Assembly: GCA_027621155.1 (NCBI GenBank) | Contig: JAQCCA010000003.1 | Location: 1 to 36,860 of the forward strand | Reading direction: 5' to 3' | Length of the DNA: 36,860 nucleotides | Source: Pseudomonadota bacterium | GTDB taxonomy: Bacteria; Pseudomonadota; Gammaproteobacteria; Francisellales; Francisellaceae | Shown here: one piece after another, positions 1 through 36,860 of the stretch | Layout of the letters: every line of letters starts with the position of its first letter | Numbering within the stretch: the stretch's first letter is position 1 | Notes under the pieces: model-generated | The model's input: the letters and a program-made list of their open reading frames with translations, nothing else | Databases searched by the model: none | What the model was told of the DNA's origin: nothing | Made by a program: the position numbers and the translations under genes

Positions 1-2
1 AA

Positions 3-155
3 ACATTAAATCGAGAAAAATTGCCAAAAATTACGATTTATCAAAATCTAACCTGCTGGGTAGTTACGAAATTATTTGACTTATATATCGACTACGTTCG
101 TCAAAGCAAGATTAACAACGACACAGATCAACCACAAATCTTTATGATTAAATAG
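3..155 (+). CDS. Possible 3' end of an unidentified CDS (5' truncated by window edge)
   Basis: An open frame of 50 codons runs in from the left edge and ends at TAG 153-155. The translation is mixed hydrophobic and polar, with a Leu-Phe-Asp-Leu-Tyr-Ile-Asp-Tyr stretch and a hydrophilic tail, and looks protein-like. I do not recognise the family. An open stretch of this length could also occur by chance in AT-rich DNA, and a second short open frame ends nearby, so the call is weak. It would converge on lpxK. I see nothing else in bases 1-197. Confidence 0.3.
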   Translation, partial: TLNREKLPKITIYQNLTCWVVTKLFDLYIDYVRQSKINNDTDQPQIFMIK

Positions 156-197
156 GCAAAAGAAAACCAAAAATAACTGATCAAACAAGTTTCTCTG

Positions 198-1217
198 TTA
201 GAGTTTTCCTCCCTCCTTTCCCCTCTCTAGCAGAGAGAGTTTCTGGCTTAGCGCTTCAAAAAATTCCGCTTCAATTTCAGGCAATATCGCTAAGTAATAC
301 CAATTATCTTTGGCAAATCCTTGGCATTTTACCGCATCTTTGTACGTCATAATCACAGGCTTTTCATCATCCATCGTTTTAAAATCATCAAGTGTAAAGC
401 TGTGATGATCTTTAAAGGCATGCGCCTCAACAATAAAGCCTAGATTGTTTAAGGTATTAAAAAATCGCTTAGGATTACCAATACCTGCCACAGCATAGCA
501 TGTACTCCCCTCGAACTTCAGTAATTGATCAATAGCAAATTGTTGACATGTTGCTAAACTCACTAAGCTTTGTGGCATTAACTGCATATCATATTGTGCT
601 TGATTGCCTACCTTCACCCTGCCACCACCATTGATAACCATCATATCAACTTCTTTTAAACGTGTAATCGGCTCACGCAAAGGACCTGCTGGCAGGCATA
701 GACCATTACCAAATTGACGCTGACCATCAATCACCGCAATTTCTATATCTCGATGCATTGCATAATGCTGTAAACCATCATCGCTGATAATGACATCAAC
801 TGTTTTAAGTTTCTCTTCGATATCTTGAATCGCTTCAACACGCTTAGGCGAAATAACAATCGGAATATCTTGTAGTAATTGATGCAGCATAAAAGGCTCA
901 TCACCACAGATATTTGCTGTCGTTGTCTGATCTATCATAAAAGGATAGTGCCTGGCTTTACCACCATAACCACGAGTAATAATCGCTGGATGATAGCCCC
1001 GCTTTTTTAAATACTGGCAAATGGCCTGCACCACAGGGGTTTTGCCCGTGCCACCAACAGCAATATTGCCAACGACAATCAGCGATAATTTACTGTGATA
1101 AGCATTTTTTTGTAGCTTAACTCTGCGTTTCTTAACAATGTATGAAAAAAGCCATGACAAGGGTGTTAAGATCATTGCGCGCCAAGTCTTATGCGCTGTG
1201 TACCAATCCTTTTGCAT
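198..1217 (-). CDS. lpxK: Tetraacyldisaccharide 4'-kinase LpxK
   Basis: LpxK phosphorylates the 4' position of the tetraacyl-disaccharide-1-phosphate lipid A precursor at the cytoplasmic face of the inner membrane. The protein has an N-terminal hydrophobic anchor (about residues 15-30) and then the family P-loop Gly-Gly-Thr-Gly-Lys-Thr near residues 55-60, followed by Pro. An Asp-Asp-Gly-Leu-Gln-His motif near residue 148 is also typical. At 339 residues it is normal length. I chose ATG 1217; a GTG lies one codon upstream. The start is 13 bases after the msbA stop, so the two genes form an operon. The last dozen residues (Glu-Arg-Gly-Lys-Glu-Gly-Gly-Lys) fall in a CT/AG-rich inverted repeat (about 221-238) and may be repeat-derived. 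Confidence 0.95.
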   Translation of the reverse strand: MQKDWYTAHKTWRAMILTPLSWLFSYIVKKRRVKLQKNAYHSKLSLIVVGNIAVGGTGKTPVVQAICQYLKKRGYHPAIITRGYGGKARHYPFMIDQTTTANICGDEPFMLHQLLQDIPIVISPKRVEAIQDIEEKLKTVDVIISDDGLQHYAMHRDIEIAVIDGQRQFGNGLCLPAGPLREPITRLKEVDMMVINGGGRVKVGNQAQYDMQLMPQSLVSLATCQQFAIDQLLKFEGSTCYAVAGIGNPKRFFNTLNNLGFIVEAHAFKDHHSFTLDDFKTMDDEKPVIMTYKDAVKCQGFAKDNWYYLAILPEIEAEFFEALSQKLSLLERGKEGGKL

Positions 1218-1230
1218 CACTTAGGACTCT

Positions 1231-2991
1231 TTAATGCAGCGATTGATGATAAAGCTGATAATATAAGCCGTTTTCATTTTGCAATAATGCTTTGTGACTA
1301 CCCATCTCAACAATCTCACCGCCATCCATCACCACGATCTGATCAGCGTGTTCAACCGTTGATAATCTATGGGCGACAACAAACGTCGTGCGATCTTTCA
1401 TTAAGCGCTCTAATGCCTGCTGGACGATGCGCTCAGACTCATTATCCAATGCACTGGTTGCTTCATCTAGGATTAATACCGGCGCATTTTTCAAAAGGGC
1501 TCGAGCAATTGCAACGCGTTGGCGCTGCCCACCAGATAGGCTTAGACCATTTTGACCCACTTCGGTATATAGACCTTTAGGTAACTTCTCAATAAAATCC
1601 CAAGCATTGGCTGCTTTTGCCGCTTGAATCACCTCCTCTTCACTGACCTCGCCATCACGACCGTAAGCGATGTTATGAAAGAGTGTATCATCAAACAGAT
1701 TAACGTGCTGTGACACTAGTGAAATATGACTACGCAGGTTTGCTAAAGTCAGTGATTGCATATCTTCATTATCTAGAAGGATCTGCCCCTTTGTCGGTTG
1801 GTAGAAGCGCGCTAACAAGTTCACCATCGTGGTTTTGCCACCACCCGAGCGCCCAACCAAAGCAATGGTTTGCCCAGGTTTTGCGATTAAATTAATATGT
1901 TTTAATACCACTTGCTGAGACTCTGGGTAAGAGAAGCTTAAATCTTTAAATTCAACTTGCCCTTTGACATGTGATAATTGCTTGGTACCCTTATCTTCTT
2001 CAGATTTTGCATCCAAGATCTCAAAGATATCTTCGGTTGCCGCAATCGCCTTTTGAATGGTTGAGTTAACATTAGTTAAATTTTTAATCGGTTTTAAAAT
2101 CGCCATCATGGATGCAAAAAAAGCAACGAAACCACCGGCATCAAGCCAGCCACCTTCCTTTAAGCCATAGGTTGCCACGATAAACAAAATCACCGCGATA
2201 ACAATCGCACCAATAAATTGAATGATTGGTGAAGATAAACCATCAAGCATCAAGGTTTTGATTTGCTGACGATAGGTGTAGCTTAGATTGTGATCAAACT
2301 TTTGCAGTTGATATTTTTGCCCACCAAAGACGCGGATTTCTTTGTAATTAATCAAGGCTTCTTCGGCAAAGTGTGTTACCGAGCCCATTGCTGATTGGGT
2401 ATTACGGCTATAATGGCGGAATTTTTTACTGATCCATGTGATAAAAACTGCAAGAAAAGGGGCAACAACAATCACCGTAATTGATAATTGCCAACTGGTT
2501 ACGACCATCACAATAATCAATCCAATGACAAAGGTGCCATCTTGCACAACAGTAATAATCGCTGAACCTGTCGCACTGGTTACCTGATCGACGTTATATA
2601 AAAGCTTAGAGAGTAATTTACCTGATGAGGTTTTATCATAATAATGCGCGGGCAGATCTAAAAACTTACCAAACATTCGTTTACGAAAACGATAAACAAC
2701 TTGCGCACCAAGCTTACCCATAAAAAACGATGATAAGAACGAGCCAACACCACGCAAGGTAAACAAAAGCAAAAACACCAAAGCGATGCCCTTTAAAAAC
2801 TCACCCCCTGTTGGCGTAAATCCTTTATTCAATAACGGTTTAATCAAATACATTGCATAGGCATCACACGCCGAATAGATAATACTACCAACGACAGAGA
2901 TCAATAGCAGTGGCCATAATGATCGGACTTCCCATAGTAGTCTTTTGTACAAACTATAGGTTTTCTTATTCGCATTTTCAGAAACGTGCAT
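1231..2991 (-). CDS. msbA: Lipid A export ABC transporter MsbA
   Basis: MsbA is the homodimeric ATP-driven flippase that moves core lipid A across the inner membrane. The 586-residue half-transporter has an N-terminal six-helix membrane domain (about residues 25-320) and a C-terminal ATPase domain. That domain carries Walker A (Gly-Arg-Ser-Gly-Gly-Gly-Lys-Thr-Thr, 380-388), signature Leu-Ser-Gly-Gly-Gln (485-489), Walker B Leu-Ile-Leu-Asp-Glu (506-510) and switch His541. Length and the immediately following lpxK fit MsbA better than other exporters of this class. It is transcribed divergently from cca. Only a weak purine-rich ribosome-binding site precedes the ATG. Confidence 0.95.
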   Translation of the reverse strand: MHVSENANKKTYSLYKRLLWEVRSLWPLLLISVVGSIIYSACDAYAMYLIKPLLNKGFTPTGGEFLKGIALVFLLLFTLRGVGSFLSSFFMGKLGAQVVYRFRKRMFGKFLDLPAHYYDKTSSGKLLSKLLYNVDQVTSATGSAIITVVQDGTFVIGLIIVMVVTSWQLSITVIVVAPFLAVFITWISKKFRHYSRNTQSAMGSVTHFAEEALINYKEIRVFGGQKYQLQKFDHNLSYTYRQQIKTLMLDGLSSPIIQFIGAIVIAVILFIVATYGLKEGGWLDAGGFVAFFASMMAILKPIKNLTNVNSTIQKAIAATEDIFEILDAKSEEDKGTKQLSHVKGQVEFKDLSFSYPESQQVVLKHINLIAKPGQTIALVGRSGGGKTTMVNLLARFYQPTKGQILLDNEDMQSLTLANLRSHISLVSQHVNLFDDTLFHNIAYGRDGEVSEEEVIQAAKAANAWDFIEKLPKGLYTEVGQNGLSLSGGQRQRVAIARALLKNAPVLILDEATSALDNESERIVQQALERLMKDRTTFVVAHRLSTVEHADQIVVMDGGEIVEMGSHKALLQNENGLYYQLYHQSLH

Positions 2992-3089
2992 ATTTTTATC
3001 TTTATTTTATTTAAGAAGCCAAATTGTCACAGAGTTTACCTAAATTTACTGATAACATAAAGAATAAGCTCGCTTAAGCTACAATAAAC

Positions 3090-4211
3090 ATGCAAACGTA
3101 TTTAGTCGGCGGCGCTGTCCGCGATCAATTATTGGACCTCCCTGTCGAGGATCATGACTGGCTTGTGATTAATGCCAAGCCATTAGACATGCTAAAGCTT
3201 GGGTTTATTCAGGTTGGTAAGAATTTCCCCGTGTTTTTGCATCCTGAAACACATGAGGAATATGCACTAGCGCGCACGGAAATTAAAACAGGTCGTGGCT
3301 ATCAAGCCTTTACGTTTAACACGAATGAAGTGTCATTGATTGAAGATTTAAAGCGGCGAGATCTCACGATTAACGCCATGGCAATTGATGAAAATGGGCA
3401 ACTACACGATCCTTTTAATGGTCAAGAAGATATCAAAAACAAAAAGCTTCGTCATGTTAGTGATGCTTTTTGTGAGGATCCTTTGCGCGTGCTGCGTGTT
3501 GCACGCTTTACTGCCAAGCTTCATTACCTTGGATTTACCGTTGCTGATGAAACGTTGAAACTTATGCACGCCATTATTGCTAATAACGAGCTTGAAGCAT
3601 TATCTCACGAGCGCATTTTGCAAGAGTTTGCGCGCGCATTGAACACGCCAAACTTCGAGGTTTTCTTATCGACATTGCAACAATTAGGTGCCTTTGAACA
3701 TATTCTTAAGCCCTTACAAACATTAGCTATAAGTAGACTTAAACCATTATTAGATGCAATTCAATTACAATGTAAAAATCATGACATTTTGTTTGCTCTA
3801 TTGTTGGTGCATTTAGACAGCGAGCAAGCACTTATAGAGGTATTGAATGAGCTTAAACCGCCGAAAAGCACGCAAACACTCAGCCTTAGACTTTATCGTC
3901 ATCATAGGTTTTTCAGCACATTACAACAGTACTCAGAAAAAGATATTTTAAAAGCATTCAAGGCAATTGATGCACTGCGCAATAAATCAGCATTTAATGA
4001 TTTTCAAATAGCACTAAGACATCTTTATCAAAACTCAGCGCATGCCATATTAAATATATCCTTGAGTGACCAAATTCAAAAAGCGTTAACCGAATATGAC
4101 TATGGTTTAGCACTGAAAAATATTCGCAATAAGCAAACGATTGCCAAAACGGTGATGAAGCTACAGTTACAGCTGATCAATGAAATAATCAAGAGCGACT
4201 TACCAAATTAA
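3090..4211 (+). CDS. cca: CCA-adding tRNA nucleotidyltransferase, HD domain missing
   Basis: Cca adds or repairs the 3' CCA end of tRNA. The head matches class II enzymes: nucleotide-binding Gly-Gly-Ala-Val-Arg-Asp (7-12), the metal pair Asp21 and Asp23, Arg-Arg-Asp (90-92), and a Glu-Asp-Pro-Leu-Arg-Val-Leu-Arg-Val-Ala-Arg block (130-140). E. coli Cca has about 412 residues with a C-terminal HD phosphohydrolase domain. This one has 373, and the corresponding region shows no His-Asp motif, so phosphatase/phosphodiesterase activities are probably absent. The first residues match E. coli Cca, which fixes the start. There is no Shine-Dalgarno sequence, and a TACAAT hexamer (3080-3085) ends only four bases before the ATG, so the mRNA may be leaderless. 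Confidence 0.92.
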   Translation: MQTYLVGGAVRDQLLDLPVEDHDWLVINAKPLDMLKLGFIQVGKNFPVFLHPETHEEYALARTEIKTGRGYQAFTFNTNEVSLIEDLKRRDLTINAMAIDENGQLHDPFNGQEDIKNKKLRHVSDAFCEDPLRVLRVARFTAKLHYLGFTVADETLKLMHAIIANNELEALSHERILQEFARALNTPNFEVFLSTLQQLGAFEHILKPLQTLAISRLKPLLDAIQLQCKNHDILFALLLVHLDSEQALIEVLNELKPPKSTQTLSLRLYRHHRFFSTLQQYSEKDILKAFKAIDALRNKSAFNDFQIALRHLYQNSAHAILNISLSDQIQKALTEYDYGLALKNIRNKQTIAKTVMKLQLQLINEIIKSDLPN

Positions 4212-4219
4212 GTGAAAAT

Positions 4220-4236
4220 AAAGCCTTCGCTTTTTT
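4220..4236 (+). terminator. Probable rho-independent terminator after cca
   Basis: A short hairpin (AAAGC, loop CTTC, GCTTT) is followed by a run of T, nine bases after the cca stop codon. The stem is only five base pairs, so strength is uncertain. It would separate cca from the nrd operon. Confidence 0.45.
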
Positions 4237-4247
4237 ACGCTAAAAAC

Positions 4248-4255
4248 TATAGAAT
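4248..4255 (+). promoter_or_regulatory. Candidate -10 element for the B12 riboswitch-nrdAB transcript
   Basis: TATAGAAT contains the hexamer TAGAAT at 4250-4255. Transcription would start near 4262, about ten bases before the first helix of the riboswitch, which is the expected geometry. No convincing -35 hexamer is visible, so this is tentative. Confidence 0.3.
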
Positions 4256-4271
4256 CCTATCTTACACATCG

Positions 4272-4472
4272 CTAATGGTTTGCGCGAATTTGCGCAACGC
4301 AAGAGGGAATCTGGTGTAACTCCAGAGCTGGCCCGCAGCGGTAATTGGAAACGAACGATACACATTGATTCTTAATCTCTGGGAGTCAATGAAACGCACT
4401 GATTGAAACAATTGGGAAGCAGTATCTAGTAGGTGTTTAAACGCGTCCATAAGCCCGAATATCTGCCATTGG
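4272..4472 (+). promoter_or_regulatory. Cobalamin (AdoCbl) riboswitch upstream of nrdA
   Basis: The stretch has the ordered landmarks of the B12 riboswitch. A closing stem pairs 4272-4278 (CTAATGG) with 4466-4472 (CCATTGG). Next come GAGGGAATCTGGTG, AACTCC, then GAGCTGGCCCGCAGCGGTAA near 4325-4344. CGCACTG lies at 4394-4400, TGGGAAGC at 4413-4420, and the 3' B12 box AAGCCCGAATATCTGCCA at 4450-4467. It sits about 170 bases before the nrdA start. In known cases AdoCbl binding lowers expression of the downstream gene. The expression platform is probably in 4473-4639. I see no strong terminator there, and a TCCTT (near 4590) could pair with the nrdA ribosome-binding site GAGGA, which would favour translational control. 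That last point is inference. Confidence 0.88.
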
Positions 4473-4639
4473 TTAATTGATTTATATGTTAAAAAAGCTT
4501 TCGTGGAACAAAGCACACATAGAGTAAAGATACTTGATATTGGTTAATAAACAATAATCAATAGCAACACATTTCTTGCTAACTTATGTCCTTGTTCCCG
4601 ATTGCTTAGTTTAAATTAATCGCGGATAGAGGATAAAAA

Positions 4640-6928
4640 ATGAATGTAAATGTCACCAAACGCTCAGGACGTTTAGAGCCTGTTAATCTGGATAAAATTC
4701 ATCGCGTGATCACTTGGGCTGCTGAAGGTTTAGAGAATGTATCTGTTTCTCAAGTTGAGCTGCAATCGCATATTCAATTATATGAAGGCATGAAAACAGC
4801 GGATATTCAGGCGATTATTATCAAAACGGCTGCTGATTTAATCTCTGAAGAAACACCTGATTATCAATATATGGCAGCGCGCTTAGCGATCTTTCATTTG
4901 CGTAAATTAGCTTATGGCGAATTTGAACCGCCGCATTTATATGATCATGTTAAAACACTGGTCAAAGCAAAAAAATATGATAGTCATTTACTTGATGACT
5001 ATTCTCGTGCTGAGTTCGAGCAAATGAATACGCATATTGATCATTGGCGTGATATGAACTTCACCTATGCTGCGGTGAATCAAATGCAAGGCAAATATCT
5101 TGTGCAAAATCGCGTTACTGGCAAGATATACGAAACACCACAAATGCTTTATATGCTGGTGAGTGCTTGTTTGTTTTCAGAGCATAACAAAGCAACACGC
5201 ATGCAATATGTGCTTAATTTTTATGATGCGATTAGTCAATTTAAGCTCTCTCTACCCACCCCAATTATGGCAGGAGTACGCACACCGACACGACAATTTA
5301 GCTCATGCGTGCTTATTGATACCGATGATAGCTTAGATTCAATCAATGCCTCCGCATCGGCAATTGTCAAGTACGTCTCACAGCGCGCAGGTATTGGCAT
5401 TAATGCCGGCAAAATCCGCGCATTAGGTAGTGAGATTCGTCAAGGTGAAGCACTACACACTGGCTGCATTCCATTTTATAAACATTTCCAAACGGCAGTT
5501 AAATCATGCTCACAAGGGGGTGTGCGTGGTGGTGCGGCTACCTTGTTTTACCCACTGTGGCATTTAGAGGTTGAGTCTCTCTTAGTGCTTAAAAATAACC
5601 GTGGGGTCGAGGATAACCGCATCCGCCACTTAGATTATGGTGTGCAAATCAATCGCTTAATGTACCAACGCTTAATCGAACAAAAGGATATCACATTGTT
5701 TAGCCCCAGTGATGTACCTGGATTATATGATGCTTTTTTTGCTGATCAAAGTGAGTTTGAGAAGCTTTATATTGCTGCAGAAAACACACCCAATATCCGC
5801 AGAAAAACGCTTAAAGCAAGCGAGCTTTTCGCCCTTTTAATGCAGGAGCGTGCGCAAACTGGGCGTATTTACATTCAAAACGTTGATCATTGCAATACGC
5901 ATTCAGCATTTAATGCGCAACTTGCACCGATTAAACAATCTAATTTATGTATGGAGATTACCTTACCCACCAAACCACTTGAGCATATTTTTGATGAAAA
6001 TGGTGAGATTGCACTATGTACTTTATCCGCATTTAATTTAGGCACCATTGACTCTCTTGATGAGCTAGCGTCTTTAGCCACTTTAATTGTCACGGCCTTA
6101 GATCATCTATTAGATTATCAAAACTATCCATTAGCATCGGCTGAAATTCCCGCAAAAGCGCGCCGCAGTTTAGGGGTTGGCGTCATTAACTTTGCTTATT
6201 ACTTGGCTAAAAATCATGTCAAATATAGTGATGGCAGTGCCAATAAGCTAACACATCAAACTTTTGAAGCTATTCAATATTATCTACTTAAAGCATCCAA
6301 TCAGTTAGCCAAAGAAAAAGGCGTTTGCACATACTTCAACGAAACAAGCTATGCCCAAGGATTGCTCCCCATTGATCACTATAAGAAAAGTATCGATGGG
6401 TTTGCTGATTTTTCACTGCAATATGACTGGGAAGCCTTACGCCAAGACATTCAACAACATGGCTTACGCAACTCCACCTTAAGTGCGATCATGCCATCAG
6501 AAACCTCCTCACAAATATCCAACGCCACTAATGGTATTGAACCACCACGTGGTTTGGTCTCGATCAAACAAAGCAAAGACGGGGTATTAAAACAGGTCGT
6601 GCCTGAGATTCAGCGTTTAAAATCTCAATATGAGTTGTTATGGCAAATGCCTAATAATACCGGTTATTTACAGCTATGCGCGATTATTCAGAAATTTATC
6701 GATCAATCAATTTCTGCTAATACCAACTATGATCCACTTAAATTTAATGATCAAAAAGTGCCAATGCAAACATTGATGTCTGATTTATTAATCGCTTATA
6801 AATATGGTTTAAAAACGCTTTACTATCACAACACACGCGATCATGCCAAAGAAAGCAAAGAGCCAACTAATCATACAATCGAGATAGCAGATATCGACGA
6901 ATGCGAATCAGGGGCATGTAAAATATGA
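4640..6928 (+). CDS. nrdA: Class Ia ribonucleoside-diphosphate reductase, alpha subunit
   Basis: NrdA is the catalytic subunit that reduces ribonucleoside diphosphates to deoxyribonucleotides. At 762 residues it is almost collinear with E. coli NrdA (761). It has an N-terminal ATP-cone (about 1-95), active-site Cys223 and Cys460, the thiyl-radical Cys437 flanked by Asn435 and Glu439, and the C-terminal shuttle pair Cys755/Cys760 in Cys-Glu-Ser-Gly-Ala-Cys-Lys-Ile. All catalytic residues are present. A ribosome-binding site GAGGAT lies seven bases before the ATG. The gene overlaps nrdB by four bases (ATGA), indicating translational coupling. The upstream B12 riboswitch should repress it when cobalamin is plentiful. 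Confidence 0.97.
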
Positions 6929-8076
6929 CACAAAGTTACCATTACTCGACCTTTCAAACGACATCAAATAACCAACTGCATGAACCAATGTTTTTTGGCA
7001 CATCAGTTAATGTCTCACGCTTTGATCAACAAAAGCACCCTATTTTTGAACGCTTGATTGAAAAGCAGCTGTCTTTTTTCTGGCGTCCTGAGGAGATTGA
7101 TTTAAGTCGCGATCGTGTTGATTTTCAAAAGTTCAATGCCATTGAAAAGCACATTTTTTTATCTAATCTACAATACCAAACCTTGTTAGACTCAGTGCAA
7201 GGACGCAGTCCAAATATTGCGTTTTTACCGCTTGTCTCGCTACCTGAACTTGAAACGTGGATTGAAACCTGGAGCTTCTTTGAGACAATTCATAGCCGCT
7301 CATACACACATATGGTGCGATCACTTATGGATGATCCAAGCCCTGTATTTAATGCCATTGTTGATAATCCTGAGATCAGAAAACGCGCTGAAAACATTAC
7401 CTATTATTACGATCAGCTGATTATGCAAACACAGCTGTTACAAACACAAGGCACTGGAAGCTATCACATTGATGGTAAAATCATTGAAGTAAGTCAACAG
7501 AGCATTAAAAAAGCACTTTACTTGGCTCTGCATGCTGTTAATGCCCTTGAAGCCATCCGCTTTTATGTCAGCTTTGCCTGCACGTTTGCCTTTTCCGAGC
7601 AGAAGAAACTTGAAGGCTGTGGCAAAATTATGAAGCTGATTGCGCGCGATGAATCGGTGCATTTAACAAGCACTCAGCATATGATTAATATCATTCTCTC
7701 AGGCAAAGATGGCGATCCTGAGTTAACCGAGATTGCTCACAATCTACATGATGAAGCGCAAGCGATTTTCAAAGAAGCCATCGCACAAGAGAAAGCATGG
7801 GCAAAGTATCTGTTTTCACAAGGCTCTATACTGGGATTAAATGAGCAAATCCTTTGTCAATATATTGACTACTTAGCCAAAGAGCGTATGCAAGCTGTAG
7901 GACTTAATACCGATGATATTATCGCGCCCAAAGGCAATCCCATACCGTGGATTAATCATTATCTTAACTCAGATAACGTCCAAGTCGCACCACAAGAAAC
8001 CGAGATTAGCTCGTATCTTGTCGGTCAAATAGATAGTAATGTTGCTGATAATGCCTTTAGTGGTTTTGAACTATAA
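6925..8076 (+). CDS. nrdB: Class Ia ribonucleoside-diphosphate reductase, beta subunit
   Basis: NrdB houses the diiron-tyrosyl radical cofactor that starts catalysis in NrdA. The 383-residue protein has the radical tyrosine Tyr127 in Ser-Arg-Ser-Tyr-Thr-His (E. coli Tyr122). Iron ligands at Asp89, Glu120 and His123 are spaced exactly as in E. coli, and the later Glu/His ligands lie in Ala-Arg-Asp-Glu-Ser-Val-His. The tyrosine marks it as a canonical class Ia/b beta subunit rather than a radical-less class Ic protein. It overlaps nrdA by four bases and is followed two bases later by a ferredoxin gene thought to maintain its cofactor. Confidence 0.97.
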
Positions 8077-8078
8077 CA

Positions 8079-8306
8079 ATGGTTCGTATTAAGCTTAATG
8101 ATCAAATTATAACGATTGATAATAATGAATTAACGATACTTGAATATCTTGAACAACAAGGCATTGCTGCCAACTTTCAGTGCCGCAATGGCGTGTGCGG
8201 TACTTGTCGCTGTCAATTAATCTCAGGGGATATCCAATACATCAAAGAACCATTGGCTTTTATTAAAGACGATGAGGTGCTTATTTGTATTGCTAGAACT
8301 CAGTAA
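8079..8306 (+). CDS. 2Fe-2S ferredoxin (YfaE type) for NrdB cofactor maintenance
   Basis: This 75-residue plant-type ferredoxin has cluster ligands Cys35, Cys40, Cys43 and Cys70 in the pattern Cys-Arg-Asn-Gly-Val-Cys-Gly-Thr-Cys-Arg. Its size and position directly after nrdB match E. coli YfaE, which supplies electrons to rebuild the diferric-tyrosyl radical of NrdB. The ATG is two bases after the nrdB stop, so it is the third gene of the nrd operon. The family assignment is firm; the partner is inferred from position. Confidence 0.93.
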   Translation: MVRIKLNDQIITIDNNELTILEYLEQQGIAANFQCRNGVCGTCRCQLISGDIQYIKEPLAFIKDDEVLICIARTQ

Positions 8307-8309
8307 TAC

Positions 8310-8414
8310 TTAACGCCCAATATGTGCAAGGCGTTTGCCTGATTTCAAATTTTGTTCTATTTGCTCTAATGAAACCCCTTTTGTTTCAGGTACAAAGAAT
8401 TTAGTAAAGTGATG
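8310..8414 (-). pseudogene. Remnant: C-terminus of a sugar-porter MFS transporter
   Basis: Reading leftward to a TAA at 8310-8312, the frame encodes the signature end of sugar-porter family MFS proteins, Phe-Val-Pro-Glu-Thr-Lys-Gly followed by a Leu-Glu-Gln-Ile-Glu stretch and a hydrophilic tail. Upstream it meets an in-frame TAG after about 34 codons and then sequence belonging to another remnant on the opposite strand. All twelve membrane helices are missing. It is a decayed fragment, not a functional gene. Confidence 0.7.
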
Positions 8415-8637
8415 TACCACCTACCCAGGCTTACAGTTATACACCGCAAACTTTTTAAGCGACTGTAATGGCAAGTATGATGAAATATACCAACCATATT
8501 GCGCTGTCTGCTTAGAAACACATGACTATCCCGATGCGCCAAATCATGCTGATTTTCCAAGTATTATCACACCGGCGCATCACTTAAGGAAACATAGCAG
8601 CCGTTATGTATTTTCAACTGCTTTAGCAAAAACATAA
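8413..8637 (+). pseudogene. galM: Remnant: C-terminus of aldose 1-epimerase (galactose mutarotase)
   Basis: A 74-codon frame between TGA 8410-8412 and TAA 8635-8637 reads like the end of GalM. It begins Pro-Gly-Leu-Gln-Leu-Tyr-Thr-Ala-Asn-Phe-Leu, continues to Cys-Leu-Glu-Thr with the catalytic-type Glu, and then Pro-Asp-Ala-Pro-Asn-His and Phe-Pro-Ser-Ile-Ile. There is no start region, and the first three quarters of the protein are missing. Its tail overlaps the 3' end of the convergent MFS gene. Together with the adjacent sugar-porter remnant it points to a lost sugar-uptake and mutarotase locus. Confidence 0.72.
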
Positions 8638-9845
8638 TGATCGGGCACACACGTGTTTCTCCCATTTTGCAATTTCTTTAAAAAATAAAGCGCAAAGAGC
8701 GCGCCTGGAATGGACAGCAAACCACCCAAGGTAAACAATACGCCATAACCTAAATGTGCTGCTAAAAACCCACTTATGATCATGCCTGAAATATATATCA
8801 GTAATTCTGCACACACTAGCACGGTAAAGTCAGTTCCCGCCTGCTTTTTCGAGCAATACTCTGTAAATATCGTATAAAGTACAACCATCTCCATTAAGCG
8901 TGATGCCATATTTACAAGCACAACACTAAAGATCAAAACACTTGAATTGATCCCACTTAACGCAATTCCGCCTAAAGAGAAATAACATACACCACGAATA
9001 ATTGCCAACAACCCCAGCATTTTCATGCCTCCTAAGGGCTTAAATAAACAGCTTGCTGTTGTCGCACCTACTAATCCAATCACCGCAGAGCCTATACCCA
9101 TAACAATGCCAATTGTGCTTAAGGGAATCTCAAGATCGACCAAAAAAGCTGACTGCATACCCATAACCAAGCCTTCACAAGCCCGATATATCAAACAGAT
9201 TAAAAGTAACAGTTTAGTTTCTCGGCGTTTAAAAAATGCCATTAATGAAGGCTTATGCTCCTGTACTAATTCAGTGGTATTTTTATTTTCAGTGATAAAA
9301 AACATATAACAGACGATAAACACACAAAGCACTGCCAATAAAGAGGTCACCGCCTGCCAGCCAAGGGTATGGTATAACGATATCAAGAGTGCTCCGCCAA
9401 GCATACTCCCCAGTGTTGTTCCTGCTACTCTAGCAAGGTTTCCCCAATGGAAATGATCTTTATCCAACTGCTCCACTAAGAAGCCATCAATTGCAATATC
9501 CTGTGTTGCCGCAACAGCTGACAACAAAAAGGCTAATAGAAAAATGACGAGCCAATACTCTCTTGGTGTAAATAATGAAAAGATCAATAGCATTACAATC
9601 GTGACAAATTGCAACCCCATAAACCAGCTTTTTCTCTTGCCAATTCTCTTAATATAATAGCGATCGACAAAAGGTGCCCACATAAACTTCACAACCCATG
9701 GCAGCAACAATAACCCGAGCATGCCAATCATCTGTAAGGATATTCCCTCTGCCCTTAATACTGTCGGTAAAGCAAAGGTACAAAAATACAATGGAATGGC
9801 TTGCGCTAAATATAAAACGCCTAAGTTTATAAAACGCTTATTCAT
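8604..9845 (-). CDS. MFS transporter, AmpG/RhtX-like, probable siderophore transporter
   Basis: This 413-residue, 12-helix inner-membrane protein belongs to the AmpG-like branch of the major facilitator superfamily. Markers are Leu-Pro-Trp-Val-Val-Lys-Phe-Met-Trp-Ala-Pro-Phe-Val-Asp near residues 48-61 and Ala-Ala-Thr-Gln-Asp-Ile-Ala-Ile-Asp-Gly near 111-120. The branch includes muropeptide permeases and the RhtX/FptX-type importers of ferri-siderophores. It is the last gene of the siderophore operon, 24 bases after the preceding stop, so uptake of the ferri-siderophore (or of an iron-free intermediate) is more likely than muropeptide transport. Direction of transport cannot be settled from sequence. 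Its 3' end overlaps the galM remnant. Confidence 0.8.
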   Translation of the reverse strand: MNKRFINLGVLYLAQAIPLYFCTFALPTVLRAEGISLQMIGMLGLLLLPWVVKFMWAPFVDRYYIKRIGKRKSWFMGLQFVTIVMLLIFSLFTPREYWLVIFLLAFLLSAVAATQDIAIDGFLVEQLDKDHFHWGNLARVAGTTLGSMLGGALLISLYHTLGWQAVTSLLAVLCVFIVCYMFFITENKNTTELVQEHKPSLMAFFKRRETKLLLLICLIYRACEGLVMGMQSAFLVDLEIPLSTIGIVMGIGSAVIGLVGATTASCLFKPLGGMKMLGLLAIIRGVCYFSLGGIALSGINSSVLIFSVVLVNMASRLMEMVVLYTIFTEYCSKKQAGTDFTVLVCAELLIYISGMIISGFLAAHLGYGVLFTLGGLLSIPGALFALYFLKKLQNGRNTCVPDHYVFAKAVENT

Positions 9846-9869
9846 CTGATACCCTCTTATGCCCGTTAT

Positions 9870-10256
9870 CTATAAACCATGTTGCTGTAGTAACTTATGC
9901 GCCTGTTGATAGGCTGTCACAACATCGCGCACTGCAATACATTGAAAAGGCATGCCTTTACGCATCGCCGGAGATTGAAGCTTTGCTATCATCGTAGGGT
10001 CTTCTGTGACACGAAACATCCCCAAGCAATATTTTGCCAGATCATTTTTGACTGTTTTAAACCACACTGCCTGTTTTTTACGAGCGTCATGCGTGAATTG
10101 ATAATGTGCTTCAAATGTACTGATCAGTAAAAAAGGTATTTTCCTTTTAAGCAAACTATCACAATCATTAAGCCAATGAATCACCTCATCATAGTGTGGA
10201 TAGTTATGAAAATGCATGCGCACAATAGGCCAATCTTGAATATCACATTGGATCAT
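9870..10256 (-). CDS. Small protein of unknown function in the siderophore operon
   Basis: I do not recognise this 128-residue protein. It has no signal peptide, membrane helix or cysteine-pair motif. It begins with a beta-strand-like segment containing Asp-Trp-Pro-Ile-Val, has a central Phe-Leu-Leu-Ile-Ser strand, and ends in a helical segment. The overall look is a small alpha/beta fold, possibly STAS/SpoIIAA-like, but that is a guess. Its ATG overlaps the stop of the NIS synthetase-GNAT gene (ATGA), with AGAGG upstream as ribosome-binding site. Tight coupling suggests a role in siderophore assembly or handling. Confidence 0.75.
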   Translation of the reverse strand: MIQCDIQDWPIVRMHFHNYPHYDEVIHWLNDCDSLLKRKIPFLLISTFEAHYQFTHDARKKQAVWFKTVKNDLAKYCLGMFRVTEDPTMIAKLQSPAMRKGMPFQCIAVRDVVTAYQQAHKLLQQHGL

Positions 10257-12709
10257 ATTAAGACCTCTTTTTCTGCTTTTTCTGCTTTTTCTGCTTTTTC
10301 TGCTTTTCCTACTTTTTCTACACTTCCTGTATTTATTTCATCGGTTGCATTTATTACTTGAGCTTTATCATTTTGCTTAAATTTATCAGCCTCACAGATA
10401 AAAACATATGCTGTTTTCTCAGGTAGCTGAATCTGCCCATACTTTTTGTAGCCGAGCTTCACTGTGATTTTTTCTAATGCCACAACACTAACATCTGGCT
10501 CACACAACACACGATAAGCATTTAGCTGATCAAAGCAATATGCAGTTAATGCCCGCACAATCAAATGCCCATAACCCTGCCTAATAACATGTGACTTACC
10601 GATAAGGACATGCCAACCATAATCGAATTCACCCACTGGATAATATTGTGCAATCCGATCAGCACAAGCCTTGTAAATTTCAGCATAGCCAATCTCAACA
10701 TTATTGACACTTATAATAAATAGCTGTTGATGTCCCGTTGATAATGCCTGACAAAAATGACGACTTAATTCAATTTTTGATTTAGCTAAACGCCAGTGCT
10801 TAGCAACATGCGGCTCATTCATCCAGCAATAGAGTTTATCAATATCCTGAGATAGATTTAGCGCACGTAAGCTCACACATCCTTTTGTATAATGCTTACA
10901 TGTATCCTCGTAAACTTTAGCTAAATATAATGGATTGACAAGCTGATCCGTTGGCAGCACTTTAGGTCGTGATTTGGCATCACCATAGCCTACTTCAATC
11001 ACTCGCAGACGATTTAAACACAGTTTGGCATAATGCGGCTGATACAAATCAAAGCGTTTAAAACGTTCTTTTAACTCTGGGTGCTGCTTCTGATAACTTG
11101 CAATGCATTGATGTAACTTTTGATAAAACCGAATTTCAGGATAATGTAACTTATTAGACAAGATTTCAGATAAATAGCGATAGTGCACAACAAACAAGCC
11201 CGTTTGAATAAACTGCAACAAGTAATCATCTTCAACCTGTGGAATCGCCGCCTTGACTGACAATGGCAGGCTTGCTAATTCTAGCACAGGGTTTTGGCAA
11301 ATATTAATATCATCAACAAAGTCTTTCATTGCTAGCCCAACGGGCAAGCCATTATTTAAGAGCAAAATACTATTCTCACCATGTGGTGAAAAAACCATAC
11401 CATAGCGATATAAGAAATGAAGAAGTGGCGGCACAGTATTGGCAAAGTAAGCGTTAAGCCAATCATCAAGATCAACACCACTGTGCTTGATCATCTCATG
11501 GACTAAGGCGTTGCCATATTGATCTTGATGCACTAATGACGCCATCGTGATCGCTTTTTCATGTGTCTGAAGTTTACTAGTAATGCTTTCTCGCCAAATA
11601 CCCCCTAACTGCTCGCTAAACTGATAAGGCGCGCCATCAAAGTCACTGTAAAAAGGGTGTTTAACATAAATACTAGCCAACTCCCCTAACAAAATAAAGC
11701 GACAATCCTGACTTAAGAACACATCATTTTGTGCTATCGTTTGCACCCACTCTGTTAATAGTGGCGCAACCTGAGTCTGCTTTTTAGGAAGACCGCGATA
11801 TACTGCCGTATTAAAAATACTCAATGGCAATTTAACGCTATACTTGCTACTATCTGTGGTATTAGCAAAAGTCCGAATCGATTGCATCGCAAGATAATTA
11901 TCATCTGATTCGCCTAAATAAACGATCTCATTCTTTGCCAACATACAGCTAAATTGCTGCAAAATGACATTTTGCCACTGCCATTGATGCACAGGGACGA
12001 AAACATATAAATCCGGATTAAGCCCTTGTTTTATCAATTTTTCCTTAAATTGCATGTGCATATCATCAGATAGCTCATGCTTTAATATATCCTGATAGCA
12101 CATCGATGAGACCGCGCTAAAAGTAACCTTCTCCTTAACAACCGCCAAATAGTGTAACTTTTGTACTTGTTGCATTTCTGGGGCATATAGCGCATAGTCT
12201 TTGGCATTAAAACCAATACGCCCTTTATTGATCACAAACCATGGGTGCCCGTGCATATCACCCTCAATATCAGCATAGGGCTTATGATAAATCTCTTTTG
12301 CTGAAATCCCTGAGTTTTCAAGCTTTAGCCTGATATTCATATCTGCATACAGAGTATTATTGAGCTCTTTGATAAAGTGTGCAGCGGTGATAGAATCAAT
12401 ACCCGTTAAAGCCAAGGTGTCCACCACAAATTCAATAGCATCTAGCGCAGGATCAGCTTTGCCATTGATACATTTAATAATACTACCTGAAACAATATCA
12501 AGGTTACCAAAGATGCGTTTGATCGCCTGAAATTGATAATATTGATTAGGCGCAACATCAAGTCGATAGCATTTATCATTTTGAGCATCACAAACGGGCT
12601 TGAGTAACCCCTCGTAGCTAAATTCCTCAATTATTTTTTGAAGCAATGCAGTACTTGCCTTAACATAGTGCTTTTGGTTTTGCTGATTAAACAGCTCTGC
12701 GATCATCAT
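10253..12709 (-). CDS. NIS siderophore synthetase (IucC/AlcC class) fused to GNAT acyltransferase
   Basis: Residues 1 to about 600 form an IucA/IucC-family, NRPS-independent siderophore synthetase, which uses ATP to join a carboxylate to a hydroxylamine or amine. Visible markers are Gly-His-Pro-Trp, a Lys-Gly-Arg-Ile-Gly-Phe block, Val-His-Gln-Trp-Gln-Trp, Ser-Pro-His-Gly-Glu-Asn, and Lys-Asp-Phe-Val-Asp-Asp. Residues about 620-790 resemble the IucB/AlcB/RhbD acyltransferases that acylate hydroxylated diamines, with Tyr-Gly-Trp-His-Val-Leu-Ile-Gly and a Gln-Gly-Tyr-Gly acyl-CoA loop. The two activities are commonly encoded by separate genes. The tail is a Lys-Ala-Glu repeat. I chose ATG 12709 (818 residues), with AAAGGA upstream; an in-frame TTG lies at 12754. 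It follows the N-hydroxylase gene closely and overlaps the next gene by four bases. Confidence 0.88.
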   Translation of the reverse strand: MMIAELFNQQNQKHYVKASTALLQKIIEEFSYEGLLKPVCDAQNDKCYRLDVAPNQYYQFQAIKRIFGNLDIVSGSIIKCINGKADPALDAIEFVVDTLALTGIDSITAAHFIKELNNTLYADMNIRLKLENSGISAKEIYHKPYADIEGDMHGHPWFVINKGRIGFNAKDYALYAPEMQQVQKLHYLAVVKEKVTFSAVSSMCYQDILKHELSDDMHMQFKEKLIKQGLNPDLYVFVPVHQWQWQNVILQQFSCMLAKNEIVYLGESDDNYLAMQSIRTFANTTDSSKYSVKLPLSIFNTAVYRGLPKKQTQVAPLLTEWVQTIAQNDVFLSQDCRFILLGELASIYVKHPFYSDFDGAPYQFSEQLGGIWRESITSKLQTHEKAITMASLVHQDQYGNALVHEMIKHSGVDLDDWLNAYFANTVPPLLHFLYRYGMVFSPHGENSILLLNNGLPVGLAMKDFVDDINICQNPVLELASLPLSVKAAIPQVEDDYLLQFIQTGLFVVHYRYLSEILSNKLHYPEIRFYQKLHQCIASYQKQHPELKERFKRFDLYQPHYAKLCLNRLRVIEVGYGDAKSRPKVLPTDQLVNPLYLAKVYEDTCKHYTKGCVSLRALNLSQDIDKLYCWMNEPHVAKHWRLAKSKIELSRHFCQALSTGHQQLFIISVNNVEIGYAEIYKACADRIAQYYPVGEFDYGWHVLIGKSHVIRQGYGHLIVRALTAYCFDQLNAYRVLCEPDVSVVALEKITVKLGYKKYGQIQLPEKTAYVFICEADKFKQNDKAQVINATDEINTGSVEKVGKAEKAEKAEKAEKEVLI
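10267..10320. repeat. 9-bp tandem repeat encoding a Lys-Ala-Glu tail
   Basis: Four perfect copies of CTTTTTCTG occupy 10267-10302, and degenerate copies continue to about 10320. On the minus strand they encode repeated Lys-Ala-Glu at the C-terminus of the NIS synthetase-GNAT protein. The unit is a multiple of three, so copy-number change alters tail length without shifting frame. The array ends just before the ribosome-binding site of the next gene. Confidence 0.9.
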
Positions 12710-12755
12710 CTTTTTACATATCCTTTTCTTTGTTCTATACCCATCACAAGCCAAT

Positions 12756-14153
12756 TTACAGCATTTCTGCCATTGCTTCTTCGCCCTGCTTCACTTCTTT
12801 TTGTGCACTCTCTTGTGTTTTCTTTTGCTCTTTAAGATAACGTGCAGGCACGCCAAAATGCGTCAAACCATGTTGTGAGGCAAATTGATAATGTTTATAC
12901 CCAAGCAATTGATTGGCAATCAATGCACTGCGATAGGCACCAAGGGTTAAATCAGGGGCGCCAACACCATGGCTATGCATTTCAGCATTTTGTACAAAGG
13001 CACGTAACTCATGCACGTGTGCATGTTGCAGTTGATAGTTTTTATCGATCAAATAATTACCTGAATCATCAAGCGCAAAGACATCCGCCACCGTTTTTAA
13101 CCAGCACGATAAATTATCCTCATAACCCGTGGCAGCGATAATATGATCTGTTTCAACCATAAATGATTGCGCTTGATCACGTTGGTGATAATGGCATCTT
13201 AATGCTTGCTGCTGCTCACTTGAATAGCAGGGCTCAACATCAACAAGCTCGCTATTGCTAATAACTTCAAATGAGTGATCACCATATATCTTTCTTTGAT
13301 AGAGAAGCGCGTAGATTTCCTTAAGCGTCTCGCCACTAATACCTTTATGCAGCAAGCCCTGCTCAGTGACTAACTTTGCCTTTTTTTCTTTGGATAAATC
13401 ATAAAAGTAATCAATATAATCTGGTGAGAAATGCTCCAAGGCAAGTGGGGTATGCTCCATTGGGGAAAAGCTTTTGCTGCGCGTAATCCAAGTTAACTTT
13501 GTTGATATGTGCTTTGTAGACATCAAGTCTAAAAATATCTCAGCTGCACTTTGCCCTGAACCAATTAAAGTAATATGTTTTTTTGATAACAAGCTATCTT
13601 TTATATCAAGATACTGTGCACTGTGATGAATATTTTCCTTTATTTGCTGTGATGCGTCCCTTAAGGCTTGGGGTAGCTGTGGCACCGAACCCACGCCAAA
13701 GATGAGATTTTCAGTTGTCAGTTGCTTTACAAAGCCATTACCATCTTTAATCGCTACCTGCCAAATATATTTATTTTGCCGCTTTAGCACCTTAATTCTC
13801 ACTACCTCCATTGCAAAATGACAACTTGAGAGTTGTGCGATAACCCAGCGGCAATACTCATTATATTCTTTGCGTAGCATAAAAAAGCTCTCTTTAAAGA
13901 AAAACGGATAGAGCAAGCCTTGCGTTTTAAGATAATTTAAAAAACTAAAACGATTTGTCGGATCCGCCATCGTCACGAGATCCGCCATAAACGGCACCTG
14001 TAAAGTAGTTGTTGGCATCATAACTCCTGCATGCCAATTAAATTGAGCCTTTTTGTCAACAAACATACATTTTAATGACTTATCAGCTAATAGCGCGGCC
14101 AGGCTTAAATTAAATGGTCCAACACCAGCACCTATCACATCATAATGCTGCAT
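12756..14153 (-). CDS. FAD/NADPH-dependent N-hydroxylating monooxygenase, diamine type
   Basis: The enzyme hydroxylates a primary amine to start hydroxamate formation in siderophore synthesis. It has the FAD-binding Gly-Ala-Gly-Val-Gly-Pro-Phe-Asn-Leu (near residue 9), the NADPH loop Gly-Ser-Gly-Gln-Ser-Ala-Ala-Glu (near 199), and Ala-Thr-Gly-Tyr-Glu (near 342). The substrate-side segment Leu-Gln-Val-Pro-Phe-Met-Ala-Asp-Leu-Val-Thr followed by Asp-Pro-Thr-Asn resembles AlcA, DesB and RhbE, which act on putrescine, cadaverine or diaminopropane, more than lysine-specific IucD. No diamine-forming decarboxylase lies in the operon. Two ATGs are possible; 14153 is better spaced from GGAGG. The start overlaps the upstream synthetase gene. 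Confidence 0.9.
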   Translation of the reverse strand: MQHYDVIGAGVGPFNLSLAALLADKSLKCMFVDKKAQFNWHAGVMMPTTTLQVPFMADLVTMADPTNRFSFLNYLKTQGLLYPFFFKESFFMLRKEYNEYCRWVIAQLSSCHFAMEVVRIKVLKRQNKYIWQVAIKDGNGFVKQLTTENLIFGVGSVPQLPQALRDASQQIKENIHHSAQYLDIKDSLLSKKHITLIGSGQSAAEIFLDLMSTKHISTKLTWITRSKSFSPMEHTPLALEHFSPDYIDYFYDLSKEKKAKLVTEQGLLHKGISGETLKEIYALLYQRKIYGDHSFEVISNSELVDVEPCYSSEQQQALRCHYHQRDQAQSFMVETDHIIAATGYEDNLSCWLKTVADVFALDDSGNYLIDKNYQLQHAHVHELRAFVQNAEMHSHGVGAPDLTLGAYRSALIANQLLGYKHYQFASQHGLTHFGVPARYLKEQKKTQESAQKEVKQGEEAMAEML

Positions 14154-15870
14154 CATACACCTCCGCCATCAAGGGATTATTGATCTGGGTATACACTGAT
14201 TGCTGCTCTAATGGTGCTTGCAATTCGTCCAGACCGTTAAGACGCGTTAATAAGTTTGCTTTACTTGGTAGCGTCTCTGCTGTTAATAAATACTGACAAA
14301 ACCGATTGTTTGTTTGGTAAGTACTTGAGAAGCTCTCTAAAAAACAGATCACCTTATTAATTAATATTTCTTCTTCAATCTCGGCAGGAATTGCTAGAGC
14401 CTCAATAACTGCCAACAGTTGATTGACAATAAAATAATAACAAAAATGATGATCAATAAATGCTTCATTACCGTCACATAGATGAATCAACTGCTCGTTA
14501 GTGGCAACATGATGCAAATTTGGATGATCGTGAATATAGTAATAGCCCTGACTATCACGATAAAATCCCGCAACAGGTAAAGCATCTTCAAAGCGCACCA
14601 ATAAGTTCTGCTGGTGAGCCTCTAACGCTATACCGTATTCACTATAAAGCCATAACACTGGCGCAATCACACACTTAAGATAAGCATTTAGCCATTTTAC
14701 TGCTGCCTCTGGCAATGATGTTTTATCCTTTCGCGCATGATAAGCCACCATCTGATTTAAGCGGCAAATAGATTGCATCGGATGCAGACTGGTTAAACTC
14801 GCAATACAGCTAACGTCATCTTTAAGCGAGAAAGGATTATGCCGCACGATGCATATACTTGGCTCATACAACTTGGCACCCACTGTCAATCCCGCAAAAG
14901 CTGGATCTGTAATCAAAGAAAAACATGGAAATTTCCCTGCTAAAACATCCTTTAATTTGCCCCTTGCCAATACATCAACAGCGATACTGCGATAACACTC
15001 TCTTGTGGCATTAACACGCACTGAATTCGTAATCGCAATGTTAAGTGAAAATTTAAACATCACATCCACCTCTGGACTATAAACTGTGCGCACTGAGGTT
15101 GTCGCATAAAACCATGGTCCTAAAGTGCCTAAATCAAGTATTTTCCCAGCTCTAAGATATGCTTGAATCGCAGGCTGCTGCAATAGATAGCTAGCTTGCC
15201 ATGGATGAGTGACAAATAGCGTTTGACTGTCAACGAGTGTGATCCTAGGTTCGTTTTTTAAAAAGCACACAATAATTTCTGTCACTGAACGATCAAGGTT
15301 TGAGTGCATATCTATAATTGAGCAATCAACAATAAAATAATGGAGCTTAAACCCGCTTTGTGTTTCAGGTGAGTAATCAATCAGCTCTTGTTTATTAAAA
15401 CCCTCTCGCGACTTGCCATCAGGCTGTAAACGGTGCCCTAATAGATGATTTTGTTCACTTAATAGAAAATTAGACTGAACATCGAGCATATGATCGAGAC
15501 TAGACTGTCGATATGCCAAAATCGTAGCCAACTGCTCGGCGGAGTTAATAGTACGTCTTAATGTATCATCCAGATGCGTAAGTGAAATCGGCTCCGGCAA
15601 AGCCAATAAGATCAAATGAATTGCAAATAATGGGGTAATGTTTATCTGTTCATTAACCGTTTGATAACTTATTGGCAACTGCCAAGCTGGTGACTTAAGT
15701 CTTGATGACAAATGAACATTAATCAGTAAACAAGTGTTTTTTTCTTTGCATGGAATTTTTAAGCAATATTGATCATTGCTAATTTTCCTAAGCATATAAT
15801 GATATTTAAATTCACGGTAATAACAATTTAGTAAATGTTTTAAAGTCTCTTCATATGCACGCATTAGCAT
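14140..15870 (-). CDS. NIS siderophore synthetase (IucA/IucC family), first gene of iron operon
   Basis: This 576-residue protein is a second, divergent IucA/IucC-family synthetase, likely acting on the other carboxylate step of a citrate-based siderophore. Family markers include Thr-His-Pro-Trp-Gln near residue 229, Asn-Ala-Thr-Arg-Glu-Cys near 290, and Glu-Ala-His-Gln-Gln-Asn-Leu-Leu near 430, followed by a Tyr-Arg-Asp-Ser motif. Its N-terminal 120 residues are poorly conserved by eye. Citrate as backbone and the order of condensation are inferred from the aerobactin, schizokinen and rhizobactin pathways. A ribosome-binding site AAAGGAAAG lies eight bases before the ATG. It is the first gene behind the Fur-box promoter and overlaps the hydroxylase gene. 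Confidence 0.88.
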   Translation of the reverse strand: MLMRAYEETLKHLLNCYYREFKYHYMLRKISNDQYCLKIPCKEKNTCLLINVHLSSRLKSPAWQLPISYQTVNEQINITPLFAIHLILLALPEPISLTHLDDTLRRTINSAEQLATILAYRQSSLDHMLDVQSNFLLSEQNHLLGHRLQPDGKSREGFNKQELIDYSPETQSGFKLHYFIVDCSIIDMHSNLDRSVTEIIVCFLKNEPRITLVDSQTLFVTHPWQASYLLQQPAIQAYLRAGKILDLGTLGPWFYATTSVRTVYSPEVDVMFKFSLNIAITNSVRVNATRECYRSIAVDVLARGKLKDVLAGKFPCFSLITDPAFAGLTVGAKLYEPSICIVRHNPFSLKDDVSCIASLTSLHPMQSICRLNQMVAYHARKDKTSLPEAAVKWLNAYLKCVIAPVLWLYSEYGIALEAHQQNLLVRFEDALPVAGFYRDSQGYYYIHDHPNLHHVATNEQLIHLCDGNEAFIDHHFCYYFIVNQLLAVIEALAIPAEIEEEILINKVICFLESFSSTYQTNNRFCQYLLTAETLPSKANLLTRLNGLDELQAPLEQQSVYTQINNPLMAEVYDAAL

Positions 15871-15909
15871 GATTACTTTCCTTTTTAAACGTCGGGATAA
15901 CCAAGAAAT

Positions 15910-15938
15910 ATTATACTGATAATAAATATCATTATCAA
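15910..15938 (-). promoter_or_regulatory. Sigma70 promoter of the siderophore operon
   Basis: On the minus strand, TTGATA (15933-15938) and a perfect TATAAT (15910-15915) are separated by 17 bases, which is optimal. Transcription would begin near 15903, giving a leader of about 33 bases before the first synthetase gene. Confidence 0.82.
15918..15936. promoter_or_regulatory. Fur box
   Basis: GATAATAAATATCATTATC matches the 19-bp Fur consensus at 16 of 19 positions and keeps both GATAAT/ATTATC arms. It fills the spacer of the siderophore promoter and overlaps its -35, so iron-loaded Fur would exclude RNA polymerase. This predicts expression only under iron limitation. Confidence 0.88.
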
Positions 15939-15997
15939 TACTTTACAGCAAAACTGCACCACCAAGCAAAGCAATAAATACTGTAAAATGGTTTGCG

Positions 15998-16008
15998 GCT
16001 GGTATACA
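15998..16008 (+). promoter_or_regulatory. Candidate extended -10 promoter for ribF
   Basis: TGG directly before TATACA (16003-16008) resembles an extended -10 promoter facing ribF; TACAAT at 16005-16010 is an alternative hexamer. No good -35 is seen. It would give a leader of about 65 bases containing the hairpin at 16031-16054. Confidence 0.3.
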
Positions 16009-16030
16009 ATGCTTGATAGTTTTTAACACC

Positions 16031-16054
16031 TCGCTTTGTTATGTATCAAAGCGA
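16031..16054. repeat. Inverted repeat upstream of ribF
   Basis: Perfect eight-base arms TCGCTTTG and CAAAGCGA enclose an eight-base loop, 25 bases before the ribF ATG. No T-run follows, so it is not an ordinary terminator. It could be an operator, or a stem in the ribF leader. Confidence 0.5.
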
Positions 16055-16079
16055 TTAATTAGGCATAAACAAACTTAAC

Positions 16080-17033
16080 ATGCAGCTGTTACGATTTGCA
16101 GATTTACATAACAATAAAAATCAAATACCAAGTATTGTCACCATTGGTAACTTTGATGGCATGCATTTGGGGCATCAGTATATTATTAAACATGTACAGC
16201 AACTTGCTAAAACCAATAGCGCCAAAGCGACAGTGGTGACATTTGAGCCGCAACCAAAAGAGTTTTTTTTAAAAGAGAAGGCACCTTTGCGCATAACGCC
16301 TTTTCGTGACAAAATCCAAGCATTTAAAGCACTCAATATCGATCAGGTATTGTGCCTGCAGTTTAATCAAAAGCTTGCGATATTATCAGCTGAAGCCTTT
16401 GTTAAAGCAGTTCTTGTCGATGGTCTTAATGCTCAGCATGTCATTATTGGTGATGACTTTCGTTTTGGTTATCAGCGTCAAGGTGATTTTAAGCTACTCC
16501 AAGACTTAGGACAAAAATATGGCTTTAGCGTAGAAAGCCTCCCTTCTTATACTTTAGATAACACACGCATTAGCAGCAGCCATATCCGCCAACTACTGAG
16601 TAATGGTCAATTCAATGATGCAGCGCATTTTTTAGGGCACAGCTACTCGCTAAGTGGTCGTGTGCATCATGGTGATCAAAATGGGCGTAAAATTGGTTTC
16701 CCAACCATTAACATCCTAATGCCAACAGCCGTCGTCGTTTCAGGGGTTTATGTTGTGAACGTGCATGTTCACGGTAAAATATATCACGGCATTGCCAATA
16801 TCGGCATTCGCCCAACAGTTGGCGGCAGATTACGTTTATTAGAGACACATATTTTTGATTTCACACATGACTTATATGGGCAATATGTTACGATTAAGTT
16901 TTTGCATTTTGTGCGTAGCGAGAAAAAATTTGCAAACTTTGACGCACTCAAAGCACAAATAAATGATGATAAACTAGCAGCCCTTACGTGGCTTGGAAAA
17001 CATATAAAAAGAATAAATAAGGTAACGGGTTAA
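16080..17033 (+). CDS. ribF: Bifunctional riboflavin kinase / FAD synthetase
   Basis: RibF phosphorylates riboflavin to FMN and adenylates FMN to FAD. The N-terminal FAD synthetase half has Ile-Gly-Asn-Phe-Asp-Gly-Met-His-Leu-Gly-His (about 22-32) and Ser-Ser-Ser-His-Ile-Arg (about 165). The C-terminal kinase half has His-Gly-Asp-Gln-Asn-Gly-Arg-Lys-Ile-Gly-Phe-Pro-Thr (about 197). At 317 residues it is full length. The start agrees with E. coli RibF, yet no Shine-Dalgarno sequence is visible. It lies ten bases before ileS, the common ribF-ileS-lspA arrangement, and is separate from the FMN-riboswitch operon. Confidence 0.96.
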   Translation: MQLLRFADLHNNKNQIPSIVTIGNFDGMHLGHQYIIKHVQQLAKTNSAKATVVTFEPQPKEFFLKEKAPLRITPFRDKIQAFKALNIDQVLCLQFNQKLAILSAEAFVKAVLVDGLNAQHVIIGDDFRFGYQRQGDFKLLQDLGQKYGFSVESLPSYTLDNTRISSSHIRQLLSNGQFNDAAHFLGHSYSLSGRVHHGDQNGRKIGFPTINILMPTAVVVSGVYVVNVHVHGKIYHGIANIGIRPTVGGRLRLLETHIFDFTHDLYGQYVTIKFLHFVRSEKKFANFDALKAQINDDKLAALTWLGKHIKRINKVTG

Positions 17034-17043
17034 AGGGTAAAAT

Positions 17044-19851
17044 ATGGCAGATTATAAAAGCACATTAAACTTGCCGAAAACATCATTTTCAATGAAGGCA
17101 AACCTTGCGCAAAAAGAACCGATGCGCTTAAAAAAATGGTATAGCGATGAGGCTTATCAACAGATTCGCGAGCATTTCGCCGGTAGAGACAAGTTTATTT
17201 TGCACGATGGTCCTCCGTATGCCAATGGCGATATTCACGTCGGTCACGCAGTCAATAAGATTTTGAAAGATATGGTGATACGCTCAAAAACGCTTTCAGG
17301 TTTTGACGCACCTTATGTCCCAGGCTGGGATTGTCATGGTCTACCGATTGAGTTGCAAGTTGAGAAAAAACATGGCAAAGCAGGTGCCAAAATCAGTGCT
17401 AATGCTTTTCGTAAAGAGTGTCGTAAATATGCCGCTAAACAAGTAGAACGTCAGGCAACTGACTTTAAACGCTTAGGAGTTTTAGGCGATTGGGATAAGC
17501 CTTACTTAACCATGAACTTTGACTACGAAGCCAATATGGTGAGAACTTTAGGTAAGATCATTGAAAATGGTCACTTAACCAAAGGCTTCAAACCAGTACA
17601 CTGGTGCCCTGAGTGTGGCTCAGCACTTGCTGAAGCAGAAGTCGAATACAAAGATAAAGTTTCACCTGCTATCGATGTTAAATTTGCCATCATTGAGCCA
17701 AACACTTGGGCAGATCGCTTTGGTTTAGATGCTTTACCTGCAAACACTTCTGCGGTTATTTGGACAACAACACCGTGGACATTGCCCGCCAATCAGGCAA
17801 TTGCCGTGCATAATGAAATAAGCTATGCCGTAGTTAACTTCAATCATGATCAATATATTATTGTTGCAACCGAGCTGGTTGAATTGATTATGAAACGCGC
17901 TGGTATTGAAGAATATCATATCCTTGCCAGTGTCTCAGGTGATCAGTTGACTGATTTAAAAGCACATCACCCTTTTTATAACCGTATTGTGCCCGTGCTT
18001 CATGGTGATCATGTTACCGTTGATTCCGGGACTGGTCTTGTCCATACCGCGCCGGCCCACGGGGTTGAGGATTTCGCGTTAGGTAAACTACATGATCTAC
18101 CCGTTGACAACCCTGTCAACAACAATGGCTGCTATCACAGTAACACTGAGCTTTTTGCTAATGAATTTGTCTTTAAAGCCAATGATCATGTGATTGAAGT
18201 GTTAACACAAAAGAATGCCCTCCTTAACTTAAATAAATTGGAGCACAGCTATCCACACTGCTGGCGCCATAAGACACCACTTATTTTCCGTGCCACGCCA
18301 CAATGGTTTATCAGTATGGAAAAAAATAAACTGCGTGCACGCGCTGAAGAAACGATTAAAGAAGTGAAATGGGTGCCAAGCTGGGGACAAAGCCGTATTG
18401 AAGCGATGATGCAAGATCGCCCTGATTGGTGTATCTCACGTCAACGTACTTGGGGGGTGCCTATTCCTTTGTTTATTCACAAGGAAACCGAAGAATTACA
18501 CCCACAAACGCAAGACATTATTGAGAAAGTTGCTAATGCCATTGCCAAAGGTGGAGTGGAGGCTTGGTTTGATTCTGATGACAGTCAATTCATTACTGAA
18601 ACCGAAGATTATCAACGCGTCACCGACACACTTGATGTCTGGTTTGACTCAGGCTGCTCAAATGCTTGTGTGCTTGAGCATAATGAAGATTTACAATTCC
18701 CTGCTGATTTATATCTTGAAGGTTCTGATCAGCATCGTGGTTGGTTTCAAACTTCACTCCTAACAAGTTTAGCGCGTCGCGATCAAGCGCCCTTTAAGCA
18801 AGTACTAACCCACGGATTTACCGTTGACGCCCATGGCAAGAAGATGTCCAAATCCCTTGGTAACGTTGTCTCACCGCAGGATGTTGTCAACACATTAGGT
18901 GCTGATATCTTAAGATTATGGGTTGCAGCAACTGATTATCGCACTGAGATGACTGTATCTGATGAGATTCTCAAGCGTAATGCCGATACCTATCGCCGTT
19001 TGCGTAATACCGCGCGCTTTTTATTATCAAATCTTGAAGGCTTTAATCCACAAACTGATTTAATCGACTTTGATCAGTTAGTTGCATTGGATCAATGGGC
19101 AATTGCCAAGGCAGATGAAGTGCAACAGAAAATTATTAAAGCGTATGATGAGTATAACTTTCATGTCGTGGCACAGCAGATTCATCATTTTTGCTCAATT
19201 GATATGGGCAGCTTTTATCTTGATGTCATTAAGGATCGTCAATACACCGCAAAAGCTAATGGTTTGGCACGCAAATCTGCACAAACAGCAATGTATCATA
19301 TCATTCATGCTTTAGTACGTTGGATGTCACCGATTTTATGCTTCACAGCTGATGAAATTTACGATGCAATCCCAGGTGAAAAGACACCTTTTGTTAGCTG
19401 TGAATGGTATCAAGGCTTATCACAAATGCCGCAATCCGCTGAGCTTGATCTGCCCTTTTGGCAAACGATTCAAGAGGTGCGTACCGAATGCAACAAACTA
19501 CTTGAAGCCAAACGTGCTGAGGGTGTATTAGGCGCGTCCCTTGAGGCAAATGTCACGCTTTATGCTAACGATGCCTTACTAGTGCAATTAGCTAAGCTTA
19601 AAGATGAGCTACGCTTTGCATTGATCGTTTCTGATGCGCGTATTAAGCCATTAACTGAAAATCCTGAGTTTGCACATGATTCAGGTATCAAAGGCTTAAG
19701 CATTGTTGTGGAGAAATCCACTGCACAAAAATGTGAGCGTTGCTGGCATCGACGCGAGGATGTTGGCAGTCATAGCGAATATGCTGATATTTGCGGCAGA
19801 TGCGTTGAAAACATCACTACTGAAGAAGGAGAGCTACGTGAGTTTGCGTAA
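17044..19851 (+). CDS. ileS: Isoleucyl-tRNA synthetase
   Basis: IleS charges tRNA-Ile with isoleucine and edits mischarged valine. The 935-residue protein has the class I HIGH motif as His-Val-Gly-His (65-68), an editing domain with Thr-Thr-Thr-Pro-Trp-Thr-Leu-Pro near residue 241, and Lys-Met-Ser-Lys-Ser at 600-604. A C-terminal zinc finger has two cysteine pairs (Cys-Glu-Arg-Cys and Cys-Gly-Arg-Cys, about residues 898-920). Length and domain order match the E. coli type. A good ribosome-binding site (AAAGGG) precedes the ATG. The 3' end overlaps lspA by 14 bases. Confidence 0.98.
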
Positions 19852-20317
19852 CAATCAACTGCGTTGGGTTATTTTAAGTATTATTGTCATTATTATTGAC
19901 CTTGGTACAAAATACCTTGCCTCGCAAAATCTAACTTATGGACAACCGTTTGAAATCCTGCCCTTTTTCAACTTAACCTTATTGCATAATTATGGTGCGG
20001 CATTTAGCTTTCTAAGTAATGCCAACACCACATGGCAAGTGGTTGTCCTCTCTGCTATTGTGCTTATCGTCGCTATTGTGATCTTGATATGGTTAGCGCG
20101 TTTGCCTAAAAACAAAAATCTAACCGCTTGTGCTTTAGCACTTATTCTGGGTGGCGCATTAGGTAATGTTTATGACCGCATGATCCACGGTTATGTCGTT
20201 GATTTTCTTGATTTTCATATCAACAATTACCATTGGCCAGCATTTAATATCGCAGATTCTGCCATTTCCATCGGTGCCGTGATTTTGATTTTAATGAGTT
20301 TTAAATCTAAAAAATAA
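19838..20317 (+). CDS. lspA: Lipoprotein signal peptidase (signal peptidase II)
   Basis: LspA is an inner-membrane aspartyl protease that removes signal peptides from prolipoproteins. The 159-residue protein has four hydrophobic helices and the conserved blocks Asn-Tyr-Gly-Ala-Ala-Phe-Ser-Phe, Gly-Asn-Val-Tyr-Asp-Arg and Phe-Asn-Ile-Ala-Asp-Ser-Ala, which contain the two catalytic aspartates. I chose the GTG at 19838 because AAGGAG lies seven bases upstream and the protein then has the usual length. The frame is open further upstream only because it overlaps ileS. Overlap with ileS implies coupled translation. Confidence 0.95.
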
Positions 20318-20336
20318 CATCTTCCTGCTGAATAAA

Positions 20337-20398
20337 CGTTGGCTGAGCGTTAGTCGAAGCCTTTTTGATACTACTGCTCCCTTCGACTTCGCTCAGGG
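20337..20398. repeat. REP-like palindromic intergenic repeat
   Basis: A left arm (20340-20361, GGCTGAGCGTTAGTCGAAGCC) and a right arm (20379-20398, CCCTTCGACTTCGCTCAGGG) are imperfect inverted copies of CTGAGCG-AGTCGAAG. They can form a GC-rich hairpin in otherwise AT-rich DNA. The left-arm unit recurs in the argD-argF' gap at 32396-32454, and the inverted unit overlaps the end of argD. Similar GAGC/GTCGAAG palindromes are widespread in bacterial intergenic regions. Here it lies between convergent lspA and the GH5 gene and may act as a bidirectional stop. Confidence 0.75.
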
Positions 20399-20409
20399 TA
20401 AGATATTAA

Positions 20410-20434
20410 AAATTGCAAACTGAGTTTGCAATTT
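20410..20434 (-). terminator. AT-rich hairpin, probable terminator for the GH5 gene
   Basis: Perfect 12-base arms AAATTGCAAACT and AGTTTGCAATTT flank a single centre base. On the minus strand the stem is followed by a T-run, 47 bases after the GH5 stop codon. A further TTTGCAATTTTT at 20457-20468 could pair with the same left arm to stop plus-strand transcription from lspA. Confidence 0.5.
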
Positions 20435-20480
20435 GCATGTAGATTTGCAAATACCATTTGCAATTTTTGGGGTCAACATC

Positions 20481-21983
20481 CTATTTTACAAAATATTCTT
20501 TAATAACATTATCTTCCCAATCATTTGGTGTGATATTGAGATTATAATCACCCCAGCCATGCCCTGTACTCCAAGCTGTCCAGCCAACAAAACCATAACC
20601 GTTTGTCTCAGTATACGCATGTGATTTCATATACGCTAAGAAGTCACCTAATGGTTTAGCGCAGCTAGCTTGATCCTTCCCTACGCCAAACTCAGTAACT
20701 ATTGCTTTAAATTTATTAGCCTTTAAGTAACTGACAAAAGCATCTAAGTTAAAGCCATTGTCACCTGTTGTTGTAATATCTTGTAAGCACTGATCATGCG
20801 TACCACTAAAATCACTATCTAAGTATTGATGCACATTGATAATTACTTGATTATCCAAAACTTCGCTACTGACACCCGCATTAAGAAAATTTTGACGCGT
20901 AAAGACTATTGCATTGCCGGCAGCATCCCAACTATGCAAGCCTGAAAAGTGAACACCTTCAACTAACAATTTACCTTTAAATCCCATACCTGTGAGGCTC
21001 TTAATAACGGCAACTTCCATATCAAATGCTTGTTGAGCTGTTAAGCTTTCTCCAGAAGCCGCTGATGGTTCATTCACTAAATCAAACATTAAATATTGCT
21101 CATTAATAGCAGGATCTTGCTTAATAGCACTGTATAACTTATTCCAGATATTGACATAATATTTTGGATCTGTGACTAAACTCCCTTGTGGACATTGCCC
21201 CTGCCCTGTACAACCAGCAACCTCACTACCTATTGTGCCGTAATGCATATAGCTATGTAGATCTACAATAGCGTAATATTTATGTGATGTAATTGTTGCT
21301 AATGTTGGTGCCACTAAATAATCCTGAAATGCTGTTTGATTATTAGAACTATTAATATCTTGATACCCATATGGCTGCAAATATGCCCAGCGCACTGGCA
21401 CACGAATAGTATTTGCTCCTTGATTTAAAAATTCAATGGTTGGCTTGTTATCCGCCCCATCATCAGATAAATCAGGAATAACACTGGCATTTGGCATTGT
21501 TGAGAATTCAAGCCCCGATAAATTAATACCTGTATACCAATCATCTGTTACTCGAGTATTAGTTGGGAAGCTGCTACCTGCGGGTAATATTTTAGTAAAA
21601 GCAACTTTACCATTAAATACATTATTGGTAATACTATAATCTGTTAGCTGAATATGTGAGTTGTCGGCAGGCTTATATTTAACATCACTACCACTTACAT
21701 CTAACCAACCTAAATAAATATCACTATCTGCGCATCCCCCTAAACGTAATGAAGCACCAAAATAGTATTTATTACCACTAATTGCGTTCGGGTCAAACTT
21801 TTCTCCATGCTTCCATTCAGTAAATTTACCGTCTGAATCTTTAACACATAAAAGTGGCTGCTGTGCTTGTGGCAATAAGGTTTCATCATACAAGCCGCTG
21901 ATATTATTTGTCATCATTGCAGCAAAACTATGACTTGCAGCTAAAACAGTTGCAATGGCTATTCCTTTGGCTAAAAATTTCAT
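20481..21983 (-). CDS. Secreted glycoside hydrolase family 5 enzyme (cellulase-like)
   Basis: The 500-residue protein starts with a signal peptide (cleavage likely after Ala22), so it is exported. Residues about 25-150 form a domain I do not recognise, with two cysteines (46 and 84). Residues about 152-500 are a GH5 (clan A) barrel: conserved Arg194, Asp-Leu-His at 241-243, acid/base Glu305 in Asn-Glu-Pro, His385 in Asn-Val-His-Gln-Tyr, nucleophile Glu431 in Thr-Glu-Phe-Gly, and a Trp-rich strand near 468-477. Endo-beta-1,4-glucanase activity is the usual one, but GH5 is broad and substrate cannot be fixed. A strong ribosome-binding site AGGAGAT precedes the ATG, and a perfect minus-strand TATAAT lies at 22019-22024. 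No cellulose-binding module or dockerin is recognisable. Confidence 0.88.
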   Translation of the reverse strand: MKFLAKGIAIATVLAASHSFAAMMTNNISGLYDETLLPQAQQPLLCVKDSDGKFTEWKHGEKFDPNAISGNKYYFGASLRLGGCADSDIYLGWLDVSGSDVKYKPADNSHIQLTDYSITNNVFNGKVAFTKILPAGSSFPTNTRVTDDWYTGINLSGLEFSTMPNASVIPDLSDDGADNKPTIEFLNQGANTIRVPVRWAYLQPYGYQDINSSNNQTAFQDYLVAPTLATITSHKYYAIVDLHSYMHYGTIGSEVAGCTGQGQCPQGSLVTDPKYYVNIWNKLYSAIKQDPAINEQYLMFDLVNEPSAASGESLTAQQAFDMEVAVIKSLTGMGFKGKLLVEGVHFSGLHSWDAAGNAIVFTRQNFLNAGVSSEVLDNQVIINVHQYLDSDFSGTHDQCLQDITTTGDNGFNLDAFVSYLKANKFKAIVTEFGVGKDQASCAKPLGDFLAYMKSHAYTETNGYGFVGWTAWSTGHGWGDYNLNITPNDWEDNVIKEYFVK

Positions 21984-22098
21984 GAGTCTATCTCCTGTTG
22001 TTATTTAAATCCCTTGCAATTATATGCATTAACAGATCAAACTAAATATAGTTCATATGACTAAAAATGACTGGTTTTTTAACTAAATTATCAGAAAA

Positions 22099-22121
22099 TC
22101 TTTAAGCCTACCTCTTAAAGA
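22099..22121. repeat. Inverted repeat midway between two divergent secreted-protein genes
   Basis: Perfect eight-base arms TCTTTAAG and CTTAAAGA are separated by seven bases. The repeat lies almost equidistant (about 115 bases) from the GH5 start and from the small secreted protein start, upstream of both candidate promoters. It may be a shared operator. No regulator is identified. Confidence 0.45.
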
Positions 22122-22169
22122 TAAAATTCATCGGTATCAAAATAAATATCAGTTGTTACTTATTTGAAA

Positions 22170-22198
22170 CAGACAACAGAATAATAAATGCATATAAT
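22170..22198 (+). promoter_or_regulatory. Promoter of the small secreted protein gene
   Basis: CAGACA (22170-22175) and TATAAT (22193-22198) are spaced by 17 bases, and the start codon lies about 30 bases beyond the predicted transcript start. The -10 context AATGCATATAAT is repeated exactly on the minus strand in front of the GH5 gene, suggesting related promoters. Confidence 0.55.
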
Positions 22199-22234
22199 CC
22201 GCATCTATTTCAAACAAAAAAAGATGCCACCACC

Positions 22235-22420
22235 ATGAAAACAATACTTTTTGTCACTGCAAAAATGATAGCGATGATTACGCTAACAGAAAATGCTTAT
22301 GCCATATATAACAGTGGTTATCCTGCGTATAAAGTAGAAAACATTAAGCGTGAAGATACCAACATAGATCAGAAAACTACTTATCCAGCATATGCAAGTA
22401 CAGAAGAGATAAAAATCTAA
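22235..22420 (+). CDS. Small exported protein of unknown function
   Basis: The 61-residue product has a Lys-start hydrophobic N-terminus ending in Ala-Tyr-Ala, a plausible signal peptidase site near residue 23. That leaves a mature peptide of about 38 residues containing Tyr-Pro-Ala-Tyr twice. I recognise no family. A good promoter supports it, but the ribosome-binding site is poor, so expression is uncertain. It diverges from the GH5 gene and ends five bases before the convergent ribH. Confidence 0.45.
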   Translation: MKTILFVTAKMIAMITLTENAYAIYNSGYPAYKVENIKREDTNIDQKTTYPAYASTEEIKI

Positions 22421-22424
22421 TGGA

Positions 22425-22853
22425 TTAGGCGTTGATGTCTTTTTTAAGTTTAATCATATCCAATGCGGCTTTCAGCGCATACTTACCTTTGTGCCCTTTC
22501 TCACCACCGACACGCGCTAATGCTTGATCCTTGTTATGCGTTGTCAACACCCCAAAAATTACCGGCAAGTCATAGCTCATCATCACATCTTGTGTGCCTT
22601 GTGACACTTGCATACACACGTAATCATAGTGATCAGTTTGTCCGCGAATAACACAACCTAGCAGTACAATAGCGTCATATTTCTTAGTTTTAGCTAGCTG
22701 CTTTGCCGCATAAGGCAGCTCAACCGCTCCTGGTACTTTGTAAACTTTTGGCGTTTTTATCGCCTGATTTTGCGCCTCTTCAAGTGCGCCTTCCAATAAC
22801 TTATCGGTAATTAACGCGTTAAACTCACTCACAACAATCGCAATCTTTGGCAT
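22425..22853 (-). CDS. ribH: 6,7-dimethyl-8-ribityllumazine synthase
   Basis: RibH condenses the ribityl-pyrimidine intermediate with dihydroxybutanone phosphate to give lumazine, the penultimate step to riboflavin. The 142-residue protein has the family blocks Val-Ser-Glu-Phe-Asn, Val-Pro-Gly-Ala-Val-Glu-Leu-Pro, Gly-Cys-Val-Ile-Arg-Gly and a phosphate-site Gly-Val-Leu-Thr-Thr. I chose ATG 22853 because AAAGGAG lies seven bases upstream; a GTG two codons earlier sits inside that site. It is the last gene of the FMN-riboswitch operon and starts just after the ribBA stop. Confidence 0.95.
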   Translation of the reverse strand: MPKIAIVVSEFNALITDKLLEGALEEAQNQAIKTPKVYKVPGAVELPYAAKQLAKTKKYDAIVLLGCVIRGQTDHYDYVCMQVSQGTQDVMMSYDLPVIFGVLTTHNKDQALARVGGEKGHKGKYALKAALDMIKLKKDINA

Positions 22854-22855
22854 CT

Positions 22856-24064
22856 TCACACTCCTTTTATGCTATGGTTTAGCCGTTGTTTTTTAGTTTG
22901 TAAATATCCTTTATTATGCTCATGCACATCTGACTCAGATAGTAAGACTTGCACTGCAATATTCGCCTTTTGCAAAGCCTGCACTTTTTCAGGATTATTT
23001 GATAATAATTGACATTGCTTTATATCATAATATTTAAGCACTTGCAGCGCATGATCATAGCGACGATTATCTATTGGCAAATTAAGCGCTTTGTTGGCTT
23101 CAATCGTATCCAAGTGCTTTGTTCGCTGCAGCTCATAGGCTTTAAGCTTATTCACCAAGCCAATATCGCGCCCCTCTTGCTCAAGATAAATCAAAATCCC
23201 GCCATGCTCGGCAATCTCATGCAATGCATGATGCAATTGTGATTGGCAATCACATTTTAGCGAGCCGAATAAATCTCCCGTAATACACGATGAGTGAATA
23301 CGCACGAGTGGATTGCCTTTAATGTCTTTGCTAATGACTTTGATTTCACTTTGGGTCACCGGATCGATAAAAACACTCATCTCAAGCTCGCCATAATCAC
23401 GAAAAGGAATAAGGCTACTTGCCGCTTTTGTAATGAGTTTTTCAGTTGCTAGACGATATAAACGCAGCTCCTCAATGCTCAGTATCGGCAAATCATGCGC
23501 CAAAGCAAAGCGCTCAATTTCTTCACCTTTCATCATGCTGCCATCTTTATTCATTAGCTCACACAAGACTGCTGCCGGATGAAAGCCTGCCATTTTAACC
23601 AAGTCAACACTTGCCTCTGTGTGTCCTTGACGTCCTAATACCCCATAATCATTTGCAACTAATGGAAAAATATGACCCGGACGGCTAATATCACTAGGAT
23701 CAACCTCAGGGTTTGATGCCACTTGAATCGTATGCGCGCGATCTTTAGCCGACACACCTGTCGTCACCCCCTCTTTCGCCTCAATAGTAATAGTAAAAGG
23801 CGTTGTAAATTGACTGGTGTTTAAATCTGCCGGCACCATCGGATTTAATTGCAAGCGTTTGGCATGCGCTTTTGACATTGCCAAACAGACAATACCACTG
23901 GCATGCTGTAGCATTAAGTTGACATTCTCAACATTCGCAAGCTGCCCTGGGAAGATTAAATCACCCTCATTCTCGCGATCTTCATCATCAGTGACGATAA
24001 TGCTTTTGCCTTGCTTTAAGGCATTAATCGCTGCTTCAACGCGTGTTTTAATTTTTTGAAACAT
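22856..24064 (-). CDS. ribBA: Bifunctional DHBP synthase / GTP cyclohydrolase II
   Basis: The N-terminal half (about 1-205) converts ribulose 5-phosphate to 3,4-dihydroxy-2-butanone 4-phosphate; Asp-Asp-Glu-Asp-Arg-Glu-Asn-Glu-Gly-Asp near residue 27 is its metal and substrate motif. The C-terminal half (about 210-402) is GTP cyclohydrolase II, with zinc ligands in Ser-Ser-Cys and Lys-Cys-Asp-Cys, Glu-Gln-Glu-Gly-Arg-Asp-Ile-Gly, and the catalytic Asp/Arg pair in Asp-Asn-Arg. Both halves look active. I chose ATG 24064 (402 residues) because GGAGAA lies nine bases upstream and alignment begins there; the frame stays open upstream within ribE, which it overlaps by 17 bases. Confidence 0.95.
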   Translation of the reverse strand: MFQKIKTRVEAAINALKQGKSIIVTDDEDRENEGDLIFPGQLANVENVNLMLQHASGIVCLAMSKAHAKRLQLNPMVPADLNTSQFTTPFTITIEAKEGVTTGVSAKDRAHTIQVASNPEVDPSDISRPGHIFPLVANDYGVLGRQGHTEASVDLVKMAGFHPAAVLCELMNKDGSMMKGEEIERFALAHDLPILSIEELRLYRLATEKLITKAASSLIPFRDYGELEMSVFIDPVTQSEIKVISKDIKGNPLVRIHSSCITGDLFGSLKCDCQSQLHHALHEIAEHGGILIYLEQEGRDIGLVNKLKAYELQRTKHLDTIEANKALNLPIDNRRYDHALQVLKYYDIKQCQLLSNNPEKVQALQKANIAVQVLLSESDVHEHNKGYLQTKKQRLNHSIKGV

Positions 24065-24656
24065 GTTGTATTTTCTCCATGTAATGATGAATGTGTTTAC
24101 CAATAGGATCCGCTTCAAGGTTGACCTTGGTGCCCACTTGATAATTCTTAACAATAGTGGCATCAATCGTATGTGGAATAAAAGTGACCGTAAAATAGCC
24201 GTCTCTTACTTCAATCACAGTAATGCTCATACCATCAATGGTGATAAATCCCTTATTGACTAAATATCTTAATATCTCTGAAGGAGCAGAAATAGCTACA
24301 AGCCAAGCTTCTGCCTCATGGGTAATCGATTTCACTTCACCGACACCATCAACATGACCTTGCACCATGTGCCCGCCGATGAAATCATTTAAACGTAACG
24401 ACAGCTCAAGATTAACATGCGATCCAGCAACGAGCTGTCCCAAGGTTGTTTTACGTAACGTTTCAGGCACCGCCTCAAAACTGACCAAACCCTTGACTTT
24501 ATCCAAAGTAACGATCGTTAAGCACACACCATTAATGGCAATGCTATCGCCTATTTTACAACTGGCTAACTGCTCTGAGCGAATCACCAATCTCATTAGA
24601 TCAGATCCTAACACAGACTCAACCGTTGCCACCTCCTGTACAATACCACTAAACAT
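24048..24656 (-). CDS. ribE: Riboflavin synthase, alpha subunit
   Basis: The enzyme dismutates two lumazine molecules to riboflavin and the pyrimidine substrate of RibH. The 202-residue protein shows the expected internal duplication: one lumazine-binding barrel starts Met-Phe-Ser-Gly-Ile-Val and contains Asn-Gly-Val-Cys-Leu-Thr, and a second starts near residue 97 with Gly-His-Val-Asp-Gly and contains Asp-Gly-Met-Ser-Ile-Thr. Length is normal. A GGGG site precedes the ATG, nine bases after the ribD stop. Some naming systems call this gene ribC. Confidence 0.95.
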   Translation of the reverse strand: MFSGIVQEVATVESVLGSDLMRLVIRSEQLASCKIGDSIAINGVCLTIVTLDKVKGLVSFEAVPETLRKTTLGQLVAGSHVNLELSLRLNDFIGGHMVQGHVDGVGEVKSITHEAEAWLVAISAPSEILRYLVNKGFITIDGMSITVIEVRDGYFTVTFIPHTIDATIVKNYQVGTKVNLEADPIGKHIHHYMEKIQHVSKN

Positions 24657-24665
24657 AATTACCCC

Positions 24666-25751
24666 TTACGACCTCTTATTTCCTATTGTTCCTGCTTTTT
24701 CTATGCTACCCATACAATAATAATCATCATTCAAAAACCCATTGTCTTTGATATTAATACGCTTCTTGTGCTTAAAATCGGCAATGATCATCGGTGCTAC
24801 ATAACTTTGCACTTCATCGACTAACTGAGCCTCAAAAAAAGCATTCAGTAATGTTCTGCCACCCTCAACTAAGACACTGGTAATACCTCTTTGCGCCAAT
24901 ACTTCTAATACTTTTGCAAGGCCAATCTCGCCCTGATTTAATGATACCTTAATGCACTCAATACCTTTATACGCCAATGCATCAAGCGTATCTTGATCCG
25001 CCAAATCACTGGTAATCACAACACTCTCAATACCATCATTAAAAAGCGTTGCATCACATGGTAACTGGCACGTTTTTGATAACACAATACGTAATGGATG
25101 CTTAATAAACTCTGCATCTGAAACTCTTACGGTAAGACTTGGATTATCTTCAATCAACGTCTCACGCCCAATCATAATCGCATCAACGCTATTACGTAGA
25201 TTATGCACTTGATGTTGTGATGTTTTATTAGTAATTTGTTTATTATCTTGTGGATGCGTCACCATCTGACCATCGAGTGACATACCCCATTTGGCAATGA
25301 CATATGGGCGTTTATACTTATGATAATGAAAAAATATTTTATTCATGACAGTCGCTTGATGACACATAAGTCCTGATTCAACGACAATACCTGCTTGTTG
25401 TAAACGCTTAATCCCTTTCCCTGCTACTTGCGGGTTAGGATCAATACTGGCGACAACGACTTTAGCAACCTGTTCCGTGATCAAGCGCTCGGTACACGCT
25501 CCCGTTCTGCCAACATGGCAACATGGCTCAAGAGTGACATAAACAGTCGCACCTTGCGCGCTATCCCCTGCTTGATCTAAGGCATGAATCTCAGCATGTT
25601 TATCGCCAGCAAAGCGATGCCAACCTTCACCAATAATTTGACCATTTTTAACAATCACACAGCCAACCATTGGGTTAGGCGACACACTCAAAGCGCCACG
25701 CCTTGCCAACATCAGCGCTTGAGACATATAAAAATAATCCGCTTGAAACAC
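24666..25751 (-). CDS. ribD: Riboflavin deaminase/reductase RibD
   Basis: RibD deaminates the pyrimidine product of GTP cyclohydrolase II and reduces its ribosyl side chain with NADPH. The N-terminal deaminase domain has zinc-site His-Ala-Glu and Pro-Cys-Cys-His-Val-Gly-Arg-Thr-Gly-Ala-Cys. The reductase domain starts near residue 145 with Ala-Lys-Trp-Gly-Met-Ser-Leu-Asp-Gly and ends with Val-Glu-Gly-Gly. At 361 residues it is full length. The likely start is GTG 25751, matching E. coli RibD, with AAAGGGTGA upstream. It is the first gene of the operon, about 210 bases downstream of the FMN riboswitch. Confidence 0.94.
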   Translation of the reverse strand: MFQADYFYMSQALMLARRGALSVSPNPMVGCVIVKNGQIIGEGWHRFAGDKHAEIHALDQAGDSAQGATVYVTLEPCCHVGRTGACTERLITEQVAKVVVASIDPNPQVAGKGIKRLQQAGIVVESGLMCHQATVMNKIFFHYHKYKRPYVIAKWGMSLDGQMVTHPQDNKQITNKTSQHQVHNLRNSVDAIMIGRETLIEDNPSLTVRVSDAEFIKHPLRIVLSKTCQLPCDATLFNDGIESVVITSDLADQDTLDALAYKGIECIKVSLNQGEIGLAKVLEVLAQRGITSVLVEGGRTLLNAFFEAQLVDEVQSYVAPMIIADFKHKKRINIKDNGFLNDDYYCMGSIEKAGTIGNKRS

Positions 25752-25849
25752 TTGTAATAATCACCCTTTCATTAATTTACTTAACTTCAGGGGCAAGCAA
25801 AAGAAATAAACATATGCAAAATGGGCAAGAGCAGCACATTGATGATAGG

Positions 25850-25912
25850 TTCAACATTCAACATTCAACATTCAACATTCAACATTCAACATTCAACATT
25901 CAACATTCAACA
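25850..25912. repeat. Heptanucleotide tandem repeat in the rib operon leader
   Basis: Nine perfect contiguous copies of TTCAACA (63 bases) lie between the FMN aptamer and the ribD start. On the transcript they read as TGTTGAA repeats. Perfect identity of all copies indicates recent slippage. No coding function is supported on either strand. Confidence 0.95.
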
Positions 25913-25960
25913 TTTTAAAATATAATGCACTTGCACTTTACACATATGTTAATCACATGA

Positions 25961-26107
25961 CTTCTTCTTTCATCCGGACTATAACCGTCGGCTCTGGAAT
26001 CTCACCAGATCTGCTGACCTTTGACCTTTAAGCCAAAGCGCTCGTGGGCTTTTCTAAATGTTTATAGAATTACCACCGGTGGGGAGTTTCACCCCGCCCT
26101 GAAGAAC
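25961..26107 (-). promoter_or_regulatory. FMN riboswitch (RFN element)
   Basis: On the minus strand the region carries the RFN core in order: AGGGCGGGGTGAAACTCC, CCACCGGTGGTAATT, AGCCCACGAGCG, CAGATCTGGTGAGATTCCAG, AGCCGACGGTTATAGT and CCGGATGAAAGAAG. The closing helix can form between TTCTTC and GAAGAA at the two ends. FMN binding should reduce expression of ribD-ribE-ribBA-ribH. No clear intrinsic terminator is seen between the aptamer and ribD, so control may be translational, or may use a weak or repeat-altered terminator. The rest of this gap (25752-26181) holds only the heptamer repeat and the pyrG terminator. Confidence 0.96.
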
Positions 26108-26136
26108 TATGACTGGATTCTACGTTGTTTTAAATG

Positions 26137-26162
26137 AAAAATCCAGAAGTGATAAGCACTTC
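26137..26162 (-). terminator. Weak intrinsic terminator after pyrG
   Basis: GAAGTG and CACTTC (26146-26162) form a six-base stem with a five-base loop, followed on the minus strand by TGGATTTTT. It starts 20 bases after the pyrG stop and lies before the FMN riboswitch, separating the two units. Confidence 0.5.
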
Positions 26163-26181
26163 AGCTGATAACTTATAGGAA

Positions 26182-27888
<1,707 letters not shown>

Positions 27889-27987
27889 TTAAATTTATGA
27901 TAAAGCATTGATGAATTATCCGTATGCCTAATTTAACGTCTAAACCCACATAAGCTTAAAAACAAAAAGCACGTATTTTGAGTCAGG

Positions 27988-29430
27988 TTATATAGCATCT
28001 TGCATTATTTTCTCAATCGCAGAAATCGCTTTTGCAACATTAGCAACTGCCGTACCACCCATGGCTGTTTTGCTATTCACTGCTGAGTCAATGCTTAATA
28101 TTTGATAAACATCGTTATCAATCATCACTGAAAAATGCTGAAACTCAGAGAGCGTTAAATCAGTTAATGACTTATTTTCACTTAAAGCATACGCGGTAAT
28201 TTCTCCGACGATATGATGCGCTTTTCTAAAGGCAATACCTTTTTTAGAGAGATAATCAGCAAGCTCCGTTGCCACACAAAAACTACCATCATAGTTTTTA
28301 TCTTTATTTATCGCTAAGCTTTCAACAGTTATCGTTGTTACTTTCAGTAAGTCACTCACGGTATCAACGGCTGCAAAGAGCGCCTCTTTGTCCTCTTGCA
28401 GATCTTTGTTATACCCCGATGGCAAGGCTTTAACGGTTGTTAATAGTGCAACTAAATAGCCATTTAAACGTCCTGCTTTACCACGAACCAACTCCATCGC
28501 ATCAGGGTTTTTCTTCTGCGGCATGAGTGATGAACCTGTCGTGACTAAATCACTCATTTCAACCAAGTCAAACTCAGTCGTTGAATAGATAATCATATCC
28601 TCAGCAAAGCGACTTAAATGTGTCCCAATAAGGCTAATCGCAGATAATAGTTCAATAATGTAATCGCGATCACTCACTGCATCTAGGCTATTTTGGGCAA
28701 TTTCATTAAACCCTAACGCATCTGCCATTTTTTGGCGATCTAATGCCCAAGCATTGCCAGCAATCGCCCCCATACCTAAAGGCGAGACATTAACGCGTTT
28801 TTTAATATCAATAAGTCTCTCATAATCGCGTTTAAGCATCTCATAAAAAGATAAGAAATAATGTCCCCAAGTGATTGGTTGCGCTTGTTGCAAATGGGTA
28901 TAACCCATCACAAACGCATCAATATTTGCTTTAGCTTGCGCGACAAAAGCTGCTTGCAAGGCTTTAATCAAATCACATAAATGCTCAATATGCTCAAGCA
29001 CCCATAACCTTGTTGCACAAGAGACCTGTTCATTGCGCGATCTTCCAGTATTGGCTTTATAGGCAAGATCACCTATTTTATCCACCAGTGATTGCTCAAC
29101 AAAGGTATGAATATCTTCAACACCATCATTGATTGCCTGCTGAATAAGATACGGATTATCATTAACCTCATGCTCGATCTCTGCTAAGGCTTGATGTAAC
29201 GCCTGTAACTCGCTATCAGATAAAACATTGATATCGCATAGTGCTTCCGTAAACGCTTTTGTTGCTTTGATATCATAAGGGAGCAGCCGATAATCAAAAC
29301 TCAATGATTCATTAAAGCGTACAAACAAGGGATTATTATCATCGCTAAAACGCCCACCCCAGAGTTTTTGTTTTCTTTGCATTTCTAAGCCATTACTTTG
29401 TTGCATTAATTTATCTGTTACTTCTGCCAT
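27988..29430 (-). CDS. argH: Argininosuccinate lyase
   Basis: ArgH splits argininosuccinate into arginine and fumarate, the last step of arginine synthesis. The 480-residue protein has the superfamily signature Gly-Ser-Ser-Leu-Met-Pro-Gln-Lys-Lys-Asn-Pro-Asp near residue 290, containing the catalytic serine. Its N-terminal block Lys-Leu-Trp-Gly-Gly-Arg-Phe is standard. Residues 1-20 precede the usual start, but ATG 29430 has the best ribosome-binding site (AAGGAT). It overlaps the deacylase gene by 13 bases and is the last gene of the arginine operon. Confidence 0.96.
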   Translation of the reverse strand: MAEVTDKLMQQSNGLEMQRKQKLWGGRFSDDNNPLFVRFNESLSFDYRLLPYDIKATKAFTEALCDINVLSDSELQALHQALAEIEHEVNDNPYLIQQAINDGVEDIHTFVEQSLVDKIGDLAYKANTGRSRNEQVSCATRLWVLEHIEHLCDLIKALQAAFVAQAKANIDAFVMGYTHLQQAQPITWGHYFLSFYEMLKRDYERLIDIKKRVNVSPLGMGAIAGNAWALDRQKMADALGFNEIAQNSLDAVSDRDYIIELLSAISLIGTHLSRFAEDMIIYSTTEFDLVEMSDLVTTGSSLMPQKKNPDAMELVRGKAGRLNGYLVALLTTVKALPSGYNKDLQEDKEALFAAVDTVSDLLKVTTITVESLAINKDKNYDGSFCVATELADYLSKKGIAFRKAHHIVGEITAYALSENKSLTDLTLSEFQHFSVMIDNDVYQILSIDSAVNSKTAMGGTAVANVAKAISAIEKIMQDAI

Positions 29431-30536
29431 GGCTTATCCTTTAATTCATTAAAAAATGTGATAAAAAATAGAACTCCCTCGTTGATTTGCTCTACATAAA
29501 TAAATTCATCGGTACTGTGGGAGCGCTTTGAATCTCCTGGTGAGAACTTAACACTTGGACAATTCACAATTGCCTGATCTGACGTCGTTGGAGAACCATA
29601 ACTATTGATACCTTTTGCTAATAATGCTTGCATTAATGGATGATCAAGTGGCGTTTTACTGGGCTTAATACGTAGTGATGTAGGTGTAATTTCTGATGCC
29701 ATATACTGGCGCATAATATGCAGTACATCCTCATTGCCATAGGCATCAGTCGATCTAACATCAACAACAAAATGACATTTTTCAGGGACAACATTGTGCT
29801 TTACGCCAGCGTTGATCATCGTCACACTCATTTTCACATCACCCAATGTCTCTGAAGTTTGTGCAAAATGATAATTATTAATCCAATTGATATCTTCAAC
29901 AGCTTTTAATATTGCATTATCTCCTTCATTGCGTGCAGCGTGTCCCGTCTTGCCATGGGCGACACAATCACAAACCATTAAACCCTTTTCGCTAATCGCA
30001 AGCTCCATGCTCGTCGGCTCACCAACGATCGCAAAATCAATAGCATCAAAAAATGTTAGCGCCAACTCAGCACCATTTCGCCCTGAGATCTCCTCTTCCG
30101 CAGCCGCGCATAGCAACAGATTAAAAGGTAAATCTGCCCTTTGATAAAAATAACTAAAAGTCGCTACCATACTCACCAATGCGCCACCGGCATCATTGGA
30201 TCCCAATCCATATAACTTACCATCAATAATTTCAGCACTATAAGGATCACGGGTATAGCTCTTACTCGGTGGCACAGTATCGTGATGCGAAATCAGTAAA
30301 ACAGACGGTTTATTATCATCAAAATATTTATTTTTAGCACACACATTATTACCAACTAAAGTACTAGTAATACCGCGTTCAAACAGCCATTGTTGAATAA
30401 ATGCCGCACTTTGTGCCTCGTCTTTTGAAATCGATGGAATTTCAATTAAACACTTCAGTAATTCCAAGGCTTCCGCTTGTTTATGTGTTATATCTTCAAT
30501 CAACACATCAGAATGCATACTTATATCATTTATCAT
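29418..30536 (-). CDS. argE: M20-family N-acylcitrulline deacylase (Bacteroidetes-type ArgE)
   Basis: The 372-residue metallopeptidase-fold enzyme has the M20 metal and catalytic residues in order: His-His-Asp-Thr-Val, Gly-Ser-Asn-Asp-Ala-Gly-Gly, Ala-Glu-Glu-Glu, Gly-Glu-Pro-Thr, and a C-terminal Arg-Ser-His-Ser-Thr-Asp-Glu. Throughout, it resembles the ArgE of Bacteroidetes arginine operons rather than E. coli ArgE. With an N-acylornithine carbamoyltransferase in the same operon, its substrate should be N-acylcitrulline (N-succinyl or N-acetyl), not N-acetylornithine. This is inferred from family and context. A very strong GAGGAGGTG ribosome-binding site precedes ATG 30536, immediately after the argB stop. 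Confidence 0.9.
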   Translation of the reverse strand: MINDISMHSDVLIEDITHKQAEALELLKCLIEIPSISKDEAQSAAFIQQWLFERGITSTLVGNNVCAKNKYFDDNKPSVLLISHHDTVPPSKSYTRDPYSAEIIDGKLYGLGSNDAGGALVSMVATFSYFYQRADLPFNLLLCAAAEEEISGRNGAELALTFFDAIDFAIVGEPTSMELAISEKGLMVCDCVAHGKTGHAARNEGDNAILKAVEDINWINNYHFAQTSETLGDVKMSVTMINAGVKHNVVPEKCHFVVDVRSTDAYGNEDVLHIMRQYMASEITPTSLRIKPSKTPLDHPLMQALLAKGINSYGSPTTSDQAIVNCPSVKFSPGDSKRSHSTDEFIYVEQINEGVLFFITFFNELKDKPWQK

Positions 30537-31349
30537 CTAGTGCACCTCCTCTGCCAATCTGATTGTCGTTACTTTAGCTTTCTCACCTTGCAAGGTATGA
30601 GCAATATTATCCGCATTACTAATTACCACTTGATTAACGTTAGAAGCTAGCGCGTCAAAGCAATTCTCAAGCTTAACCAACATGCCTTGTTGGATCTTGC
30701 CTTTTGTTTTTAAATGTTGATAGACATTTAAATCTAAGGCTTCAATCAATGAATGTGGATTAGCAATATCCTCATAAACCCCTGCTAAATCCATACAGTA
30801 ATATAAATTAACCTGATATTGATGCGCTAAGGCTTTTGCGATTTCATATGCTACTGTGTCAGCATTGGTATTTAAAAGCTGCCCATTACCATCATGCGTA
30901 ATCGGTGCAATGACAGGTAAAAAGTCATTATTGATCAAATCAATTAATACATTACGATTAACTGCTTTAACATCACCAACAAAGCCAAAGTCATGCATCT
31001 GAGCTTCACGCTTGTTACTTAGTAGCAAATCAGCATCGACACCACTTAGCCCCAATGCATTAACACCATAAGCTTGCAACTTAGCAACTATTTGTTTATT
31101 GATAACTCCGGCTAGCATCATCGTTACAAGATCTAATGACGCTTTATCAGTCACACGCCGACCATTAATAAAGGTAGATTCAACACCTAGACGCTCGGCT
31201 AACTCGCTAACTTGATCGCCTCCGCCATGCACGATAACGCATGGATCACTTTGCTGTGAAATAGCATGTAATAATCCATTGAGCTTACTGTCATCATCGA
31301 TTACACGCCCACCTATTTTGATGATATTAAGCGTTTTATGCAACTTCAT
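30537..31349 (-). CDS. argB: N-acylglutamate kinase (ArgB)
   Basis: ArgB phosphorylates the gamma-carboxylate of N-acylglutamate. The 270-residue amino-acid-kinase fold protein has Ile-Lys-Ile-Gly-Gly near the start, Val-His-Gly-Gly-Gly, and an Asn-Thr-Asn-Ala-Asp segment near residue 160. It is of the shorter Bacteroidetes type, and the acyl group may be succinyl rather than acetyl. Three ATGs are possible (31367, 31355, 31349); I prefer 31349 because AAAGG is nine bases upstream. The start overlaps the end of argF'. Confidence 0.93.
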   Translation of the reverse strand: MKLHKTLNIIKIGGRVIDDDSKLNGLLHAISQQSDPCVIVHGGGDQVSELAERLGVESTFINGRRVTDKASLDLVTMMLAGVINKQIVAKLQAYGVNALGLSGVDADLLLSNKREAQMHDFGFVGDVKAVNRNVLIDLINNDFLPVIAPITHDGNGQLLNTNADTVAYEIAKALAHQYQVNLYYCMDLAGVYEDIANPHSLIEALDLNVYQHLKTKGKIQQGMLVKLENCFDALASNVNQVVISNADNIAHTLQGEKAKVTTIRLAEEVH

Positions 31350-32349
31350 CGGCATAGACCTTTGCATTTAATAATGGTGCTTTTGACGTTTGTAGCTTTA
31401 AAGTTTTAACAAGTTCGGATAGCACATATTGCGCGGCATAGAGTCGATTCTCAGCTTGCTCAATAACAATTGAGCATTCAGAATCAAGCACGTCATCAGC
31501 GATCACAAGATTGCGTCTCACGGGCAAGCAATGCATCACCTTGGCATTGGGGGCATTTTTTAGCTTTTCTTGAGTAATCATCCACTTGTCATCGGCATTG
31601 ATCACCTTGCCGTATTCTTTAGTGCTTGACCAATTTTTGACATAGATAAAATCGGCATCTTTAAACGCCTCATCCTGGTCATATATCACTTGAGCATCAC
31701 CGATAAATTCTGAATCCAATTCATAGCCTTCAGGATGTGTCACTACAAACTCATAATCCATCAATTGCATACCTTCAGCAAACGAATTTGCTACTGCATG
31801 TGGCAAGGGATTAACATGTGGCGCCCAGCTTAACACAACTTTTGGTTTTTTAGGATAATCTGGCTTTTTATGCTCTTCAATCGTTAGTATATCAGCCAGA
31901 CTTTGCAAAGGGTGACGCAAGGCTGATTCTAAATTCACTATTGGACAATCCGTATATTTTTTAAATGCATTAAAAATTTGCTCTTGATAATCTTGCTCTT
32001 TGTCATTGAGCTTGGCAAAGGAGCGAATTGCGACAATGTCACAATAACTTGCAATAACTTGGGCGGCCTCTTTGATATGCTCAGGTTTATCAGTATTCAT
32101 CACCACACCTTCGTTAAACTCCAGTGCCCAACCATTATTCACATCAATTGGTAATACATTTAAACCAATATTTTGTGCCGCTTTTATCGTTGAGATTTTA
32201 GTGCGTAAACTTGGATGTAAAAAAATAATGCCTAAAGTTTTATGTGCACCTAATTTATCATTCGCATATGGATTTTGCTTAATCTCAATACATGATTGAA
32301 TCGCTTCTTGGATATTATCAATATCCTTAATACTTAAATACTGCTGCAT
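31336..32349 (-). CDS. argF': N-succinyl-L-ornithine carbamoyltransferase (SOTCase-like)
   Basis: The enzyme transfers carbamoyl phosphate to an N-acylated ornithine, producing N-acylcitrulline. Over about 320 residues it closely follows the Bacteroides fragilis succinylornithine enzyme as I recall it. Carbamoyl-phosphate residues are in Ser-Leu-Arg-Thr (47-50), His-Pro-Leu-Gln (146-149) and His-Cys-Leu-Pro (273-276). Pro89, in Asp-Lys-Pro-Glu-His, occupies the position where acetylornithine enzymes have Glu (Xanthomonas Glu92) and succinylornithine enzymes have Pro. It is not an ordinary ornithine carbamoyltransferase. The tail is about 17 residues longer than in B. fragilis. A good AGGAGT site precedes ATG 32349. 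Confidence 0.9.
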   Translation of the reverse strand: MQQYLSIKDIDNIQEAIQSCIEIKQNPYANDKLGAHKTLGIIFLHPSLRTKISTIKAAQNIGLNVLPIDVNNGWALEFNEGVVMNTDKPEHIKEAAQVIASYCDIVAIRSFAKLNDKEQDYQEQIFNAFKKYTDCPIVNLESALRHPLQSLADILTIEEHKKPDYPKKPKVVLSWAPHVNPLPHAVANSFAEGMQLMDYEFVVTHPEGYELDSEFIGDAQVIYDQDEAFKDADFIYVKNWSSTKEYGKVINADDKWMITQEKLKNAPNAKVMHCLPVRRNLVIADDVLDSECSIVIEQAENRLYAAQYVLSELVKTLKLQTSKAPLLNAKVYADEVA

Positions 32350-32395
32350 GTTTTTACTCCTAGAAACTGTGTTTCTTTTATCTTATAAATTCTCT

Positions 32396-32578
32396 GTTGG
32401 CTGAGCGTTAGTCGAAGCCCTTACATTTGCGTTGGCTGAGCATGAGTCGAAGCCATTACAAATGTTACCCCTCACCCGCGCAGCCCAAGCTGCACGAGCA
32501 ATCCCGCAAGGGGAGAGGTGCCAGTTGATGAAGCTTATGCTGTCTTATTATTAGACTATCCTTCGACTTTGCTCAAGG
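32396..32578. repeat. Cluster of REP-like repeats in the argD-argF' gap
   Basis: Two direct copies of the unit GTTGGCTGAGC-GAGTCGAAGCC (32396-32419 and 32431-32454) and one degenerate inverted copy (32559-32578) flank a GC-rich block at 32467-32520. That block contains a GCAGC-CCAA-GCTGC hairpin. The cluster fills most of the only sizeable gap (206 bases) in the arginine operon. The inverted copy supplies the last codons of argD. The unit is the same as at 20337-20398. Confidence 0.75.
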
Positions 32579-33731
32579 TGCGGTTAACACTTTTAGATGA
32601 GTGTTCAGCTGCAATCACTTCTTTTAATACCAAAATAAATGCATCAATATGCGATTGCTGAATCGTCAGTGCAGGCAGTAATCTCATCACTTGTCCGGCT
32701 TGAGCAACACCTGTAAATATATACTTTTGCTTTAAAAGTGCATCACGAAGCGCTTTGCAATCTAAACTAAATTCAACACCTAGCATAAGCCCACGCCCCC
32801 GTACAACTGTTACTTCAGGGATTTGTAGTAATTGCTCTTTTAAATACTCCCCTTGGTGCTTGGCATTATCAATAAGCGCTTCATCGTCAATGACTTCAAG
32901 CACAGCTAACATCGCAGCACAGGCAAGATAACTACCACCAAAAGTTGTGCCTAACATATTTTTCAATACCGGGATATTATCTTTGATCAACACCCCGCCA
33001 ACAGGAAAACCATTACCCGCCCCCTTGGCAAAGGTAATTAAATCCGGTTCAATGCCTGATTGCTGGAAACTAAAAAACTCCCCTGTGCGTCCGAAGCCAG
33101 ATTGAATCTCATCAACGATTAACTTTGAACCGTGCGATTGAGATAACTCACTTGCAGTCTGTAGAAAATGTATATCCGGTTCATAGATGCCGGCAATGCC
33201 TTGAACCCCTTCAATAATCACCGCTGCGACGTCATTATCCATCGCTTCTTTCAATGCATCTATATCATTTAACGGCACACTAATGACTTGAAAACCATTT
33301 GAAAATGGTGACTGTATAGCAGGATTATCAGTAACTGCCAAGGCAAGATTTGTGCGCCCATGAAAGCTATTACTAATGCTAATTATCTTGTTACGTTGAG
33401 TGACAACTCCGGCAAGTTTAAGCGCATTTTCTACCGCTTCCGCCCCTGAATTAACTAGAAATAACTGGTAATTATCACAAGCACTTAACTGTGCCAATTT
33501 ATCTGCCAGATGTTGCTGCATCGGCATCTCAACACTATTGGAATAAAAGCCAATATATTGCAACTGTTGAGTGAGTTTCTCAATATAATGCGGATGACTA
33601 TGCCCAATCGAGATCACCGCATGCCCACCGTATAGATCAAGATATTGTTGAGCATTTTCATCCCAAACATATAAATCTTGAGCTTTATTTAATGTAATAG
33701 GATAACGCTCATATACTTCATATAAATTCAT
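32556..33731 (-). CDS. argD: N-acylornithine aminotransferase (ArgD)
   Basis: ArgD is a PLP-dependent class III aminotransferase converting N-acylglutamate semialdehyde to N-acylornithine. The 391-residue protein has Asn-Ser-Gly-Ala-Glu-Ala, Phe-His-Gly-Arg-Thr, Asp-Glu-Ile-Gln-Ser-Gly-Phe-Gly-Arg-Thr-Gly, and the PLP lysine in Thr-Phe-Ala-Lys-Gly near residue 236. Overall it is of Bacteroidetes type. The last seven or so residues (Arg-Thr-Leu-Ser-Lys-Val-Glu-Gly) are translated from a REP-like repeat that also sets up the stop codon. A good AAGGTGA site precedes the ATG, nine bases after argC. Confidence 0.94.
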   Translation of the reverse strand: MNLYEVYERYPITLNKAQDLYVWDENAQQYLDLYGGHAVISIGHSHPHYIEKLTQQLQYIGFYSNSVEMPMQQHLADKLAQLSACDNYQLFLVNSGAEAVENALKLAGVVTQRNKIISISNSFHGRTNLALAVTDNPAIQSPFSNGFQVISVPLNDIDALKEAMDNDVAAVIIEGVQGIAGIYEPDIHFLQTASELSQSHGSKLIVDEIQSGFGRTGEFFSFQQSGIEPDLITFAKGAGNGFPVGGVLIKDNIPVLKNMLGTTFGGSYLACAAMLAVLEVIDDEALIDNAKHQGEYLKEQLLQIPEVTVVRGRGLMLGVEFSLDCKALRDALLKQKYIFTGVAQAGQVMRLLPALTIQQSHIDAFILVLKEVIAAEHSSKSVNRTLSKVEG

Positions 33732-33740
33732 AAAATCACC

Positions 33741-34712
33741 TTAAAAAACACTGGCTTTGAGTGACAAACCTGACTCACAAGGCAAGCCAAACATAAGATT
33801 CATATTCTGTAGAGCTTGCCCTGAAGCCCCTTTAATCAAGTTATCAATGACACTGACAACATGCAGATACTCACCATGTTTTTTCACGGATAATAAACAA
33901 GCATTAGTATTAACAACCATTTTTAAATCTGGTTCATGGTCAAGTACTTTGACAAAGGCACTTTGCTCGTAAAATGCTTGCAAAATTTGTTGTGCCTTTA
34001 TTTCAGTGAGATCTGATTTAAAGTAAATTGAGGCAAAAATACCACGACTAAAATTCCCTCGCATTGGCACAAATAATATTTGATTGTTTGCTGATAATTT
34101 CAACGCTTGCTTAATTTCAGCTAGATGCTGATGCGAGAATGCTTTATAGACAGACATATTATTGCTGCGCCAGCTAAAGTGTGAAGTTCCACTGGGCATC
34201 ACACCGGCTCCGGTTGAGCCGGTAATGGCATTGATATGAACATCTCCATCAACATAATGACAAAAAGGCATTAATGCCAGAATAATAGTAGTCGCAAAGC
34301 AACCAGGATTAGCAATCTTAGATGCAACTGCAATCTCACTTTGCTTAATATCCGCCAAACCATAGACAAACTCTGGATTTGCCTGAGTATCTCGATGATC
34401 CTGACTTAAATCAATTATCTTAGTCCCCTGCTTGAATTGTTGGGATTTAAGCACTTCTTTGGCTTGCCCGTGCCCCACACATAAAAACACAACATCGACA
34501 TTATAATTTATCTCTTTATCGAATACGCGTTTATTATCGACCAGATAGAAATCATGATGGGTTTTAGCGATTAACTCACCGGCTTGTGAGGTACTATGTA
34601 TGAATTGAATATCCACCTGCGGGTGATATGTAAGTAGTCGCAAAAGCTCACCTGCGGTATAACCCGCACCGCCTAAAATACCGACCTTTATTTTTTTGTT
34701 ATGCTCGATCAT
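33741..34712 (-). CDS. argC: N-acyl-gamma-glutamyl-phosphate reductase (ArgC)
   Basis: ArgC reduces N-acylglutamyl phosphate to the semialdehyde with NADPH. The 323-residue protein opens with the nucleotide-binding Gly-Ile-Leu-Gly-Gly-Ala-Gly-Tyr-Thr-Ala-Gly-Glu-Leu. It contains the catalytic cysteine in Asn-Pro-Gly-Cys-Phe-Ala-Thr near residue 138, and His-Gln-His in the later half. It is the short Bacteroidetes-like form. It starts six bases after the argG stop with a strong GGGTGAGG ribosome-binding site that spans that stop. Confidence 0.95.
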   Translation of the reverse strand: MIEHNKKIKVGILGGAGYTAGELLRLLTYHPQVDIQFIHSTSQAGELIAKTHHDFYLVDNKRVFDKEINYNVDVVFLCVGHGQAKEVLKSQQFKQGTKIIDLSQDHRDTQANPEFVYGLADIKQSEIAVASKIANPGCFATTIILALMPFCHYVDGDVHINAITGSTGAGVMPSGTSHFSWRSNNMSVYKAFSHQHLAEIKQALKLSANNQILFVPMRGNFSRGIFASIYFKSDLTEIKAQQILQAFYEQSAFVKVLDHEPDLKMVVNTNACLLSVKKHGEYLHVVSVIDNLIKGASGQALQNMNLMFGLPCESGLSLKASVF

Positions 34713-34718
34713 AAAACC

Positions 34719-36593
34719 TCACCCTGTCACCGCTGCTTTGATTGAGCTTAATTGCGTTGTCTTGACTGACTTATCTTTATTTTGCAATTGATAATAAGCA
34801 GCAAGTTGTGTGCTCATCACCTTAGTAAATCCTTTGACATCATCACCACTGAAACTTGCATTTTCCTCACCATATTTGGCATTTTGCGCCTGCATTAAAT
34901 CATGGTCAGACTGTATACCCAACAGTACGAAATGAAGTGGATAAAGCTTCACAAATACATCTCCTGTGACCTTTCCCTGAGTCGATAATAACAAGGCTTC
35001 AATATCACGCGCCGCCGGATCAAGAAATTGTCCTTCATGCACCATCTCAGCATAGGTATCACTTAAGCTTGTTTTAATTTTAAGCTGTGCTTTAGTTAAC
35101 ACATGCTTTTCTAATAAGTGATGTGCCTTTATCAGAATCAACGGTGCAGGGGCTTCAAAACCTACCCGCCCTTTGATATTGATAATAGTGTCACCAACAT
35201 GAATGTCGCGTCCAATACCATATTGACTGGCAAGATCGTTAAGCTTCTGAATCACTTGAATTGAATTTGATAACTCGTCATTTAAGGCAATTGGCTCACC
35301 ATTGATAAAGGTAATCTTTAGCGTTTCTTCTTCCTCTTGCGCTTTAGCTATCTTAGTTGGCCAAGCCTCATCATTTAGATATAAATGTGAACTTAAGGTC
35401 TCAGCACCGCCAACAGAGGTGCCCCATAAGCCTTTATTAATCGAATAGTTTTTGCTACTTTCGCTGCAACTTGCACCATGCTTGATCAGATATTCCTGAG
35501 TAGCAGCACGCGATAATTTCAAATCTCGAATGGGCGTGATAATTTGAGCTTCTGGAGATAATATATGAAACATCAGATCAAAGCGCACTTGATCATTGCC
35601 GGCTCCCGTGCAGCCATGTGCAATCTTAGTGATCCCCATCGTATTTGCTACCTTGGCAATCGTCATTGCTTGAAAAGCACGCTCAGCACTGACAGATAAA
35701 GGATAACAATTATTTTTTAGTGCATTAGCAAAGATCAGAAACTTAACACACTCCTGATAAAAATCTTTTGTGACGTCAATGCTTTGATGCGTTTTCGCAC
35801 CCAGCTGATAAGCCCTGCGTTCAATCTGTGCTAACTCAATTGGGGTAAAACCACCCGTATTAACAGTCACAGTATGCACTTCTAGATCATGCTCCTGCTG
35901 TAAATACTTAACACAGAAGCTTGTATCCAACCCTCCACTAAACGCGACAATAACCTTCATTGATTGCTCCCTTTTATTATTTTTATTACCTTTATTATTT
36001 TGTAATATACCTTGCTCTTTTTGCTCTTGCTGTTCTTTTTGCTTTTGTTTTCTTTGCGGATCGTACAGCATCCCTGTGCATAAACAATTTTGATATTCTT
36101 TGGCTTGCAAAATAGTAAAGTTTACGCAACTCGCACATCCCTGCCAAAATGTCTTATCTGTCGTTAAGCCAGTAAAGGCAGCCGGCTCATAACCCAACTC
36201 ATAATTAATACGCATCACCTGCGGATTAGTCGTTAACCCAAAGATCTTGGCATTAGGATAATATTCACGCGCTAACATAAATGCTTTTAACTTTAAGGCT
36301 TTGGATAAACCTAAGTTGCGATATTCTGGGAAAACAATTAAGCCTGAATTAGACACATAAGCTTTGTCTTGCCATGATTCAATATAACAAAAGCCTACGA
36401 TTTGATTAAGTAAGCGATCAATCGCAATAACTGCATGTTTTGAGCGTATTTTTTCCTGCAAATAGTTCACACTGCGCTTGGCAATACCGGTCTTTCTTTG
36501 CTTAGCACTTTCTTCAATCTGTACGGCAATGGCACTGGCAAAATGGCAATGCGTACTATTAGCAATAACAATGTCGACATGACTTAGCTTCAT
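34719..36593 (-). CDS. argG: Fusion: GNAT acyltransferase + argininosuccinate synthase
   Basis: One 624-codon frame joins two arginine enzymes. Residues 1-179 are the GNAT protein found beside argG in Bacteroidetes, with Lys-Arg-Ser at 39-41, Asn-Ser-Gly-Leu-Ile-Val (82-87), an acyl-CoA loop near 90-102, and a cysteine tail (Cys153, Cys156, Cys170, Cys172). It probably acylates glutamate in place of ArgA. Residues 180-211 are a Gln/Lys/Glu/Asn linker. Residues 212-624 are argininosuccinate synthase, with P-loop Ala-Phe-Ser-Gly-Gly-Leu-Asp-Thr-Ser and Tyr-Ser-Ile-Asn-Lys-Gly-Leu-Trp-Gly. An internal ATG at 35960 has its own GGGAG site, so a free 413-residue ArgG may be made as well as, or instead of, the fusion. 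Confidence 0.9.
   Translation of the reverse strand: MKLSHVDIVIANSTHCHFASAIAVQIEESAKQRKTGIAKRSVNYLQEKIRSKHAVIAIDRLLNQIVGFCYIESWQDKAYVSNSGLIVFPEYRNLGLSKALKLKAFMLAREYYPNAKIFGLTTNPQVMRINYELGYEPAAFTGLTTDKTFWQGCASCVNFTILQAKEYQNCLCTGMLYDPQRKQKQKEQQEQKEQGILQNNKGNKNNKREQSMKVIVAFSGGLDTSFCVKYLQQEHDLEVHTVTVNTGGFTPIELAQIERRAYQLGAKTHQSIDVTKDFYQECVKFLIFANALKNNCYPLSVSAERAFQAMTIAKVANTMGITKIAHGCTGAGNDQVRFDLMFHILSPEAQIITPIRDLKLSRAATQEYLIKHGASCSESSKNYSINKGLWGTSVGGAETLSSHLYLNDEAWPTKIAKAQEEEETLKITFINGEPIALNDELSNSIQVIQKLNDLASQYGIGRDIHVGDTIINIKGRVGFEAPAPLILIKAHHLLEKHVLTKAQLKIKTSLSDTYAEMVHEGQFLDPAARDIEALLLSTQGKVTGDVFVKLYPLHFVLLGIQSDHDLMQAQNAKYGEENASFSGDDVKGFTKVMSTQLAAYYQLQNKDKSVKTTQLSSIKAAVTG
35961..36056. repeat. 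Low-complexity A/G-rich tract linking GNAT to argG
   Basis: On the coding strand the tract is made of CAAAAGCAAAAAGAACAGCA-like and AATAATAAAGG-like units, encoding Gln-Lys-Glu and then Asn-Lys runs. It replaces the stop codon and spacer expected between separate GNAT and argG genes. The imperfect repetition suggests expansion by slippage. Confidence 0.7.
35967..35971 (-). promoter_or_regulatory. Internal ribosome-binding site for a separate ArgG
   Basis: GGGAG lies six bases before ATG 35958-35960, the codon where free-standing ArgG proteins begin. This is strong for an internal site and suggests the ancestral argG start is still used. Confidence 0.6.
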
Positions 36594-36677
36594 CTAGGTG
36601 CTTTTTTGTTAATCCAAACGAAGCTCAACGATAGCAAAGCCTTAATGATAGATAAAATTCATTTTTTATATGTTTCA

Positions 36678-36692
36678 ATGAATTAAATTCAT
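36678..36692. promoter_or_regulatory. Candidate ArgR operator upstream of the arginine operon
   Basis: ATGAATTAAATTCAT is a palindrome with seven-base arms around one centre base. It resembles the ARG box (TGAAT, four A/T, ATTCA) but is one base shorter in the middle. A further ATTCAT half-site lies nearby at 36657-36662. Minus-strand -35-like hexamers TTGATG and TTGAAA overlap or adjoin it, so binding could block transcription about 85 bases before the GNAT-argG start. Confidence 0.45.
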
Positions 36693-36717
36693 CAAAACAT
36701 GGTTTTCCATTTGAGGA

Positions 36718-36860
36718 TTAATTAAAAGCTTCCATTGCTTTAGCGATTTTTGCAGCAATCACTTGATGCGTTTCTTCTGTTGGGTGTACGGTGTCTTCAA
36801 ATAAATGTTTTTTGTTATCAGCTTGCGGTGTACACAGCAGTGCAGAATTAGTCAAAGCTG
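36718..36860 (-). CDS. C-terminal end of a GDSL/SGNH-family lipase or esterase (partial)
   Basis: The last 47 codons of a gene entering from the right edge end at TAA 36718-36720. They contain Phe-Glu-Asp-Thr-Val-His-Pro-Thr, the block V Asp-x-x-His of SGNH hydrolases that holds the catalytic Asp and His, followed by a helical Thr-His-Gln-Val-Ile-Ala tail. A cysteine (in Leu-Leu-Cys-Thr-Pro) upstream is typical of secreted members. Substrate and full architecture cannot be seen. It precedes the arginine operon on the same strand. Confidence 0.65.
   Translation of the reverse strand, partial: ALTNSALLCTPQADNKKHLFEDTVHPTEETHQVIAAKIAKAMEAFN

Follow-up and report, generated by a model that had tools for sequence, protein, structure and literature searches.

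In the window, the whole stretch of 36,860 nucleotides analysed here, a GNAT acyltransferase and a complete argininosuccinate synthase (ArgG) are encoded on the minus strand by one frame of 624 codons that begins with ATG (Table 1). The first-pass annotation had described the two as fused in-frame with no stop between them, and ORF analysis confirmed that the frame is uninterrupted. The GNAT domain comprises residues 1-179 and is followed by the linker (residues 180-211) and by ArgG (residues 212-624). With Pfam, the N-terminal domain of ArgG was found at residues 213-373 and its C-terminal domain at 383-598, and the match to TIGR00032 exceeded the curated cut-off. Among the NCBIfam matches to the 624-residue protein there was no fusion model. 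The predicted structure of the full-length protein contained two confident domains with a low-confidence linker between them, where residues 192-207 had a pLDDT under 50. A promoter scan upstream gave nothing that exceeded chance.

An error in the A-rich tract that hides a stop codon or a frameshift was ruled out, since the same uninterrupted frame was present in each of the six genomes analysed from the genus (618-630 residues) and in three further genera, which gives nine genomes of four genera. The carriers include Cysteiniphilum litorale, C. marinum, C. halobium, Fangia hongkongensis, Facilibium subflavum and one uncultured gammaproteobacterium. In the tree the window genome clustered with Cysteiniphilum, and the fused gammaproteobacterial clade was supported by 100/100 when both domains were used. 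The refuting case named in the first-pass annotation, relatives that all have two separate genes, does not apply: those of the same lineage are all fused, although in most Bacteroidota relatives the two genes are separate and lie next to each other.

Table 1. Features of the fusion gene and of the arginine cluster (positions in the window)
Feature	Position	Strand	Basis or comparison
GNAT acyltransferase + linker + argininosuccinate synthase fusion gene, 624 aa	34719..36593	-	ORF, Pfam, 9 genomes/4 genera
GNAT domain, residues 1-179, candidate N-acylglutamate synthase of ArgA2/BT3761 type	36057..36593	-	homologue identity, fold match, dN/dS
Invariant Cys4 (C153, C156, C170, C172), C-terminal end of GNAT	36078..36137	-	invariant columns in 37 homologues
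Two 9-base tandem arrays encoding the linker	35972..36057 (35972-36001; 36012-36057)		repeat analysis
Linker, residues 180-211, 32 aa, Q/K/E/N-rich	35961..36056	-	length 26-35 aa among congeners and 8-9 aa in the sister genera
Shine-Dalgarno AGGGAG of the internal argG start, duplex -7.6 kcal/mol	35967..35972	-	stronger than at any of the other 29 start codons inside the gene
Internal argG start codon, ATG	35958..35960	-	GTG in Fangia; absent in fused Bacteroidales genes
ArgG domain, complete, residues 212-624	34722..35960	-	PF00764, PF20979; TIGR00032 above cut-off
argC, N-acyl-glutamyl-phosphate reductase	33741..34712	-	TIGR01850 above cut-off
argD, class-III aminotransferase	32556..33731	-	domain/profile matches
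Transcarbamylase, succinylornithine (SOTC) type	31336..32349	-	closest PDB entry B. fragilis SOTC (1js1/2fg6), E 2e-102; P/P/V (PMC4581275)
argB, N-acylglutamate kinase	30537..31367	-	TIGR00761 above cut-off
M20 deacylase (ArgE/DapE/LysK type), presumed N-acylcitrulline deacylase	29418..30536	-	domain/profile matches
argH, argininosuccinate lyase, final cluster gene	27988..29430	-	sequence and position; order as in Persicobacter

The fusion gene heads a cluster in which it is followed by argC, argD, the transcarbamylase, argB, the M20 deacylase and argH. Elsewhere in the window, an apparent siderophore synthesis cluster with IucA/IucC-like proteins and an N-hydroxylase-like enzyme was recognised from the sequence alone at 9870-15870 (minus strand). 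An IucA/IucC-like protein at 10253-12754 (minus strand), likewise judged from the sequence alone, has an extra acyltransferase-like part. It finishes with a KAEKAEKAEKAEKE repeat tail that may reflect a further in-frame expansion of repeats in this genome.

The GNAT domain and the acyl group of the pathway

The GNAT domain was firmly assigned from its homologues and from its predicted structure (pLDDT 92.8), and the match to PF00583 at residues 49-120 (E 8e-4) fell slightly short of the curated cut-off. The domain was aligned with 37 homologues; its identity to arginine-cluster GNATs was 46-64% across other genera and Bacteroidota and 46-56% for the Bacteroidota clusters, as expected for an ArgA2 homologue. 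The best structural matches to the model were the N-acetylglutamate synthases (NAGS) of N. gonorrhoeae (Z 17.3) and M. tuberculosis (ArgA, Z 16.3). Their lead is modest because other GNAT folds follow at Z 15.6 and below, and the fold similarity of the model leaves the substrate unfixed. When solved structures were searched by sequence no clear GNAT relative was obtained (E about 0.005); relatives surfaced by the fold search only. The four invariant cysteines form a CxxC...CxC pattern, a possible metal site, of which no mention was found in the literature consulted.

The rest of the draft genome, which is about 90% complete, yielded neither argA nor argJ, and the argA model matched only argB, below its cut-off. 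The fused GNAT is therefore the only first-step candidate seen. Its designation in the first-pass annotation as the first enzyme of the pathway can be kept in this sense and refined to a likely N-succinylglutamate synthase. The Bacteroidota relative BT3761/ArgA2 is described as required for arginine synthesis, and its assignment as an N-succinylglutamate synthase is based on genetics and genomic context (PMC7311316, PMC9026213).

The acyl group was judged from the transcarbamylase. SOTC is described as having A/S/P/V/Q, P and V/I/E where the acetylornithine enzyme AOTC has Glu92, Asn185 and Lys302 (PMC4581275), and the window transcarbamylase reads P, P and V in the alignment. The GNAT is more likely an N-succinylglutamate synthase than an N-acetylglutamate synthase because all three succinyl-diagnostic residues are present. 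From the succinyl anchors of B. fragilis SOTC (His176, Arg178 and Arg278), His176 and the HCLPVRRN motif are kept. Arg178, which holds the succinyl group in the B. fragilis enzyme, is replaced by Asn, so that acetylated intermediates are still conceivable. The GNAT would then be an N-acetylglutamate synthase and the operon would run on acetylated intermediates, as might also be suggested by the NAGS among the closest folds and by the Caldithrix abyssi homologue, which is reported as NAGS on data unpublished there (PMC5317091). Against the P/P/V residues and a transcarbamylase match of E 2e-102 to SOTC versus E 7e-48 to AOTC, we regard this as unlikely, though a serious alternative.

Distribution and a second fusion in Bacteroidales

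Among 369 evenly drawn gammaproteobacterial genomes, no such GNAT was found apart from the window's own. In other genomes of the family to which the window belongs (group g5), ArgG was only about 30% identical to the fused ArgG, versus 47-59% for the ArgG proteins of Bacteroidota. GNAT and argG are usually neighbours in Bacteroidota, and in most cases they overlap slightly or are separated by a short gap. An annotated GNAT lies beside argG in Bacteroides finegoldii, a tblastn match extended across both genes in Bacteroides, Parabacteroides and Phocaeicola, and in Persicobacter the order is that of the window: GNAT, argG, argC, argD, transcarbamylase, argB, M20, argH. The operon is of the Bacteroidota type, and the distribution and the identities, which are unrooted evidence, suggest that it was likely acquired from Bacteroidota by transfer. 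Operons of the same type were also seen on plasmid-classed records of Persicobacter (plasmid pPP3, L142) and Bacteroides finegoldii (L141), a possible transfer route.

A survey of 395 Bacteroidota genomes yielded 31 candidates with long open frames or with matches that span both domains. Three of them were fused, all from one Bacteroidales family, and the other 28 proved to be separate genes, so frame length alone is misleading. At L131 and L132 the ArgG frames are open upstream (644 and 649 residues) and the GNAT lies in another frame; at G044, where a frame of 584 residues was reported, the locus has an ArgG frame of 425 residues after a stop.

Within the Bacteroidales family (14 genomes) six genomes carried the fusion (L133, L134, L135, L138-L140), and two had separate genes, which belong to another lineage (L136, L137). 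The fused genes lie in the arginine operon and have a linker of about 7-9 residues, and no start codon with a ribosome-binding site was found at their ArgG junction. A tree built from both domains placed the gammaproteobacterial and the Bacteroidales fusions in two distinct clades, each with 100/100 support, and a single origin was rejected (AU p 0.012). By these phylogenies, the GNAT-argG fusion arose a second time, independently, in one Bacteroidales family.

The linker and the internal argG start

The linker was confirmed as a stretch of 32 residues rich in Gln, Lys, Glu and Asn, and the low-complexity DNA from which it had been said to derive consists of 9-base tandem units. Pairwise dN/dS was 0.02-0.05 for GNAT and 0.05-0.07 for ArgG; the linker dN was 0.06-0.31 versus 0.007-0.05 for the domains. 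The linker indels were all multiples of three, which is weak evidence by itself because the repeat unit has nine bases. Most linker codons are a single step away from a stop codon. The linkers of three congeners were evolved neutrally along the tree of fourfold-degenerate sites (length 1.31). All six tips were stop-free in 0-0.03% of the simulations, and with the long branch left out the remaining five were stop-free in 0.15-0.85%. On average a stop was expected in 4.5-4.9 of the six congeners and was observed in none. Since a neutral linker almost never stays stop-free, the frame through it is maintained by selection. The GNAT-ArgG join in Cysteiniphilum and its relatives, which form a small marine bacterial family, is old and kept by selection.

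The ribosome-binding site and ATG noticed earlier inside the frame were recovered, with AGGGAG ending 6 bases upstream of the start codon, and are kept in four genera. An in-frame start codon was present at the first residue of ArgG in 9/9 gammaproteobacterial copies, ATG in eight and GTG in Fangia. The Shine-Dalgarno duplex ranged from -5.6 to -11.6 kcal/mol across the nine genes and was strongest in Fangia (-11.6). When 24-34 internal start codons per gene were compared, the argG site beat every other one in six of the nine genes and was near-best in the rest. The control with synonymously recoded linkers was mixed; the fraction of recoded sequences that were as strong was 0.000-0.03 in four Cysteiniphilum genes and 0.10-0.53 in the other five, and the match partly follows from the purine-rich K/E/Q codons. 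The GNAT starts in the genus had a Shine-Dalgarno score of about 0, which is no proof of weak initiation. Internal initiation at argG is likely, and one gene probably gives two proteins, the fusion and free ArgG, because the start signals for ArgG alone are still carried. The earlier suggestion that the cell may make both is strengthened by their retention in four genera and is plausible.

If the internal signals were relics of the old argG start, only the 624-residue fusion would be made. An obligate GNAT-ArgG enzyme appears to work in nature, because the Bacteroidales genes are fused and have no usable internal start, and the selection on the linker frame and the part of the Shine-Dalgarno strength dictated by the encoded amino acids also fit. 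For the window we consider it improbable, since the Shine-Dalgarno sequence and the start codon persist in four genera at large divergence and the change from ATG to GTG in Fangia, beside the strongest site, still left a start codon. It is highly improbable that the open frame works as two proteins, with most ribosomes starting at argG and the fusion arising as a minor and neutral side product of stop loss. The poor Shine-Dalgarno at the GNAT start and the elevated linker dN would agree with it, but the linker stops predicted by neutrality were absent and there is no stop after GNAT, which can therefore be produced only as part of the fusion.

Linker lengths bear on how the frame was opened. 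Within the genus the linker has 26-35 residues; in Fangia, Facilibium and the uncultured genome it has 8-9 and is free of repeats. That repeat expansion itself destroyed the GNAT stop, as the first-pass annotation had proposed from the repetitive linker DNA, is hardly credible with three sister genera fused through such short linkers and 100/100 support for the fused gammaproteobacterial clade. By parsimony, the expansion most likely came later and lengthened a pre-existing fusion in Cysteiniphilum, because the sister genera are fused without repeats.

Proposed history and relation to known fusions

Taken together, a transferred operon, the loss of a stop, the growth of a linker and the production of a fusion plus free ArgG form the explanation that we consider probable as a whole. 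We infer that a Bacteroidota-type operon (GNAT-argG-argC-argD-SOTC-argB-M20-argH) was acquired by an ancestor of the Fastidiosibacteraceae, in which the stop between GNAT and argG would have been lost. The resulting single protein would have an N-acylglutamate synthase, probably an N-succinylglutamate synthase (step 1), at its N-terminus and argininosuccinate synthase at its C-terminus. Selection would then have held the frame open with both domains constrained, and in Cysteiniphilum 9-base repeats would later have extended the linker from 8-9 to 26-35 residues. Since argG retains its former ribosome-binding site and start codon within the fused frame and the GNAT start is almost without a Shine-Dalgarno sequence, one mRNA would most likely give little fusion protein and more free ArgG. 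ArgG enzymes are tetramers, so the two products may form mixed tetramers with few GNAT heads. We propose tentatively that a new bifunctional N-succinylglutamate synthase-ArgG joins free ArgG in such tetramers, that the number of GNAT heads sets the first-step versus the ArgG capacity and that the second fusion, in Bacteroidales, is obligate.

Fusions of the first-step enzyme have been reported with ArgH (PMC1382215), the kinase (PMC1865377) and ArgC (PMC4490483). No GNAT-ArgG fusion was found in the open-access literature searched, in line with the earlier statement that no described enzyme of this form was known. ArgH(A)/H-NAGS of Moritella, Vibrio and Alteromonas likewise combines a GNAT-type first-step enzyme with a late arginine enzyme in gammaproteobacteria and is thought to derive from adjacent operon genes (PMC1382215, PMC4490483). 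In the window, however, the GNAT is joined to ArgG, with argH as a gene of its own; the GNAT is N-terminal and not C-terminal and belongs to the Bacteroidota ArgA2 family, and the internal ribosome-binding site of the partner is kept. The first-step enzyme is also fused to an arginine enzyme in NAGS-NAGK of Xanthomonas and NAGS-ArgC of Haliangium (PMC1865377, PMC4490483), but there the partners catalyse steps 2 and 3. ArgA2/BT3761 is likewise described as an arginine-operon GNAT beside an SOTC-type transcarbamylase (PMC7311316, PMC9026213), and in Bacteroides and Persicobacter the GNAT gene is directly upstream of argG; the Bacteroidota protein is separate, whereas the window GNAT is the N-terminal domain of ArgG. 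The fused Bacteroidales genes share the domain order and the arginine operon with the window and differ in their independent origin, their linker of about 7-9 residues and the lack of an internal argG start.

ArgG is thus added to ArgH, ArgB and ArgC as a partner of the first-step enzyme. The fusion arose and persisted at least twice, once with and once without a retained internal start, which offers a natural comparison for asking why the enzyme of the committing step is coupled to a late one. Best-hit annotation may label the gene as ArgG only, and the first step would then be reported as missing. The operon would place the succinylated arginine route of Bacteroidota in cultivable gammaproteobacteria.
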